Below, one piece after another: positions 1 through 64,000 of a stretch of DNA of 64,000 bases; within the stretch, counting starts at the first letter, position 1; each line of letters starts with the position of its first letter. The stretch spans positions 1 to 64,000 of the forward strand of contig NZ_JAALCR010000003.1 in the NCBI RefSeq assembly GCF_011065895.1. The letters run 5' to 3'. The DNA comes from Paludisphaera rhizosphaerae. Lineage in GTDB: Bacteria > Planctomycetota > Planctomycetia > Isosphaerales > Isosphaeraceae. The position numbers and the translations under genes were made by a program. The notes below the pieces were generated by a model. That model was not told the DNA's origin. It was given only the letters and a program-made list of their open reading frames with translations, and did no database searches.

Positions 1-1425
1 GAGGGTTGCGGTCGGATCTCCGAGGATGACCGTGCTTTCTACGTCTTTCGCGGCCAGAGAGGCGTAGAGCAACGCGCCACGGGCGGTCGGCAGGTCGAGC
101 AGCCTGCTTTTTTCGAATTCGTACGTCTCGCGCAGGCCGCCCAAGGGACGAAACCAGGCTTTCAGGGCGTGGCCGATCGGCTGGTGGAGGTAGAGATTGT
201 CGTAGAGGGCCCGGACAAGCTCACCGGTCAATTGCTGACGAGTGAGGGGGTGCTGAAGGGTCCAGTCGAAGGTCGGCTCGACATGGCCGACGAACGCCCG
301 GGCCGGTCGCTCCCCGCCGAGGAGCTTTCGGGGGAGCGGGGCGGAGACCGGGCCAAGGCGTGCCACCGCCTTCAGCACGGCTTTCGCCGACGACCCATCG
401 GCGATCACTCCGTCGAACCGGTCCAGGCCGTCCCCCCCGGCCGAGCAGCAGGCGTGGGCGTACCAGATCGAGCCGTAGGGATCCCACCTCGCCAGCAGTT
501 TCGCGAGGTCGAGCGCGCGGAGGTCTCGGTCGACCGGGATGCCCAGCGTGTCTCGCATCTCCTGCTGTTTGTCTTCCGCCGTAGGCGCCGTCCGACCGTG
601 GCTGGTGGTGACCACCAAACCAGGGCGGACCTCTGCGAGTTTCTGGATGAGCGCACCGCCACCGGCGTCCGCTCCCGCGAGTAAGTCCGCCTTCATGTCG
701 GCGTCGCTGCTGTACTTCTCGTAGAGCGGCCTCGCGATCGCCTCGCGCATGAGGTGGGTGATGTCGGTCACGGAATGATCGACTGCCCAGACGAGTGCGC
801 GAGCACGGTCGGCCGACGGCTTGGCCTCGGAGCCAGCCCAACCGGCGATCAGCGCGTCAACGTAGCGACTGAGCCCTTCCTCGTCGAGGTCGAGGCGGCC
901 GACCGCGTGTGTGGCGTTGAGGATGTACTGGAATTCCCAGGGGATTTGCTCAGGAGTTCCGCAGATCAGCAGGTAGTACGGGATCTCCCTATCCCCCAAC
1001 CCGTACGTGGTGGCGGAGATCGCCTGCGGTTGGCTCCGGGAGCGAGAACGAAGCAAGCTGTAGCGATACTCCCAGGCTTTGTCGTAGCGAAAAACCGGCA
1101 CGCTCCCTTGCTTGGCCTTGCGATCGGCGATCAGGCGTTTGATCGCCTCCGGCGCTCCGCCGAGATCTTCGGCGGCTCCGGGCGAGGCGTCAGACTGTTC
1201 CGGCAGAATCACGCCCCAGCCGACCCGGCTGTCGGTCCAGTTGCTGTAGTCGGCCGGCTGCGGCGGCGCGAGGTGCTGCCGATCCGCCACTGGATTCGTG
1301 ACCATCCACCGTAGGGCCGTCCCGGCGAGCTTGCCGGAGGCGGCGGCGGCTTCCGCCTCGTCGACGTCAAACCAGCAGGCGTTCAGGCGGAGTTCGATCG
1401 GGTCTGAGGGGGAGGCGTCGGGCAT
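1..1425 (-). CDS. Clan-CD (caspase/CHAT-like) cysteine protease, 3' end beyond the window
   Basis: The frame is open from the ATG at 1425 to the window edge, giving 475 visible residues and no stop. A beta-strand followed by TTSHGR (His276-Gly277) and a second strand followed by YAHACCSAGG (Cys326/Cys327) match the His and Cys of caspase-fold proteases such as CHAT and C13/C14/C25. The residues after the Cys (GHVEPTFDW) resemble a conserved C-terminal part of bacterial CHAT-like proteins, from memory only. No signal peptide is visible, so it is probably cytoplasmic. It lies 18 bp downstream of the CHAT gene and is the distal gene of a six-gene operon. The substrate is unknown. The clan assignment is fairly firm; the exact family and the catalytic Cys of the pair are not resolved. 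Confidence 0.72.
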   Translation of the reverse strand, partial: MPDASPSDPIELRLNACWFDVDEAEAAAASGKLAGTALRWMVTNPVADRQHLAPPQPADYSNWTDSRVGWGVILPEQSDASPGAAEDLGGAPEAIKRLIADRKAKQGSVPVFRYDKAWEYRYSLLRSRSRSQPQAISATTYGLGDREIPYYLLICGTPEQIPWEFQYILNATHAVGRLDLDEEGLSRYVDALIAGWAGSEAKPSADRARALVWAVDHSVTDITHLMREAIARPLYEKYSSDADMKADLLAGADAGGGALIQKLAEVRPGLVVTTSHGRTAPTAEDKQQEMRDTLGIPVDRDLRALDLAKLLARWDPYGSIWYAHACCSAGGDGLDRFDGVIADGSSAKAVLKAVARLGPVSAPLPRKLLGGERPARAFVGHVEPTFDWTLQHPLTRQQLTGELVRALYDNLYLHQPIGHALKAWFRPLGGLRETYEFEKSRLLDLPTARGALLYASLAAKDVESTVILGDPTATL

Positions 1426-1443
1426 GGACGAAACTCCAGCCGG

Positions 1444-2766
1444 TTAGGAAAGCAAAAGCGCCTTGAGCTCACGGATCCGGGCGTCGATCCGCGCGAGCTT
1501 CGAGGGTGGGGCGGTGGCCCCCAGGCTCGCGCGAAACTTGATCAGATAATCGAGCTCTTCCAACAACTCCTCGTCGTTCGGTACCGGCTGCAGCACGAAC
1601 GCCTCTGGTCGGACGTAGATGACCGGCACGGTCCACTCGCGCAGGTCGGCTGGGTCGACTCGCAGGGTGTTCACCAACTCGCGCCGCGTCCCAACCAGGG
1701 CGCCTACCCATTCGACCTCTGAGAGAGACCCGTCCTGGACGGCCGCGATGATTTGAAGAATCTCCCGATAGAACGGCCGGCAAAACACGTGCGCGTTGGT
1801 AGGAGGGACTTTCTCACGCATCCCGACGACCGCAGGTACGAGATGCTTCTGCACCAGCGAGCGCGCCAGCGACGGAAGGCCGCGGGGCAGCGCGCTCTCA
1901 CAGCAGTTGAGGACCAGCAGCCAGAGCGAGTCCAATAGCGCCGGTTGGGCGATCAGGTCGCCGATCACCACTGGGACGCTTTCGGGCCTGTCGATCAACT
2001 CATCGAGGGCCGTGGCGAACAGCAGAGTCGGACCGGCCTGCGACGTCCCCCCGCCCGCCGTGCCGTGGCAGAAGAAGTGAGCCAGATGAGGCTTGTCGCG
2101 TACCAGTACGTCGAAGAGCTGCTGCCGGCTGTCAAATCGCTCCGCGACGACCGGCGCGCCGTCTCGGGCCCACTCCGCGACCGCCGTCAGATCGTCGTCG
2201 TCCTTGGTGAGGACCGTTATCCGCCAATCGAGATGAGCGCGGGCCGGATCGAACGCGGCCCGCAGCTCCTCAAGCTGCGACCGGCCCGAGACCCCTTTCG
2301 CGGCGAGCACCACAAGGACCCGAAGCTGGGATTCGAGCGCCGCGCGGATGGTGGTGTCACCCCCCTCCATCCCCGTCATCCGGCCGACCGGCCAGCGCGA
2401 GTCGAGACCGAGGAAGGTGGGCGGGTTGCCGGCCCTCAGGGCCTCCCATGGGAGATCCTCGACGACCTCGTCGTTCATATGCACGAAGATCGGCTTCGCC
2501 GGATCTCCGGGGCTTGCGGTCAGGGCCGCGGCGATCACGGCTTTGTAATGCTCAAGATTGCGAAGACAATGATCCAGAGCGTCCCCCGCCTCACCGACCA
2601 GGCCAGCCCGGTTCATCCCTGGGTTGCTAAAGTCCTGGGCCCATGTCGCTGTTCGGTCGAGTGCGAATAGAGGGAGCCTGACCGGATCCAGACCCGCCGC
2701 CCCCCGGACCAATCGAAGGATGTGGCCCCCCTCCGCGGCCTCAATGCTCAGGACGATCCGATTCAT
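1444..2766 (-). CDS. CHAT-domain protein with intact His/Cys dyad
   Basis: This is a 440-residue protein. LPWEAL at about residue 105 is typical of CHAT proteins. The catalytic His is in HFFCHG (His234) and the Cys in LVLNCCESA (Cys288/289; alignment with NAC-E-S favours Cys289). CHAT proteases are cytoplasmic caspase-fold peptidases that usually cleave one partner protein in bacterial conflict or cell-death systems. The start chosen is the ATG at 2766. It overlaps the upstream stop in an ATGA arrangement and has a GGAGGGGAG ribosome site; longer open extensions upstream are out of character with the coding frame of the neighbour. The C-terminal 40 residues are helical and charged. It is translationally coupled to the inactive CHAT-like gene, which suggests the two products act together. 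Confidence 0.85.
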   Translation of the reverse strand: MNRIVLSIEAAEGGHILRLVRGAAGLDPVRLPLFALDRTATWAQDFSNPGMNRAGLVGEAGDALDHCLRNLEHYKAVIAAALTASPGDPAKPIFVHMNDEVVEDLPWEALRAGNPPTFLGLDSRWPVGRMTGMEGGDTTIRAALESQLRVLVVLAAKGVSGRSQLEELRAAFDPARAHLDWRITVLTKDDDDLTAVAEWARDGAPVVAERFDSRQQLFDVLVRDKPHLAHFFCHGTAGGGTSQAGPTLLFATALDELIDRPESVPVVIGDLIAQPALLDSLWLLVLNCCESALPRGLPSLARSLVQKHLVPAVVGMREKVPPTNAHVFCRPFYREILQIIAAVQDGSLSEVEWVGALVGTRRELVNTLRVDPADLREWTVPVIYVRPEAFVLQPVPNDEELLEELDYLIKFRASLGATAPPSKLARIDARIRELKALLLS

Positions 2767-4586
2767 TCCCCGCTCCCCTCCAATTTGCGAGTCTGTGATT
2801 CGGCTGGAGGGGAGGCTTCGTCCGCGGCCGGCGGAGCCGCTGTCTCGGCGGAGAGGCGGCCGGCGACGTCGTGGACGCTCTGGGTGATTTGCGGGGCGTC
2901 TTTGAGGAATTGCGTCACTTCGTCCCAGGCCGAGGCCAGCGCTCGTTCCGCGTTCGAGGAGTCTAATGAGGCGTCCAACGAAAAGGCGGCTTCGTGACCA
3001 GGCAGCCGAACCGTCGCCTTGATGACAGCGCCAAGTTTCCGCTGGGAATCGTCGAGCTGGATCTGTTTCTCCCGCAGCAGCCGGAGGTGGGGCGCCAGAT
3101 CGGCCGGGTCGAGCCGCCCGGCGAGTCCAGGCTGCTGGGTCAGGTTGGCGACGATCCGCTCCGCGTTGCCGAGCTCGCCGGCCAGTTGCGAGACGCAACG
3201 CGACATCTCCGCAAGACGGCCGACGTCGTTAGGGGCCGGTCGGTCGACCAGCATCGGGGCCGTACTCTCGACGGCTTCCTCCAGGGCCTGCGCATAGCCC
3301 CGAACGGCCGCCTCCGCCTCGGTCATCGGATCGGTCGCCGGTTCCGACTCATCAATCAGACCTTCGATGAACTCCAACGCCTTCTGTCGGCCGCGCCCCG
3401 TTCCCTGCCCACGCCCTTTCTCCAGCTCGATCAGAGACCGTTGCTGGCCCAGAAACCGTTCAGTCGCCGCCACCCAGCGAACCCGACGTCTGCTGCTCGA
3501 CGGCCCGCTCAATCCTGCCCCGCCGACAGTCGACGGCTGCAAGTAGGTCGTAATCGGCGCCATGGGCGGTAGGGACGGCTCGCACAGGTGACGATACATC
3601 TCTCGGACCGGATCCGGCCCGTCGTTGCCAAAGGAGTCGTGGACGAATGCAGGCCCCGGCAGCCGGCGGGCCAGCCCGTCCGCGAGGAGACGAAGCCCTT
3701 CCGGGGAGTAGTTGTCGCGAGGCGATGCGAAGCCGACCGCCCACGCCCCCAGCCGAGTCAGGAACCCAGCGATCTGTTCAGGGCCGACGAACCGGGCGAT
3801 GGCTCGATCCCGATTGCGGGTCGGAGACTCGGCCAGCGCCACTGCTCCAAGGCCGAGCGATTCATACCCGTGGGCTACGAAATGGACGACGCTGACCGGT
3901 TCGCCGGGCGGCAACCGGTCGCCGATCCACCTCAGCCAGGGGTTCTGTGTCTCCGGACCATCGACCACCCGCATCCTCGCCTCTGGCGTGTCGTACGCCG
4001 TCGAGGGTGGTTCGTAGACCGTCAACGACCGGCCCGGGGCCAGGCCCTCAATCCGACCGCTCAGTTGCGAGAACATCGCGGCGTCGGCGAACACATGGAT
4101 CGCGACGTCAGGCGCTGGCGCTCGGGCGATCTCGGCGACCAGCCTACTGATCGAATCGACTACGTCGAAATTCGCCTTGGCCACGGGCGCGCTAGCACAG
4201 ACGACCACGCTCAGCGGATTCGGCTCTGGAATGGGGGCTGGAGGCAGATAGGCCTCACGCAGAACTGGGCGGCCGAGTTCCGGCTGGATCACCGCCTCCC
4301 AGGAATGTCCCGGCAACAGCCCCGCCGGGCTGACGAATGCAATCCAGAGCGGCTCGTGGTCCGGCATCTCAGCCGCGGCGAGCAGGTCGCGCACGTTACC
4401 GAGAATCCCACGGCGCAACGGCGAGGCATTCCCTGGACGGAGGAGTGCCGGCAAGTCCTTGACCTTGACTCCGAGTTCGAGACGCTTCTGGCCGCCGATT
4501 ACAAGTCGAAACTGAGCCGCCTCGTCGGGGGTTCCGACGCCGACGAGGCGGATTTCCAGGCGGGCATGGGGAATCGAGTCGGACAT
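2763..4586 (-). CDS. CHAT-like protein lacking the catalytic Cys (probable pseudoprotease)
   Basis: This is a 607-residue protein starting MSDSIPHARLEIRL. Like CHAT proteins it has a GHSWEAV segment (residues 93-99) and a His-Gly motif HFVAHG (His239). At the place where the Cys strand should end it reads AVGFASPRDN (residues 283-292), so Cys is absent and Ser288 may occupy its position. Residues from about 370 to 600 are charged and helix-rich, without a recognisable domain. The start at 4586 avoids a 132-nt overlap with the upstream oxidase gene and gives a 53-bp gap. Its stop overlaps the start of the active CHAT gene. A regulatory or scaffold role for the active CHAT is an inference; a Ser-type active site is an alternative. 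Confidence 0.7.
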   Translation of the reverse strand: MSDSIPHARLEIRLVGVGTPDEAAQFRLVIGGQKRLELGVKVKDLPALLRPGNASPLRRGILGNVRDLLAAAEMPDHEPLWIAFVSPAGLLPGHSWEAVIQPELGRPVLREAYLPPAPIPEPNPLSVVVCASAPVAKANFDVVDSISRLVAEIARAPAPDVAIHVFADAAMFSQLSGRIEGLAPGRSLTVYEPPSTAYDTPEARMRVVDGPETQNPWLRWIGDRLPPGEPVSVVHFVAHGYESLGLGAVALAESPTRNRDRAIARFVGPEQIAGFLTRLGAWAVGFASPRDNYSPEGLRLLADGLARRLPGPAFVHDSFGNDGPDPVREMYRHLCEPSLPPMAPITTYLQPSTVGGAGLSGPSSSRRRVRWVAATERFLGQQRSLIELEKGRGQGTGRGRQKALEFIEGLIDESEPATDPMTEAEAAVRGYAQALEEAVESTAPMLVDRPAPNDVGRLAEMSRCVSQLAGELGNAERIVANLTQQPGLAGRLDPADLAPHLRLLREKQIQLDDSQRKLGAVIKATVRLPGHEAAFSLDASLDSSNAERALASAWDEVTQFLKDAPQITQSVHDVAGRLSAETAAPPAADEASPPAESQTRKLEGSGE

Positions 4587-4639
4587 GTCGACTTGGCTCC
4601 GAGGACGCCAGGGCACGGCGGAACGATCAGGAGAGTCGA

Positions 4640-6187
4640 TCAGAGCACCCGCTCTGTCTCGACCATCATAGCCTGGCCGCTGATGATCCGCTCCACGATC
4701 ACCCCCAGCCGGTGCCACGCCTTGACCAGGCCGTCCGGCCCGAGGTCGCCGCTGATGCCCCGGTCCCAGTCAAGCGGCGGGCCGGCCGGCGCGGCTTCTG
4801 GCAGGACGTGATCCGGGCGCTGGGCCGGCCACCAGGCCAGGCCGTTGCCGCCACCGCCGTGGGGTTCCCATCGGCAGGCGTAGAAGTCGGCCTGCCATGG
4901 CAACGCGTTCCCCTGGGTGATCTGGCCCGGCTTGACAACCGCCGCATCGATGCGGAACGGAGCGGCGTACGTCGCCGGATCCTTCATGATGCGACCAGCC
5001 TCGATACCCGGGAAGAACGCCCCTCCTGAACAAGCCCGGAGCACCGTTCTTGTGAGTCCTTCTGGTCCCGGATCGTCCGGCGGCGGGCTCGTGAGGTCAT
5101 CTGTGTAGGTCCCGTCGGCCCAGGCCGCCAGGTACCCGTACTGCACCCGCGTCAGCGGGAGGACCTGCTGGGAGTTCGTCTCGTCGTGCAGCCGAGGCAT
5201 CCACAAGCCCGCGTTTGGTTCCGCCGGGTCCGGAATTGGACTGACTCGTGGATCGCGGAGTCGGTTCAGCACGTCGGCGGCGATCGCCGGACCGGTCGCC
5301 GGGTTCGCCAGAAGGGCCCAGTTCCGGGCGAAGTGACCGGGGCGGTTCCCCGAGTGGCCCTGACGAGCCCGACGGTTGACCCACTGGTAGCCGACGGCAC
5401 GGGCCAGGATCGGCTGAATGTCCCTCGTGAACGACGGCGAGGCTGGGGCGGCCAACTCCCCTTTGTCCACAGCGACCTGAAACGCCACATCCTCAAGAGT
5501 CACCAGGTTGAAGACGCCGGGAGCGAAGTCCGGCGGGCCGACGATGACCCACGCCCCAACCGCGTCGATCGACTCCCCTCCGGCAACAGGTTCCACCTTC
5601 GCCTGGACGAAGCCGTCGGAAGTGTCGTCGAACCATCCATCGCTGTCGGCGAATCCCTGGATCGGTCGGGCGGGGTTGGGCTGAGCGGGGACCGAGTCGG
5701 ACGTCCCGGTCCCGCCGACGACGATCAACCTCCCGTCCTCATCTGTGTGAGCCGCCCCAAGCGGGACCGAAACCCCCTGGAATTTCCCGCCGTCGAAGGT
5801 CTGAACCGGCTGGCTCGTCCCGACGAACGTCCGCGGCCCCGGATCGATGATGAGGGCCGCGTTCGCCGCGTCGTCGTTCGGCGTGGCGCTGTTTCGAAAT
5901 CCGGGCGCGGCGAACCGCTTGGCCGCCCCCTTTCGATTGACCACATGGACGGTCCAGGTGATCTTCGCGTCCGCCGGTTTGACCTCCTCGAAGCCGATCA
6001 GCGCCCCAGCGTCGTTGCGCTCGCACTTGTACACACGGAAGCGGGCCGCCTGTCGCAGCAGTGCGCCCGCGTCGTCGCGGTATTGAGACGGCGGAGCCTC
6101 GCCAGGCTCGGGCCCAAGGAAAAAGGAATCGCTCGTACCAACCCGGGCGACCCCGATGGCCGGGTGGATCTCGAAGGTCGTGGGCAT
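4640..6187 (-). CDS. LodA/GoxA-like CTQ quinoprotein amino-acid oxidase
   Basis: This 515-residue protein starts MPTTFEIHPAIGVARVG, the hallmark N-terminus of the L-lysine 6-oxidase/glycine oxidase family. Near the C-terminus it keeps a Cys in RACSGGAFFPGIEAG (Cys386) and Trp452/453 in AWWPAQRPD, about 66 residues apart. This matches the Cys-Trp pair that becomes cysteine tryptophylquinone in LodA (Cys516/Trp581). Family members oxidise a free amino acid with release of ammonia and H2O2. The protein is shorter than LodA (about 726 aa). The ATG at 6187 has GGGGAG 7 nt upstream; a TTG at 6202 is possible but less likely. No Sec signal is seen. A LodB-like flavoprotein at 8795-9952 could make the cofactor. 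The substrate cannot be read from the sequence. Confidence 0.85.
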   Translation of the reverse strand: MPTTFEIHPAIGVARVGTSDSFFLGPEPGEAPPSQYRDDAGALLRQAARFRVYKCERNDAGALIGFEEVKPADAKITWTVHVVNRKGAAKRFAAPGFRNSATPNDDAANAALIIDPGPRTFVGTSQPVQTFDGGKFQGVSVPLGAAHTDEDGRLIVVGGTGTSDSVPAQPNPARPIQGFADSDGWFDDTSDGFVQAKVEPVAGGESIDAVGAWVIVGPPDFAPGVFNLVTLEDVAFQVAVDKGELAAPASPSFTRDIQPILARAVGYQWVNRRARQGHSGNRPGHFARNWALLANPATGPAIAADVLNRLRDPRVSPIPDPAEPNAGLWMPRLHDETNSQQVLPLTRVQYGYLAAWADGTYTDDLTSPPPDDPGPEGLTRTVLRACSGGAFFPGIEAGRIMKDPATYAAPFRIDAAVVKPGQITQGNALPWQADFYACRWEPHGGGGNGLAWWPAQRPDHVLPEAAPAGPPLDWDRGISGDLGPDGLVKAWHRLGVIVERIISGQAMMVETERVL

Positions 6188-6232
6188 GCGCGGTCTCCCC
6201 AAAGTCTAGGTGTCGGTTCGTTGCAACCGTGG

Positions 6233-7429
6233 TCAATTCGGCTTCGCGGCCTGGAGGTTGTCTCGGACCATCGTGACGGACGTAACGACGCCGCCGAACC
6301 CGGGATCGCCCGTCGGCGTGGCCGCGTACTTCGCGGCTAGCGTCGTCGCGTCGTCGATCTCCTGGGTGAGCTTCTCGATGATGACCGCCCAGGCCACCTT
6401 CGGGATTGCGGAGAGCCGGTACTGCCCGTAGAACTCGAAACTCGGCCCCGCCGTTTCGCCGTCATCCTCTCCCTCGATGGCTGGCAGCCCGGTCAGCAGC
6501 AAGGCCAACGGCTTGATCACGAACTTCATCAGGTCGATCAGGGCGCCGTTCAACACTTCCCGCTGCTCGGCCGACTCGCCCCCGAAGGCGAAGTACTGCT
6601 GGAAGACCAGAATCATGGAGGTGTAAAGACAGTTGAACAGCTCGACGGCGGCCCGTGTGTCGAGGTTCGTAATGAGGTTTCCGCCTGTAACCCCTCGGTG
6701 GGTGCGGGTCAACGGATTCTTCAATACCTTTCGAGCCGGGTCGAAACTCGGATTGGCGGCCACCTCGGCTCTCAATTCACTCAGAACGCCGAAGAAGACG
6801 TGATAGTGGGAGTACTCCGTGGGATCCTCGTAGGCCTCCCCCTCGGCCATGAGAGAGGTCAGGGCTGCAACCGCCTGGTCCCGGTTGTCCGCCCGATCGG
6901 GGTGGACTGGCCCACCGATCAGGTCGACGTCCTGGGACGCGGTGTTGAGGAACAGTTGGGCCTCGGGCAGAGTCTGGAACGCCTCAATGATCTCCGCGTA
7001 CAATTCTCCCACGTGCTTGTAAGAGATCTCCTCGGGAGCCAGGGCGGCCTCCGGCCCCGGAGCCTTCTCGTTCTGCTCGAATCGGACGAACCGGGAGAGC
7101 GAGTCGTCTCCGAATCGCTCCAACTCGAACGGGATGTCGGGCGGATAGAACTTGGGCGGTTGCGGGAAGTTCGGGCGTTGGAAGTGTGGGGCGCCGCCGA
7201 TCGCCGAGAGCAGGTTCGTGACCGTCGCCAGGTGCTCCATCTCCTCCTTGGCGATGCGGACGATCTTAAGACGCCACTGGTTGAGCTTGGCCTTCTGAGA
7301 GGCCGTCAGCGTGGGATCGTTCGGAGGCTTCATGGAGTAGACCGCGAACAGGTACTGGCAAGCCAGCCCGTGTTCGAGTTCGGACGCCTCCGTCAGCGCC
7401 ATCAGCAATTCTTCTCGAGTCTTGATCAT
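6233..7429 (-). CDS. VioB/RebD-type ferritin-like protein (iminophenyl-pyruvate dimer synthase domain)
   Basis: This is a 398-residue protein. The start (MIKTREELLMALTEASELEHGLACQYLF) and IAKEEMEHLATVTNLLSAIGG at residues 59-79 match the ferritin-like domain found at the end of VioB/RebD-type enzymes. Metal ligands expected for a di-iron four-helix bundle are visible: Glu19, Glu63-x-x-His66, a Glu in the third helix (ELYAEIIEAF) and Glu-x-x-His in EYSHYHVFF. In violacein synthesis VioB couples two imines made by an amino-acid oxidase. Here the gene lies 45 bp upstream of an amino-acid oxidase gene, so action on the oxidase product is a reasonable inference. The large N-terminal catalytic part of VioB is missing, so dimer synthesis itself is not established. 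Confidence 0.75.
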   Translation of the reverse strand: MIKTREELLMALTEASELEHGLACQYLFAVYSMKPPNDPTLTASQKAKLNQWRLKIVRIAKEEMEHLATVTNLLSAIGGAPHFQRPNFPQPPKFYPPDIPFELERFGDDSLSRFVRFEQNEKAPGPEAALAPEEISYKHVGELYAEIIEAFQTLPEAQLFLNTASQDVDLIGGPVHPDRADNRDQAVAALTSLMAEGEAYEDPTEYSHYHVFFGVLSELRAEVAANPSFDPARKVLKNPLTRTHRGVTGGNLITNLDTRAAVELFNCLYTSMILVFQQYFAFGGESAEQREVLNGALIDLMKFVIKPLALLLTGLPAIEGEDDGETAGPSFEFYGQYRLSAIPKVAWAVIIEKLTQEIDDATTLAAKYAATPTGDPGFGGVVTSVTMVRDNLQAAKPN

Positions 7430-7452
7430 CGGCGGACTCCATCAGAGGCCGG

Positions 7453-8556
7453 TCAAGGGGCCGAGTCGATCCGCACGACGCGGCCGTCCAAGGTCAGCAG
7501 GTAGAGCTCGCCCACCGCATCCTCGCCGAACGAGGAGATGCCGGAGATCGTGCCGCCCGGCAGGATCTCGTCGGTCCGTTCGGTGTGCTCAGCGACAGTC
7601 GCGCCGTCGAACTTCAGCGACCAGATCGGGCCGGTCGTGTCGGCGAAGAAATAGGTTCCCTCCAGTCCCGAGATCGCCTCCCCGCGATACACATATCCGC
7701 CGATGATCGCCACGCCGTCGTTGTGAGTGTATTCGAAGAAGGGGTCGACTGCGTCGGACGGGACCGGGTCGCCGACGCCGGGAGTCCGCTTCGTGCCCTC
7801 TTTCGGACGCCAGCCGTAGTTGACGCCGCCTGCCGCTCCGGCCTTCTGGAAGTTCAGTTCCTCCCGCTGGTCCTGCCCGACGTCGCCGATGTAGAGATCG
7901 CCGGTCTTACGGTCGAAACTGTTCCGCCAGGGATTCCGAAGCCCGTAGGCCCAGATCTCGCCCCGGGCGCCGGCGGTGTTCACGAAAGGGTTGCTCGTGG
8001 GAATGGCGTAGTTTCGATCGGAGTCGCCGGGAAAGTCATCGCCGTTGACGTCGAGACGGAGCATCTTCCCTAGCAATTCCCCCTTGTTCTGGGCCCGGTT
8101 GCCCGGGTCGTTCCCGGAACCTCCATCCCCCAACGCCGCGTAGAGGAAGCCGTCTGGGCCGAACCCCAGCCACCCGCCGTTATGGTTCGGAAACGGCTGG
8201 GGGGAGCCAAGGAGCGGGAGAATGCTCGCAGGGTCAGCCACGTCCGGGTCGGACGACACCGTGTAGCGGCGGAGACTCGTCGCCCCGCCGACTACAGTGC
8301 AATTCACATAGAAGAATCCGTTCGTAGCATAGTCAGGGTGGAACGCCAGGCCGAGCAGCCCGCGTTCACCGCCGCCGCTCAGCCCCGCGATGGTCAGGAA
8401 CGGCCGATCGACGACCTTGCCCGTGCTCCGACGGATAATTCGAATGCTCCCGGTCTGTTCGACTACGAACAGGCGGTCTTCGTCCCCGGGCGGGGCGGTC
8501 AGGAAAACCGGACGCGACAGCGTCGTTGTGATCTCCGTCCCGATGAGTTTGGGCAT
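7453..8556 (-). CDS. Soluble PQQ-type sugar dehydrogenase-like beta-propeller
   Basis: This 367-residue protein matches the glucose/sorbosone dehydrogenase (GdhB/HHIP-like) family. Blade motifs include GERGLLGLAFHPDYATNG, YAALGDGGSGNDPGNRAQN, EIWAYGLRNPWRNSFD and YIGDVGQDQREELN; the Arg-rich LRNPWR and the Asp/Gly loops are the usual PQQ/Ca binding region. The ATG at 8556 has GAGGTGG 4 nt upstream and gives a compact N-terminus (MPKLIGTEITTTLSRPVF) without a signal peptide. This is unusual because most relatives are periplasmic. It is the first gene of the minus-strand operon, 23 bp before the VioB-like gene. The link between sugar oxidation and the downstream oxidase and proteases is unexplained, and some family members do not bind PQQ. 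Confidence 0.8.
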   Translation of the reverse strand: MPKLIGTEITTTLSRPVFLTAPPGDEDRLFVVEQTGSIRIIRRSTGKVVDRPFLTIAGLSGGGERGLLGLAFHPDYATNGFFYVNCTVVGGATSLRRYTVSSDPDVADPASILPLLGSPQPFPNHNGGWLGFGPDGFLYAALGDGGSGNDPGNRAQNKGELLGKMLRLDVNGDDFPGDSDRNYAIPTSNPFVNTAGARGEIWAYGLRNPWRNSFDRKTGDLYIGDVGQDQREELNFQKAGAAGGVNYGWRPKEGTKRTPGVGDPVPSDAVDPFFEYTHNDGVAIIGGYVYRGEAISGLEGTYFFADTTGPIWSLKFDGATVAEHTERTDEILPGGTISGISSFGEDAVGELYLLTLDGRVVRIDSAP

Positions 8557-8794
8557 GACGCCACCTCGTCGCTTGAATAAGGACGCATGCTGCGGAGATT
8601 TTGTTACAGCGCCTCTCGACCCAGACAGAGGAGCGAGCGTAGGTTCTAACAAGGCTGGAAACCGACAGGCAACAAAATAACTAGATTGACGACTAGATTT
8701 ACCGAAACGGGCGGGCGCTTGCTGGTAAAGTTAATATCTATTAGTACAAAAACGCGCCTCCACTCGTCGCAAAGCCCTCCAGAAAGCGAGCTTC
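8557..8794. promoter_or_regulatory. Divergent promoter region of the oxidase/CHAT operon and the lodB-like gene
   Basis: This is the only gap between the divergent transcription units and is clearly AT-rich at 8671-8750, unlike the flanking genes. TTGACG is present at 8686-8691, and TAATAT/TAGTAC-like boxes lie at 8732-8747. No pair with ideal spacing could be fixed on either strand, so the promoters are not assigned to exact positions. A shared regulator for both directions is plausible. Confidence 0.5.
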
Positions 8795-9952
8795 ATGCCA
8801 AACCAGTCGAGCGGAGAATGCTCTGATGACGACCAATCCGGTTACGGGATTCGGCTGGACGTTGGATCGGTTTACGACGCCGTGGTGTTCGGCGGAGGTC
8901 CGGCGGGCGCCGCCGCGGCGCTCGAGCTAACCCGCCGAGGTGCGACGGTAATCCTTCTAGAGCGGTCTCGCTACGACCTTCGCCGGGTCGGTGAGACCCT
9001 CTCTCCAGAGGCGGCGGGATGGCTCGTACGACTCGGTCTGGGGAACGCCGTCCCCGCCCGCCACGGCCTGCCCTCGCCCGGGGTGGTCGCCGCTTGGGAC
9101 TCGGACGAACCGGTCGAGACTGATTTCCTCTTTGCGGCTCGCGGGCATGGCTGGCACGTGGATCGGACCCGTTTCGACGCCGATCTCGTCGATGCCGCAG
9201 AGGCCGCAGGGGCTCAGGTGTTTCGGGGAGCCCGGCCCCGTGACTTCCGTCGAGCAGGGCATGGTTGGCGTGTGAACGTCGAGATCGGGGGCCGCGGAGT
9301 CGAACTCTCCGCCCGATGGCTGCTCGACGCCACAGGCCGCGCCGGGTGGCTCACGCGACGACTGGGTGTAAAACCGGACCTGACCGACCCATTGATCGCC
9401 GTTGTCGCCCGGTTCGACCATGCAATAGGTCCCGATCGGCGTCTCCTCGTCGAGGCCGTCCTCGGCGGTTGGTGGTATCTCGCCCCGCTGCCCGACGCGC
9501 GAGGAGTGGCGGTCTTCCTCACGGACGCGGACCTGCTCCGGCCCGAGGGCGCGGTAAGCGCCTGGAAGCGCGGACTGTCAGCATCTCGGCTGATCCACGA
9601 GCGGTTGGGAGAAGGTCGCCCTGCCGAAGTTCGCGTCGTGGCCGCCGGAACTCGCTGGACCGGAACCGTGGCCGGCCCCGGCTGGCTGGCGATCGGGGAC
9701 TCGACCTTGGCCCATGACCCGCTGACCGGCTCTGGCGTTGGCCAGGCCCTTGCCGCTGGTTGGGAAGGTGCCGCGGCCGTTGCCTCGACCGACGACGGCG
9801 ACGCCGATGCCATCCCCGAGTATCAGCGGTCGGCCGAAGCGAAGTTCGGCGAGTACATCCGACAGTGCCGAGCGATGTACCGACGGGCTGCTCGTTGGCC
9901 GACCGATCCATTTTGGAGTCGACGGCTCGCGGCCGGAGATCATTCGGTGTAG
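8795..9952 (+). CDS. LodB/GoxB-like FAD-dependent oxidoreductase
   Basis: This 385-residue flavoprotein belongs to the geranylgeranyl-reductase/tryptophan-halogenase superfamily. The FAD-binding Rossmann motif VFGGGPAGAAAALELTRRG is at about residues 31-49. The second FAD motif, GWLAIGDSTLAHDPLTGSG, lies at about residue 295. LodB and GoxB are flavoproteins needed to build the tryptophylquinone of LodA and GoxA, and normally sit beside the oxidase gene. Here it is divergent from the operon with the LodA-like gene, with two genes (sugar dehydrogenase-like and VioB-like) lying between. That context makes the maturation role likely. The first 25 residues are not conserved-looking, so the true start may be slightly downstream of 8795. 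Confidence 0.78.
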   Translation: MPNQSSGECSDDDQSGYGIRLDVGSVYDAVVFGGGPAGAAAALELTRRGATVILLERSRYDLRRVGETLSPEAAGWLVRLGLGNAVPARHGLPSPGVVAAWDSDEPVETDFLFAARGHGWHVDRTRFDADLVDAAEAAGAQVFRGARPRDFRRAGHGWRVNVEIGGRGVELSARWLLDATGRAGWLTRRLGVKPDLTDPLIAVVARFDHAIGPDRRLLVEAVLGGWWYLAPLPDARGVAVFLTDADLLRPEGAVSAWKRGLSASRLIHERLGEGRPAEVRVVAAGTRWTGTVAGPGWLAIGDSTLAHDPLTGSGVGQALAAGWEGAAAVASTDDGDADAIPEYQRSAEAKFGEYIRQCRAMYRRAARWPTDPFWSRRLAAGDHSV

Positions 9953-10713
9953 GACTCCATCATGCGTCGTCCAGCCGATTCGCCGCCCAGCGTGGACCTG
10001 CGACGGGAGTCGCCGCCGATTCGGTGGATTCGCCCTCGTGAACTGGGTAAGTCCTGGACCGGTCCTTCCATTCTTGCTCGTCGATTTCACGGCGGGAGGT
10101 CGACGAACTAGCAATTCCGGCAGGTTCGGTCAGCCCCGGATCGAGCATCTCCGAACCACCCAATCGCTCGATCAGAAATACTGATCGTGCGCCATCCTAT
10201 GATTTAGAGGGCGCACTTTGACAATTCGGTTTCGGTGTTGGATTACGCGAGGGCTCTTGCCTCGGTTTGCGGCATCGGATCGAACGAAGCCGCCGAGCGC
10301 GGCCGAAATCCAGATATAAAACGTTGTAATATAGCAATTTGCGTCGACCGACCTCAGCCGTTGACGCCTGCGAGGGAACCCAATCGGACCCAAACCGCAG
10401 AACGATTCGGCGGGCGGTCGGCCACCAAAGTCGACGGCGGGTCGGACCGCATCGACGCGGCTGCTAGGGACGCCAGGGCGACTGGTAAGGATCGAGCGCG
10501 TGGGAAGCTCCGAACCGGGGAACGGCTTCAACGACGGCAGGCTCGAAATCTGGCCGAACGAACCCAACGGAATGGCCGTCAACCGATTATGCAACAAGGT
10601 TTTAAGGAATTCGCACGGGGCACGCTTTCGACGAACGAAGCCGCCGTCGGCGGACGGCGTCGGCGTGGCTTGGGGATGTGGGATCAGCATTGACCGGAAG
10701 GAGAGCGGGCGGC
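9953..10713. other. Intergenic stretch without a convincing gene
   Basis: Short frames occur on both strands but read as Arg/Pro/Gly-rich shadows without domain signatures. An AT-rich patch at 10310-10340 stands out. Two copies of CGAACGAAGCC lie at 10281-10291 and 10632-10642; the same motif recurs in other gaps of this window. A candidate promoter is listed separately. Confidence 0.5.
10218..10246 (+). promoter_or_regulatory. Possible sigma-70 type promoter
   Basis: A perfect TTGACA at 10218-10223 is followed after 17 bp by GATTAC at 10241-10246, which fits TATAAT at only three positions. It points towards the hydrolase gene but lies about 470 bp upstream of it, so assignment to that gene is weak. 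Confidence 0.25.
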
Positions 10714-12759
10714 ATGATCCCGGTGCCGGGGGCGGTGCGCCGGGCCCTGGAATCGCGGTCGCCGGCCGCCTTCCGAAATCTAGGCGCAAACCGGGGTCGA
10801 GGGAGTGGCCCGATTATGCCGATCGCTCACGTCGTCCTGGCGGCCGCTGCGCTGGTGGGATGGTCGGACATCACGATCCAGGCTTCGCGCGGCGATCGCG
10901 GGTTCTCCGCCTCGCACCCCTACGTCGTCGCCATCGACCGGCCCAGCCCCCGGACGCTGGAGACTCTCAAGCGATACGACCTGGAAAGGCGGTATCGCAA
11001 GGATCCCGAGCACACGCTGCTGAGCCTGGAGAAGTTCGCCCGAGCCCAGCCCAGCGCCGAGCTGGTCTACGCCCTGGCCGAGCTTTCCTGGATCGACGCC
11101 GGCCGCAACGAGCGCTGGCACAAGGCGGTCGCGATGGGCCGCTACCTGGACGCCGTCGCCTACGCTCACGACTACCTGTTCGACCCGGAGCTGGCCAACG
11201 GCCGAGGGCCCACCGATCCCCGCTATCGGCTCGCCTGCGAGCTATACAATGCGGCTCTCGAACGGGTCATCCGCTCCGCCCAGGAATCGGGGCCGATCAC
11301 CCCCCAGGGGAACATCAAGCTCAAGGTCGGAGAGAAGGACCAGGAGCTGAACGTCGTCGTTCGCAGCACCTCGTGGAAACCGACCGACGTCCACAAGCTG
11401 CTGCCTTGCAGCGACTTCGAGATCTACGGCCTGGCCACCAGTCGGAACCAGTACGGCCTGGGCGTCCCGCTGGTCGCCGTCCGCGAGAGCGACCCCAAGG
11501 CGACCGAGAAGGCCCCCGGCGAGAAATTCTACCCTCCCGAGATGGCCTTCCCCCTGACCGCCTTCATCGCACCCAACTCAAGGCTCCGCGACCCGACCGA
11601 GGACGTCAACCAGACCCGCCAGTGCACGCTCCAACTGGTCGACCCGATCGCTTACCAGTTCGCGACCGAGCAGATCGCCTTCGAGACCGACCTGACCACT
11701 CCCCTGGCCTACATGTGGTCTCGGACAGACCTGGAGAAGTTCCGCTGGTCCGGCCTGATGCGTCCCGAGGCCGCCCTGGAGCGGGCCAACCTTCTGCTCA
11801 TCCGCCCCTACGAGCCCGGCAAGATCCCGGTCGTGATGGTCCACGGCCTGATCAGCAGCCCCCTGGCCTGGATCCCGATGCTCGACGAGCTCCAGCGCGA
11901 CCCGGCCATCCGCGAGCGCTACCAGTTCCTGCTGTTCATGTACCCGACCGGCGTTCCCCTGCCGATCGCCGCCGCCACCCTGCGAGACTCGCTCACCCAG
12001 GCCAAGGCCCTGTACAACCCCGACGGTCGCGACCCGGCCTTCGACCACATGGTCCTGCTCGGCCACTCCATGGGAGGTCTCCTCAGTCACTGCATGACGG
12101 TCTCCAGCGGCGATGAACTCTGGCAGCTCAACTCGGACCAGTCGTTCGACGACATCCTCGGCCCGCCCGACGTCCTGGCCCAGCTCAGGCGGCTGCTGTT
12201 CTTCGAGCCCGAACCGTTCGTGAAGCGGGTCGTCTTCCTGGCAACGCCGCACCGGGGGTCGGACCTGGGCAAGAACCTCATCGGCCGGGTGAGTACCAGC
12301 TTCATCTCCGACCCCGACTACATCCACAAGCTCCTGAGCCAACTGGTGAAGGACAACCCCGACGCCTTCAACCGCAAGTTCCGCCGATTCCCGACCAGCA
12401 TCGAAACGCTGGCGACCGACTCCCCGATCCTCACGGCGATCCTCGACATGAAGCCCGCGACCGACGTCGCCTACCACTCGATCATCGGCTCGATCCGCCC
12501 CGACGACCGTCGCCAGACCACCGACGGCGTCGTGCCGTATCGCAGCTCGCATCTGGACGGGGTCGCCTCCGAGAAGATCGTCCGGTCCGACCATGGCGTC
12601 CAGAAAGACCCCCTGGCCATCCGCGAGGTCCGCCGGATCCTCCATGAGCACCTCGGCCTGAAGAGCCCGAACCCACGCGACGACGCCCCGATCGCCGCCG
12701 CCGGAGAGGACCCCGGCCTCCCCGCCATCCCCGCAAACGAGGTGAGCACCCCGCGATAA
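10714..12759 (+). CDS. Alpha/beta hydrolase (lipase/esterase-like), membrane-anchored or exported
   Basis: This is a 681-residue protein. The C-terminal half has an alpha/beta hydrolase core: VVMVHGLISSPLAW (oxyanion HG), MVLLGHSMGGLLSH (nucleophile Ser in GHSMGG), FLATPHRGSDLG, then an acid and a late His in SDHGVQKD. These serine hydrolases cleave esters or act as acyltransferases. The N-terminal half (about 370 residues) is helical and TPR-like, without a known domain. A hydrophobic segment, MPIAHVVLAAAALVGW, follows a basic stretch, consistent with an anchor or a late signal peptide. The start at 10714 has AAGGAG upstream; 10678 and 10816 (directly before the hydrophobic segment) are alternatives. 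The substrate is unknown. Confidence 0.75.
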   Translation: MIPVPGAVRRALESRSPAAFRNLGANRGRGSGPIMPIAHVVLAAAALVGWSDITIQASRGDRGFSASHPYVVAIDRPSPRTLETLKRYDLERRYRKDPEHTLLSLEKFARAQPSAELVYALAELSWIDAGRNERWHKAVAMGRYLDAVAYAHDYLFDPELANGRGPTDPRYRLACELYNAALERVIRSAQESGPITPQGNIKLKVGEKDQELNVVVRSTSWKPTDVHKLLPCSDFEIYGLATSRNQYGLGVPLVAVRESDPKATEKAPGEKFYPPEMAFPLTAFIAPNSRLRDPTEDVNQTRQCTLQLVDPIAYQFATEQIAFETDLTTPLAYMWSRTDLEKFRWSGLMRPEAALERANLLLIRPYEPGKIPVVMVHGLISSPLAWIPMLDELQRDPAIRERYQFLLFMYPTGVPLPIAAATLRDSLTQAKALYNPDGRDPAFDHMVLLGHSMGGLLSHCMTVSSGDELWQLNSDQSFDDILGPPDVLAQLRRLLFFEPEPFVKRVVFLATPHRGSDLGKNLIGRVSTSFISDPDYIHKLLSQLVKDNPDAFNRKFRRFPTSIETLATDSPILTAILDMKPATDVAYHSIIGSIRPDDRRQTTDGVVPYRSSHLDGVASEKIVRSDHGVQKDPLAIREVRRILHEHLGLKSPNPRDDAPIAAAGEDPGLPAIPANEVSTPR

Positions 12760-12893
12760 TCGCCGTCGACCTCCGAAGTCACTCCCGAGGAAATCGGCTT
12801 TCGACAGAGAATTTACTGGACATAACGCCACTCAACGCCGATATTCCCACTCGCATCTCCTGATCACGCGAACACGTTCAACGAGGAGGGAGC

Positions 12894-13454
12894 ATGAGGA
12901 CGTCGTTACGACTCGTCGCCGCAGGGATCCTGGCTTCGGCCGCAGGTTCGGCTTTTGCCCAGGAGGCCACGAAGCCGACCCCCGAGCACCTGGCAATGGC
13001 CAAGGCGGCCGGCGTCTGGGACGCGGAAGTCAAGATCTGGATGCAAGGCCCCGCCGCGCCGCCAGACGTCTCGAACGGGACCGAAGAGGTCACGCTCCTT
13101 CCGGGCGGCCTCTGGATGACCAGCAAATACGAAGGGAAGATGGGCGATCTCCCCTTCAGCGGCCGTGGGATTACGGGCTACGACCCCGTGAAGAAGAAGT
13201 TCGTCGAGGTCTGGGTCGACTCGACGGACCCGCACATGTTGATCCTCGAAGGCGATTACGACAAGGAGTCGAAGAGCCTCACCAGTTACGGCAAGGCGAC
13301 CGAGCCCCGCTCCGGCAAGCCGTACGACGTCAAGACGGTCACCACGCACAAGGGGGACGACGAACGGGGATTCGTCTTCTACATGAAGAACGACGAGACC
13401 CAGGGCGAGTACTACAAGCTGCTGGAGATGACCTATAAGCGCCGGAGCAAGTGA
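12894..13454 (+). CDS. Secreted DUF1579-family protein
   Basis: This 186-residue protein has a clear Sec signal peptide (MRTSLRLVAAGILASAAGSAFAQ, likely cleavage after AFA). The mature part resembles DUF1579 proteins: a WDAEVKIW start, a long central sheet with GGLWMTSKYEGKMGDLPFSGRGITGYDPVKKKF, and a late GDDERGFVFYMKN strand. The family is common in planctomycetes and its function is unknown; a small lipocalin-like barrel is expected. GAGGAGGGAGC precedes the ATG. It is followed by a promoter-like sequence for RNase Y, so it is probably monocistronic. Confidence 0.7.
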   Translation: MRTSLRLVAAGILASAAGSAFAQEATKPTPEHLAMAKAAGVWDAEVKIWMQGPAAPPDVSNGTEEVTLLPGGLWMTSKYEGKMGDLPFSGRGITGYDPVKKKFVEVWVDSTDPHMLILEGDYDKESKSLTSYGKATEPRSGKPYDVKTVTTHKGDDERGFVFYMKNDETQGEYYKLLEMTYKRRSK

Positions 13455-13466
13455 TCCGGCGGGCGA

Positions 13467-13494
13467 TTGACCGCGCCGGCCCTTCTGATAGAGT
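13467..13494 (+). promoter_or_regulatory. Predicted sigma-70 promoter upstream of RNase Y
   Basis: TTGACC at 13467-13472, a 16-bp spacer and TAGAGT at 13489-13494. The -10 box and its flank (GATAGAGTA) are identical to those of the aminotransferase promoter at 28424-28451, with the same spacing, which strengthens both predictions. Confidence 0.55.
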
Positions 13495-13620
13495 AGAGCC
13501 TGCATCTTGCGCGCCGAACGGGCCTACGGGTCCGTTCGCGTCCCGGTCGTCCGGGAGGCCGGCCGACGGCTCGACCGGACCGCAGTCGCTGGTTGGACAG
13601 ACCTGGAAAGGCCGCGCGGA

Positions 13621-15180
13621 GTGTCTGGAGAGCAGTTGATCGGAGCCCTGGTCGGGCTGGTCCTGGGGGCCTTCGGGACCTGGGCGGCCACCCACTTTTC
13701 CGGTCGGCTCCGCGCGTCCACCGGTCGCGGCCTGGTCGACCGAATGCTTGAGGAGGCCCGCGGCCAGGCCGAAGGCATGCGCCGGCAGGCGGAACTCGCC
13801 GCCCGCGAGGAGACCCTCCAGCGCCGGCAGGTTCTGGAAGCCGAGGTCGACGAGTCGCGAAAGGCCCTCCGAGACCACGAACGCCGCCTTGAAAAGCGTG
13901 GCGACCTGCTCGATCAGCAGCTCGAATTGCTGAGCAAGAAGGAGCGCGACCTCGACGAGGTCGGCCGCGCTCAGACCGAGAAAGAGGCTCAGATCGCCGC
14001 GGGCCGTCGCGAGGTCGCGCGACTGGAGGAGCGTCGACTCGAGGAACTCCAGCGCGTCGGCGGGCTCTCGGTCGAAGAAGCCCGGCGACTTCTGATGACG
14101 CGTCTCGAGGATGAACTCAAAGCCGAGGCCGGCGAGCGCATCCTGCGTCACGAGGCCCACGTCCGGGAAGGCTGCCGCGACCGGGCCGTGGAGGTCCTGG
14201 CGGTCGCCATCCAGCGGTTCGCCGCCGCCCATACGGCCGAGGTCACCGTCAGCACGGTCGACATCCCCAACGACGAGATGAAGGGCCGGATCATCGGTCG
14301 CGAAGGCCGCAACATCCGGGCCTTCGAGAAGGCCACCGGGGTCGACGTGGTGGTGGACGACACGCCGGGCGTCGTGATCGTCACCGGCTTCGACAGCGTC
14401 CGCCGCGAGGTCGCCAAGCTCGCTCTGGAGCGACTCATCCAGGACGGCCGCATCCACCCCTCGCGGATCGAGGAGATCGTCCGGGACACCCAGGACGAAC
14501 TCGACCAGCACATCCTCAAGGTCGGCCGCGACGCGGCCCGAGAGGCCGACGTGGTCGGCCTGCATGAGAAGGTCCTCGACTACCTGGGCAAGCTCAAGTT
14601 CCGCACCAGCTATTCCCAGAACGTGCTGCGGCACTCGATCGAGGTCGCCTTCCTGACCGGGATGATGGCCGAGGAGATCGGTCTCGACGGCGCCCTCGGC
14701 CGTCGCTGCGGCCTGCTGCACGACATCGGCAAGGCGGCCGACCACGAGATGGAGGGGGGCCACCCGAGCGTCGGCGCCGAGTTGCTCCGTCGCTACGGCG
14801 AAGGGAAAGAGGTCGTCCACGCCGCGCTCGGCCACCACGACGACCTTCGCCTGGACGCGCCTTACACGGTCCTCGTCGCCGCCGCCGACGCCATCAGCGC
14901 CAGCCGCCCCGGGGCCCGTCGCGAGACCCTGGAGAAGTACGTCCGAAGGTTGGAGGAGTTGGAGTCGCTGGCCCTGGGATTCCCGGGAGTCGAGCAGGCT
15001 TACGCGATCCAGGCGGGCCGAGAGGTCCGCGTCATCGTGGACAGTCAGCAACTCGACGACGCCTCGTCGGCCGCCCTCTGCCGGGACATTGCCAAGGCCA
15101 TCCAGGCCCAGCTCACCTACCCGGGCGAGGTCAAGGTGACCGTCCTCCGCGAAAGCCGCAGCGTCGAATACGCCCGATGA
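13621..15180 (+). CDS. rny: Ribonuclease Y
   Basis: This is a 519-residue protein, the usual length for RNase Y, a membrane-bound endoribonuclease that initiates mRNA decay. From the N-terminus it has one transmembrane helix ([19 protein letters not shown]), a long coiled coil rich in Glu/Arg (about residues 40-200), a KH domain with [22 protein letters not shown], and an HD domain with [12 protein letters not shown] and ALGHHDD. The GTG at 13621 begins [12 protein letters not shown] directly before the membrane helix. An upstream TTG at 13507 would add an Arg-rich extension and sits too close to the predicted promoter. YmdB follows 28 bp downstream, the classic rny-ymdB arrangement. Confidence 0.93.
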
Positions 15181-15208
15181 TCCCCCAGCGTCGAGAGCGA
15201 GCCGGACG

Positions 15209-16063
15209 TTGAACCCTCTGAAAATCCTGTTCATCGGCGACGTCGTCGGCGGCCCGGGCCGCAAGATCGTCTCACAGGTCCTGCCCCGGCTGATCCGTCG
15301 CTGGGGCCTCGGGCTGGTGGTCTGCAACGCCGAGAACTCCGCCGGGGGCTCCGGGCTGACGCTTCGCTGCTATGAGGAGCTGATCGACGCCGGGGTCGAC
15401 GTCATGACGATGGGCGACCACGTCTATCGCAAGGACGAGATCCACCAGATCTTCGACCAGACCGACCGCGTCCTCAAGCCGGCGAACTTCCCCTCGGATT
15501 CTCCCGGCCCCGACCTGGCGCTCGTCGAGGCCCGCGACGGGACGCTCGCGGCCGTCTTCTCGGTCCTGGGACGGACCTTCATGAAGCCCGTCGACTGCCC
15601 TTTCCGGGCGGCCGACCGGGTGCTGGAGCGGATCGCCCCCTCAGTCCGGGTCGTCTTCGTCGACGTTCACGCCGAGGCCACCAGCGACAAGCAGCTCCTT
15701 GGACGCTATCTCGACGGCCGCGTTTCCGCCGTTTTGGGGACGCACACCCACGTCGCCACGGCCGACGAACAGGTGCTCCCGGGCGGCACAGCCTTTCAGG
15801 CGGACGTCGGCATGACGGGCCCCCACGACGGAATCCTCGGCCGCCGGTACGACCGGGTGTTGAGCGCCACGCTCTCAAACGTCCCCACCCACTTCGACGT
15901 GGCCGTCGGCGATCCGCGACTCAATGGAGCCCTGGTCAGCATCGATCCATCGAACGGCCGGGCGATGGCGATCCAACGCGTCTCCATCAACCAGCATGAC
16001 GCCCAGCGTATCCTTAACGACGCGCCCGATCAGCCTGCCGACCCGTCGCTTCCACGGTCCTGA
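15209..16063 (+). CDS. ymdB: YmdB-family metallophosphoesterase
   Basis: This 284-residue protein belongs to the TIGR00282/YmdB family of di-iron cyclic-nucleotide phosphodiesterases that act on 2',3'-cyclic nucleotides. Metal-binding motifs are visible: ILFIGDVVGGPGRK (Asp), VCNAENSAGG (Asn-Glu), MGDHVYRKDEI (Asp-His), VDVHAEATSDK and GTHTHVATAD (His-x-His), and DVGMTGPHDGILG. The start is a TTG at 15209, needed to include the first metal motif; GAGAGCGAG lies upstream. It sits in one operon with RNase Y, consistent with a shared role in RNA turnover. Confidence 0.9.
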   Translation: MNPLKILFIGDVVGGPGRKIVSQVLPRLIRRWGLGLVVCNAENSAGGSGLTLRCYEELIDAGVDVMTMGDHVYRKDEIHQIFDQTDRVLKPANFPSDSPGPDLALVEARDGTLAAVFSVLGRTFMKPVDCPFRAADRVLERIAPSVRVVFVDVHAEATSDKQLLGRYLDGRVSAVLGTHTHVATADEQVLPGGTAFQADVGMTGPHDGILGRRYDRVLSATLSNVPTHFDVAVGDPRLNGALVSIDPSNGRAMAIQRVSINQHDAQRILNDAPDQPADPSLPRS

Positions 16064-16064
16064 C

Positions 16065-17060
16065 TCACCGCCCGTCCGCCGCGCGACGCAGCCGGATAAG
16101 CCCGCGCTCAAGGCCATCGGCCACCGCCTGTTGATCCTCAAAGGCTCGCCGTTCCAGGAACCGCCATCGCACCCAGCGCTCGCCGATCAGGACGTCTGCC
16201 AATCTCTCGAACGCCGCCGCCGCCTCCAGTTCCCCAGGCTCCAGCACGCGGAGCCGACGATAAGCCGACAGGCCCGCATCGCGAAGCTCATCACCTTCGG
16301 GACGAGGTAGCCACTCGCCCATCAGTCGAGCCAGGTCGGCGGCGATCGTCTCCACATCCATCGCCCCGAAATCGACCAGACCAACAAGCGCATCACCGGC
16401 GAACAGGAAGTGCTCCGGCCTTGCGTCGCGGAGGCAGGGTTGCAGTCGGTAGCTCATCGAACAGGCGGTGGTTACACCCGCCAGCACGTCCGGAGCGAAC
16501 GCCTTCGCCAATCCCAACCACTCGAACGCGAGCCGAACGCGGGGAGTGTCGCTGTCAGCGGCGACGGCCCTTTCAAGCACGTCGAATCCACCGCCGACGA
16601 GTCGTCGCAACTCATCGCGATGGACGAGCAAGCCAGGGCTCGGCCCCAGAACCGACTCATGACGGCCGAGCCGCACGTGGAAGGCGGCCAGTCCCTCGAA
16701 CGCAGCGCGGACATGCCCCACGGCGGGGGGGCCCCCCATGTCGGGCGTCCCCTTCAGCCATGGGGTCACTTCCCAGCCTCGCCCAGCGATCCACAGACAC
16801 GTCGAACCGTCGTTCGCCGCGATGGGCCGAGGGACGAACGGCAGGTCGACCCCACGAAGCCACGCATGAATCCGCTCGACCCGCGAATGAGCGACGGAAG
16901 CCGGCCAGACTCGCAGCACGCGAGCTCCGCCGATAGCCTCGAATCGCCAGAGCCTCGATCCGCTGAGTCCCCCTCCGCCGCCCAGCGGGACCGGCTCAGA
17001 TAGGGGACGTTCTCGCGCGGGGAACTGGTCGAGCACCTCGCGGATGGATTCGTCGCTCAT
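16065..17060 (-). CDS. Aminoglycoside-phosphotransferase-fold kinase
   Basis: This is a 331-residue protein of the APH/choline-kinase-like superfamily. An ATP-loop-like start (PLGGGGGLSGSRLWRF) is followed by VLRVWP, the Brenner-type catalytic motif CLRDARPEHFLF (Asp, with His in the usual Asn position) and LVDFGAMD as the DFG-type metal site. The substrate is unknown; antibiotic resistance should not be assumed. Its ATG overlaps the stop of the acyltransferase gene (ATGA, 17057-17060), so the two are translationally coupled. Joint action on a lipid or amino-alcohol substrate is a guess. Confidence 0.75.
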   Translation of the reverse strand: MSDESIREVLDQFPARERPLSEPVPLGGGGGLSGSRLWRFEAIGGARVLRVWPASVAHSRVERIHAWLRGVDLPFVPRPIAANDGSTCLWIAGRGWEVTPWLKGTPDMGGPPAVGHVRAAFEGLAAFHVRLGRHESVLGPSPGLLVHRDELRRLVGGGFDVLERAVAADSDTPRVRLAFEWLGLAKAFAPDVLAGVTTACSMSYRLQPCLRDARPEHFLFAGDALVGLVDFGAMDVETIAADLARLMGEWLPRPEGDELRDAGLSAYRRLRVLEPGELEAAAAFERLADVLIGERWVRWRFLERRAFEDQQAVADGLERGLIRLRRAADGR

Positions 17061-17851
17061 TCGACGGAGCCGACGCCGGCCGTCGCCTGGCGCGGTGTCG
17101 GTTGAACCTCGCTCGCCAGACTCCGCGCCTGAAGCTCACGGAAGGCGGCGTCGAACCGCCTGCAGACCTGGGCGAGCACCTCCTTGTCGGCGGCCTGGTC
17201 GGGATGGAAGTCCGATAGGTCGATCGGAGGCCCGAACAACACCCGTGAGCGAGACGGACGCCAGAGCGAGGGGCCGATGTCGATCGTCGCAGGCGTCCCC
17301 GAGATGAACGCCGGGACGACGGGAGCCCCCGAGCGGACCGCCAGAAACGCGGCTCCCGACCGCATCGGTCCCAACGCTCGACCGGACTCGGGCGTGATCC
17401 GTCCTTCGGGGAAGACCGGCAACACCCTGCCCTCCTCCAGCGCTCTGAGGGCCGCACGCGTGGCGCGGATGTCTCGACCGTCTCGATCGACGGGGATGCA
17501 GCCCGTCCTGACGCAGAAGCGGTGGACGAGCGGAAGCTCGTACATCTCGCGGGCGATGATGAAGCCCAGCAGCCGCTGGCATCGCGCCTGGAGCAGAAGG
17601 TGATCGATGCAGCAGGTGTGATTGGCGATGAGGATCGCCGGCCCCGCATCAGGAAGCGGCGCCCAACCTTCGAAGGGCAGGCGATGCCAGACGCGGCAGT
17701 AGGTCCGGCCCAACCACCAGAGCGGTACAAGGCCCACTTCGATGTCGCCGACCCAGTAGGCTGCTCGCCGGGAAGCTGGTCGCCCCGGACGGAGCAACGC
17801 AGGCACGAGCAGCAGAGCCGCGGTCAGAACGATGAGAGTCCATGCGCTCAT
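17057..17851 (-). CDS. 1-acylglycerol-3-phosphate acyltransferase-like (PlsC) protein
   Basis: This 264-residue protein has an N-terminal membrane helix (MSAWTLIVLTAALLLVPALL). It carries the PlsC signature blocks NHTCCID (His-x4-Asp, catalytic), GCIPVDRDGRD, VFPEGRITPESG and VPAFISGTP. It would transfer an acyl chain to lysophosphatidate or a related lipid at the inner membrane. The ATG at 17851 precedes the membrane helix directly; an upstream start at 17935 would add 28 Arg-rich residues. It is coupled by ATGA overlap to the kinase-fold gene downstream. Confidence 0.85.
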   Translation of the reverse strand: MSAWTLIVLTAALLLVPALLRPGRPASRRAAYWVGDIEVGLVPLWWLGRTYCRVWHRLPFEGWAPLPDAGPAILIANHTCCIDHLLLQARCQRLLGFIIAREMYELPLVHRFCVRTGCIPVDRDGRDIRATRAALRALEEGRVLPVFPEGRITPESGRALGPMRSGAAFLAVRSGAPVVPAFISGTPATIDIGPSLWRPSRSRVLFGPPIDLSDFHPDQAADKEVLAQVCRRFDAAFRELQARSLASEVQPTPRQATAGVGSVE

Positions 17852-17980
17852 GGCGATCCGCCGCGGGGAAGCATCAGGAGACGAGGCGAATCCCCGTCTC
17901 CATTCATCGGACCACCCCAGGCGGCGGCAGGTCAAGTGCAGGGCTTGAGAACGCCCCGGCGAATCAGCGGAAAGCGCCGA

Positions 17981-19036
17981 TCAAGCGGTCTGCCGGCCGG
18001 TCCGACGACGCAGCGTCAGGACGCCTCCCAGACCAGCGATCATCCAGACAGCGACGGTGGCGGGTTCGGGCACGGGGGCCGCCAGGATCTGGTCGCCGTC
18101 GAGGTGAAGCTCCTCGGCCCCCAGCAAGCCCACGCTCACGCTGCTGGCGTCGACGTTCTGGAGCAGCGAGACGGCCGACGGGCTGAAGGTGGCGTTGGAG
18201 TTGGTGAGCAAGCTCCAGTTCGCGGTCCCGGCGTCGATGTAATCCCCCGTCTGGTCCGGGTGCTGGCCGATCCCAAAGGCGTGCATCAGCTCGTGAGACA
18301 CGTTGTGAGCGACGGCCCACGAGAGCTGGTCTTCGTTGCTCGCGTAGTTCAACTTGTCGATGAAGCTGAAGCCGTTGTTGCCGACGTCGGTGATCCCGAT
18401 CGCGTTGGCGTTGCCCGAGTAGGAAGCCCCGGAAACGACGCTCATCATGTGCGTGGCGGGGACGTTCGGATCGGTCGTGAAGGTGAAGTCGTTGAGGCCG
18501 CTCTGAGAGAACGTCTTCTCGACCTTCGCGAGAACGTCGCTGGTGAACTGAGACTGCTCCGCCGCGGTGGGAGTTCCGCCGAAGACGGCCGACGCGGCCG
18601 GGCTCTTGAACCAGGGCTGCGGATTGCCCGAGGCCAGGTCAGAGGCCTCGGCGTAGGGGCCGGAGCCCATGTTGATGAAGGCGTCGACCTTGTTCGAGGC
18701 CGTCGTCGTGGGCGTCACCTGGGTCGCATAGGTGGCGGACGTGGTCGCAGCCTGGACCGTCGGGGCCACGCTCACGGCGGCGGGGGTCGCCGACTTCGCG
18801 ACCGGAACCGAGACCGTCGTGGGGGTCGGCACGCCGTACCAGCTCGAGTTGATGTTCGTAATCGAGTTCGACGATGTCGTCGGAGCGTAGATGTTGCCCG
18901 CGTTGTTGAGCTGGTTGGCGTACCACGCGGTCAAACTGGCCTGTGAATCGAACCAGGACAAAGGCGCCGCCCCTGCGTATCCGCCCAGAGCGACCCAGGC
19001 GGCGAAGCCACCTGCCAGCGTCCTGATTCGGGCCAT
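17981..19036 (-). CDS. Secreted metzincin-like protease with PEP-CTERM sorting signal
   Basis: This 351-residue protein has a signal peptide (MARIRTLAGGFAAWVALGGYAGAA). A Ser/Thr/Ala-rich linker with TPTTTAS-type runs covers residues 50-115. The catalytic zinc motif HELMHAFGIGQH (HExxHxxGxxH) lies in the second half. The C-terminal exosortase signal is VPEPATVAVWMIAGLGG, a hydrophobic helix, then RRRTGR. After export it should be processed by exosortase and tethered to the surface or matrix. The Met-turn of metzincins was not identified. It stands alone on its strand, with a 708-bp upstream gap that must hold its promoter. The protease activity is strongly suggested; the substrate is unknown. 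Confidence 0.82.
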   Translation of the reverse strand: MARIRTLAGGFAAWVALGGYAGAAPLSWFDSQASLTAWYANQLNNAGNIYAPTTSSNSITNINSSWYGVPTPTTVSVPVAKSATPAAVSVAPTVQAATTSATYATQVTPTTTASNKVDAFINMGSGPYAEASDLASGNPQPWFKSPAASAVFGGTPTAAEQSQFTSDVLAKVEKTFSQSGLNDFTFTTDPNVPATHMMSVVSGASYSGNANAIGITDVGNNGFSFIDKLNYASNEDQLSWAVAHNVSHELMHAFGIGQHPDQTGDYIDAGTANWSLLTNSNATFSPSAVSLLQNVDASSVSVGLLGAEELHLDGDQILAAPVPEPATVAVWMIAGLGGVLTLRRRTGRQTA

Positions 19037-19744
19037 ACAAACCTCCCTGTGACTGCTTGCGGACCGTCGTCCATGAACGGCCCGTCGGCATGCGAGTGGT
19101 TGGAGAGTTCGCCGCCACCGTCGATCGGCTACTTCGGACTTCGCGGGTGCCGTTTGGCGAGAGTCGACCCGCGAGGCGACAGCGTCCCGCGGCTCGGCTT
19201 GGCTTTGAGGCGGTCCTCTTACTTAGCAACCCGGGCGCCAAAACCTCCAACCGATGGACGCTACGCCCCGAAACGCACGTCGCGACGCCCACGGTCACAA
19301 CGCAAACAATTCCATAGCATGGCTTTACGAAGATATTGCATTTTCAAGCCCGTTGTCGCTTCCACAGATCGCGATGGTCATCGAAAGACAACCGGCGCGA
19401 ACTTCTTACAAAACGCCTGTAATTCGGATAATCAGAGCCATCGCAACAACCGCCCTAACCGCGACTCATGAAGGCGTCTCAAGAAAAACGAAAGCGGTAT
19501 CCTCACAACGACTTAGCCCTGACGGACCGACGCCGGGAATGGGCGTTACGGCGCGCCAATTGCGGATCGCCGTGAGGAGGCGAGATTGGAGTCTGGCGAT
19601 GTCGCCAGGAAGGAGAGGATTCGGTCGTTGGACCGGCGTCGAGGAAGGTGGATTTGAGGGGATCTGGCGAGGAGTGGAACCCGTCGTCATCGACGGGCGG
19701 AGGGCGATGCGGGCGGCGTCGCCCGCGGGGCTGATTCAGCGAGG
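19037..19744. other. Intergenic stretch without a convincing gene
   Basis: The half next to the metzincin is AT-richer (19300-19470) and presumably carries its promoter on the minus strand, but no well-spaced box pair could be fixed. The rest, up to the acyl carrier protein stop, reads as GC-rich non-coding DNA on both strands. Confidence 0.45.
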
Positions 19745-20023
19745 TCAGGCTGCTGCGCGGGATTCGCGGTGAAGGACGCGGGCGACGTCGCCGACGGACT
19801 TCATCTCGGCGACCTCGTCGAGATCGATGCTCACGCCGTGGCGGTCTTCGATCAGCATGATGACCCGGACCATGTCCAGCGAGTCCAGGGCCAACTCCTC
19901 CAGCAGGAGCGTGTCGGCCTGGATGACCTTGGTCCTCGCCTTCTCAGACACCGAGCGGATGAGGTCAACGACGAGAGGCAGCACGCCCTCGACGTCGTTC
20001 GCGTTGGTCGGTGACGAGATCAT
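19745..20023 (-). CDS. Acyl carrier protein
   Basis: This 92-residue acidic protein has the phosphopantetheine attachment motif ELALDSLDMVRVIMLIED (Ser48). The pattern of helices matches fatty-acid-type ACPs, with DVARVLHRESRAAA as the last helix. It would carry acyl chains as thioesters in the cytoplasm. AAGGAG precedes the ATG at the right distance. A KAS II-like synthase is encoded 1.6 kb away on the other strand, but no other fatty-acid synthesis genes are present. This may therefore be a specialised second ACP rather than the main AcpP. Confidence 0.88.
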   Translation of the reverse strand: MISSPTNANDVEGVLPLVVDLIRSVSEKARTKVIQADTLLLEELALDSLDMVRVIMLIEDRHGVSIDLDEVAEMKSVGDVARVLHRESRAAA

Positions 20024-20366
20024 GAGAGGACTCCTTGTCCACGAAAGAAACGGGTCGCGACGCCCATGACGACCCCGATGAGGCGTCGTTCTTTATCGGC
20101 GCTCATCCAGGGAGATCTTGAGTTCCACGGGGTTCACCTCGCTCGATCGCCGCCTGCCGCCTTTGCCTCGATGCAGGTGACGATGCAGAACTCTCTTGGG
20201 TGCAGGCAGGGCCTTGTTGAACATCTTCGACCATCGTCCTAAGATCTACGGGGGTGTCCGCGTGACGAGCCCGGCGTTTGATCGCGCCGGTCGGAGGCAA
20301 CGACGCCCCGTGACGTCGGCTTCGACGTCCTCGTCCGCATCCTTCCTGATCCTAGGAGCTTGCTCG
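20024..20366. other. Intergenic gap between the acyl carrier protein and lipoprotein genes
   Basis: No gene is visible. It carries the 5' ends of two divergent genes and the promoter candidate at 20217-20245. A frame entering the lipoprotein gene from about 20196 is Arg-rich and shows no sign of being translated. Confidence 0.5.
20217..20245 (+). promoter_or_regulatory. Possible promoter of the small lipoprotein gene
   Basis: TTGAAC at 20217-20222, a 17-bp spacer and TAAGAT at 20240-20245. Each box matches its consensus at four of six positions. The predicted transcript would begin about 115 nt before the ATG. Confidence 0.4.
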
Positions 20367-20591
20367 ATGAAGATGGGTATCAAGGCCCTGCTGTCCGCCC
20401 CCGTCCTGGGGATCTCCCTGGCCGTCGTCGGTTGCAATCCGGAAGAGGCTCCCCCGCCGACCACCCCGCCGCCGGCCGCCACCGCTCCGGGTGCCCCGGG
20501 CGAGGCCCCCAAGGAAGCCGCCCCGAGCGCCGAGGCTCCGAAGGAGGCTCCGGCCGTCGAGCCGGCCAAGGAAGCCCCCAAGGCTCCTTGA
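20367..20591 (+). CDS. Small Pro/Ala/Glu-rich lipoprotein
   Basis: This is a 74-residue protein. MKMGIKALLSAPVLGISLAVVGC is a lipoprotein signal with lipobox AVVGC (modified Cys23). The mature part consists of low-complexity repeats of APKEA and PPP, ending EAPKAP. Such tails usually span the periplasm or cover the surface. AGGAG lies 9 nt before the ATG at 20367. A strong intrinsic terminator follows 33 bp downstream, so this is a monocistronic unit. No function can be named. Confidence 0.75.
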   Translation: MKMGIKALLSAPVLGISLAVVGCNPEEAPPPTTPPPAATAPGAPGEAPKEAAPSAEAPKEAPAVEPAKEAPKAP

Positions 20592-20623
20592 TCGACTCGG
20601 CCGAGTCCGGCCGTAATCTTCAG

Positions 20624-20655
20624 GCGTTCGGGGTCTCCCCCGAACGCCTTTTTTC
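20624..20655 (+). terminator. Intrinsic terminator of the lipoprotein gene
   Basis: A perfect 11-bp stem, GGCGTTCGGGG (20624-20634) with CCCCGAACGCC (20639-20649), encloses a 4-nt loop and is followed by six T residues at 20650-20655. This is the clearest rho-independent terminator in the window. Confidence 0.92.
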
Positions 20656-20666
20656 GTTCCCGCCGC

Positions 20667-21515
20667 TCAGCCCAGGACCGCCGGCGTCTCCAGCGTTCCC
20701 AGCCCTTCGATGTCGATTCGAACCACGTCGCCGGATTCCAGCGTGAAGTCGTCCGGGGGGACGATCCCTGTCCCCGTGAGCAGGATGACGCCGTCAGGGA
20801 AGGTTTGGTCGCGTCCAAGCCAGGCGACGAGATCCTCGAACCGCCTTGCCATCCGGGCCGTCGACGTCTCGCCCTCAAATATGCGCGAGCCCCCGCGAAC
20901 GATCTCCAGCCGGATCGAGCGATCGCGGAAGTCGTCGGCCGTCGCGAGCAGAATCCCCGGCCCCAGCGCGCAGCAGCCGTCGTAAACCTTGGCCTGCGGC
21001 AGATAAAGCGGATTCTCCCCCTCGATGTCGCGCGAGCTGACGTCGTCGCCGATCGTGAAGCCGACGATCCGCATTCGCGACGAGACCACGAGCGCCAGCT
21101 CCGGCTCCGGGACCGTCCAGCGAGCGTCGCGCCGGATTCGGATCGACTCGCCCGGGCCGACGACTCGGTGGGGGGTCGCCTTGAAGAAGAGTTCCGGGCG
21201 CTCGGCGCGATAGACGAGGTCGTAGAAGGTCGCCGCCCGCTCCGATTCTTCCTCGCGGGCCTTCTTGCTCCGCTCGTAGGTGACTCCCGCTCCCCAAACT
21301 TCCTGGCGGTCGATCGGCGCGAGGAGTCGGACGGTGGCGAGCGGAAGGCGCTCGGCGCCGGCGGAAAGGCCGCGAACGGCGGAGGCCGGATCGTCGTCGT
21401 GGAGCAGCGTCGAGAGCCGAAGCTCCCCCGAACCGAGGGCGACGACCTCGTCTCCCTCGAACAGACCGACGCGCGGGGTCGGATCCGCGCCGAGTGCATA
21501 TTTCACGAGCCGCAT
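20667..21515 (-). CDS. Fumarylacetoacetate hydrolase (FAH) family protein
   Basis: This 282-residue protein has the C-terminal FAH fold. EPELALVVSS carries the metal-binding Glu-x-Glu. GFTIGDDVSSRDIEGENPLYLPQAK contains the conserved Asp and Lys, and GTGIVPPDDFTLESGDVV is the usual end block. Members hydrolyse or dehydrate 2,4-diketo acids or sugar acids (for example 2-keto-3-deoxy-arabonate dehydratase); the specificity is not determined here. The ATG at 21515 is preceded by a GTG at 21518, and AGGAGA lies upstream of both. It is divergent from the KAS II-like gene with a 139-bp gap. Confidence 0.85.
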   Translation of the reverse strand: MRLVKYALGADPTPRVGLFEGDEVVALGSGELRLSTLLHDDDPASAVRGLSAGAERLPLATVRLLAPIDRQEVWGAGVTYERSKKAREEESERAATFYDLVYRAERPELFFKATPHRVVGPGESIRIRRDARWTVPEPELALVVSSRMRIVGFTIGDDVSSRDIEGENPLYLPQAKVYDGCCALGPGILLATADDFRDRSIRLEIVRGGSRIFEGETSTARMARRFEDLVAWLGRDQTFPDGVILLTGTGIVPPDDFTLESGDVVRIDIEGLGTLETPAVLG

Positions 21516-21654
21516 CACGGGTTTCTCCTGGCCGAGGAAGAGGCGAGAGCGATCGACTTGCAGGCGACGCCGTCATCATACGATCATCGGAGGAGAGAAA
21601 TCAGCAGGCGGGCCGCCCGGTCAGCGAGGCGGCATTCGAGGGAGCGAGGCGACG

Positions 21655-22914
21655 ATGGCGGAATCGGTCTTCGTGGTGGGTCACGGCGCGGTCACCTGCC
21701 TGGGCATGGACATGGACTCGACCTGGAAGGGGCTCGTCGCCGGCAAGTCCGGCATCGGCCGCCACGCGTCGCTCGACCGCGACCAGTATCTCCAGGACGT
21801 CGCCGGCCTGGTTGAAGGGCTTGAGGCCGCCGTGAAGGCCGAGGACCGCGAGTTCGCCCGGCTCTCCGCCCGATTCCTCGGCCTAGGTTTGACGTCCGCC
21901 CGCGCCGCCTGGGCCGACGCCGGGCTCGACCGCGTCGAGGACCGGATCGACCGCGACCGCGTGGCCGTGGCGGTCGGCTCGGCCTTTGGCGGCATGGACT
22001 TCCTGGAGACCCAGCAGGCCCGGATGCGCAAGCGGCAGGACCTCTCGGTGAGCCCGTTCCTGGTCCCCGGCCTGCTCATCAATCAGGTCGGCGGCCAGAT
22101 CTCGCAGCAGCTCAAGCTGTACGGGCCGGGAGTCGGCCCGGCCAACGCCTGCGCCTCGGGCGGTCACGCGATCATACTGGGGGCGATGATGATCAAGGCG
22201 GGCGACGCCGACCTCGCCGTCTGCGGCGCGGCCGAGAGCGCCTTCACCCCGGCGATCGTCAACGGCTTCTACACCATGAAGGCCCTGTTCGGCGCCCGCC
22301 CCGGCGATCGCGCCGAGGTCGATCCCTCCCAGGCCAGCCGCCCCTTCAGCCGCGACCGCGCCGGTTTCGTGATGTCGGAAGGGGCCGGGATCGTCGTTCT
22401 GGCCTCGGGAAGGGCCGTCGAGCGGCTGGGCCTGAAGCCCCAGGCCGAACTCGCCGGCTATGCGATGAACTCCGACGGCCACCACATGTCGACCCCCAGC
22501 CCCGACCGCATCCAGCGCTGCGTCTCCCTGGCCCTGGAAAAAGCGGGCGTCGCCCCGGACGAGGTCGACTACTACAACGCCCACGGCACCAGCACCACGA
22601 TCAACGACCAGGTCGAGACGGCCGTCCTCAAACGAGTTTTCGGCGACCGCGCGCGATCCCTGCCCGTCAGTTCAATCAAGGGAGCGGTCGGCCACACGCT
22701 CGGCGCAGCCTCGGCCGTGGAAGCCGCCGCCTGCATCCGGACGCTGCGCGACCAGACGCTCCCCCCCACCGTGAACTACATCCCCGACCCAGAGCTGGAT
22801 CTCGACTACGTCCCGAACGAAGCCCGTCCCGCCCGCGTCGAAACGCTGATGAGCGCCTCCTTCGGCTTCGGCGGAACGAACAACGTGCTGGTGATGCGTC
22901 CGCCTCGCGGCTGA
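21655..22914 (+). CDS. Beta-ketoacyl-ACP synthase II-like (FabF family)
   Basis: This 419-residue protein has the full KAS catalytic set: Cys166 in GPANACASGG, His310 in YNAHGTSTTIND, and Lys342/His347 in SIKGAVGHTLGAA, plus the SFGFGGTNNVL end block. It condenses malonyl-ACP with acyl-ACP in the cytoplasm. The ATG at 21655 follows GGGAGCGAGG and gives a normal FabF N-terminus (MAESVFVVGHGAVTCLG); extensions upstream are Arg-rich. The lack of fabD/fabG/fabH neighbours and the nearby acyl carrier protein suggest a specialised lipid or polyketide role, but a main fatty-acid role cannot be excluded. Confidence 0.88.
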   Translation: MAESVFVVGHGAVTCLGMDMDSTWKGLVAGKSGIGRHASLDRDQYLQDVAGLVEGLEAAVKAEDREFARLSARFLGLGLTSARAAWADAGLDRVEDRIDRDRVAVAVGSAFGGMDFLETQQARMRKRQDLSVSPFLVPGLLINQVGGQISQQLKLYGPGVGPANACASGGHAIILGAMMIKAGDADLAVCGAAESAFTPAIVNGFYTMKALFGARPGDRAEVDPSQASRPFSRDRAGFVMSEGAGIVVLASGRAVERLGLKPQAELAGYAMNSDGHHMSTPSPDRIQRCVSLALEKAGVAPDEVDYYNAHGTSTTINDQVETAVLKRVFGDRARSLPVSSIKGAVGHTLGAASAVEAAACIRTLRDQTLPPTVNYIPDPELDLDYVPNEARPARVETLMSASFGFGGTNNVLVMRPPRG

Positions 22915-23071
22915 CGTCTCCTCAGGAGAACCGATCGAGGGCGATCAGCACTGCTGGAAATCCCCTAGATTTCCTGGATTTCCCTGAGATCTAGGAACCA
23001 GCCCTTTTCCGGGAACGGCCCCTTTCCGAGCCCCGTGGAATGTAGAGCCAGGATGAGCAGCATGAAGGACT

Positions 23072-25174
23072 CTACCGTTTGTCCAAAAAAAACTGAGTGT
23101 TGAGTTGCTCGATTTCCTGAGGACTATATTCACTCCCATCGGCCTTTTTCAGGTCCGCCATAATCGCCAACAAGTATAGGTTTGTGAAATCGAGTGATGC
23201 TGCTTGCCAATTTGAATAGTGAGAATCGGTCATTTTCGCCAAATCGCCCTTCGCCTCAGCCATAAATTTTATCATCTCTTCGGTTGTTATCTTTGCTTTT
23301 GTCTCACATTCCGCCATTTTGTGCGGCCCAAACATCGAATCGATGTAATCGGAAGGAGTAACATTGTAAAGCCGCTTTCCATAAGCAGCTTTATTTTGGA
23401 CTAAATGGCTATATTTAACCATAGCATTCAGGAGATTTACATCTTGTAGCTCTGCATCCCGAATGAGAATTAAAACGAAATCAACGGTCTTCTTCATTGA
23501 TTGCAGAACTTCTTTTGGGACATCCTTTAGCTTCCTGGTGTCCACACCTATGGATGATTCTAGTGGACCTGGGTTTAATTGTTCGTCAAGAATTGTTTCC
23601 CACAACTGAAAAAGAGACTTGAATCGTTGGTATGCCAGGTCTTTATCAGCTCCTTGGAGAGCGGTTTCGTGTCGACCAAGCAACTGCCCTTCAGCCAAGC
23701 TCTTTAGCATTTCCTGAATTTCCGAAGTCTTGGGCGTGTCAACGTTGATGTGAACACCGCCGCTGATATTCCCTTGATTGTTGTCCACTTTAATGTTGAC
23801 TCCGCCATTCGGCTTCAATGTCTCGGACGTATCTTTAGCAGGGGAAGTTTGAGAGTTCGCGGCGTTGGTGACAGGAGAGCTTGCGGGGTGGATGGGGGCC
23901 GGCGATACGATGGCTTCCGGCCAGTACCGAGATACACTCAAAGCCAAGAAGACCGCTACAGCTAATATCGAGATAATCGAAAGCCACTTAGCGGCCGCCA
24001 TGGCCGCCAGAGAATCTACTTGTTCGGGGAGAAGCTGAATCGTCTGGCCCACCGCCGGTTCCCAATCGAATGGCGGTGGGCCTATCGAGGGTCCCGTCGT
24101 TCCTTGATGGCCTCCTTCTTTCTTTATGAGGTGCCCGAGGCCCGCCGCCCTCAGTTGATCCTGGTTCTCCGGCTCGTTCCAAAACGCAAGCAGGGAGGAC
24201 GTCAGGACGCCGCGATTCTGACGCTCCAAGCCGTAGTGGTGGAGGGCACAGACCTCCAGTTTCTGCGTCAGGCAGGGAGAACCGGAGGACCCAGGTTCGG
24301 TGTTCACGGTGTAAGTGACGCGGTTCGGCTCCCACTGTTTTCGCTGGGTCACCGAGCCGAAAGCCAGCTTCATAGGCTCGGCTTCGGGGTGCTGCAGGAT
24401 GAGAATCGGTTCATAATCCTCGAATTCATGGGCGACGGGGGTGACGAATCCGCGAGGCTTCCCATCAACAAGCTCATCCCCTGGTCGACCTTCGCTGCTA
24501 TCAAGCTTGAGGAGGGCGAAATCGAGTCGGCCCATCGGGCTGCGAAGGATTCCAAATTCCTTCGCAAGCCTGTATTCCTTGCCACTCGCGACCCCCTTAG
24601 AGGTCTCTACGTAATCGAATCGAACTTTCACCTCTGTAGCTCTGTCTGGCTGGTCCCAGAAACCTGACCGACCGTCGAGACCGCTTGCGACGTGGTCGTT
24701 CGTTAGCACCACATCCGACCCAATAAGGAAGCCGGTTCCGTATCCCGTAGGGCTCTCAATCCGGCAGACCACTCGCGTCAGGACGTCAAGCTCGCCCAGC
24801 CACTTCCGGACGTCCTCGAAACTGACGTTCTGGAATAGTTTCCCTTCGGGGTAGCCGAGCTCGGTTTTGGCCGAGGCGGGAAGGAGCCGGGGGAGGAAAT
24901 CGAAGTAGCTCCCAACGAATTCGGCGACTTCCGCCAACTCAGGGTTTTCCGGAGCCTCCTTGGCCGCCGCTTTCAGAAGTTTCGTGAGCTGGTTTCGCCC
25001 GGTGGCATCTTTGAGCAAAGTCTGGATGCGATATTCATACGTCCCTTGGTAGTCGGCGAAGTCTATACCTATGTTGGCGTTCGACACGACGAGGTCGAGT
25101 CCGTTCGACGCCGCCGGAAACGCTTCCTTCAAGGCATCCCGGAACTTCTTAAGGTCTTCGCCACTGAATTTCAT
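23072..25174 (-). CDS. EAD1-like domain + trypsin-like serine protease + membrane anchor (conflict-system type)
   Basis: This is a 700-residue protein. Residues 1-95 (MKFSGEDLKKFRDALKEAFP onward) match the helical effector-associated domain EAD1, used to recruit effectors to matching EAD proteins in bacterial conflict systems. Residues 130-350 are a trypsin-like protease: His161 in VLTNDHVAS, Asp218 in RLDFALLKL, Ser297 in EPGSSGSP. A membrane helix lies at about residues 397-415. A glycine/asparagine beta segment (GGVNIKVDNNQGNISGGVHI) and a 230-residue helical C-terminus of unknown fold follow. The 3' half of the gene is clearly AT-richer than its surroundings, suggesting acquisition by transfer. 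No partner EAD or NTPase gene is in the window. Confidence 0.8.
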   Translation of the reverse strand: MKFSGEDLKKFRDALKEAFPAASNGLDLVVSNANIGIDFADYQGTYEYRIQTLLKDATGRNQLTKLLKAAAKEAPENPELAEVAEFVGSYFDFLPRLLPASAKTELGYPEGKLFQNVSFEDVRKWLGELDVLTRVVCRIESPTGYGTGFLIGSDVVLTNDHVASGLDGRSGFWDQPDRATEVKVRFDYVETSKGVASGKEYRLAKEFGILRSPMGRLDFALLKLDSSEGRPGDELVDGKPRGFVTPVAHEFEDYEPILILQHPEAEPMKLAFGSVTQRKQWEPNRVTYTVNTEPGSSGSPCLTQKLEVCALHHYGLERQNRGVLTSSLLAFWNEPENQDQLRAAGLGHLIKKEGGHQGTTGPSIGPPPFDWEPAVGQTIQLLPEQVDSLAAMAAAKWLSIISILAVAVFLALSVSRYWPEAIVSPAPIHPASSPVTNAANSQTSPAKDTSETLKPNGGVNIKVDNNQGNISGGVHINVDTPKTSEIQEMLKSLAEGQLLGRHETALQGADKDLAYQRFKSLFQLWETILDEQLNPGPLESSIGVDTRKLKDVPKEVLQSMKKTVDFVLILIRDAELQDVNLLNAMVKYSHLVQNKAAYGKRLYNVTPSDYIDSMFGPHKMAECETKAKITTEEMIKFMAEAKGDLAKMTDSHYSNWQAASLDFTNLYLLAIMADLKKADGSEYSPQEIEQLNTQFFLDKR

Positions 25175-25696
25175 GGGATTTGCCAGGGCTGAAGATGATG
25201 TCCCAGGGCCAGTGGAAAGATGTGGCGGCCTCGGATTGAGTTTCGAGGTTATCCGGCGGCCGCTTGCTGGACAAGGGATCGATCCTTCGCCGGCTCCTCA
25301 AGGGCGGCCTTGAGCACCCAGGGGGGCCAAAAGGTGTCGCTCTTAAAGGGGGGCCAAAAGGTGTCGCTCTTAAGGGGGGCCAAAAGGGGGGGGCCAAAAG
25401 GTGTCGCTCTTGGGGGGCCAAAAGGGGGGGCCAAAAGGTGGGGCCAAAAGGTGTCGCTCTTAATATCGCCGGCAAGCTAGGCGAAATCGGGTGCCTTCGT
25501 CTCGTCTGATCCCTAACAGACGACGCAGTCATGCACACACGATCGAGGAGACCTTGCTCCTCAAGTACGCAAAACACTGAGAATAGACAGGAAAACAACC
25601 ACCCAGACTGCCTGCAACACCGGATTTAGAGGCCTAGCTCTCTAGGTGCAGGAGCCTTGGGGCTCTTACCGCTTCAAACCATCGGTGCGATACCGG
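25175..25696. other. Repeat-bearing intergenic region upstream of the EAD1-protease gene
   Basis: No gene is convincing here. The central part is the tandem array at 25325-25461. The flanks presumably hold the promoter of the EAD1-protease gene on the minus strand. Apparent frames over the array are simply the repeat read as Gly/Pro-rich peptide. Confidence 0.5.
25325..25461. repeat. Tandem array of a 20-bp unit, GGCCAAAAGGTGTCGCTCTT
   Basis: There are four full copies, at 25325-25344, 25352-25371, 25392-25411 and 25442-25461. At least three truncated GGCCAAAAGG copies lie between them (from about 25378, 25416 and 25429), separated by G-runs. Spacing is irregular (27, 40 and 50 bp), so it is not a CRISPR array or a fixed minisatellite. 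The unit resembles AAAAGGTGTC-type dispersed repeats that I recall from planctomycete genomes. Confidence 0.85.
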
Positions 25697-26491
25697 TCAA
25701 AGACGCCGCTTCAAGGCCTCGCCATTGACGGGGGCCTTGCTCAGCGTCGCGAAGAAGCGATCGGCCAGGTTCCTGGCGGCTTCGATGGTCTTTTTGAAGT
25801 CGCTCTCGGAGTGGCTGCTCGGCTGAATGGGCCTCGCGGCGAATTGCGTCGTCGCGTCGCCTGTGTCGAACGTCCAGGTCAGGACGTCGGTCTCGATGAG
25901 GTCCTGGTTCACTGGCCGCTTGTCGCCGAGCAGCGATCCGAGGAACGACATAACTCCGTCTTTCAGGCGCCAGTGACGGCGGACCCAGGTCATCCGGCCC
26001 GCGATTTTGTCAGACGCGCCGAGCGGCTCACCGAACCCTGAGCGGGCGAGCCATAACCTCAGCATCTGCAGGTTGTCGCGGGAGGCGGCGAAACCAGGGA
26101 AGCCGAAGTCGGCGTCAAGGCGGTAGCGAGACGCGTCGGGGTTCCTGCTCGGTTCGAGCCCGACCGCGAAAGCCAGCGGCGCGAGGTCGAACTTGATCTG
26201 GTCGTGAAGCCCCACCTCGGCGGTGAAACGCTCCTCGCCGAAGCGGCCGCCACAGTAGCCGAATGCGAGGTGTCGCCAATCGAGTTGCTCGGGGCCGACC
26301 CCGCCGACGCCCGTGCCGCCGCCACCAAAGGTGATTCCCGAATCCCCATCGGCGCTCTGCAAAGACGGCCACTGGGGAGCAGGCCGGTGTGTCGCCGCAT
26401 CGAGGAGGGTGGACACCAGGAGCGACTGCGTGGCGACGGTATGGTCTTTGAGCAGGGCGAGAATGCCTGCGGCATACTGCCTCTTCTGCAT
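25697..26491 (-). CDS. Protein of unknown function, 264 residues
   Basis: I do not recognise this protein. It reads as a genuine globular sequence: a helical start (MQKRQYAAGILALLKDH), a glycine-rich loop (GGGGTGVGGVG, about residues 56-66), a mixed middle and a helical C-terminus (KKTIEAARNLADRFFATLSKA). No signal peptide, membrane helix or catalytic motif is visible. AGGGGGC lies 6 nt before the ATG at 26491. It lies upstream of the EAD1-protease gene on the same strand, 523 bp away across the repeat array, in what looks like an accessory region. Whether it belongs with the protease is unknown. Confidence 0.55.
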   Translation of the reverse strand: MQKRQYAAGILALLKDHTVATQSLLVSTLLDAATHRPAPQWPSLQSADGDSGITFGGGGTGVGGVGPEQLDWRHLAFGYCGGRFGEERFTAEVGLHDQIKFDLAPLAFAVGLEPSRNPDASRYRLDADFGFPGFAASRDNLQMLRLWLARSGFGEPLGASDKIAGRMTWVRRHWRLKDGVMSFLGSLLGDKRPVNQDLIETDVLTWTFDTGDATTQFAARPIQPSSHSESDFKKTIEAARNLADRFFATLSKAPVNGEALKRRL

Positions 26492-27439
26492 GCACTGCCC
26501 CCTATTCGGAGAGCGAGCCTCGAAAGATGGACGTCCTCAAAAGGTCACACCAACGCTGGCAAGCATCGCGTCGATCCGTTTCAGCTCCTCCTCCAATGCC
26601 ATCCAGCCGCCGACGTGCCGCCTGAACCGCTTCGAGGATGGCCTGGGCTCATTCGAGGGCGGCCTGGGGCCAAGCTCGGTTGTTGGATGTCACTGGGCCC
26701 GCGACGTCGAGGTTGGTGGGCGTCGCCGTCCCAGATCACCCGAATTCTTCGTTCCTCGACCGACCTCGCTTATCCTAACCGCTTCCACCATCACATTCAT
26801 CGAATCCGAATCCGTCGACCAGTCCTCGGCTCGTTTTCTTCAAACGCGATCGCGTTCTCGGAACCATATCTACCTGGATACCTCCCCCCGGAGCGTCCTA
26901 CGACCCCGAGGCATCACCGTTGCCGACGTGCCAAATGAAGGGAGACGAAACGAGCGACCCAGCAGAAATCGCCAAACGAAGCCAAACTCCAGAATCACCA
27001 CAAATCCAATGACGACAAACCTTTGAACGACCCACAGAGGATCATCCGCCTCGGCGAACGAACCCGTCTCGAACCCAAACGCGTCGCGCGACGGTGAATG
27101 AAAACGGCGACGCAGCGTCCGGCTCCTTGGCAATTCGGCATGAGCGAAGAGACCGCCGCGCGGAGCTTGCGAAAGCGCGCGATCGAAGCCGCGAGCATTC
27201 CATCCACAAGAACCTTGACATCAACGACTTGCGTTCTCACCAAAGGAGAATCCACGGCGCGAAGGAACCCAAAATCGAAGCCGATCTGAAGGTTCAGCCC
27301 GAGGCGGCCGGGTCGGATTTTGACGTTGCCCGCCAAGGCCGGTCGTGCCACACTCCCGCCCGGCCGGAGGCTCCGCCGACGTCACGGCGACGTCGCGCGA
27401 TGGTCTCGGCCGCGCCAGGGAAGGGCTGAGGTGACGTCG
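26492..27439. other. Gap of about 0.95 kb without a convincing gene
   Basis: Frames exist on both strands, but none has a ribosome site, a domain or globular composition. The region is AT-richer between 26740 and 27120 and includes a CAAACGAAGCC motif near 26974. It may hold decayed genes of the accessory block; none could be reconstructed by eye. Confidence 0.45.
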
Positions 27440-28360
27440 ATGGATCGACGCGGGGTCAAGGTGCGCAAGCGGTTCCTGCGAGGGGCCCTACCGCTGGTCC
27501 GGTTGCTGCCGCTCCCCACCGCCGCACGGATTGTTTCGGGGATCGGCCGGTTGGAACATCGAATGAACCGGGGGCTCCGGCTCCGGTTCGATGAGGCCGT
27601 TGCGAGGGGCGGTCGGATCCTGGGCTGCGACTGGGACGTGCCGGCGGTCAGCAACCAGCTTGCCGGCAATCACATCCTGTGGCGGTCGCGCGACATGCTC
27701 GTCGACGTCGCCTCCAACGCCCGGGCCCTGGCGATGTTCGAAGTCGAGGGTCGCGAGCATCTCGACGCCGCCGTGGCGGGCGGAAAAGGCTGCATCGTTC
27801 TGACCAGCCATTTCGGCGCCCACATGCTGCCGGCCCACTGGCTCTACCGAAACGACTACCCGGTCAAGCTCTACATGGAGAAGCCCCGGAGCGTCTCACG
27901 GTACATGGCGTCTCGGTTCGACCACGAAGGACCGTTGAGCCAGGACAAACTGTTCATCTCCCGCAAAGGCGACGCTTCCGACGCGGCCAGCAGCATTCTC
28001 CGCGCGGCCCGCGTTCTAAAGTCGGGAATGCTCCTGTTCCTCGCCGGCGACGTCCGATGGACCGGCCGCCTCACCGCCGAAGGCCGCTTTCTTGACCGCC
28101 GCCACCACTTCTCCACGACGTGGATCGCCCTGGGGGCGATGTCGCAGGCCCCGGTCGTGCCCGTCTTCTGCAGGGTGGGCGAGGACGCTCGCTATCACAT
28201 GGAATTCCGGCCCTCGTTCGTCCTGCCGCGCGACGCCCAGGACGACGCCAAGGCCGGCGAGCACGTCCAGCGCTTTCTGGATATGCTCCAGGAACAGGTC
28301 CGCCGTTATCCGGCCGACAGCAACGAATACCTCTTCTGGGAGGACGGGGTCGCCGCCTGA
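27440..28360 (+). CDS. LpxL/HtrB-type lysophospholipid/lipid A acyltransferase-like protein
   Basis: This is a 306-residue protein. It follows the LpxL-family layout: a basic N-terminus, a hydrophobic start (LPLVRLLPLPTAARIV), GGKGCIVLTSHFGAHMLPAHW around the active-site His124, LFLAGDVRWTG, and VVPVFCRVGEDARYHMEF near the end. The family would add an acyl chain to lipid A or a related lipid at the inner membrane. The usual acidic residue five after the His is Met129 here, so activity or specificity may differ. The ATG at 27440 has GAGGTG upstream. The aminotransferase gene that follows has its own predicted promoter. Confidence 0.75.
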   Translation: MDRRGVKVRKRFLRGALPLVRLLPLPTAARIVSGIGRLEHRMNRGLRLRFDEAVARGGRILGCDWDVPAVSNQLAGNHILWRSRDMLVDVASNARALAMFEVEGREHLDAAVAGGKGCIVLTSHFGAHMLPAHWLYRNDYPVKLYMEKPRSVSRYMASRFDHEGPLSQDKLFISRKGDASDAASSILRAARVLKSGMLLFLAGDVRWTGRLTAEGRFLDRRHHFSTTWIALGAMSQAPVVPVFCRVGEDARYHMEFRPSFVLPRDAQDDAKAGEHVQRFLDMLQEQVRRYPADSNEYLFWEDGVAA

Positions 28361-28423
28361 GTCGCGGGGCGAACCCGCGAGGCTCCTGACGCGTCCGACA
28401 CGCAACCCCGGCGCCGGGCGAGC

Positions 28424-28451
28424 TTGACAGTCCCCAAAGCGCCGATAGAGT
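28424..28451 (+). promoter_or_regulatory. Predicted sigma-70 promoter of the aminotransferase gene
   Basis: A perfect TTGACA at 28424-28429, a 16-bp spacer and TAGAGT at 28446-28451. The GATAGAGTA context and the spacing equal those upstream of RNase Y. The expected 5' leader before the ATG at 28499 is about 40 nt. Confidence 0.6.
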
Positions 28452-28498
28452 ACCCCTGGATCCACCCGATAGGTCTTTGCGCGAAGCGTCTGTTCACG

Positions 28499-29782
28499 AT
28501 GACACTATCAACACCCCTCAGCGCGGCTACGGCCCGCACCAGCGCCCCCACAATCAGCAGCCTGATGAAGCTTGCGCTGGAGCGTCCGGAGATTGTTTCG
28601 CTGGCGGCGGGTTTCGTGGACCAGCAGTCGTTGCCGGTGGAGATCTCGGCCCGAGCCGCGGCGCAGGTCCTCGGCGACGAACCGGCGGGCAAGGCGGCGC
28701 TCCAGTACGGCACGACGATCGGCGACGAGGCCCTTCGCGCCATCATCGTCGAACGACTGGAAGTCCAGCACGGCGTCCCTCCCGGAACCTATCGACAGGC
28801 CGTCAACCGCACGGTCCTGACGACGGGGTCGGCCCAGTTGATCTACCTGATCGGCGAGGCGCTGCTGGATCCCGGCGATATCGTCATCGTCGAATCGCCC
28901 ACGTATTTCGTCTTCCTCGGTCCTCTGGAGACCCGAGGCGCCCGCGCGGTGCGCACGCCGATCGACGGCGACGGGCTGCGGCTGGACGAGTTGGAGCGGA
29001 CGTTCGAGAGGCTTCGCGAGGAGGGCTCGCTCGATCGGGTGAAGCTCGTCTACACGATCCCCGAACACGCCAACCCCACGGGGATCAGCCTGGCGATCGA
29101 CCGCCGCAAGGGGCTCCTCGACCTGGTCCGCCGCTGGTCGGAGACCGCGGGACATCGGATCCACATCCTGGAGGACTCGGCCTACCACGGGCTCTCCTAC
29201 GGACGCCCAGAAGCCGACAGCCTCTGGAGCCGCGACCCCGAGGGTGAGTCGGTCATCCTGGCACGGACGTTCAGCAAGACGTTCAGCCCGGGCATGAAGC
29301 TCGGTTACGGCGTGCTGCCGAAGGATCTGGTCGATCCGGTCCTGACGCTCAAGGGGAACCACGATTTCGGGACGTCCAACTTCGTCCAGAAGCTCGTCCG
29401 GCTCGTCCTCGCCAACGGCGACTACGACCGCCACGTCGAACGACTCAAGACAGTGTACGCCCGTAAGCGAGACGTGTTCGTGGAGGCGATCGAGCGTTAC
29501 TTCGAGCCGATCCGCGATCGGGTGACATGGACCAAGCCGAGCGGCGGGCTTTACGTCTGGATGTCGCTGCCGGAGGATGTCGATACAGGATTCGACGGTC
29601 CTCTGTTCTCACGCTGTCTGGCCGAGCGTGTGATCTACGTGCCGGGCGAGTACGCCTTCGCCCCCGAGCCGACCCCACCGCCTAAACACCACCTGCGACT
29701 CTCGTTCGGCGTCCCCGACGAGGCCGCGCTGGTCGAAGGGGCGAGGCGACTCGCGGAGGCCGTTCGGGTCACGTTGGGATAG
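28499..29782 (+). CDS. PLP-dependent aminotransferase (class I/II, LysN/MocR-like fold)
   Basis: This 427-residue protein has fold-type I aminotransferase motifs. They include LQYGTTIGDEALRAII, VLTTGSAQLIYLIGEALLDPGD, IVESPTYFVF, YTIPEHANPTG (Asn-Pro), ILEDSAYHGLSYG, the PLP Lys260 in RTFSKTFSPGMKLGYG, and a late substrate-carboxylate Arg in HHLRLSFG. Close relatives are 2-aminoadipate and aromatic aminotransferases; the substrate is not fixed. The ATG at 28499 agrees with the promoter at 28424-28451; the TTG at 28424 is part of that promoter and not a start. It is probably monocistronic or leads into the lpt genes 79 bp downstream. Confidence 0.87.
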   Translation: MTLSTPLSAATARTSAPTISSLMKLALERPEIVSLAAGFVDQQSLPVEISARAAAQVLGDEPAGKAALQYGTTIGDEALRAIIVERLEVQHGVPPGTYRQAVNRTVLTTGSAQLIYLIGEALLDPGDIVIVESPTYFVFLGPLETRGARAVRTPIDGDGLRLDELERTFERLREEGSLDRVKLVYTIPEHANPTGISLAIDRRKGLLDLVRRWSETAGHRIHILEDSAYHGLSYGRPEADSLWSRDPEGESVILARTFSKTFSPGMKLGYGVLPKDLVDPVLTLKGNHDFGTSNFVQKLVRLVLANGDYDRHVERLKTVYARKRDVFVEAIERYFEPIRDRVTWTKPSGGLYVWMSLPEDVDTGFDGPLFSRCLAERVIYVPGEYAFAPEPTPPPKHHLRLSFGVPDEAALVEGARRLAEAVRVTLG

Positions 29783-29860
29783 GTCGAGAGAAGGAAGACG
29801 GGCCCCGCCGGGACGGCGCGAGGCCGCGGATGATGGAGGACGAGCCCCTTCCCAGGGGGC

Positions 29861-31114
29861 ATGGAAGCTGGTCTGGGAGGTCTCGCCTTGGGAATCCTTC
29901 AACGCTACGTCTGGGGAGAGGTGTTCCGCGCCTTCGCGATGGCGCTGATCACCATGACCTGCATTTTCGTGCTGTTCATGGTGGCGGCCCAGGCGATGGG
30001 GAGCGGCATGCTCACCCCCCGCGACGTCGTCCGGCTGGTCCCCTATATCGTCCCCAGCACCCTCCCCTACACCACGCCGGTCTCGCTGCTCTTCGCCGTG
30101 ACCGTCGTCTACGGCCGAATCGCCGGCGACAACGAGATCATCGCCGTGAAATCGGCCGGCGTCAGCGTGATGACCGTCATCTGGCCGACGATCTTCCTGG
30201 GCGCCGCCGTCAGCGGCGTCCTCTGGTACATGAGCCGGACGTGGATTCCATCGAGCGCTCACGAGGCCAAGCTGGTCCTCTTCCGCGACATGGAAGACGT
30301 CGTCTACAAGTTCCTCAAGCGGGACAAGCAGTTCTCCCTCCCAGGCAGCCCGATCACGATCAAGGTCCAGGACGTCGAGGAACGGAAGCTCATCAAGCCG
30401 GTCTTCCGCAAGAAGGAGAAGCAACCGGACGGCTCCGAGACGTACTCGATGACCATCCAGGCCAAAGCCGCCTGGCTCCACTTCGACATTGACCGCAAGG
30501 TAGTCGTCGTCGAACTGGAAGAGGGAGTCACCCAGAAGCACGGCGGCGACCAGGAAGCCGCCATCCTCCCCGAGAAGGGGCAGAGCTTCGACTTCCCGCT
30601 CCCCGAGCAGAACAACAAGATGATCAGCAACAAGGCGATCCAGGAGTTCACCAACGCCGAGATCGACACCGAGTTGGTGGACGTCCGCTCTCATCTGGTC
30701 AACGACCGCAAACGTCAGGCGATCGCCGCCGGAATGCTCTTCGCCGCCGGTAACATCGGCGACGTGAAGTGGGGCGACGTCCACGAAGCGTTCACGCAGA
30801 ACAGCTACTACAAGAAACGCGAAAACGAGCTGGGGACGGAAAAGCAGCTTCGGACCTCGATGGCCTTCGGCAGCCTGCTGTTCGTCGTCCTTGGGACGCC
30901 CGTGGGGATCCGGTTCGCCAAGCGCGACTTCCTCAGCGCGTTCATGACGTGCTTCCTGCCCATCATCGGCCTGTACTACCCCCTGATGCTGCTGGGCATC
31001 AACGTGGGCAAGGAGGGGACGATCGGTCCGAACTCGTACATGGCCCTCTGGATCAGCAATCTCGTCCTGGCCCTGTTGGCCGGCTGGGTGTATCCGCGGA
31101 TCATCAAATACTGA
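29861..31114 (+). CDS. LptF/LptG-family lipopolysaccharide export permease (first of pair)
   Basis: This 417-residue YjgP/YjgQ-family protein has membrane helices at both ends (AFAMALITMTCIFVLFMVAA; LLFVVLGTPVGIRFA; three more to the C-terminus). A large hydrophilic beta-jellyroll-like periplasmic region sits in the middle (residues about 140-300). GRIAGDNEIIAVKSAGVS after helix 2 is the family signature. With the adjacent paralog it would form the inner-membrane part of the Lpt bridge that extracts LPS; the ATPase LptB is not in this window. The periplasmic domain is longer and more charged than in E. coli LptF. The ATG at 29861 was chosen; a slightly later TTG is possible. Confidence 0.88.
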   Translation: MEAGLGGLALGILQRYVWGEVFRAFAMALITMTCIFVLFMVAAQAMGSGMLTPRDVVRLVPYIVPSTLPYTTPVSLLFAVTVVYGRIAGDNEIIAVKSAGVSVMTVIWPTIFLGAAVSGVLWYMSRTWIPSSAHEAKLVLFRDMEDVVYKFLKRDKQFSLPGSPITIKVQDVEERKLIKPVFRKKEKQPDGSETYSMTIQAKAAWLHFDIDRKVVVVELEEGVTQKHGGDQEAAILPEKGQSFDFPLPEQNNKMISNKAIQEFTNAEIDTELVDVRSHLVNDRKRQAIAAGMLFAAGNIGDVKWGDVHEAFTQNSYYKKRENELGTEKQLRTSMAFGSLLFVVLGTPVGIRFAKRDFLSAFMTCFLPIIGLYYPLMLLGINVGKEGTIGPNSYMALWISNLVLALLAGWVYPRIIKY

Positions 31115-31145
31115 TCCATTCAACGCCCGGTGGGAGGGACGCGTC

Positions 31146-32318
31146 GTGCGAATCCTGGATCGTCAGCGGTACTGGGCCTTCCTCAAGGCCTATTTCACCT
31201 GCTACATCTCGTTCGTCGGCCTCTGGGTCGTACTCGACGCCTTCTCGAACGTCGATGAGTTCACCAAGCGCACTGTGGGTTTCGGCCAGCTCATCACGGA
31301 GATGGGGAAGTATTACCTCGTCCGGCAGTCTGAGTACTTCGACCGCCTCGGCGGCGTCATCAGCATGATGGCGGCGATCTTCACCGTGACCTGGATGCAG
31401 CGAGCCAACGAGCAACTCGCGATGCTCGCCGCCGGGGTCAGCACGCATCGAATGATCCGGCCCGTGATCGTCTCCTCGATCCTGGTGAGCTTCCTCTCGA
31501 TCGCCAATCAAGAGGTCATCATTCCCAGATACGCGGAGCAGCTCCAGCGATCGCACGCCGACGACGGCACGAGCGAGGTCGACGTCAAGACGACGCCCAG
31601 CGACGGCCGCGGCCTGATCTACGCCGGCCGACTGGCCGACCGGAAGCACCAGACGATCCTGGAACGATTCAACGTCACCGTCCCGTTCCAGATCTACGGC
31701 ACGATCCGCGACATCGACGGCCGCCAGGCGACTTACATCCCGCGCGACCACCCGACCTCCCCCCTCAAGGAAGGGTGGCTGATCCGCGCGGCCCGGATCT
31801 CGCCGCCGCTCTCGGACGAGGAGTTGGCGAAACCGGACTCGATCGTCGAGAAGGTGACGGACCTCAAGGGCTTTCCGCCTCCGGTTGGCGACCCCGCCAA
31901 ACTCAGCGGCGATCTCGTCCTCTTCGTCCACACCCCGCTCTCGTTCGACGCCATGATCCGGAAGTCGAGCTGGTATCAGTACGGGTCGATGCGCGACCTG
32001 ATCGGCGGCCTCATCGATCCATCAACCGGCCAGAAGAACGGCGACATCGAAGTCGCGATCCACTCGCGGTTCATGCGTCCCTTCCTGGCGCTGACGCTGA
32101 TGTTCATGAGCCTGCCGCTGGTCCTTGGCGGTTACGGCCGGAATATGTTCATCAACCTGGGTTTCGCTCTGGGGAACTCGGCCCTGTTCTACGGGTTCGG
32201 GATCGTCTGCCAGTTCCTCGCCAGCGACGCCGTCCTCTCCCCTGCCCTGGCGGCCTGGCTTCCGCTCTTCGTCTTCGGCCTGTTGGCGACCCACCGCTGG
32301 GGCCAGATCCGAACCTGA
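31146..32318 (+). CDS. LptF/LptG-family lipopolysaccharide export permease (second of pair)
   Basis: This 390-residue paralog of the preceding gene is separated from it by 31 bp. It has an N-terminal helix with AYFTCYISFVGLWVVLDAF, a second and third helix around GGVISMMAAIFTVTW and MIRPVIVSSILVSF, a periplasmic domain (about residues 120-290) and C-terminal helices with LMFMSLPLVLGG. NEQLAMLAAGVSTHRMI matches the family signature. It should pair with the first protein in the LptFG complex. The start is a GTG at 31146 with GGTGGGAGG upstream. It converges with the large repeat-protein gene, with only 9 bp between the stops and no terminator visible. Confidence 0.86.
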   Translation: MRILDRQRYWAFLKAYFTCYISFVGLWVVLDAFSNVDEFTKRTVGFGQLITEMGKYYLVRQSEYFDRLGGVISMMAAIFTVTWMQRANEQLAMLAAGVSTHRMIRPVIVSSILVSFLSIANQEVIIPRYAEQLQRSHADDGTSEVDVKTTPSDGRGLIYAGRLADRKHQTILERFNVTVPFQIYGTIRDIDGRQATYIPRDHPTSPLKEGWLIRAARISPPLSDEELAKPDSIVEKVTDLKGFPPPVGDPAKLSGDLVLFVHTPLSFDAMIRKSSWYQYGSMRDLIGGLIDPSTGQKNGDIEVAIHSRFMRPFLALTLMFMSLPLVLGGYGRNMFINLGFALGNSALFYGFGIVCQFLASDAVLSPALAAWLPLFVFGLLATHRWGQIRT

Positions 32319-32327
32319 CACAGCCGG

Positions 32328-34823
32328 TCAAACCGCAATCGACTGGGGGTCGGTCGGGTCGATTCTCTCGAACGCCCCCGAGGGTAAGCGTCGCCAGACG
32401 CCGGTCGGGCCGAAGTCGACGTAGAGGAGCCCGTCACGCGCGACCGCGAGCGATTCAGGGTTCGCCGCATTGATCTGCGTGAGCCCCGTCGCTGAGGTCC
32501 AGCTCCACAACCCGCTCCCCCCGAAGTCGACGTACAGCGACCCGTCGGGCGCCGCTGCCATGGCCTCCGGATTCGTCTTGTTGATCTGAGTGAATCCGCT
32601 GCCGTAGACGTAGTGCCACAGACCGAACGACCCGAAGTCGACGAAGACCGAGCCGTCGCTCGCCGCGGCCAGCGACTCAGGGTTGGCCGCAAGGATCTGC
32701 TTGAGTCCAGAGCCGTCGCGCCGCCACAGACCAAACGACCCGAAGTCGACGTACAGCGTCCCGTCGGATGCGACGACCATGCTCTCGGGGTTGGCCCCGT
32801 TGATCAGCTTGAGCCCGGAACCGTCGCGCCGCCACAGACCGAAGCGGCCGAAATCGACGTACAAGGTCCCATCCGGCGCCGCAGCGAAGCCTTCAGGATC
32901 GGCCCCGTTGATGAGCTTGAGCCCGGAGCCGTCGCGCCTCCAGAGGCCGAACCGGCCGAAATCGACGTAGAGGGAACCGTCGGGCGCCGCGAGGATATTC
33001 TCCGGGTTGGCTGCAATGATCTGCGTCATCGCCCCGCCGGCCCAGCGCCAGAGGCCGTTGACGCCGTAGTCGACGTAGACGACGCCGTCTCGACCCACCG
33101 CGACCCCTTCAGGGTCGGCGCCGTTGATCTTGGCGAGGCCGACGCCCGCGGTCCAGGCCCAGAGACCGGCTGAACCGCGATCGAAATAGATGTTCGGCAA
33201 GGCCGGGCCGGCGGTCCCCTGGGGATCGTCGACGATCGTCACGCGAAGGGAAGACGACTGGCTGAGAGCCAGGCCGGAAGGATTACTGAGCTGAACCAGG
33301 AACGTCTCATCCTTCTCCGCGAGGGCGTCGCGGAGGATCGGGACATTGATATACGCCGAGGACTGCCCTGCCGCGAAGGTCAGCACGCCGGCGACGCTCG
33401 TGTAGTCGGCCCCGGCGGTGGCCGTTTCGGAAGTCGTCTGATAGGCGACGCTGGCGGCGGAAGACGCGTCGCCGCCGCGGACGACCTGAATCGTCGCGAC
33501 TCCGCTCCCCTCGCCGAGCCGCACGTCGGTCGTCTTGAAACCGACGCTCGGCAGGTCGGCGAAGGCCTGGAGATAGACCTCGCCCAAACTCTGATCGAGG
33601 CCGCTGACTCCCCAACTCACCTGAAAGCCCGACCCCGAAGTCGGGGCCACGCGGAGCAGCGACCGCGTGGTACCGGGCAGATCGGGCATCGCGATCCTGC
33701 CGGTGAGCGGGTTCCCGTTCACGTCCAGAATTTGGTAGTCGACGGAATCGGTCTTCCCAACGCGCTTGATCGTGACCTCGACGAGGTTGCCGTTCTTCAA
33801 CTGGGCCACCGTCCCCAGGTCGTCGTCCGTCGTCATCGGGAAGAAGGTGATCTGCGAACCCTGGGGCACGCCCGCAGCGTCGAAGCGACGGCCGACGAGC
33901 GAGTACTTCTGCGGGTAAGTGTTGGAGTAGACGTACCATGTGGCCAGGAAACCACCGTCCGCGAGAGGCGTCACCTCGGGCGTCATTCCAACCGCATCGA
34001 AGAAGGAGATCGCGTCATCGACCTCGATCAGGTTGATGTCGGCTCCGATCTGCTGACCGTCAGGTCCGATCAGGCGGATCATCCCACGGCCGTCATATTT
34101 CGACACGAGGTTTGAGATCGCCCGCGTCCGCACGTCCATCCAGGCCATGACCGAAACGCCCCCCGTCGTCCGGGCAGTCGGGAACGGATGGACGGAGTTG
34201 TTTCGATAGGCCCAGGCGTCGTCGGCACGAGGGATGCTCGCGTCGACGACCAGGGAGCCCGTCGCGTCGAAGCGGCGATAACTGGTCTGGTACGACTGCT
34301 GCTGAATCAGGGTGAATCCGCCGTCCGGCGCCACTTGCATGTCATAGTCATCGGCGTATTCCACCGTCCCGGGCAGAGCGACGTTGCCGCCGACCTTGGC
34401 CCCGGTCGCATCATAGCGCTGGTAGAACTGGACGAGACCGGACGGGTTGGCCTGAGTGTCCTTCCAGGAGATCAAGACGTCCCCCTGCGCGTCCGAGCCG
34501 ATCCGGGGGAACATCTGGTTCCCCACCGTCGTCGTGTTCACCCGGAACTGGTCGCCAAGCGGCTTCCCAGCAGCGTCGAGACGTCGGGCGTAGATGCCGT
34601 AACCGTCGCCGTCGAGGCCGTAATCCTCCCACACGATGGTCGTCACGCCGTCCGGGCCGACCGTCGTCCTCGCCTGATACTGACCTCCTGTCAACACCTG
34701 ATTCACCTGATACGCGGCGACTGTCGGCGCGTAGGCCATCAATTCGCGTCTCTCAAGCTCAACGCATTCGACGACGAACCGGGGGCGCAGTTTCGCCTGG
34801 CGTCCGTTCCAAAACCGACTCAT
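32328..34823 (-). CDS. Large exported protein: Calx-beta domain plus eight propeller-like repeats
   Basis: This is an 831-residue protein. Its N-terminus (RFVVECVELERRELMAYAP) is the Arg-rich LExRxLM tag found on large exported planctomycete proteins. Residues 50-430 hold repeated beta strands of the form YARRLDAAGKPLG and RRFDATGSLV. A Calx-beta domain (about residues 440-540: ETATAGADYTSVAGVLTFAAGQ) binds Ca2+ in related adhesins. The C-terminal 288 residues are eight repeats of about 36 residues. An extracellular or surface location is likely; the binding partner is unknown. The start at 34823 has GGAG upstream; 34865 (ATG) and 34877 (TTG) are alternatives. No dockerin or anchor is visible. 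Confidence 0.8.
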   Translation of the reverse strand: MSRFWNGRQAKLRPRFVVECVELERRELMAYAPTVAAYQVNQVLTGGQYQARTTVGPDGVTTIVWEDYGLDGDGYGIYARRLDAAGKPLGDQFRVNTTTVGNQMFPRIGSDAQGDVLISWKDTQANPSGLVQFYQRYDATGAKVGGNVALPGTVEYADDYDMQVAPDGGFTLIQQQSYQTSYRRFDATGSLVVDASIPRADDAWAYRNNSVHPFPTARTTGGVSVMAWMDVRTRAISNLVSKYDGRGMIRLIGPDGQQIGADINLIEVDDAISFFDAVGMTPEVTPLADGGFLATWYVYSNTYPQKYSLVGRRFDAAGVPQGSQITFFPMTTDDDLGTVAQLKNGNLVEVTIKRVGKTDSVDYQILDVNGNPLTGRIAMPDLPGTTRSLLRVAPTSGSGFQVSWGVSGLDQSLGEVYLQAFADLPSVGFKTTDVRLGEGSGVATIQVVRGGDASSAASVAYQTTSETATAGADYTSVAGVLTFAAGQSSAYINVPILRDALAEKDETFLVQLSNPSGLALSQSSSLRVTIVDDPQGTAGPALPNIYFDRGSAGLWAWTAGVGLAKINGADPEGVAVGRDGVVYVDYGVNGLWRWAGGAMTQIIAANPENILAAPDGSLYVDFGRFGLWRRDGSGLKLINGADPEGFAAAPDGTLYVDFGRFGLWRRDGSGLKLINGANPESMVVASDGTLYVDFGSFGLWRRDGSGLKQILAANPESLAAASDGSVFVDFGSFGLWHYVYGSGFTQINKTNPEAMAAAPDGSLYVDFGGSGLWSWTSATGLTQINAANPESLAVARDGLLYVDFGPTGVWRRLPSGAFERIDPTDPQSIAV
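32331..33194 (-). repeat. Eight tandem 36-37-codon repeats inside the large exported protein
   Basis: The unit has the pattern LYVDFG-x2-GLWRRDGSGLKLI-x-AANPES-x6-DG. Units 3, 4 and 5 are nearly identical in protein and DNA, while units 1 and 8 have diverged, as expected for recent internal duplication. Aspartate and tryptophan at fixed positions suggest blades of a beta-propeller. Confidence 0.9.
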
Positions 34824-34993
34824 GCCGAGACTCCGCGAATCGACGGCCTCGGCGCGCGGAGACATCCGGCGGACCAAGGGCCAGGGTGAAATCGAATGAT
34901 GCTATGTGGAGACGATTTGCGAAAAAGCTTGGGAGCATGATCCTAGTCGATCGCGGCCCTTCGATTCAAGAGGCCCATCGACGGATTCACAGG

Positions 34994-36637
34994 TCAACCG
35001 CGTGACATGTTCCAGATGAGCCAAAGGCTCAGCGCCACGCCGAGGCCGTAGCCGACCTGGGCGAGCGACGTCGCGCCGGCGTGGTAGATCAGCGACGAGG
35101 AGACCAGCAGACCGGCGACCACGATGCCGCCGGCGAGAGTGTTGGCCGCCCGGGTGAGCTGCTTGACGAGTCGTTCAAAGCCCTGGAGGTCGAACTTGAC
35201 GTTCAGCTCGCCCCGTTTGATGGACTCCAACGAATGGCTCAACAAATCGGGCAGGAGCATGGCGATCCGCTGAACGTCCTGCGCGGTGGTCGTCGCCTGG
35301 CTGAGAAGTCGCCCCGGACTGAAGCGACGGATCGCCAGCTTGCGGAGGATCGGCTGCAACTGACCGGCGATATCGAACTGCGGGTCGAGGGCGCGGCCGG
35401 TGCTTTCGATCGTCACCAGCGAGCGGATCAGCAACACAAGGTCGGGCGGGATCTGAAGCCGATGACGCCGGATCAGAGCGACAAGCTCGCCCAAGAGCAC
35501 GCCGAGGTTGATCGTCGCCAGCGAGAGGTCGCAATACGTTTGAACCAACTCGGCGACGTCCCGCCGCAACTCACGAAGGTCAACGGAATCGCCGCGAATT
35601 TCAAGGTCGTCGAGCGCCTTGAGGACCTGATCGACGTCCTGCCCCATCAGGGCCAGCAGAAGGTCGGCGATCCGCTCGCGGGTCCGCCGATCGAGCTGAC
35701 CGAACATGCCGTAGTCAAGCGGCGCAACCACGCCGCCGGGAAGGACGCGGAGATTGCCCGGATGCGGATCGGCGTGGAAGAAGCCGAACTGGAAGATCTG
35801 CTTGATGAGAGCACGCGCCCCCGAGACGGCCACATCGGCCGGATCGAGCCCAAGCTCGCGGATCCCCGCGACGTCGTCGACGCGAACGCCCTCGATGAAC
35901 TCCATCGCAATGACGCGGGACGTGGAAAACTCCTCGACGACGAAAGGCACATGGACCATCGGGTCCTTGGCGAACTGGGCCTGGCAGCGTTTGATGGTCC
36001 GCAACTCGACGCTGAAGTCGAGTTCACGTTTGATGGTCCGCTCGAATTCACGGACCAAGGTCGTCGGCCGGTAAACGGCCAGCGCCGGCAGATGGCGTTC
36101 GGCGAGTTGGGCGAGGTTCTTGAGGATGTCGAGGTCGGCCGCAACGATCTTGTGGAGGTCGGGCCGGCGGATCTTCAAGGCGACGACCCGGCCGTCGTGG
36201 AGGACCGCACGGTGGACCTGGGAGATCGACGCCGAGGCGATCGGCGTGGGATCGACCGAGACGAAGCAGGCGTCGAGCGACCGCCCATACTCCTCGACGA
36301 GAATCGCCTCGGCCTGCTCCGCGGGGAACGGTCGCACGTCGTCCCGGAGAGCGGCGAGTTCCTCGGTGTAGCTCTCTGGCAAGAGGTCGGGACGGGTCGA
36401 GAGAAGTTGGCCCAGCTTGACGAAGGTCGGCCCGAGTTCCTCGCAGATCAGCCGGACCCGGCGAGGCCGAGGGAGATTTGAGGCCTCATCCCCCAAAGCG
36501 GCGCGTTCGAGAGGTCGAACGATGGTCTCCAGGCGCAACGCGGCGACCACGTCTTGATAGCCGTACCGCGCCAGAGTCGCGAGGATCTGCCGATAGCGGG
36601 GTAAATCGCGGAGATGTCCGACCGTCTCTCGAATCAA
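34994..36637 (-). CDS. ubiB: UbiB/ABC1/AarF-family atypical kinase
   Basis: This 547-residue protein has the UbiB-specific KxGQ motif in FVKLGQLLSTRPDLLP, then ASASISQVHRAVLHDGRVVALKIRRP (Ala-rich loop and Lys), ELDFSVEL, the catalytic FFHADPHPGNLRV, and APLDYGMFG as the metal site. Two helices at the end (TLAGGIVVAGLLVSSSLIYH; GYGLGVALSLWLIW) anchor it in the membrane. The family supports ubiquinone or other isoprenoid-lipid metabolism through ATPase activity. The start is a TTG at 36637 since no in-frame ATG precedes the conserved part. No quinone genes are adjacent. Confidence 0.9.
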   Translation of the reverse strand: MIRETVGHLRDLPRYRQILATLARYGYQDVVAALRLETIVRPLERAALGDEASNLPRPRRVRLICEELGPTFVKLGQLLSTRPDLLPESYTEELAALRDDVRPFPAEQAEAILVEEYGRSLDACFVSVDPTPIASASISQVHRAVLHDGRVVALKIRRPDLHKIVAADLDILKNLAQLAERHLPALAVYRPTTLVREFERTIKRELDFSVELRTIKRCQAQFAKDPMVHVPFVVEEFSTSRVIAMEFIEGVRVDDVAGIRELGLDPADVAVSGARALIKQIFQFGFFHADPHPGNLRVLPGGVVAPLDYGMFGQLDRRTRERIADLLLALMGQDVDQVLKALDDLEIRGDSVDLRELRRDVAELVQTYCDLSLATINLGVLLGELVALIRRHRLQIPPDLVLLIRSLVTIESTGRALDPQFDIAGQLQPILRKLAIRRFSPGRLLSQATTTAQDVQRIAMLLPDLLSHSLESIKRGELNVKFDLQGFERLVKQLTRAANTLAGGIVVAGLLVSSSLIYHAGATSLAQVGYGLGVALSLWLIWNMSRG

Positions 36638-36699
36638 GGAAGCCGCCCTGAACGGGATCGAGGCGATCGCGGCGGGCGTATCCGTCCGACCCGTTCACC

Positions 36700-36728
36700 T
36701 TGCGGAATTCTCACAAATTGTTTAAACT
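36700..36728 (+). promoter_or_regulatory. Weak promoter candidate before the small Cys-containing protein
   Basis: TTGCGG at 36700-36705, a 17-bp spacer and TAAACT at 36723-36728, within an AT-rich patch between two divergent genes. The -35 fit is poor. Confidence 0.3.
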
Positions 36729-36783
36729 CCCACTTATCGGTCGGGTCGATATGCCCGACCATTCTCCCATTAGGATCCCTCGC

Positions 36784-37110
36784 ATGCCGATCCAACAGGA
36801 ACAGGCCGGTGTCCACGTCTTTGAGACACTCGACGACTTCGCCGAGGCGCGGGTCGAAGCCGTGGGATTCATCTTCCACGGTACGGTCCCCGTCGTGAAA
36901 GGGAAGGGCCAAGGTTCGGCCGCGAACAACCTCCTCCACTTCGCCCGCTGCCCCCGTCTTGAGAAGATCAGCGACCAGGAGACCAAGATCTGGTTCCGAA
37001 GCGTCCGCGTCGCTCATAAGCACCTGGATGAGACGGTCGGCGCCAAACGCTGGAAGTGGTGCAAGTTCTGCGAACGTGAGATCACCCAGCGAGTCCTCGA
37101 CGAGATCTGA
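36784..37110 (+). CDS. Small protein of unknown function with a Cys-x2-Cys motif
   Basis: This is a 108-residue protein starting MPIQQEQAGVHVFETLDDFAEARVEAVG. It has a compact alpha/beta pattern and a C-terminal WKWCKFCEREITQRVLDEI. The CxxC could bind zinc with the earlier FARCP cysteine and histidines, but the ligand set is incomplete by eye. TAGGAT precedes the ATG at 36784; 36751 and 36700 are alternative starts. It lies divergent from ubiB and convergent with the TPR gene. I do not recognise the family. Confidence 0.6.
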   Translation: MPIQQEQAGVHVFETLDDFAEARVEAVGFIFHGTVPVVKGKGQGSAANNLLHFARCPRLEKISDQETKIWFRSVRVAHKHLDETVGAKRWKWCKFCEREITQRVLDEI

Positions 37111-37200
37111 TCGACCCCGAGAGGTCCCCGATCAACCCGCCCCGCGACGCCGAGTCGTTCCGGGGCGGGGAATCGTCGCACTCGCCTAACGAAACTCCGG

Positions 37201-37725
37201 TCAGATCGAGGGCGTCGCGTCGTTCACGAGGCCCTCGAAAACCGCATCGCCCCGCAGGAAGTCGAAGTCGCCTTCGTCGGGGATCAGTCGGCGCATCTCG
37301 GGCTTGAGCCGCAGGGCAGCGGCCAGCTCCTCAAGCGCCTTGGGAGCGTTGCCGGCGACGCTCCAGTAGCAAGCCAGGTTGTAGTGAATGAGCGCGTTCT
37401 CCGGCTCCTGACGAGCAGCCCTTTCCAACGCGTCGACAGCCTGAGCCAGTCGGTTCGTCCGCTTGTAGCACCACCCCTGAGCCAGGGCGACCGCCACGTC
37501 GTCGGGCCGCAGTGCGGCGGCCTCTTCCAGACAGGCCAGCGCCTCGCGATGGCGGTTGAGCTGGCGCAAAGCCTCGCCCTTGAGGAAATTGGCCTCAAAC
37601 GTCATCAGGGGCCATTCAGGCCGGCTCTCCAGAATTCGCAGGGCGTTGCGGGGCATCTCCAGCATGAGGTAGCCCTCGGCCTCGTCGAGCTGCCGCAGGA
37701 TTCGGACCGGGGTTGTTGTGCTCAT
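37201..37725 (-). CDS. TPR-repeat protein
   Basis: This 174-residue protein consists of about four tetratricopeptide repeats. NFLKGEALRQLNRHREALACLEEAAALRPDD, GWCYKRTNRLAQAVDALERAARQEPEN and NLACYWSVAGNAPKALEELAAALRLKPE are spaced by 34 residues. Such repeats form a binding scaffold. There is no signal peptide, so it is cytoplasmic. The ATG at 37725 follows an in-frame TTG; both give the same core. The client protein is unknown. Confidence 0.8.
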   Translation of the reverse strand: MSTTTPVRILRQLDEAEGYLMLEMPRNALRILESRPEWPLMTFEANFLKGEALRQLNRHREALACLEEAAALRPDDVAVALAQGWCYKRTNRLAQAVDALERAARQEPENALIHYNLACYWSVAGNAPKALEELAAALRLKPEMRRLIPDEGDFDFLRGDAVFEGLVNDATPSI

Positions 37726-37906
37726 GGTCAAGGCGCTCCGAGCGAAACGGAGGGGCTTGGGGCGTCGTTGGCATTCCTCCTACGTCGCGACGGCAGGATC
37801 GGTGCGCGCGGACGCCGCCTTCAGTGTATCCTACTCAGCCGTCACGCGCCGAAAAAGAGGGCGCTTGCGTGCTTGAGGCGGAGAAGGCGGCTCACTCGGA
37901 CGAGCT

Positions 37907-39094
37907 TCAGATCACCTGATTGGCACCGCGATCGCCCCCCTGTCGGGCGAGCTCGGCATGGCGAGACAGAAGCGAGCCCTCGCGGACGTTCAGATCGATC
38001 TCGGTGGCGATGAGTTCGGGGATGACGATCCCTTCGGCCGACCCCTGAGCCAACGCTGAGGCGCGGGCCTCAATCCCCTCCCGATTCTGAAGGCCTTCCA
38101 GCCAGCGGCTCGGGATGGCGTCGACGCCGTAGTGCGCGCCGGCGAGGGCGCCGAGAATCGCGCCGGTGGTGTCGGCGTCGCCCCCGAGATTGACGATCTC
38201 AAGGATCGCCTCCTCGAAGGAGTCGGTCGTCAGGAGGACATAAAGGCAGGTGGGAATACAGGCAGGAGGGAAGCCCATCGTGGGACGTTTGCAATCGGGC
38301 TCAGCGCCGTGGCGGTTGGCTTCCTCGGCCAGAGCGGGGAGCGCCCGGTCACGCGGAAGTTCCAGCAGGGATTCCGCATGGGCCAAGGCCCTGGACATCG
38401 CCTTCGAGTGCGAATCCATCGCGAGGACGACGTCGCCGTAGCCATCGGAGACGATCCGCGCCTCGTCGCGGGCAACGTCGGAGGCCAACCATAGGAGCAG
38501 GCTGGGATCGCGAGATTCGCCGGCGGCCATGCGGCGGACGCCGTGCGCCACGGCCAAAGCTCCGCTCAGGCTGCGGACGTCGCGATGGGTCGTCAGGCTG
38601 GCCTCCATGACCGCGCCGAAGAGGCCGTCCGAGTCGTCCTCCAGGAACAGACCGACGGGAGCGATCCGCATGGCCGCTCCGATGCCGGCCTTCGTCTGGC
38701 CGCTCCACCTCGGAGAAGCGCCCCGACGGAGGTCGTCGATGACCTGTCGGAAGCTGCGGCCGACGCCGCGATGCACGCCCAGAAAGGGTCCGGGCGCGTC
38801 GGCCATCGCCAGATACAGCTCAGCGAGCCGAGCCTGGTCGACGCGTCCCCGGTCGATGAGGACGTCGCACAAGGCCATCGCCTGCTGAGTGTCGTCCGAG
38901 TAGAGCCCGCGCATCCGCCATCGGTAGGGTTTGCGCTTCCAGGCCTGGACCCCGTCGACGTAATTCTTGACCCGACCGTAGTGAGTCCTGATCTGCTGGG
39001 CGGTCAGCCCTTCGAGCGGAGCCCCCAGGGCGTCGCCGACGGCTAGACCCAGAAGACATCCGCGGACTCGGTCGATTCGGGACGTTTGCGGCAT
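37907..39094 (-). CDS. ADP-ribosylglycohydrolase family protein
   Basis: This 395-residue protein has the ARH/DraG metal site. DRVRGCLLGLAVGDALGAPLEG starts the fold, GLYSDDTQQAMALC carries the Ser-Asp-Asp-Thr ligands, and NLGGDADTTGAILGALAGAHYG is the C-terminal Mg-binding block. Family members remove ADP-ribose from proteins or act on ADP-ribose derivatives; some are crystallin-like with other substrates. The ATG at 39094 directly precedes the conserved region and has GAGGAG upstream; longer frames are Arg-rich. No ADP-ribosyltransferase or nitrogenase gene is nearby, so DraG function itself is not implied. Confidence 0.88.
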   Translation of the reverse strand: MPQTSRIDRVRGCLLGLAVGDALGAPLEGLTAQQIRTHYGRVKNYVDGVQAWKRKPYRWRMRGLYSDDTQQAMALCDVLIDRGRVDQARLAELYLAMADAPGPFLGVHRGVGRSFRQVIDDLRRGASPRWSGQTKAGIGAAMRIAPVGLFLEDDSDGLFGAVMEASLTTHRDVRSLSGALAVAHGVRRMAAGESRDPSLLLWLASDVARDEARIVSDGYGDVVLAMDSHSKAMSRALAHAESLLELPRDRALPALAEEANRHGAEPDCKRPTMGFPPACIPTCLYVLLTTDSFEEAILEIVNLGGDADTTGAILGALAGAHYGVDAIPSRWLEGLQNREGIEARASALAQGSAEGIVIPELIATEIDLNVREGSLLSRHAELARQGGDRGANQVI

Positions 39095-39674
39095 CGTGGC
39101 AATGCTCCTCGGGCACCGACCCGCTCTCCGTCGGCTCGGCGACGTCCCCCTTCGGGGACGAACGCAAGATACCCACCTGGATCGAACCAGCCAACCGTTT
39201 TCCCCCCGCGGCGCCTTCCTTGACGGCAGCTGCGACGCCGATATGGCATCGGCGGCGCTTGCCCTCCTAGTCACTTAGGCTCGATCGGCGCGCACGGCTT
39301 TTTTTCACCCCGTCGTTTGTTTTCAGCCGGGCAGGCCCCGGGACGACGGGTCGAACTCAAGGCTCGCCGACAGGTGATCGGAGGGACCACCGGGCGCATG
39401 AGCATCCACCCAACTTGAGACGACGGCTTCAACCGACGATCGAAACGTGCCGCTTCAACACGCCGGCAAACCTGGTTATCGGATGCCCGCCCCGACCAAA
39501 GCAAGGTACCGGGGCGGGTTTCCCCATGGCCTTCAGACGACTCGGGCGCAATCGCGCCGATCGTCGCAACCCAACGCTTCGGCCGCCGTTTCGGGTCGCG
39601 GAGGGTGGAGCCGGCCTCGCCGGGGAACCGGTATGGTTCGACTCCACAACCACGATTGACGCGGCGTGCGGGAT
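39095..39674. other. Intergenic stretch without a convincing gene
   Basis: Overlapping frames on both strands lack ribosome sites and protein-like composition. A T-run at 39298-39304 is not preceded by a stem. It lies upstream of the ADP-ribosylglycohydrolase gene and downstream of the 95-residue gene, so it should contain the promoter of the former; no clear boxes were found. Confidence 0.45.
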
Positions 39675-39962
39675 TCACTTCTTCAGCACCCCGCTGACGT
39701 GAAACTCGGCGATCGAATTCCCCGGCACATTGCTGGGGATCACCTCCGTGTAAATGGTCCCCTTACGACCATCGCTCAGGACCAATCGATAACTATGCTC
39801 GTGGCTCAAAACGCGCAGGCGCTCAGTGGGCATCTCGAAATAGCCGTAAAGCGTCTTTCGGCCCGCTTTATTTTCGTGGCTGGCGAGGTAGCCGTCCACT
39901 CCCTCCAGAACGACCTCTTCGCCATCGACCAGCGTCCCTCGAATGTGCTCCATCCGTTCCAT
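39675..39962 (-). CDS. Small protein of unknown function, 95 residues
   Basis: This is a predominantly beta-stranded small protein: IRGTLVDGEEVVLEGVDGYLAS, KTLYGYFEMPTERLRVL, YRLVLSDGRKGTIYTEVI, IAEFHVSGVLKK. It resembles a small barrel. It has no signal peptide, metal site or known motif. GGGGAGGTCGCG directly before the ATG at 39962 supports translation. It stands alone between two gene-free gaps. Confidence 0.6.
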   Translation of the reverse strand: MERMEHIRGTLVDGEEVVLEGVDGYLASHENKAGRKTLYGYFEMPTERLRVLSHEHSYRLVLSDGRKGTIYTEVIPSNVPGNSIAEFHVSGVLKK

Positions 39963-40288
39963 CGCGACCTCCCCGGGCCGGACTCGCCGGCCTCGACTGG
40001 ATCAACAGGAATCGGAACAGAAACCGGGTCGACGCCATGACTCCAAAGCTGCTCGGGCCCAACGTCGCCCGACGAAAGATCCTCCCACGACGGTCTCGGC
40101 TTGTCGGATGTGAACCGCCGTGAAAACCATCGTAAGCCGCCCCCTCCGCACAAGCAAGGTTGGCATATCGTTATGTTTTTGAGAATCCACCACGGGCAAC
40201 CACCCGCTCTTGGATGCTCACCTCCAACAACGCCTAATCATGCCGCGTAGGCTTAACTTCGTCAACCGGGTTGCCGCGCGTTTTTTTC
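39963..40288. other. Intergenic gap without a convincing gene
   Basis: AT-richer sequence at 40140-40290 between the 95-residue gene and the DUF2617-like gene. No open frame looks coding. It must contain the promoter of the 95-residue gene on the minus strand, but no box pair stood out. Confidence 0.4.
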
Positions 40289-40307
40289 CAAAACCGAACG
40301 AATTCGG
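40289..40307 (-). terminator. Weak intrinsic terminator candidate
   Basis: Reading the minus strand, a 5-bp stem CCGAA/TTCGG with a TTCG loop lies directly after the stop codon at 40309 and is followed by TTTT. The stem is short, but the UUCG tetraloop would stabilise it. Confidence 0.4.
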
Positions 40308-40308
40308 A

Positions 40309-40863
40309 TCAGGAGAGCGCAGTCAGCTCAATCAGCGTCTGGGAGCGGAAGATGGCCAGATCCTCGGGGAACGAATGAAACGTTTGAACGGAGAGGCCCC
40401 CAGCCAGCCGATCGACGTGAATGTGACTCAGGGCCGCCGGGGCCATGCGATTGGAGCCACGAGAAGTACGAAGGAGTCGGCCTGGACCGGAATCGCAGGC
40501 CATCTCCTCGCAGAGGTGGTGAAAGACCTCGGGATCGACCCGTTCGACTTCCAGGCAAACCTGATAGACGGCTCTTCCGCCGGGCTTCAGGATCGCCGTG
40601 TGTTCGCGACGCACGGCGGCGTTCAGAAGAAGCCCTCCGAGCGGAAGTGCGGTCTCGGGGCCGCCGAGAACCTCGGTGACTCGAACGTCGCGCCCGCCGA
40701 AGACCACGACGTGGCCCCCCTCAACGATCCGAACGTCGGCCTCCCAGAATCCCAGGGCGAAGCGCTCGTGAGCGCGCACGGCGAACCACTCGGGATGAAG
40801 CGCCCGCTGGAAGACCTGCAAGGTCCTGTCGGTCACACGGACTCCTGGAGTTCCCGCTCCCAT
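40309..40863 (-). CDS. DUF2617-like protein of unknown function
   Basis: This is a 184-residue protein starting MGAGTPGVRVTDRTLQVFQRALHPEWF. ALHPEWFAVRAHERF and WEADVRIVEGGHVVVF match my recollection of the DUF2617 family seen in planctomycetes and actinobacteria. This is not certain without a profile search. No catalytic site is known for the family. AAGGAG lies 7 nt before the ATG at 40863; upstream extensions are Arg-rich. It is divergent from the methyltransferase gene. Confidence 0.62.
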   Translation of the reverse strand: MGAGTPGVRVTDRTLQVFQRALHPEWFAVRAHERFALGFWEADVRIVEGGHVVVFGGRDVRVTEVLGGPETALPLGGLLLNAAVRREHTAILKPGGRAVYQVCLEVERVDPEVFHHLCEEMACDSGPGRLLRTSRGSNRMAPAALSHIHVDRLAGGLSVQTFHSFPEDLAIFRSQTLIELTALS

Positions 40864-41099
40864 CAACCACTCCTTCGGCCGCCGACGGCGCTCGCATTCC
40901 TCACGGAAGGGGACTGCAAGCAAGTATAGAATGGCCCACCACGAGGGGCAAACCAGCCGGGCGGTTCGCGCGCGATCGGATTCCCGCCGCCTTGACTTGA
41001 CCCATTTCCGAAGCTCCGTAAACTCCGGACCGAATCGGCGAGGAGGACGACGCGCGCCGCAGGCCCTCTCCCGCCCATGACCAGGGACGGTCAACACCC

Positions 41100-41816
41100 A
41101 TGGACACGACGATCGCCGCCGACCCACCGTTGCCGCTCCGCGCCTGGCGGGCCGTCCGCGACAGGGGTCCGCGCTACGCCTGGCACAAGGCCCTCAGACG
41201 GACGCTGGGACGATGGCCTGGGTGGAAACGCAGGCTGATCTATGGAAACCCTCGCGAATACTGGACCCTTCGCGGCGGCTTTGACTACTTCCGCGAGCAA
41301 GAGGGACAGGTCGCCCGGAGCCTGCGGGCCGAGTGGATCGCCGGCCGGATCGCCTCTTACCATCCCACATCGGTGCTGGAGGTCGGCTGCGGCTACGGCA
41401 AGCTGCTGAGAGCGCTCCGAGATCGGACCGACGCCTCGCTCGCCGGCGTGGATTTCAGCCCGACGCAGCTCGGATGCGCTCGCGACTTCGTGGCGGACGT
41501 GGACGACGTCTCGCTCTTCCTGGCTCGCGGCGACCGTCTGCCCTTCGCCGACAACTCGTTCGATCTGGTGGTGACCTCGGCCGTGATCCTCCACAATCCG
41601 CCGGAGGTCGCCGATCGGATCCGCCGCGAGGTCGTCCGCGTGGCCCGACGATTCGCGGCCCACAATGAAGAGACCAACCTCAGCTACAACCGCTACGGCT
41701 ACGACACGGCCGCCTGGTACCGCGCCGAAGGCCGTCGCATCGCCGAGGTCGGGCCGATCCCCATGGACGCCGATCCTCAGACGTCGCAATTCTGCGTGGC
41801 CCGTCTCGACGGCTGA
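41100..41816 (+). CDS. Class I SAM-dependent methyltransferase
   Basis: This 238-residue protein has a Rossmann methyltransferase core. SVLEVGCGYGKLLRAL is motif I (SAM-binding GxGxG), followed by LAGVDFSPTQLGCA with the ribose-binding Asp, LARGDRLPFADNSFDLVVTSAVILHNP as motifs II-III, and REVVRVARRFAAHNEE. About 85 basic residues precede the core. The methyl acceptor is unknown. It starts an apparent operon with a GT-C-type membrane enzyme (36-bp gap) and a CDP-alcohol phosphotransferase, which suggests a role in a polysaccharide or lipid head group. Confidence 0.85.
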   Translation: MDTTIAADPPLPLRAWRAVRDRGPRYAWHKALRRTLGRWPGWKRRLIYGNPREYWTLRGGFDYFREQEGQVARSLRAEWIAGRIASYHPTSVLEVGCGYGKLLRALRDRTDASLAGVDFSPTQLGCARDFVADVDDVSLFLARGDRLPFADNSFDLVVTSAVILHNPPEVADRIRREVVRVARRFAAHNEETNLSYNRYGYDTAAWYRAEGRRIAEVGPIPMDADPQTSQFCVARLDG

Positions 41817-41852
41817 CGTACGGCCCCTCCCCTCGTCGTGGAACGAACCGGC

Positions 41853-43748
41853 ATGCTCGACCTCGGCTTCGCCTTGCTGCTGACGCTCCTCGCGACCGGG
41901 CTTGGGGCCCGCCTCCTCCAGGGGCTGGGTTCCGCCCCCTCTCGAGCCGTCGACCTCTTCGGGCTGGCGTTCCCGCTCGGCGCGGGCTTGATCGCGCTGG
42001 GTGTGTTGCTGCTGGGCCAGTTCGGCGCGTTGACCACGATCGGCCTGGCCTTGATGCTGGCCGTCGTCGCCGAGATCGGCCTTCGCCGCGGCGTCCATCT
42101 CGCGGGCGAGTTGGCGGAAACTCCCTTCCGCAAGGAATCCGCCGCGCCGACGTTCGGCCTCGATCGCCTGACGGCTGTTTTCCTGATCGCCACGATCGCG
42201 GCGACGGGGATCTCGGCCCTGGCGCCGGTGATGGACGGCGACGCGCTCTGCTATCACCTTCAGGTGCCGAAGGTCTTCCTGATGAAAGGCTCGGCGGTCT
42301 TCGATCCCGACCTTCACGAGACGATCTACCCGTTGACGACGGAGATGCTCTATCTGATCGCCCTGGCCTTCCGCGGGCCGATCGCCTGCCGATGCATCCA
42401 GTGGATGCTCGGCCTGGCAATGGCCGCGAACGTCACGGCGATGGCCAGGCCCTCGCTGGGTTCCCGCGCCTGGTGGGCCGGAGCGGGAGCCCTGCTCGTC
42501 CCGGCGATCACCAACGGCATGTCCGCCCCCCTCAACGACGTGGCCTTGGCGGCCTTCGGCACGGCGGCTCTGGCCTCCTGGATGCGACTCCACGACGAGC
42601 CCAGCCGGAAGTCGGCTGCGCTCGCGGGGACCTTCGCCGGACTCGCGGCCGGAGTCAAATACCCGGCCCTGGTCCTCGCGACGATTCTGACCGCGACACT
42701 CATCGTTCGGCCGCTCTACGCCAGGAAGGGGAGCGAGAAGACCCGCTGGATCGACGCCGTTTCGCTTACGTCCTGCTTCGTCATGGCTCTCATCGCAGCG
42801 GGGTCGGCCTGGTATCTTCGGGCCTACGTCCACACGGGCAATCCCGTCTTCCCGTTCTTCCGGTCGCTCTTCGGCGCGGGGCTGGACGAGGTTCTGGACC
42901 CGATCAAACGGCCGTTGACGACATCGCCCTGGAACCTGCTGACGGCGCTCGCTCCGTTGAGCCTGGAACCGCATCGGTTCGACAGCTTCGCCCACCAGTT
43001 CGGCCCGGTCTTCCTGCTCTTCCTCCCAGCCCTGCTGTTGGAGCGGGCCCCCCGGCGAGTGCTGGGCCTCGTCCTCTTCGGTTACGTCTTCCTGACGCTC
43101 TGCATGACCCAGCGTCAGAGCATGCGATTTCTGCTGATCGCGGTCGGGCCGATGTCGGTCGGAGTCGCCTGGTTGGCTTCGACCTGGCGAGACCGTACCA
43201 CGATCCCCGCGCGTGCCCTGACGGTCGTGATGATCGGCGTGTTGGGGTTGGAGTCCTGCGTCGCCATGACCCGCGCGGGGAGGGCGGCGGGCTCGGTGAT
43301 GGGGACGGAGACTGCGGCGAGTTACCTGGCCCGGAGCGAGCCCACCTATCGCGTCGGCCGTTGGATCGACGAGAACCTGCCGAAAGACGCGCGGGTGATT
43401 GGTCAGGATCATCGCGGTTTCTACATCCCTCGCGACTACACGATGGAACTGGCTCACCGTCGTCGGACGGACCTCGGCGAGCACGGCGAAACCGACGCCG
43501 AGGTCGTGGAGACGCTTGTCCGCGAGGGCTACACCCACTTGGTCCTCTGCCCGCCCGCGGCCGGATCGGACGTCGAGTTCGATCCGACGCTCGGCGAGAT
43601 GCTCGCCCCGTGGCTGGCTACGCACAGGCCGCTCTTCTGCGAGGAACTGGCCGAGCCCGATGGACTGGTCCGCCGCTACTCCATCTATCAACTCGACGCC
43701 GTGGCCGGCTCGACGATCGCCGTCGAGGACGGCGGCGTCAAGCGATGA
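41853..43748 (+). CDS. Multi-spanning GT-C-type glycosyltransferase-like membrane protein
   Basis: This 631-residue protein has about ten to twelve hydrophobic helices through residue 480, then a soluble C-terminal part. An early loop with APVMDGDALCYHLQVPK carries an acidic residue as in GT-C enzymes (ArnT/PMT/ALG families), which use lipid-linked sugars and act on the outer face of the membrane. ETIYPLTTEMLYLIAL and AAGVKYPAL are typical inter-helix segments of that group. The soluble end (YRVGRWIDENLPKDARVIG) is the usual alpha/beta tail. A GTG at 41838 is an alternative start. It overlaps the next gene by ATGA at 43745-43748. Donor and acceptor are unknown. Confidence 0.7.
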   Translation: MLDLGFALLLTLLATGLGARLLQGLGSAPSRAVDLFGLAFPLGAGLIALGVLLLGQFGALTTIGLALMLAVVAEIGLRRGVHLAGELAETPFRKESAAPTFGLDRLTAVFLIATIAATGISALAPVMDGDALCYHLQVPKVFLMKGSAVFDPDLHETIYPLTTEMLYLIALAFRGPIACRCIQWMLGLAMAANVTAMARPSLGSRAWWAGAGALLVPAITNGMSAPLNDVALAAFGTAALASWMRLHDEPSRKSAALAGTFAGLAAGVKYPALVLATILTATLIVRPLYARKGSEKTRWIDAVSLTSCFVMALIAAGSAWYLRAYVHTGNPVFPFFRSLFGAGLDEVLDPIKRPLTTSPWNLLTALAPLSLEPHRFDSFAHQFGPVFLLFLPALLLERAPRRVLGLVLFGYVFLTLCMTQRQSMRFLLIAVGPMSVGVAWLASTWRDRTTIPARALTVVMIGVLGLESCVAMTRAGRAAGSVMGTETAASYLARSEPTYRVGRWIDENLPKDARVIGQDHRGFYIPRDYTMELAHRRRTDLGEHGETDAEVVETLVREGYTHLVLCPPAAGSDVEFDPTLGEMLAPWLATHRPLFCEELAEPDGLVRRYSIYQLDAVAGSTIAVEDGGVKR

Positions 43749-44665
43749 GCGCGACTCGGCCGACGCTCGCGCAACTGCGAGCCGTCGTGCAGAAGAAGCG
43801 GCATCGAGAGATCGGCAACTGGTTGGCCCGGCGAGTCGCCAGACCTTCAGCGGTTTACGGAACCTGGGCGGCGGTCCGATTGGGCGCGACCGCCCACCAG
43901 ATCACAACGGCCGCCCTGCTCGCCGGCCTGGCTGGCGCGGCGGCGATCGCCACGGGTGAACGATCGGGCTTCATCGCCGGCGTTGGGCTCTTGTGGCTGG
44001 CCTTCTGGCTCGACCACATCGACGGTCAGGTTGCACGGTGGCGAGGGACGGCGAGTCTCGACGGCGTCTACTTCGACTACCTCATGCACCACGCCCAGAA
44101 CATGGGGGTTGGATTCGCCCTCGGTTTCGGCCTGGCGATGAGGACGGGACATGTCGAGTGGACGGCGGCCGGCTTCGCGATTGCGGTCGGTTGGGCTCTC
44201 CTGAGTCTGCACAACGACTGCCGATACAAGGCGTTCATTCAAAGGCTCAAGAGCACCGCCGAGAGCTACCGCGTCCACGGAGGAGCCGGCGGTCGGCCGA
44301 CGCCCCCGCCAGGATGGCCTCGGCGCGGGTTGGGCGTCCTGACCTATCCGGCCTACAAGGCGTGCGAGCCTCACGTCGTCCTGATCGGCCTGACGACCCT
44401 GGCGTGTCTGGCCGCGACGGTCCCGACCGTATGGGAGACCTGCTGGAAATTCGCGGCCGGCGGGATGGCGATCCTCGCGCCGTTGCTGGCCGCCGCGCGA
44501 ATCCGCCGATCCATCCTCAAGGGTGCGGCGGAAGCTGAATTCCGAGCGTGGTTCCAACCGTACGATCCGTCGACGAGCGTGGTTTCCGCTCACCGCCCCC
44601 TGGACGCGGCGGACGCGGAGGTTGTATCAACGGATGCGGTGAAACTCGATTCCGAGGCGGCGTGA
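43745..44665 (+). CDS. CDP-alcohol phosphotransferase-like membrane protein with altered active site
   Basis: This 306-residue protein is built of membrane helices. It carries the CDP-alcohol phosphotransferase motif D-x2-DG-x2-AR-x8-G-x3-D-x3-D: Asp90, Asp93, Gly94, Ala97-Arg98, Gly107 and Asp111 are present. The fourth Asp, the presumed catalytic base, is His115. The family transfers a phospho-alcohol from CDP to a second alcohol, making phospholipids. The altered residue leaves activity open. Its start overlaps the preceding stop (ATGA), so it is co-translated with the GT-C-type gene and probably serves the same glycolipid or polymer pathway. Confidence 0.8.
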   Translation: MSATRPTLAQLRAVVQKKRHREIGNWLARRVARPSAVYGTWAAVRLGATAHQITTAALLAGLAGAAAIATGERSGFIAGVGLLWLAFWLDHIDGQVARWRGTASLDGVYFDYLMHHAQNMGVGFALGFGLAMRTGHVEWTAAGFAIAVGWALLSLHNDCRYKAFIQRLKSTAESYRVHGGAGGRPTPPPGWPRRGLGVLTYPAYKACEPHVVLIGLTTLACLAATVPTVWETCWKFAAGGMAILAPLLAAARIRRSILKGAAEAEFRAWFQPYDPSTSVVSAHRPLDAADAEVVSTDAVKLDSEAA

Positions 44666-44705
44666 GGGTCGCGCCGCCGCTCCTGAGGCCTCCTGGGCCG
44701 CCGAC

Positions 44706-45812
44706 ATGACCGACGATCTCCTTGATGCGCAAGCCCACCTGCCGGAACTCCCCAGGCGTCGGGACTGGGGGATCGGCGTGGTCGGCGCGGGCTTCATCGT
44801 TCGGGACTGTCACCTCCCCGCCTATCGGGACGCCGGCTTCCCCGCCTCGGCCATCACCTCGCGGACCGAGGCGACGGCCCGAGAAGTCGCCGAACTGCGA
44901 GGCGTCCCGCGCGTTTATTCGACGCTCGATTCGATGCTCGACGACCCGGACGTCGAGGTCGTCGACGTGGCGGTCCCGCCTGCCGAGCAGCCTGCGGTCA
45001 TTCGTCGAATTCTCGCCCACACACACAGGGTCAAAGGAATCCTGGCCCAGAAGCCACTGGCCCTGTCGATGGCCGAGGCTCGCGGACTGGTCGACGATTG
45101 CGAGCGGGCGGGCGTCGCTCTCCAGGTCAACCAGAACATGCGGTTCGATCACTCCGTCCGCGCTCTCAAGCGGATGCTCGACCTTGGCGCGTTAGGTGAT
45201 CCGGTGCTCGCGACGATCGAATTGCGGGCGATTCCACACTGGATGCCCTGGGCGAGAGACGGCCGTTCGCTCTCCACGTTCATCATGAGCATCCACCATC
45301 TCGACACGATGCGGTACTGGTTGGGAGACCCTGAACGCGTCCTGGCGAGCACTCGACCCGACCCGCGGACGAAGTTCTCGCACGTCGATGGGATCAACCT
45401 GGTGATTCTGGAGTACGCGAACGGCGCGCGGGCGTCGTGCTGGGACGACGTCTGGGCGGGCCCGGCGCGCGAGGGCTCGGCGGCGGATCTCGGCGTGCGA
45501 TGGCGGTTCGAGGGGACCGAGGGTCTGGCTCAGGGGACGATCGGCTGGCCCTCATGGCCTCGGCATCGCCCAAGCACGATCGAGTACTCGACGGTTCGCG
45601 ACGGCGGAGCCTGGCATCGGCCGCGGTGGCCGCAGGCGTGGTTCCCCGACGCCTTCTCCGGAACGATGGCGGGCTTGCTGAGAGCCCTGGAGAGCAGGAG
45701 CGAGCCCGACATTTCGGGTCGCGACAATCTCCGGACGATCGCGTTGTGCGAGGCCGTGTTCACAGCGGCGACCGAGCATCGCGTGGTATCGTTCGGAGAC
45801 CCAAGCGGGTAA
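44706..45812 (+). CDS. Gfo/Idh/MocA-family NAD(P)-dependent oxidoreductase
   Basis: This 368-residue protein has an N-terminal NAD(P)-binding fold, GIGVVGAGFIVRDCHLPAYRDAGF (GxGxxG at about residues 24-30). VVDVAVPPAEQ and LAQKPLALSMAEARGLV (the EKP-type motif with Gln in place of Glu) follow. Its C-terminal sheet domain has MSIHHLDTMRYWLGDP, with the His-x3-Asp seen in sugar dehydrogenases of this family. The substrate is probably a sugar or cyclitol. It lies 40 bp after the CDP-alcohol phosphotransferase gene, so it may supply the head group; that is an inference. Confidence 0.85.
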   Translation: MTDDLLDAQAHLPELPRRRDWGIGVVGAGFIVRDCHLPAYRDAGFPASAITSRTEATAREVAELRGVPRVYSTLDSMLDDPDVEVVDVAVPPAEQPAVIRRILAHTHRVKGILAQKPLALSMAEARGLVDDCERAGVALQVNQNMRFDHSVRALKRMLDLGALGDPVLATIELRAIPHWMPWARDGRSLSTFIMSIHHLDTMRYWLGDPERVLASTRPDPRTKFSHVDGINLVILEYANGARASCWDDVWAGPAREGSAADLGVRWRFEGTEGLAQGTIGWPSWPRHRPSTIEYSTVRDGGAWHRPRWPQAWFPDAFSGTMAGLLRALESRSEPDISGRDNLRTIALCEAVFTAATEHRVVSFGDPSG

Positions 45813-45877
45813 GATGAGGCTGATTCGTTCGTAGGGTCCCGGGCCATTGTCGCACGTCTCCCGGGGATTCGCTGGAG

Positions 45878-47470
45878 ATGGAGAGGCTGATCTCGGTGGA
45901 TCGATTGGACGGGCGAGACGTTCTTCTCGCGGCACTGCCGCTGGAAGTCGAGTGGTCCCTGCTCGCCATCGCGGCCCTCGCCGCGCTGGGCGCCCTCGCT
46001 TATGCGCTTTGGCTTAGGGGAAAAGTGCAGGCGCACGCGGCGCTCGCCCTGGATTCGACCCGTCGTCACGAAGAGGCGGAGCGTAAGATCGAGGAGCAGG
46101 CGGCCGTCTACCGCTCCCTCGTCGAGACGCTCCCGCAATCGTTTCTCCGCAAGGATCTCGACGGCCGGTTCACCTTTGCGAATCAACGGTTCTGCAACGA
46201 GCTGGGCCGTCGTCGCGAGGAGATCGTCGGCAAGACGGACTTCGACTTCTTCCCGGAGGAGCTGGCTGCAAAGTACCGGGCCGACGACAAACTCGTGCTG
46301 GAGACGGGCCGCGTCCTCGACGTCGTCGAGCAGCATGTGACGCCCCGAGGCGACACGCTCCACGTCCAGGTGATGAAGACCCCGCTGTACTCCGCCGACG
46401 GAGCCGCAATCGGCACCCAGGCCATCTTCTGGGACGTCACAGCGCGAATCCGCGCCGAGGAACAGCTCCGCGAAAAGAACGTGAAGCTGGAAAACCTGGC
46501 CCGCTCCGAGCACCAGGCGCATGAAGCCCTCAAACAGGCTCAGAGCCTGCTCGTCCAGAACGAGAAGCTCGCCAGCCTGGGGCAGCTCGTTGCGGGCGTC
46601 GCGCATGAGATCAACAACCCTCTGGCCTTCGTCAGCAACAACGTCGCCGTCCTGGAACGCGACCTTCGCGACCTTCTCCGGCTGGTCGACATCCTCAGCC
46701 ACGACGGGGCCGCAATCGAGCGGCTCACCCCCGAACTGGCCGCCGAGGTCGAGGCGATCACCGAACGCATCGACCTGCGATACTGCCTCGAACACTTCCC
46801 CCGTTTGATCGAACGAACGCGAGAGGGTCTCAGACGGATCGAGCGGATCGTGAAGGAGCTGCGGCTGTTCGCCCGGGTTGACGAGGGGGAATGGAACGAG
46901 GTCGACCTGAACCCGGGGATCGAATCGTCGATCAACATGGTCAAGGGCTACGCCAGGAAGAAGGGCGTGCAGATCGTGATGGACCTGGGGGCGTTGCCGG
47001 CCGTCCGTTGCCGGGCGGCTCGAATCCATCAGGTGATCCTCAACCTGCTGACCAACGCGATCGACGCCTGCGGCGAGAACGGTCAGGTCACCGTGAGAAC
47101 CGAGACCGAGGCCGACGCCTCCGGCGTGCGAGTGGACATCGACGACAACGGCTGCGGCGTCCCCCAGGCGATCCGCGACCGGATCTTCGACCCCTTCTTC
47201 ACGACGAAGCCTCTGGGCCAGGGGACCGGGTTGGGGCTTTCGATCAGCTATGGGATCGTCCAGGAACATGACGGCCGGATCGAGGTCCAATCGACGGTTG
47301 GATACGGTTCGTGCTTCACGATCCATCTCCCCATCGACCCATCGAAACGTCCCCATGCCACGACCTCAGATCAGTCGTCGAACGACTCGGGACGACGCCC
47401 CGTGATCGAGGAGCGCGTCCCCCAGACCGCCGCGGCCGACGCCACGCTTCCCGGAGGGTCGGACGCTTGA
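45878..47470 (+). CDS. PAS-domain sensor histidine kinase
   Basis: This is a 530-residue protein. One membrane helix (WSLLAIAALAALGALAYALWL, residues 26-46) is followed by a coiled coil and a PAS domain (about residues 75-190: SLVETLPQSFLRKDLDGRFTFANQRFC). A HisKA domain with the phospho-acceptor His243 in VAGVAHEINNPLAFV comes next. The HATPase domain has NLLTNAIDACGENG (N box), DDNGCGVP (G1), FDPFFTTKPLGQGTGLGL (F and G2 boxes). The dimerisation region between H box and ATPase is long. It senses a signal at the membrane and phosphorylates a response regulator, but none is encoded here, so it is an orphan kinase. Confidence 0.92.
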   Translation: MERLISVDRLDGRDVLLAALPLEVEWSLLAIAALAALGALAYALWLRGKVQAHAALALDSTRRHEEAERKIEEQAAVYRSLVETLPQSFLRKDLDGRFTFANQRFCNELGRRREEIVGKTDFDFFPEELAAKYRADDKLVLETGRVLDVVEQHVTPRGDTLHVQVMKTPLYSADGAAIGTQAIFWDVTARIRAEEQLREKNVKLENLARSEHQAHEALKQAQSLLVQNEKLASLGQLVAGVAHEINNPLAFVSNNVAVLERDLRDLLRLVDILSHDGAAIERLTPELAAEVEAITERIDLRYCLEHFPRLIERTREGLRRIERIVKELRLFARVDEGEWNEVDLNPGIESSINMVKGYARKKGVQIVMDLGALPAVRCRAARIHQVILNLLTNAIDACGENGQVTVRTETEADASGVRVDIDDNGCGVPQAIRDRIFDPFFTTKPLGQGTGLGLSISYGIVQEHDGRIEVQSTVGYGSCFTIHLPIDPSKRPHATTSDQSSNDSGRRPVIEERVPQTAAADATLPGGSDA

Positions 47471-47504
47471 ACGTCGGGCTGATCGACGCCGCGTGGAGCC
47501 GGCC

Positions 47505-49163
47505 GTGAGGGATTGGGCGAGATTGCCTCTGAACATTCTCGTCTCTACTGGGCTTGCGCTCCTGGTGGCCTGGCCGACGGCCGCGACGGTGCTGGAAGCG
47601 CTCCGGCCGACGTCGATCGAAACAGCCGGGGGCGGCCTCGCGCTCGACCCGGCGGCGACCGCGGCCGTCGTCGAGGATTCAGGGGGACTGGCGCGGCCGG
47701 CCCGACTGGCGCTGGAGACCCTGATCGTGGTCGCCGGCGCCGAGGCGATCGCCTTGCCGCTAGGCGTGGCGTTGGCGTTACTCCTCTTTCGCACCGACGC
47801 CTGGGGACGACGCCCACTGCTGGCAGCGCTCGGGCTGGCTCTCTTCGTTCCCCTTCCCTTGCATGCGACGGCCTGGTTGGGAGCCTTCGGCGACGCGGGG
47901 AGGATGCAGGCGTTCGGCGTGCGGCCGATCCTCGTCGGTCGACTCGGCGTGATCGTGGTGACGGCGATGGCCGCCCTCCCCTGGGTCGTCCTGCTCTCAG
48001 GGGTCGGCATGCGGCTGGTCGAACCGGAGTTAGAGGAATCCGCCCTGCTCGACATGTCCGCGCCTAGGGTCATGACCAAGGTCACCCTACGGCGCAGCCT
48101 GGGAGCGATCGCCGCCGCGGCCCTGGCGGTGGCCGTGCTTGCGGCGGGCGACATGACGGTGACCGACCTGCTGCAGGTCCGGACCTACGCCGAGGAGGCT
48201 TACGTCCAGTTCTCCCTCGGGCACGGTCCAGCCGGCGCGGCGAGCGTGGCGTTACCTCCGCTACTGGCTATCGGCGCGGGGGTCTTCTGCATCGCGCGAC
48301 GCCTGGGACAGGACTCGCCGACAAGACTCGCGACGGCGTTCAGTCGGTCGAGAACCTGGCGCCTCGGCGTGTGGCGCGTTCCGCTCGGGCTCCTCGTCGT
48401 AACGGTGGCTGGTGGACTTGTCGCGACTCCGCTCGCCAGCCTCGTCTGGCGAGCGGGGCGAGTCGGCGGCCGGGCGCAGATGGGCGCCCCGCCCTCGTGG
48501 TCGTTCGCGGGGCTTACCGGAACGCTCGCCACCGCCGCCGAGGAATGCCGAACTCCGCTGCTCACCAGCGCGATCCTGGCCGCCGTCGCCGCCGCACTCA
48601 CCACGACACTCGCCTGGGGGCTTTGCTGGCTTTGTCGGGATTCACGGATCTGGCGAGGGATTGCGCTGATCGACGTCGCGCTGACGCTCGCCGCGCCGGG
48701 GCCGGTGACAGGTATGGCTCTGTTGCTGGCATATCGAATGATCGATTGGATCTACGACGCGCCGGCGATCGTCGTTCTGGCGATGGCCGCGCGAACGCTT
48801 CCGTATGCGGTTCTGATTCTCTGGCCGGCGATCCGGGGGCTGCCGGAGGAGACGCTCGACGCCGCGGCCGTCGACGGCTGGGGGCCGGCGTCTCGGATCA
48901 TGCGGGTGGCCTTGCCGCTCTCGCGACGTGCGACGCTGGCGGCCTGGGCGTCGGCCTTTGTGCTAGGGCTGGGTGAGCTGCCGGCGACAAACCTGCTGGT
49001 CCCGCCGGGCGTCGAAACGATCAGCCAGCTCATCTGGAGCTTGTTGCACACCGGCGTCGAAAGCCACCTGGCGGGCGTTGCGCTGACGACCCTGGCCGCG
49101 ATCGCCGCCGCGGGATGTCTGGCGGCGGCGCTGCTGCGGAAAACCGTGTCGTCCAACGCCTGA
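47505..49163 (+). CDS. ABC transporter permease of the iron(III)/ThiP/FbpB type
   Basis: This is a roughly 552-residue protein made of two fused permease halves, each with about six helices and an EAA-type loop. The first half has EESALLDMSAPRVMTKVTLRRSLG; the second has EETLDAAAVDGWGPASRIMRVALPLS. Double-length permeases of this type import Fe3+, thiamine or 2-aminoethylphosphonate with a periplasmic binding protein and an ATPase. Neither partner is encoded nearby. The GTG at 47505 has GGAG 6 nt upstream; a GTG at 47493 is equally open. The substrate is not determined. Confidence 0.82.
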   Translation: MRDWARLPLNILVSTGLALLVAWPTAATVLEALRPTSIETAGGGLALDPAATAAVVEDSGGLARPARLALETLIVVAGAEAIALPLGVALALLLFRTDAWGRRPLLAALGLALFVPLPLHATAWLGAFGDAGRMQAFGVRPILVGRLGVIVVTAMAALPWVVLLSGVGMRLVEPELEESALLDMSAPRVMTKVTLRRSLGAIAAAALAVAVLAAGDMTVTDLLQVRTYAEEAYVQFSLGHGPAGAASVALPPLLAIGAGVFCIARRLGQDSPTRLATAFSRSRTWRLGVWRVPLGLLVVTVAGGLVATPLASLVWRAGRVGGRAQMGAPPSWSFAGLTGTLATAAEECRTPLLTSAILAAVAAALTTTLAWGLCWLCRDSRIWRGIALIDVALTLAAPGPVTGMALLLAYRMIDWIYDAPAIVVLAMAARTLPYAVLILWPAIRGLPEETLDAAAVDGWGPASRIMRVALPLSRRATLAAWASAFVLGLGELPATNLLVPPGVETISQLIWSLLHTGVESHLAGVALTTLAAIAAAGCLAAALLRKTVSSNA

Positions 49164-49217
49164 CGAGTGTACGATGAACGGCCGCGACGGACTCGACCCA
49201 CCCCCGGAGAGTCGACG

Positions 49218-51011
49218 ATGGCGATGCAGGACGCGCTAGGCCCGGTCTTCGCCTACGAGTGGATCCGCATATCCCGCCGATGGCAGCTCTACGCCATCCG
49301 CTCCGCCTTCGTGGCGACGATCCTGGGGGCGCTCCTGGTTGTCTGGGCAACCTGTCCCTGGAACCTTGATGAGGCAGACCTTCAACGCCTTGCCCTCTTC
49401 GGGGGGAGCGTCAACTGGGCAGTCGCCTTCACACAACTCATGTCGATTCTCCTCGCCGCCCCGGCCGCGACCGCCGGAGCCGTCTGCCTCGACAAATCGC
49501 GCGGGACGCTCCTCCACGTGATGGCGACCGATCTGACCGACGCGGAGATCGTCCTCGGCAAGCTGGCCGCGGCACTAGCGCCCGTCCTGGGCCTCGTCTT
49601 CTGCATGCTGCCGGTGATGATGCTCACGTCGCTGCTGGGGGGCGTCGATCCCGTGACGCTCCTAGGCACGTTCGGGGTCTCCATTGGGACGGCCGTCCTG
49701 GGTTGCACGATCGCGTTCGCTCTCTCGGTCTGGGGCCGAAAGACGCACGAGGTGCTGAGCGCGACGTACTTGATCCTGATCTTCTGGATCGCCGGTCTCC
49801 CGACAGCCGGGACGATCGCCCGACGCATGGGATTCTCGCCGTTTGGGCTCTTCGTGACGGCCCTCGACGACGCCGAGGCGATGAATCCCTTCGAGCTGCT
49901 CACCCCCACGTACAACGATCCCGCGTCCTGGCACCTGATGCGAGTCGCCCTCTTTCTCGGCGGCTGCCTGGTCGTCTCGACGTTGCTGGTCTGGGCGACG
50001 ATCCGACGCATCCGGCCGGTGACGCTCCATCAGCGCGTTGAGAGCGATGACTCGCCGAAGTCCAAGTGGCGGCTCCTCGCCCACCTCCGCCTCCCAACGC
50101 TTCTCCCCTCGCCATCGCTCGACGGCAACCCCGTTCTGTGGCGGGAGTGGAGCCGAACTCGGCCCTCGCGTTGGGCGCGAGTCATCTGGTTCACCTACTT
50201 CGCAACCGCCCTGCTCCTTACCTCGACGGCCTTGACCGACGTCCTGAGCGGCGGCATGAGCGAGTCGACGGCGGTCGTCAACATGTTCCTCGTCTCGGTG
50301 GGGCTCTTGCTCCTCACCGTGAGGTCGGCCACCTCGCTTTCGGAGGAGCGGACCCGAGGGAGCCTGGACGTGCTCATGTCCACACCGATGAGCACCCGGT
50401 CGATCCTGATCGGGAAGTGGTGGGGGACGTTCCGACTCGTCCCCTACCTGGCCATCCTGCCGATGCTGGTCGGCGCGGCCCCGTGCCTGCTCAGCGGGAT
50501 GTGGGGAAGCCTGGTCCTGTTCGTCGCGCTCATCCTCGGTTATGGGGCGGCCGTCACGAGCACGGGCCTGGCCGTATCGATCTGGGTCGTTCGACAGAGT
50601 CGAGTCCTCGCGCTCACGGTCGGCCTCTATCTGGCGGCCTGCATCCTCTGGGTCGTCCTCGCGGCGACCACGTTTCCGATGTCGAACATCGGGCCGTTCG
50701 TCTTAATCGGCTCGCCCTTGTACGGCCCGGCCATGACCACGCTGGGCTTCCTGGATAGCCGACCATTCGGGCCGAACGACCTGAAGGATGGATTGTTCAT
50801 CTGGCTGTTGTGCTGGAACGTCTATTACTGGCTCCTGGCGGGGATACTATTCATCGTCTCCTGTTCGACGTTTGACCGATGCCTGGGACGCGCGACCGAC
50901 TACGGCCCAGACGATCCGGCTGACCGAGGTCTTCGCAACCTCCTGCCGACGTTTCGTCGACAAGCTCCCGAGGAATCCCTGGCGTCGCGTGGGGCGTCCG
51001 AACCGGCGTAA
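49218..51011 (+). CDS. ABC-2-type transporter permease (first of tandem pair)
   Basis: This 597-residue protein starts with GPVFAYEWIRISRRWQLYAIRS followed by about twelve membrane helices in two halves. DKSRGTLLHVMATDLTDAEIVLGKLAAAL and LSEERTRGSLDVLMSTPMSTRSILIGKWWG are the coupling helices seen in ABC-2/NosY-type permeases, one per half. Such proteins export drugs, polymers or membrane components with a separate ATPase. The ATG at 49218 has GGAGAG upstream; a GTG at 49167 would extend it by 17 residues. A close paralog follows 3 bp downstream. No ATPase gene is present. Confidence 0.82.
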   Translation: MAMQDALGPVFAYEWIRISRRWQLYAIRSAFVATILGALLVVWATCPWNLDEADLQRLALFGGSVNWAVAFTQLMSILLAAPAATAGAVCLDKSRGTLLHVMATDLTDAEIVLGKLAAALAPVLGLVFCMLPVMMLTSLLGGVDPVTLLGTFGVSIGTAVLGCTIAFALSVWGRKTHEVLSATYLILIFWIAGLPTAGTIARRMGFSPFGLFVTALDDAEAMNPFELLTPTYNDPASWHLMRVALFLGGCLVVSTLLVWATIRRIRPVTLHQRVESDDSPKSKWRLLAHLRLPTLLPSPSLDGNPVLWREWSRTRPSRWARVIWFTYFATALLLTSTALTDVLSGGMSESTAVVNMFLVSVGLLLLTVRSATSLSEERTRGSLDVLMSTPMSTRSILIGKWWGTFRLVPYLAILPMLVGAAPCLLSGMWGSLVLFVALILGYGAAVTSTGLAVSIWVVRQSRVLALTVGLYLAACILWVVLAATTFPMSNIGPFVLIGSPLYGPAMTTLGFLDSRPFGPNDLKDGLFIWLLCWNVYYWLLAGILFIVSCSTFDRCLGRATDYGPDDPADRGLRNLLPTFRRQAPEESLASRGASEPA

Positions 51012-51014
51012 GTC

Positions 51015-52817
51015 ATGAGGCCCTCGATGTCGAGTCCGCGGTTCGGGTTGGGTCCGGTGTTCGCCTATGAGTGGCTTCGGATCTCACGTCGATGGCAGCT
51101 CTACGCGGTCCGGTCCTTCTTCGTCGGCTTGCTGTTGCTGGGGCTCATGTTCACGTGGGGCACGTGGGGCGACCGTCCCGACGGCATGCAGACGGAGGAA
51201 CTGGCCCGCCTCGGCCAGACGATCTACTCCACGATCGTCACCATCGAGCTGACTCTGATCCTGCTCGCCGCCCCAGCCGCGACGGCCGGCGCCGTCTGCG
51301 TGGATAAGGCTCGGGGCTCGCTCTTGCAGGTCATGGCGACCGACCTGTCCGACTCGGAGCTCGTTCTGGGGAAGCTCGCCGCCGCGCTGACGCCGGTGAT
51401 CGGCCTCGTGTGCTGCACCCTGCCGGTGCTGATGCTCTCCTCGCTGCTGGGGGGGATCGACCCCATGTTGCTGCTGGGGTCGTTTTTGACGACCCTGACG
51501 ACCGCCGTGCTCGTCTGCACCCTGGCCTTCACCCTTTCCGTCTGGGGGAAGAAGGCTCATGAGGTGCTCGGGGCGACCTACATGATCGTCCTGGCGTGGC
51601 TGGCCCTGATCCCCTTCACCGTCAACATGCTCATGGTGATGGCGGGACTTGGCGCCGTGGGGTTCTCGCGGTTCGGCCGGCTGATCCAGGCGACCAACCC
51701 CTACGCCCTGCTCTATCCGTCATTCAACGGGTCGATGGTCGACCACCTGCATCGGGTCTTGATCTACTGCGGAGGCGGCCTGGGCCTCTCGGCGGCGATG
51801 ATCGGGCTCTGCATCGCGACGATCCGTCGGGTCACGGTCCGCCAGCGATCCGAAGGGGGCGGAGGTCGAACCAGCCGCCGAACCTGGCGGCTCCCATCGA
51901 TCCTGCCAACCCTTTCCCTCGACGCCAACCCGGTCCTCTGGCGCGAATGGACCCGCAACCGACCGTCGCGCTGGGGGCGGTTCGTGTCAGCCTGTTACCT
52001 GGGCTTCGCACTCTTCCTGACGGGGACGACCGTCATCGAGATCCTCGGGAACGGCGGCCCCGCGGAATCAGGGATCATGGCGAGCGTCTACACAGTGGGC
52101 GTCGGCCTGTTGCTGATGAGCGTCCGGTCGTCGACGTCGCTCTCGGAGGAGCGGATCCGGGGAAGCCTGGACCTGCTGACCTCCACGCCGTTGACCACCA
52201 CGGAGATCCTGGCCGGAAAGTGGTGGGGGACCTTCCGAATGGTCGCTCCGATGGCCCTCCTGACCGGGCTCCTCGCCGCGCTGGCGTGTGGGCCCTCGGG
52301 CTGGTGGACGGGGCTGCTGCTCTATCTGGGGCTCATCCTCGCCTATGCCGGGGTCACGACGAGTCTCGGGCTGGCGATCGCCGTCTGGGTGCCGCAGCAG
52401 GGGCGGGCTGTTGGGTTGTGCGTCGGCCTGTACGTGGCCGCGTGCGTCGGCTGGCCGCTCCTCTCCTTGATGATGGCGCTGTCGGGAGGGCCAGGTCCAA
52501 ATCCAGCGGTCTTCTTCCTCTTCGGCTCGCCGATCGGCGGAACCGTCATGGGGCTGGTTTCCCTGGCGGAGCATCGACCCAGCCTGGATCTTGAGAGACT
52601 TGTGCTTCCCACCTCGATGGTTATATGGACCTGTATCCTGGGCGCCGCAACCCTCGGTCTGTTTCGCCTTGCGTGCGAGTCGTTCGAGGGTCAACTCGGC
52701 CGACGCGCCGGCTGGAACGAGGAATCGGGACCATGGCGGGAGTTCAAGGCGTTGATCCCGCGGTTCGGCCGCCGGCCTTTGGAGAAGCCCAAGCCGGCGA
52801 CGGCCGAAATGGAGTGA
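51015..52817 (+). CDS. ABC-2-type transporter permease (second of tandem pair)
   Basis: This 600-residue paralog of the preceding protein has the same order of blocks. They are GPVFAYEWLRISRRWQLYAVRS, DKARGSLLQVMATDLSDSELVLGKLAAAL, NPVLWREWTRNRPSRWGR and LSEERIRGSLDLLTSTPLTTTEILAGKWWG. About twelve helices are expected. The two genes are separated by only 3 bp and arose by tandem duplication; a heterodimeric permease is the simplest reading. The ATPase must be encoded elsewhere. An internal ATG at 51027 is an alternative start. Confidence 0.82.
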   Translation: MRPSMSSPRFGLGPVFAYEWLRISRRWQLYAVRSFFVGLLLLGLMFTWGTWGDRPDGMQTEELARLGQTIYSTIVTIELTLILLAAPAATAGAVCVDKARGSLLQVMATDLSDSELVLGKLAAALTPVIGLVCCTLPVLMLSSLLGGIDPMLLLGSFLTTLTTAVLVCTLAFTLSVWGKKAHEVLGATYMIVLAWLALIPFTVNMLMVMAGLGAVGFSRFGRLIQATNPYALLYPSFNGSMVDHLHRVLIYCGGGLGLSAAMIGLCIATIRRVTVRQRSEGGGGRTSRRTWRLPSILPTLSLDANPVLWREWTRNRPSRWGRFVSACYLGFALFLTGTTVIEILGNGGPAESGIMASVYTVGVGLLLMSVRSSTSLSEERIRGSLDLLTSTPLTTTEILAGKWWGTFRMVAPMALLTGLLAALACGPSGWWTGLLLYLGLILAYAGVTTSLGLAIAVWVPQQGRAVGLCVGLYVAACVGWPLLSLMMALSGGPGPNPAVFFLFGSPIGGTVMGLVSLAEHRPSLDLERLVLPTSMVIWTCILGAATLGLFRLACESFEGQLGRRAGWNEESGPWREFKALIPRFGRRPLEKPKPATAEME

Positions 52818-52824
52818 GGCCGCA

Positions 52825-54309
52825 TCAGGCCGCGGCGATCGATCCCGGATCGGCGAGACGGTCGAGGACGGCGTCGGCCGTGGCCTCGGCGGCACGGATG
52901 CAGTCGGGGATGCCGACTCCGTCGTAGGCGACGCCGGTGAGGAACAGGTTGGAGTGCATCGCCGCCTTGCGACGGATCGACTCGACGAGCTCCATGTGGC
53001 CCAGCACGTACTGAGGCATCGAGCGGGCGTGGCGGGCGATCTCCAGGAACAGGGGCTCGCCGGAAACCCCGATCAGCTCGCCCAGTTCAGTCGCGACCAC
53101 CTGGCGGACGACCTCGTCGTCGAGGTCGAACAGCTCCGGCTGGGCGGCGCCGCCGACGAAGACGCGGATGAGGGCCGTCCCCTCAGGCGCTCGGCTGGGG
53201 AACTTCACGTTGAGGAACGAGGCCGCGAAGATCCGCCGATTCTCGATCGCCGGGACGACGAAGCCGAAGCCGTCGAGCGGGTGCTTGATCTGGTCGCGGC
53301 GGTAGGCGACGTTCACGATGATCGACGAGGCATAGGGGATCGCCCGGAGCTGCAAGGCGAGCGACGGGTCGCAGCCGTCGATCAGGCGAGCCGTGGCGTG
53401 GGCCTCGGTGGCGGCGACAATGGCGTCGGCCTCGATCGAGGGGCCGTCGAGCGGCTCGACCAGCCAGCCCGAGCCGGTCGCCGAGCGGCTGATCCGCCGC
53501 ACCGGGGAGTTAGTGCGGACGGTCCCCTTGTCGAGGCTCGCCGCCAGGGCCTTCGGCAGCGAGCCCATCCCCTCTTCCAGCGAGACGAACATGCCGTAGC
53601 GGGCGCCGGAGGATTCGGTCTCGATCCGGGCTTCGGCCTCCTTGCGGTGCCGGAACGCAGCGCGGATCAGACCGCCGTGCTGCTTTTCCATCTCCAGGAA
53701 CTGCGGCAGGGTGGCGCGAAGGCTCAGGTTGTTGGGATCTCCGGTGTAGACGCCGCCGACGAGCGGCTGAACCAGGCGGTCGAACGCCTCGCGACCCAGC
53801 CGACGGCGGGCGAAGGCCGCCAGGCTCTCTTCGGTCGCCGCTTCCCGACGCGGGATGAGCAACTCGGCCAGCAGGCGAAGCTTGCCCCAGGGGGAGAGGA
53901 TCGGCGACGCCAGCACGGGGGCGATCCGGTGCGGGGCCATCAGCACGAAGCCCTCGGGAGCGGCCGCCAGCTTCCCCTTGCGGACAACGAACGACCGCCG
54001 GTGCGCGGACTGGGCCTCGATGAGCCGTCCGTCCAGGTCGAGCCGACGGCAGAGGTCGAGGGCCCAGGGCTTGTTCGTGATGAACGAGTCCGGCCCGCGC
54101 TCCAGCGTGAAGCCGTCGCGGTGGTCGGTGGCGATGACGCCGCCGACGCGATCCTTCGCCTCCAGAACGATGACCTCGACCGGCCGACCAAGCTCGCGCC
54201 CGGACTGCTGGAGGCGGCTGGCCACGGCCAGGCCCGATAGGCCCCCGCCGACCACCACCACCCGGTCCAAGGACTTCTTGTCCCCGCCCCGCTCGATCGT
54301 CGTAATCAT
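52825..54309 (-). CDS. hemG: Protoporphyrinogen oxidase (HemY type)
   Basis: This roughly 494-residue flavoprotein has the FAD dinucleotide motif VVVVGGGLSGLAVASRL near the N-terminus. VIVLEAKDRVGGVIATDHRDGFTLERGPDSF is the second flavin contact, and PLVGGVYTGDPNNLSLRATLPQF is characteristic of the HemY/PPOX family. The C-terminus has NLFLTGVAYDGVGIPDCIRAAEATAD. It oxidises protoporphyrinogen IX to protoporphyrin IX in heme synthesis, using oxygen. An upstream ATG at 54402 overlaps the hemE stop (ATGA), so the true N-terminus may be 31 residues longer. The operon with hemE supports the assignment. The symbol hemY is also used for this enzyme. Confidence 0.9.
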   Translation of the reverse strand: MITTIERGGDKKSLDRVVVVGGGLSGLAVASRLQQSGRELGRPVEVIVLEAKDRVGGVIATDHRDGFTLERGPDSFITNKPWALDLCRRLDLDGRLIEAQSAHRRSFVVRKGKLAAAPEGFVLMAPHRIAPVLASPILSPWGKLRLLAELLIPRREAATEESLAAFARRRLGREAFDRLVQPLVGGVYTGDPNNLSLRATLPQFLEMEKQHGGLIRAAFRHRKEAEARIETESSGARYGMFVSLEEGMGSLPKALAASLDKGTVRTNSPVRRISRSATGSGWLVEPLDGPSIEADAIVAATEAHATARLIDGCDPSLALQLRAIPYASSIIVNVAYRRDQIKHPLDGFGFVVPAIENRRIFAASFLNVKFPSRAPEGTALIRVFVGGAAQPELFDLDDEVVRQVVATELGELIGVSGEPLFLEIARHARSMPQYVLGHMELVESIRRKAAMHSNLFLTGVAYDGVGIPDCIRAAEATADAVLDRLADPGSIAAA

Positions 54310-54398
54310 CGAGTCGAATCCCTTCCCCGGATCCTCTCCCGAGCGTCCGGACGCCCAATCCAGGATTTTCGCCGATCCTTCACCGTTTCGCCAGGGGT

Positions 54399-55472
54399 TC
54401 ATCGCGCAGAGAATTCATGGACCATCTGCACAAGTGCACGCACGTGATCCACCGGTGTGTGCGGCAGGATCCCATGGCCCAGGTTGAAGATGTGGCCTGG
54501 CCGCCCCGCCGCCTGGTCGAGAATCCGGCGCGTCTGGCGTCCGATCTCGGCGAGGGGTGCGAACAGGACGACCGGATCGAGATTCCCCTGCACGGCGACC
54601 TCAGGCCCAAGCCGCTCCCAGCCGGCGTCTAGCTCGACCCGCCAATCGAGGCCGATGACCGTCCCCCCGGCGTCGCGCTGAAGTTCCAGCAAGGTCGCGG
54701 TGTCGGTGCCGAAATGGATCGCCGGCACCTCCGGAACGATCTGCGAGAACAGCCGCCGCATGTGGGGCTGAACGAATCGACGGTAGTCGTCCGGCCCGAG
54801 CGCTCCGACCCACGAGTCGAAGATCTGCACCGCCTGGGCGCCGGCCGCAACCTGGGCGTTAAGGTATCGGGCCGTCGAGTCGGTCAGGATCGTCATCAAG
54901 GCGTTCCAGGCCCCGGGATCCGAGTACATGAACGCCTTGGCCTTCTCGTAGTGCCGCGAGCTTCCCCCCTCGATCGCGTAACAGGCCAGAGTGAACGGCG
55001 CCCCGGCGAAACCGATCAGGGGGATGTTCGCGGGCAGTTCGGCCCGAATGCGTCGAACGGCCTCGTAGACGTACCCCAGCGATGAGACGTCGGTCAGCGG
55101 CTCCATGCCGGCCAGGTCGCCGACCGACCGGACCGGGTTGTGGATGACCGGCCCCTCCCCCTTGGAGAACTCCAGGTCGAAGCCCAGCGGTTCCAGGATG
55201 AGGAGGATGTCGGCGAAGAGGATGGCCGCGTCCACCCCCAGCGTCTCGGCGGCGAAGACCGTCGTCTCGGCGGCCAGCTCGGGGTTCTTGCACAGTTCGA
55301 GGAACGAGACCTTGGAGCGGAGCGAGCGATACTCGGACATGTATCGGCCCGCCTGCCGCATCAGCCAGACCGGGGTGGCGTCGACTGGCTCGCGGCGACA
55401 AGCCCGCAGGAAGCGGCTGTTCCAGAGGGCGTCCGGGATGGTCCGTTCCTGGGTGGGGAGGTCGCTCGGCAT
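54399..55472 (-). CDS. hemE: Uroporphyrinogen decarboxylase
   Basis: This 357-residue protein has the HemE signatures TPVWLMRQAGRYMSEY (active-site Arg motif), GFAGAPFTLACYAIEGG, IFDSWVGALGPDDYRRFVQPH and GTVIGLDWRVELD. NLGHGILPHTPVDHV is at the C-terminus. It decarboxylates uroporphyrinogen III to coproporphyrinogen III in the cytoplasm. The ATG at 55472 gives the usual length; the open frame upstream to 55595 is Pro/Arg-rich. The next gene encodes protoporphyrinogen oxidase; the intermediate step (HemN/HemF) and HemH are not in the window. Confidence 0.95.
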   Translation of the reverse strand: MPSDLPTQERTIPDALWNSRFLRACRREPVDATPVWLMRQAGRYMSEYRSLRSKVSFLELCKNPELAAETTVFAAETLGVDAAILFADILLILEPLGFDLEFSKGEGPVIHNPVRSVGDLAGMEPLTDVSSLGYVYEAVRRIRAELPANIPLIGFAGAPFTLACYAIEGGSSRHYEKAKAFMYSDPGAWNALMTILTDSTARYLNAQVAAGAQAVQIFDSWVGALGPDDYRRFVQPHMRRLFSQIVPEVPAIHFGTDTATLLELQRDAGGTVIGLDWRVELDAGWERLGPEVAVQGNLDPVVLFAPLAEIGRQTRRILDQAAGRPGHIFNLGHGILPHTPVDHVRALVQMVHEFSAR

Positions 55473-55961
55473 GGCGGGTCGTCTCGCGGGCGGAAGAAGG
55501 CGGATCGAGCCCCCTATCCTAGCCGACCGCCCCCCAATCCCGCGAGGCTCCCCTCTTGGCGGAGGAGAGCAAGCCGGGTCCGTCCTCTGGCCCATCCTTG
55601 CCCCACCTGCGGCTTCGCTTTGGCTTCGATCGCTCCGAACCAGGCCGCCGAACCAGACCGCAAACTCCTGAAAGACAACCCGTTACGTCGACAACCATTC
55701 TGGCTTCGTTCGCGCGAGTCTGCGCCCGATCGACGAGTCAACCAGCCGAGACGATCAACCTCTCCTATGCCCCCGCCCAGACGTCGTCCGCCTTCGCCTT
55801 CGGCTTCGATATTGGGTTGGTTCGCGCCCGCCATTCAGCCTCTGCGACAAACGCAAACCCATAAAGGTATGCAACTTACGCCGATCAAAACTGTGGCTTC
55901 GTTCGGACGGAAACCAGGCATGCCCCCCTCAACGCCCCCCGAGAAAGGCAGCTCTGGTTGC

Positions 55962-55985
55962 CATGGCCACGCTTGCGTGGCCATG
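55962..55985. repeat. 24-bp near-perfect palindrome, copy 1
   Basis: The arm CATGGCCACGC is followed by a TT centre and its complement, so the DNA can form an 11-bp stem. It has the size of a REP-like element. The same sequence in opposite orientation lies 36 bp downstream. Confidence 0.85.
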
Positions 55986-56021
55986 AACCGACGTGGGCGA
56001 CCGCGAGTCCCTCGCCCATCA

Positions 56022-56045
56022 CATGGCCACGCAAGCGTGGCCATG
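56022..56045. repeat. 24-bp near-perfect palindrome, copy 2 (AA centre)
   Basis: Identical arms to copy 1, with AA instead of TT in the centre, making it an exact inverted copy. Together the two form a small palindrome pair as seen in REP doublets. Confidence 0.85.
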
Positions 56046-56297
56046 GCACCCAACCCCAACCTCGGACTCAGAAATGCCTTCCGGCGGATGGCTTCGAGCG
56101 AGGTTCGACCTAAGCCCCACAGCCCTGCATCTACCCGCGGCCGTGCATGCAATCCCACCGAGATGTCAAAGAACGCGCCCAGAGCGATCCACTCTGTGTA
56201 GATCCTACCCTCAAACGCTCCCACCTGATCGCCGCCCCGCCCGGATCCGAGCGATTGGCTTGCCGCGAGATCCCACACCGATGCAACCCACCGCATG

Positions 56298-56522
56298 TCA
56301 GGCTTCCGGCGGCCCCATCTTCGACGGGTTGAAGGCTCGGAGGTACACCAGTCCGCCGGCCAGGAGGATGGCCCCCCACCAGAGGTCGGCGTGCAGCGAG
56401 GCCAGTTTCACGTTCGGCGGATACGCCAGGCCGTACAGCCCCGCGGCAAGGATCATGACGCCGTAGATGGTCAGCATCAGGCCCACGAAAAACCAGATCG
56501 AGAGTCGACCGCCCTGGACCAC
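56298..56522 (-). CDS. Small two-helix membrane protein
   Basis: This is a roughly 74-residue protein starting (GTG at 56522, AGGGGG upstream) VVQGGRLSIWFFVGLMLTIYGVMILAAGLYGLAYPP. A second helix, WWGAILLAGGLVYLRAF, follows. A TTG at 56573 would place the start inside the adjacent repeat and is less likely. It lies downstream of the symporter gene on the same strand. Its function is unknown; it may be an accessory subunit or simply a conserved small planctomycete membrane protein. Confidence 0.6.
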   Translation of the reverse strand: MVQGGRLSIWFFVGLMLTIYGVMILAAGLYGLAYPPNVKLASLHADLWWGAILLAGGLVYLRAFNPSKMGPPEA

Positions 56523-56570
56523 AAGAGGCCCCCTTTTCTTGGAGTATGTCCCAAAGGCTCCGGGCGCGAT

Positions 56571-56732
56571 CAACGGCCTTCCCCCCTCGCGGGGGAAGGT
56601 GGCCCGAAGGGCCGGATGAGGGGGATGATCGGCGTCGGATCCGCGTTCAACGAGTCGTTCGCAATCCCACGCCGGTCGTCCCCCTCAATCTGACCGCTTC
56701 ACAGTCTGTCTTCCCCCTCCAGGGGGGAAGAC
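56571..56732 (+). repeat. MITE-like element, copy A
   Basis: This is a 162-bp element with a CTTCCCCC...GGGGGAAG hairpin at each end and an internal GGCCCGAAGGGCC hairpin. An inverted copy of over 90 percent identity by eye lies at 58642-58802. It has no coding capacity of its own. It resembles a dispersed intergenic repeat known to me from several GC-rich bacteria. Confidence 0.85.
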
Positions 56733-56768
56733 TGTAGGTCGCAACCCTTCATCCGATGGGACGGATTC

Positions 56769-58496
56769 TTACCAGAAGACCACGTTGAGGATGACGAAGA
56801 CGATCGCGACCACCGTCGCCCAGACAGCGGGGCGCTCGTACCAGGGGGCCGCTTCCTCGTGGGGGATCTCGGTGCAGCCGTAGACCAGACCCACCAGTTC
56901 GGAATCGGGCTTGGGTTTCGTCGCATAGCTGACCGCCACGGTCACGATGACGCAGACGAGCCACGACCAGAGCCCCCGGTACATGTTCTCGGCCATCGCC
57001 TGAGCGTGCTTGGAGAGGGCGACGATCGCCAGGGCGCTCGGGTCCAGCCGCACCCACAGCCACATCCCGATCGACGCCAGCGTCCCGGCCAGCAGGCCGT
57101 AGAAACCGCCCGCCGGAGTGGCCCGCTTCCAGAGCATGCCCAGCAAGACCGTCCCGAACAACGGTGCGATGAAGAAGCTGAAGAGGGCCTGCACGTAGTC
57201 CATGATGCTGGCGAACTGCATCACCAGGTACGCCGCGCCGATGCTCACAAAGACGCCCAGGACCGTGCAGATCCGGCCGTGCGTCAGATAATGGGAGTCG
57301 CTGGCGTTCTTGTGGATGTAGGCCCGGTAGACGTCATACGTCCAGACGGTCGCGAAGGCGCTGACGTTGCCGGCCATCCCGGCCATGAACCCGGCGATCA
57401 GGGCCGTGATTCCCAGGCCGAGGAGCCCCGGGCCGCAATACCGGGCCAGCATCAGCGGCAGGACCTCGTTGTAGCTGTGGCCCCCCTGCTTCAGGGCGTC
57501 GGCCTCGGGGAGTAGCTTGACGTCGAGCAAGGCCAGCCCCAGTAGGCCGGGGAGGATCACGATGAACGGCACGGCCATCTTGAACGCCGCACCGATGATC
57601 GGGGCCGTCTTGGCGGCTCGGAGATCCTTGGCCGCCAGCACGCGCTGAACGACCAGGAAGTCGGTCGTCCAGTAGCCGAACGAGATCACCCATCCCAGGC
57701 CCAGGACGATCCCCGTCCAGTGGATGCCCATCGGGTTGTCCTGGAACGACCCCAGCGTGCTCCAGAGGTGGACGTAATCGCCACGTCCCGTCTGCTCGGC
57801 GATCCTCGCCTTCAGCCCTTCCCAGCCGCCGACCTCGTAGAGGCCGAGGATCGGCACCAGCATCGCCCCGGCCCAGATCAGGACGAACTGCAACACCTCA
57901 TTGAAGATCGCCGACTTGAGCCCGCCGAGCGCCACGTAAGCGGCGACGGTCAGCGACGAAACCCAGATGCTGAAGTGAATGTCCCAGCCCAGGACGACCT
58001 TCATCACCAGGGCCATCGAGTACATGTTGATCCCGCTCATCAGGATCGTCATGAACGCGAACGAGAGGGCCGCGAACCCTCGGCTGGCCTCGCCGAACCG
58101 AAGTTGCAGATAACCCGGGACGGAGTGGGTCTTGGAGATGTAGTAGAACGGCATCATCACCAGGCCGAGGAAGAGCATGGCCGGGATCGCGCCGATCCAG
58201 TACCAGTGCGTCCCCAGAATGCCGTACTGATAGGCCGCCGCCGCCCACCCCATCAACTCCAGCGAGCCCAGGTTTGCCGAGAGGAAGCTCAGGCCGGCGA
58301 TCCAGGCCGTCATCTCGCGGCCGGCGAGAAAGAAGTCCTCGCCCGTGGTCGTCTGCTGCTTCAGGTACCAGCCGATGCCCAGCACCATAAGGAAGTAGAC
58401 GACGATGATCGCCATATCGAGGAGGCCCAGGGAGATCAGCGGGGCCTCCGCGACGGCCTGGGCGAGTATCCAAGGGGGAGCAAGCGGTCCGGTCAT
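56769..58496 (-). CDS. Sodium:solute symporter (SSS family), sugar-type
   Basis: This 575-residue protein has about fourteen membrane helices. FLAGREMTAWIAGLSFLSANLGSLELMGWAAAAYQYG is the conserved second and third helix region of SglT-like sugar symporters. GYWTTDFLVVQRVLAAKDLRAAK (about residue 275) is also typical of that branch, as are GITALIAGFMAGMAGNVSAFATVWTYDVY with the sodium-site Ser/Thr residues and the late GGFYGLLAGTLAS. It imports a sugar with Na+. Its position downstream of galT, galK-like and phosphohexomutase genes points to galactose or a related sugar. Inverted repeat copies flank it on both sides. Confidence 0.9.
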   Translation of the reverse strand: MTGPLAPPWILAQAVAEAPLISLGLLDMAIIVVYFLMVLGIGWYLKQQTTTGEDFFLAGREMTAWIAGLSFLSANLGSLELMGWAAAAYQYGILGTHWYWIGAIPAMLFLGLVMMPFYYISKTHSVPGYLQLRFGEASRGFAALSFAFMTILMSGINMYSMALVMKVVLGWDIHFSIWVSSLTVAAYVALGGLKSAIFNEVLQFVLIWAGAMLVPILGLYEVGGWEGLKARIAEQTGRGDYVHLWSTLGSFQDNPMGIHWTGIVLGLGWVISFGYWTTDFLVVQRVLAAKDLRAAKTAPIIGAAFKMAVPFIVILPGLLGLALLDVKLLPEADALKQGGHSYNEVLPLMLARYCGPGLLGLGITALIAGFMAGMAGNVSAFATVWTYDVYRAYIHKNASDSHYLTHGRICTVLGVFVSIGAAYLVMQFASIMDYVQALFSFFIAPLFGTVLLGMLWKRATPAGGFYGLLAGTLASIGMWLWVRLDPSALAIVALSKHAQAMAENMYRGLWSWLVCVIVTVAVSYATKPKPDSELVGLVYGCTEIPHEEAAPWYERPAVWATVVAIVFVILNVVFW

Positions 58497-58641
58497 CGTG
58501 CGTGTCTCGATTCGATCGAGGGAATGGATAGAGAACTATCGCGGTTGACTCTGGAATGGCATACGCAACCTGAAAACATCGCGATCTGTGGATCGGATCG
58601 GCACGAGGCTGTCCCCAAGAGTGCTCGGCGAGCGCTCCGAC

Positions 58642-58802
58642 GTCTTCCCCCCTGGAGGGGGAAGACAGACCGCGGAGCGGTCAGTTGAGGGGGACGACCG
58701 GCGTGGGATCACGAACGACTCGTTGAACGCGGATCCGACGCCGATCATCCCCCTCATCCGGCCCTTCGGGCCACCTTCCCCCTCCAGGGGGGAAGGCCGT
58801 TG
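58642..58802 (-). repeat. MITE-like element, copy B (inverted)
   Basis: An inverted copy of the element at 56571-56732, lying in the 433-bp gap between the phosphohexomutase stop and the symporter start. The rest of that gap (58497-58641 and 58803-58929) shows no gene. The terminal hairpins could act on transcription between the two genes. Confidence 0.85.
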
Positions 58803-58929
58803 AGGACCACCTCCGAGGCACCTGTGAAACGGTCTCCAAGGCGTCCGGGCGAGCCGCCCGGACCACCGGTCGACAAACTCGTCTTCTGCCTACGACTCCT
58901 TTGAAAACCGCTGTAACGACGTGTCTGCT

Positions 58930-60441
58930 TCAGCCCTGGTACTCGGCTCCTGCGCCGTGACGAGCGACGACCTCGGCGATCTCGCGACGCGCCTGCGCGG
59001 CCAGCTCGGGGACGGCCGCGACGACCTCCCAGCGAGCGAGGCCGTTCTCGCTCTGAGAAACTCTCTGACAGACCTGGAGCCAGTCGGCCGGCAGGACGGT
59101 CCCGCTGCCGACGTCGAAGGAAAGCCCTCGCCTGAGCAGGGTGGCCTCCAGGTCCATGCCGTTCTTCATCCGGCTCATCGCCCGCGCGCCGACGGCCTCG
59201 AAGTGGCCGCGGACGGCGTCGAGCGCGTCCTGCCGCTGGTCGTCGGTCGGGAACTTGTAGCCCCACTCGCGCTCGCGGGCCGTCGTCTTCTGGATCTCGA
59301 ACATCCGGTCGAAGCGTGCTGGGTCCTCGGACCAGACTCGGGCGATCAGGAGAGCCAGGTAGAGGGTGTTCTCGGTGCAGTAGCGACCGCGGCCGTCGGG
59401 AGAAAACGCCTCATAGAAGTGGGCCGATTCCTCGACGCAGCCGATCCGCTTCGGATCGTCGATGAGGCTCTGCTTGATCTGCGAATGGCCGTTGCGGATC
59501 ACGTCGACCGACAGTCCGCAGCGGGCCATCTCGACGATCGCCAGCGGGTTGCACTTGAGGTCGGCGAAAACCCCCAGGCCGTCGCCCGGGAACCGCTTGC
59601 GGATCTCCGGGAGGATCGCCGCGTAAACGAAGCTGGAGGAGAGGTACGAGCCTTCGCCGCGGTAGACGTCCAGCCGGTCGCCGTCGCCGTCGAAGAACAT
59701 GCCGGCGAGGAAGCCGCCGGCCGTCATCGCCTCGATCCCCTCGCGGATCACGGCCTGCTTGACCGGGTTCGGGTCGCCCAGCGGGAACGCGCCGTCGGCC
59801 GCGAAGTGGAGCGGATGCAAATCCGCGCCGGCCTTGGTGAAGGCGAGCACCATCTCCCGGCCCGCCGCACCGAAGAGGTAGTCGTGGAAGAACCTCGCCC
59901 CCTTGAGCGAGCCCGGCTCGACGCCCGCCAGGTCCATGCTGAATGCGACGTAGTCGTCGATGTAGTCCTCGGCCGTGATCCGACCCGTTGAGGACGCGGC
60001 CGACGACTTGCCGGCCTCGTAGATCGCCTGGATCGAGTCGAGCCCTCCGTCAGGCCCGATGGCGCGGGCGATCGGTGCGACGTTCGGCCCCAGGATCTTC
60101 CGCCCGGTGTCGCCGGCCGGATTGTGCGAGGCCCCCACCATCACGGCCGCCAGCTCAGGCCGGCGCATCGCCGCGTAGTAGAAGGCCGACGTGGAGGTCA
60201 CGCCCGGCAGCCAGACCACGTCCAGCCCCGCCCGGCGGTAGACCTCGGCGGCAATTGTCAGGTATTTCGGCCCCGTCGAGCGGGCGTCGTGCGCCAGGGT
60301 GACGCCGGTCGTCTTGAGGACGTCGCGGAAGTAGACGGCCTCGGCGTGCGCCAGTCGCTCGGCCAACTCGGGCGTGAGGTCGGCCGACGGCGTGCGGATG
60401 TCGTAGGCTCGGAACATCGACAGGTTCAAGGCGTCGGACAC
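58930..60441 (-). CDS. Phosphohexomutase (phosphomannomutase/phosphoglucomutase family)
   Basis: This 503-residue protein has the four-domain mutase signatures. They are MFRAYDIRTPSADLTPE at the start, the phosphoserine loop VGASHNPAGDTG (Ser105), the metal loop FFDGDGDRLD (about residues 249-258) and a sugar-binding GCVEESAHFYEAFSPDGRGR. It interconverts hexose 1- and 6-phosphates. Next to galT and galK-like genes it would feed the sugar-1-phosphate released by GalT into glycolysis. The start is a GTG at 60441 with AAAGGAC upstream. It lies 16 bp after the galK-like gene. Glucose versus mannose preference is not resolved. Confidence 0.88.
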   Translation of the reverse strand: MSDALNLSMFRAYDIRTPSADLTPELAERLAHAEAVYFRDVLKTTGVTLAHDARSTGPKYLTIAAEVYRRAGLDVVWLPGVTSTSAFYYAAMRRPELAAVMVGASHNPAGDTGRKILGPNVAPIARAIGPDGGLDSIQAIYEAGKSSAASSTGRITAEDYIDDYVAFSMDLAGVEPGSLKGARFFHDYLFGAAGREMVLAFTKAGADLHPLHFAADGAFPLGDPNPVKQAVIREGIEAMTAGGFLAGMFFDGDGDRLDVYRGEGSYLSSSFVYAAILPEIRKRFPGDGLGVFADLKCNPLAIVEMARCGLSVDVIRNGHSQIKQSLIDDPKRIGCVEESAHFYEAFSPDGRGRYCTENTLYLALLIARVWSEDPARFDRMFEIQKTTAREREWGYKFPTDDQRQDALDAVRGHFEAVGARAMSRMKNGMDLEATLLRRGLSFDVGSGTVLPADWLQVCQRVSQSENGLARWEVVAAVPELAAQARREIAEVVARHGAGAEYQG

Positions 60442-60457
60442 GTCATCGGTCCTTTAA

Positions 60458-61873
60458 TCAATCGAGGGTATGCACCCGCGTCCCGAACTGGCATGCCCCC
60501 GGCGACGAGCCCTCGAAGACGTAGGCCGTCCGGCCGGTCTCCCGAGCATAGCGGTCGGCGATTTCCTGGACCGCGTCGCCGGCGTTGGACCAGCCCAGGA
60601 TTGCGACCGTCCCGCCGCTGCCGCCGCCGGTGATCTTGGCCCCGTACAGGCCCCATTCGGGGCCGGCCTGGCGGACCATCGCCACCAGACGATCGGTCCC
60701 GTCCGAGCCCAGCCCGCAACTCGAATAACTGTCGTGCGACAGGTACATGAGGACGCCCATCTCCCGGAGCGCATCCTCGGCGTGGGCCTCTTCCACCAGT
60801 TCGCCGAACCGTCGCACGCGGTCGTTCTCGTACACCGGATGCGACGTCGGCTTCCTCACGGCGTAGGTCCGGGATGGATCGATGCGTGTGACAGGATCCG
60901 TCAGGCCCCGATGGCTTGCCAGAAACTCGGCCCCGGACATGGTCTCGGGAAGACGGTCGCGGAAACGGGCGTCGAATTCGGAGGGCTTCAGGTTCGTGAG
61001 GAAACCCTTCCAGTGGTGATCCTCAACACGAAGCACACCCGAAAGATCGACTTCCGAGACGGGCAGCCCCGCCAGGTCGGCGATGATCCGATAGCCCATA
61101 AAGGCCCCCGTCCGCACCGACCCATAATCGCCGCCGCCGACCGCGTGGCGAACGCCTGAGTCGATCCCCCAGAGGCCGATCATCGGCGAGATCGGGACGT
61201 ACCCCTGAACCTCCGCCGGCTGGCAGAGGAGCGCGAGCAACTCATGCTCTCGCCCCAGGGCCGAAGCCATTTGATCCATGATCCCGCAAGGAGCGCCGAC
61301 GACGTAGTTCTCGACTCGCTGGCAGAGGGTGGCCAGCCGCACTCCGTCCAGCTTCAGGCCGATCGCCCGGGCCACGGCCTGCATCGTCGCGACCTCGATC
61401 GCCGCCGACGAACTGACGCCCTTCCCCTCGGGCACCTCCGACCGCAGCAGGATCCGCATCCCGCGATCGAAGCGGGCCCGCTCCTCCTGGGCCAAAACCA
61501 CGAGGACTCCGGCGAGATAAGCGGCCCAGGAACTCGCATGATCGCGGGTCAGGATCTCGCGGGCCTCTTGATAGGAAGCGGCAAGCAGGTCGTCGAGGTC
61601 GGAGCGGCTCATCTGGACCGATCGGCGATCACCGGGCTCGGCGGCTTCACTGACGACGAGCAGGCCCTCCCCTTCTCCGCCGGTCTGGACGGCGGCGAGG
61701 GCCGCTTCGCGGATCGGCATCTGGAGAACCAGCGAGCCCGAGTAGTCGGCGATGCCCCCCATCACGTCGAGTCGCCCTGGGGCGCGGGCGACCGCGATCG
61801 GGAGGCCGGGTTCGAAGAGGCCGCCGGCGGTCGTCGGGCGCAGCGATTCGATGAAGCGGTCGACGTCACACAC
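60458..61873 (-). CDS. galK: Galactokinase-like GHMP kinase
   Basis: This 471-residue protein has the GHMP kinase blocks. [23 protein letters not shown] is the sugar-binding galactokinase-type signature, close to the family GRxNLIGEHxDY but with MGGIADY as in L-arabinokinase/galactokinase-like proteins. [20 protein letters not shown] is the ATP loop, and [17 protein letters not shown] is the third motif. It phosphorylates a sugar at C1. The changed signature means galactose is likely but not certain; arabinose or galacturonic acid are alternatives. The GTG start at 61873 overlaps the galT stop by 8 nt, so the two are coupled. Confidence 0.8.
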
Positions 61874-62918
61874 CGTCGGCCCCCTTCGTCGCGTCGCGAT
61901 GCTTGTAGTGAACGGTCGGCACGGCCAGCAGTTCGGCCGCCTTCTCCTCCGGGCAGGTATCGGATAGGAAGCTGCCGCCGCCGATCTCAGGTCCGGCCAG
62001 GTATTTCAACAGGCCGGGTTTTCTCAGGGGCGGATGGAACTCGATGTGGAAGTGAAACCCCTCGCGACGCATCCCGTCCGTCGGAGCCTGGTGCAAGGCC
62101 ATCACGTAGGGGAACGACATCTCCCAGAGGTTGTCGAACCGGATGAGGACCTCATCGAGCACGAGGGCCAGATCGTCGATCTCCTTCGGCGAGAGATCGG
62201 CCAGGTTCTGGTGCGGCTCTTTGGGCGTGACGAAGGTCTCGTAGGCGTACCGGGCGAAGTAGGGGATGAAGCCGATGGCCGAGTCGTTCTCGGCGAGGAT
62301 GCGACGGCCGTCGGCTTGCTCGGCGGCGATCACGTCCTGCATCAGCGTGCGACGGTTCTCGTTCCAGTACCGGCCGCCGATCTCCGCCTCGTTGGCGATC
62401 GTCTTGAAGACGAAGTTGGTGGCGTAGATCTGGCAGTGGGGGTGCGGGTTGGAGACGCCGACGACCTCCCCCTTGTTCTCGAACATCAAGACGTGATTCA
62501 CCTCGGGCCGCGCCGCCAACTCGCGGTACTGCTCCTGCCAACAGGTCAGCAGGTCGACGGCCCCGCGACGTCCCAGCTCGGCGAGGGTCAGGTCGTGCCT
62601 CGGCGTGTAGCAGACGACGCGCGCGACGCCGGTCGCGGGCTCGACGCGGTACGGCTTCGGCGGCGGCGGGAAGTCCCGAGGCGCGTTCGGCCCGACGCAG
62701 GGCATGTCGTTATCGAAGACGAAGACGCCCTGATAATCCGGGTTGGCGACCCCGCCGACTCGCGCGTTGCGAGGACACAAGTAGCAGGTTGGGTCGTATT
62801 CAGGGACGACCTTGCCCGCCCCCTCGACGCTGCCCCCGGTCCAGGGTCGGTTGTTCCTGTGGGCGGCCACAACCACCCACTCCTCGCGCAAAGGATGCCA
62901 GCGCTGTTCCCAGGTCAT
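61866..62918 (-). CDS. galT: Galactose-1-phosphate uridylyltransferase
   Basis: This 350-residue HIT-superfamily protein has CYLCPRN (Cys45, Cys48, zinc site), [32 protein letters not shown] with the nucleophilic His161 in HPH, and the late [13 protein letters not shown]. It exchanges UMP between UDP-glucose and galactose 1-phosphate in the Leloir pathway. The ATG at 62918 begins [21 protein letters not shown], the normal N-terminus; the open frame upstream is non-conserved. As the first gene of the locus it is divergent from the LOG-family gene. An epimerase (galE) is not in the window. Confidence 0.92.
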
Positions 62919-63146
62919 AACCGACGACCCCGGCCGCTCCGACTCTGATTTGAAATGGGCCTCCCCATGCGACGGGGGGCCGAATCGCACACCGCCCACA
63001 CTAACGGATGCGTTCAACGGCCGCCAGGATGCACTGGCGCAACAGCGCCGAACGAGGCGACGTTGGGCGACGTACCTATAATTAACAGCAACACCACGAG
63101 GAACACAGACGACCTCTCTCACGATCCAGGAAGGTAGACCGATTCA

Positions 63147-64000
63147 ATGGACCATGATTTAGAAGGCACCACGACGCCCCTCGCGTCGTGTGGATCGACC
63201 GACGAATGCGGCTCGGACGGAACGGTGAATCGATCGAAGGCTCGAATCCTTCAGCACCTCTCCACCAATGGGGCGCGTCGAACCGAGCCGACCGAAGACG
63301 AGCAGTTGCTCAACCGACCGGCGATTCTCCCGCCGAGGGAGCCGCATCCCCAGGCCCCTGAGTTGGGTGCTTTCACCCATGAAGAGCCCTGGCGAGTTCT
63401 ACGCATTCAAGGCGAGTTCGTTCACGGCATCAACGCGCTGGCCGAGGTCGGAGCGGGGGTGAGCGTCTTCGGCTCCGCCCGGCTCGGCGAGGACGAGCCC
63501 TATTATCAGGAAGCCCGCAAGCTCGGCCAGATGCTGGCCGAGGCAGGGTTCGCCGTGATCACCGGCGGCGGTCCCGGAATCATGGAAGCCGCCAACCGAG
63601 GCGCTCAGGAGGCCGGCGGCTACTCAATCGGGCTGAACATCCAACTCCCGTTCGAGCAGCACGGGAATCCTTACACCGACCTCTCGGTGAACTTCCGCTA
63701 CTTCTTCGTCCGCAAGACGATGTTCGTCAAGTTCGCCGACGGCTTCGTGATCTTCCCCGGCGGCTTCGGAACGCTCGACGAGTTGTTCGAGAGCCTGACG
63801 CTGGTGCAGACGCGCAAGATCAAGCGGTTCCCGATCATCCTCTTCGGCTCGTCCTACTGGAAGGGCCTCATCGACTGGATCGTCGGCACGCTCCTGGAGC
63901 AAAAGACGATCTCGCCGGAAGACTTGAACCTCTTAATTGTCACGGATTCGCTCGATGAGGCGCGTGACGTTCTCGTAGAATGTTACCAGACGCGATGCTG
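63147..64000 (+). CDS. LOG-family (lysine decarboxylase-like) protein, 3' end beyond the window
   Basis: 284 codons are visible, open to the right edge. After a long, poorly conserved N-terminal extension (about 100 residues) the protein has VSVFGSARLGEDEPYY, VITGGGPGIMEAANRGAQEAGG and FVIFPGGFGTLDELFESL. These are the PGGxGTxxE and nucleotide-binding motifs of the TIGR00730/LOG family. Members cleave cytokinin-type or ordinary nucleoside 5'-monophosphates to base and ribose 5-phosphate; the old lysine decarboxylase label is incorrect for most. TATAAT at 63077-63082 may be its -10 box, but no -35 is visible. The start at 63147 is the first ATG of the frame and a later start is possible. Confidence 0.82.
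   Translation, partial: MDHDLEGTTTPLASCGSTDECGSDGTVNRSKARILQHLSTNGARRTEPTEDEQLLNRPAILPPREPHPQAPELGAFTHEEPWRVLRIQGEFVHGINALAEVGAGVSVFGSARLGEDEPYYQEARKLGQMLAEAGFAVITGGGPGIMEAANRGAQEAGGYSIGLNIQLPFEQHGNPYTDLSVNFRYFFVRKTMFVKFADGFVIFPGGFGTLDELFESLTLVQTRKIKRFPIILFGSSYWKGLIDWIVGTLLEQKTISPEDLNLLIVTDSLDEARDVLVECYQTRC

Follow-up and report, generated by a model that had tools for sequence, protein, structure and literature searches.

In VMAP (MoxR-vWA) conflict systems, caspase-superfamily domains always occur with a neighbouring alpha/beta hydrolase gene, and approximately 70% of the caspase domains in the effector position are inactive (Kaur et al. 2020, PMC7159879). CHAT, oxidase, hemocyanin and peroxidase are unmentioned in the text of that paper. 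A pseudo-caspase with a demonstrated partner is FLIP(L), in which the caspase dyad is replaced by Arg and Tyr and which forms a heterodimer with caspase-8 that promotes caspase-8 activity (PMC7586951). That a protease can unlock a neighbouring proenzyme has been established for gated nucleases, which combine a nuclease with a protease or caspase (PMC12799240). The hydrogen peroxide released by LodA and other L-amino acid oxidases has an antimicrobial effect, and tyrosinases and multicopper oxidases are encoded in some known lodA operons (PMC4417212). A full-text literature search revealed no paper in which lodA is connected with CHAT and ferritin-like genes.

Here we describe a locus at one end of a contig of the planctomycete Paludisphaera rhizosphaerae. 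The window, i.e. the whole stretch of DNA that was analysed, comprises 64,000 nucleotides (contig NZ_JAALCR010000003.1, positions 1 to 64,000). It contains a gene for a CHAT-like protein (hereafter pseudo-CHAT) next to a gene for an active-looking CHAT protease, together with the following features.

1-1425, minus strand: third caspase-like (C25-like) protein of at least 475 aa (SHG...ACCSAG), with a gene truncated at its 3' end by the contig edge
1444-2766, minus strand: active-looking CHAT protease, 440 aa, with His234 and Cys289, assigned by PF12770 score and motifs
2763-2766, minus strand: ATGA overlap of the pseudo-CHAT stop codon (TGA, 2763-2765) and the CHAT start codon (ATG, 2764-2766)
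2763-4586, minus strand: pseudo-CHAT protein, 607 aa, translated from the open reading frame in the window
3720-3725, minus strand: codons of Ser288-Pro289, with Pro289 opposite the catalytic Cys289 of the CHAT in the profile alignment
3870-3872, minus strand: codon of His239 (HFVAHG), which aligns with the catalytic His234 of the CHAT
4640-6187, minus strand: LodA/GoxA-like oxidase (candidate CTQ enzyme) of 515 aa, separated by 53 bp from the pseudo-CHAT gene downstream of it
6233-7429, minus strand: ferritin-like protein, related to VioB (C-terminal part) according to domain searches
7453-8562, minus strand: glucose/sorbosone dehydrogenase-like (GSDH) protein, with whose gene the same-strand run begins
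8795-9952, plus strand: LodB/GoxB-like flavoprotein (CTQ maturase family), divergent from the run

The genes for the GSDH-like, ferritin-like and LodA-like proteins, the pseudo-CHAT, the CHAT and the C25-like protein form a run of six on the same strand, with gaps of 18-53 bp. Translation of the pseudo-CHAT gene bore out the original prediction of a CHAT-like protein in which the His is present and the Cys is absent: its only cysteines are residues 130, 335 and 464, and none of the three is conserved across the family alignment. His239 in HFVAHG and the strand AVGFASPRDN, which has Ser-Pro at residues 288-289, are both present as described, and the stop codon does overlap the start of the active CHAT gene. 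The location on the minus strand, the third caspase-like gene at 1-1425 and the run shared with the LodA-like and ferritin-like genes are additions to that prediction. The protein consists of a CHAT-like region (approximately residues 75-310), a conserved helical segment and a C-terminal tail (approximately residues 425-607).

With tblastn, plasmids of Gemmobacter fulvus (E 3e-11) and Bradyrhizobium barranii (E 3e-7) were found to encode homologs of the pseudo-CHAT, in both cases immediately upstream of a gene homologous to that of the window CHAT. The same arrangement was found on two further plasmids, from Embleya, when the window CHAT was used as the query, and a C25-like profile search of 392 planctomycete genomes added one more pseudo-CHAT and CHAT locus in a distant planctomycete (G100, locus L028). 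E-values of the G100 pseudo-CHAT in the follow-up profile search are inflated because this member was already in the profile. Altogether, the census, which covered Planctomycetota genomes and plasmids, contains six loci from three phyla that carry the pseudo-CHAT/CHAT pair, and these six family members represent approximately five independent loci. Relatives of the pseudo-CHAT and of its partner CHAT were not detected in the 44 other genomes of the host family, and peptide-pattern scans of genome contigs with the two proteins gave no matches. Phylum-wide searches with the window pseudo-CHAT alone returned weak matches only; the best of these (L005) was rejected, as the plausible genes of that region are unrelated. 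Searches of PADLOC, NCBIfam and PDB sequences with the pseudo-CHAT were likewise without matches.

The link between the pseudo-CHAT and CHAT proteases is visible by profiles only. Pfam gave no CHAT match for the window protein, and its BLASTP comparison with its own partner CHAT was not significant (E 1.4). Alignment of the pseudo-CHAT family with the partner CHAT family using hhalign (five members each) resulted in a probability of 84.6 and an E-value of 6.8e-6, pairing His239 with His234, Pro289 with Cys289 and the WE motif with the LPWE motif. This alignment scored 51.6. Shuffling the columns 200 times gave 21.7 at best, reversing the alignment gave 12.9, and a comparison with the C25-like family gave 15.4. 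Furthermore, the G100 pseudo-CHAT matches the Pfam CHAT model across the region of the lost dyad (E 1.9e-4), at 21.4 bits versus a curated cut-off of 24. Based on these comparisons, homology of the pseudo-CHAT to CHAT is well supported.

An alignment of homologs at the Cys position had been named as a check in the original prediction. In the six aligned sequences, no member has a Cys at or beside this column, and the His column reads H, P, R, D, D and D, with the window protein first. Since the His is found in only one member and the Cys in none, the pseudo-CHAT is, as judged from the alignment, a CHAT-derived pseudoenzyme and not a CHAT protease. The non-catalytic His235 that precedes the position of the catalytic His (VHF, LHI, LHF) is kept in five of the six, as in active CHATs, and WE and other invariant positions are conserved across the alignment. 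The absence of the Cys throughout and the replacement of the His in all relatives of the window protein suggest a pseudoprotease by family design, in which His239 of the window is incidental and gives no sign of residual catalysis. In addition, pseudo-CHATs are closer to each other across phyla (E 3e-11) than the window pseudo-CHAT is to its own partner (E 1.4), which indicates that the loss of the dyad is old and has been maintained.

The partner CHAT scores 41 bits against PF12770 (cut-off 24) and carries the motifs HFFCHG (His234) and LNCCESA (Cys289), and both catalytic residues are invariant in the five partner CHATs that were aligned. A CHAT gene adjoins the pseudo-CHAT gene in all six loci, and the predicted coupling to an intact CHAT is supported in each of them. 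Stop and start codons overlap in five of these loci (the window, L018, L020, L021 and L028; the overlaps are ATGA twice, TGATG twice and GTGA once), and in Bradyrhizobium the two genes are separated by 22 bp. Overlaps of this kind are the usual signature of proteins that are produced in related amounts, and may point to a complex of the two. Given that the same combination of a dead and a live protein recurs in three phyla, the dead protein probably acts as a regulator or scaffold of its live partner.

A C25-like gene accompanies the pair in all six loci. It overlaps the CHAT gene in four plasmid loci and follows it after an 18-bp gap in the window, where it is 39-45% identical to the genes following CHAT in the plasmid loci. 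SHG and CCSAG are invariant in the C25-like alignment, and distant relatives of the protein are annotated as C25 family peptidases. The Pfam C25 model did not match the window gene at 1-1425 and reached an E-value of 0.18 for its Bradyrhizobium relative; a scan of viral contigs with the C25-like family gave no matches. The five relatives, but not the window, carry an alpha/beta hydrolase with an invariant GHS, Asp342 and His425. In G100, the pseudo-CHAT and CHAT genes are oriented divergently to the C25-like gene and the hydrolase gene. The hydrolase of this cassette was not found in the window genome assembly, and its role is therefore not universal, unless an assembly gap hides the gene. The genes next to the window operon include no identified sensor gene (STAND, MoxR-vWA), and the contig breaks off within the C25-like gene. 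None of the proteins that were checked has a strongly hydrophobic N-terminal segment, which suggests that they act inside the cell.

Other hydrolase genes were observed outside this cassette. The window encodes a large lipase-like alpha/beta hydrolase (GHSMGG; 10678-12759, plus strand) approximately 0.7 kb past the LodB-like gene, which is unmatched by the cassette-hydrolase profile. Cassette-type hydrolases also adjoin a subtilisin-like (S8) peptidase in Rhizobium, Rhodococcus and a planctomycete (L031 8875-10167, L033 9323-10630, L034 8278-9603, L048 9453-10790), a recurring pair without CHAT. In another planctomycete (G413), a hydrolase homolog with an in-frame TAG (L047 9621-11213) is surrounded by unrelated transport and signalling genes.

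We propose with moderate confidence that the pseudo-CHAT is a regulatory subunit that partners the live CHAT in a caspase-type conflict (immune or cell-death) module. The protein would be a paralogue of CHAT in which the Cys, and in most relatives also the His, disappeared long ago and which was retained as a non-catalytic partner. Pseudo-CHAT and CHAT would be made in similar amounts and could join in a heteromer, with the dead subunit docking to, restraining or allosterically activating the live CHAT, as FLIP(L) does with caspase-8. The live CHAT and the C25-like enzyme may together form a proteolytic switch of the caspase type, which upon triggering would act on linked effectors. In most loci the putative effector is the alpha/beta hydrolase, and in the window it would be oxidases such as LodA. 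The whole would thereby constitute an intracellular conflict or cell-death module.

A different role, which we regard as credible but unlikely, is that of a decoy or substrate. Cleavage of the pseudo-CHAT by the CHAT, or by the protease of an invader, would in this case be the trigger and would free the C-terminal tail or the partner. The tail of approximately 180 aa behind the CHAT-like part of the window protein is helical and rich in proline and alanine and could be cleavable, and the similar dosage expected from coupled translation would fit a guard/decoy pair. However, this tail is specific to the window, as the relatives terminate shortly behind the conserved helical segment, and the conserved portion is the putative pseudo-catalytic fold, which is better suited to docking than to serving as a substrate loop.

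The LodA-like protein of the run contains the domains PF17990 (LodA_N, E 8.7e-57) and PF18417 (LodA_C, E 2.3e-24) and scores 222.7 against the NCBIfam GoxA model, which has a cut-off of 750; Cys386 and Trp452/453 are candidate CTQ residues. LodA_N was detected in 4 and the C25-like gene in 2 of the 392 planctomycete genomes, which makes their joint presence in one run unlikely by chance. Two LodA-like genes, one LodB-like and one ferritin-like gene lie within approximately 20 kb of the Bradyrhizobium cassette. In G100, the gene directly behind the pseudo-CHAT/CHAT pair on the same strand (L028, G100:C59, 15598-17820, plus strand) encodes hemocyanin M and C domains of the arthropod type (E 1.4e-26 and 3.2e-20). 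It lies in an island that also encodes a trypsin-like protein, a large ATPase-like protein and a CHAT-AAA protein. A more distant locus on a Nostoc plasmid has an animal-type heme peroxidase gene (L022 4773-6548) upstream of hydrolase, C25-like and CHAT genes. Such oxidases were not detected near the Gemmobacter and Embleya cassettes, with the Embleya reading frames scanned in part.

Two further features of these islands were noted. The Nostoc locus contains two large CHAT genes with STAND and WD40 parts. Proteins with an HEVGH motif and no Pfam family accompany CHAT/C25-like islands in the planctomycete (L028 10946-12373 and 17817-19430, minus strand) and in Sinorhizobium (L023 10086-11474, minus strand).

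With the arthropod phenoloxidase cascade as the source of comparison, it may be speculated that the locus is a bacterial counterpart of such a cascade, in which a dead protease homolog would control a caspase-type protease that in turn switches on intracellular oxidases. These would be of the LodA type, the hemocyanin/phenoloxidase type or the animal-type heme peroxidase family, and would kill through the peroxide or quinones that they make. The gene content of the window, Bradyrhizobium and G100 is compatible with this analogy, that of Nostoc more loosely, and we consider the joint reading rather improbable.

Maturation of the oxidase offers another explanation. The protease pair would then process or mature the upstream LodA-like CTQ oxidase and have no role in defence. 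This would be in line with the closely spaced run that extends from the GSDH-like to the C25-like gene, and with the LodA and ferritin-like genes near the Bradyrhizobium cassette. However, the LodA loci of three other planctomycetes contain LodB and lack CHAT, pseudo-CHAT and C25-like genes within the 18-19 kb examined, while the cassettes of Gemmobacter and Embleya have no detected LodA nearby and that of G100 is accompanied by a hemocyanin-type protein instead. LodA maturation was rejected as the sole role, and we judge the explanation as a whole to be improbable.

Alternative catalysis, in which His239 and Ser288 of the window protein make up the active site of a serine hydrolase, would preserve the earlier suggestion that Ser288 is a nucleophile. 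Both residues are present, and Ser288 is one position off the expected nucleophile. However, it is Pro289 that faces Cys289 of the CHAT, and the Ser288 column reads S, P, P, S, S and S across the family (Ser in four of six), with the His in one of six. Since the Cys is missing in all members and the His replaced in five, Ser288 is most unlikely to act as a nucleophile, and the suggestion was not supported. A decaying gene, as the missing catalytic Cys of a formerly active CHAT might indicate, can practically be dismissed, because the frame of 607 codons is intact with normal codon composition (codon-position GC of 0.73/0.51/0.76, in agreement with neighbouring genes) and the same loss is kept, alongside the conserved WE and other invariant positions, in homologs of three phyla, which together speak for a real gene.

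Compared to CHAT proteases (PF12770; e.g. TPR-CHAT/Csx29 of Craspase), the pseudo-CHAT shows profile similarity, the WE motif and the position of the His, and its partner gene is an ordinary CHAT with a His-Cys dyad. It differs in that it lacks the Cys, in that its relatives also lack the His, and in that it falls below Pfam detection. LodA/GoxA and LodB systems are mirrored by the window, which carries both a LodA-like and a LodB-like gene. The VMAP systems resemble our loci in that caspase-type peptidases adjoin an alpha/beta hydrolase in five related loci and inactive caspase domains are frequent in VMAP; catalogues of inactive caspase-like domains from bacterial conflict systems already exist. 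Unlike in VMAP, no MoxR-vWA pair is found among the genes of the window operon, and the dead CHAT stands alone, with a translation-coupled live CHAT, a C25-like enzyme and links to oxidases.

For the favoured role as a regulatory subunit, FLIP(L) and caspase-8 provide a functional analogy and not a family membership. In both cases the two residues of the dyad are replaced (here in most relatives) and the pseudo-caspase is a paralogue of a fixed live partner, whereas FLIP(L) is eukaryotic, carries death-effector domains and forms a demonstrated heterodimer, which we infer for the bacterial pair. The latter, a CHAT that is dead throughout its family, encoded on its own and coupled in translation to a live one, may serve as a simple two-protein system for direct tests of how a pseudoprotease controls a caspase-type enzyme. 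Gated-nuclease proenzyme pairs share with our loci a protease gene beside the gene of a potential target enzyme; the target there is a nuclease, whereas the putative targets here are the hydrolase and/or oxidases. If the recurrent link to oxidases (LodA, hemocyanin-type, heme peroxidase) is functional, the known repertoire of protease-triggered bacterial immunity would extend to oxidative effectors.
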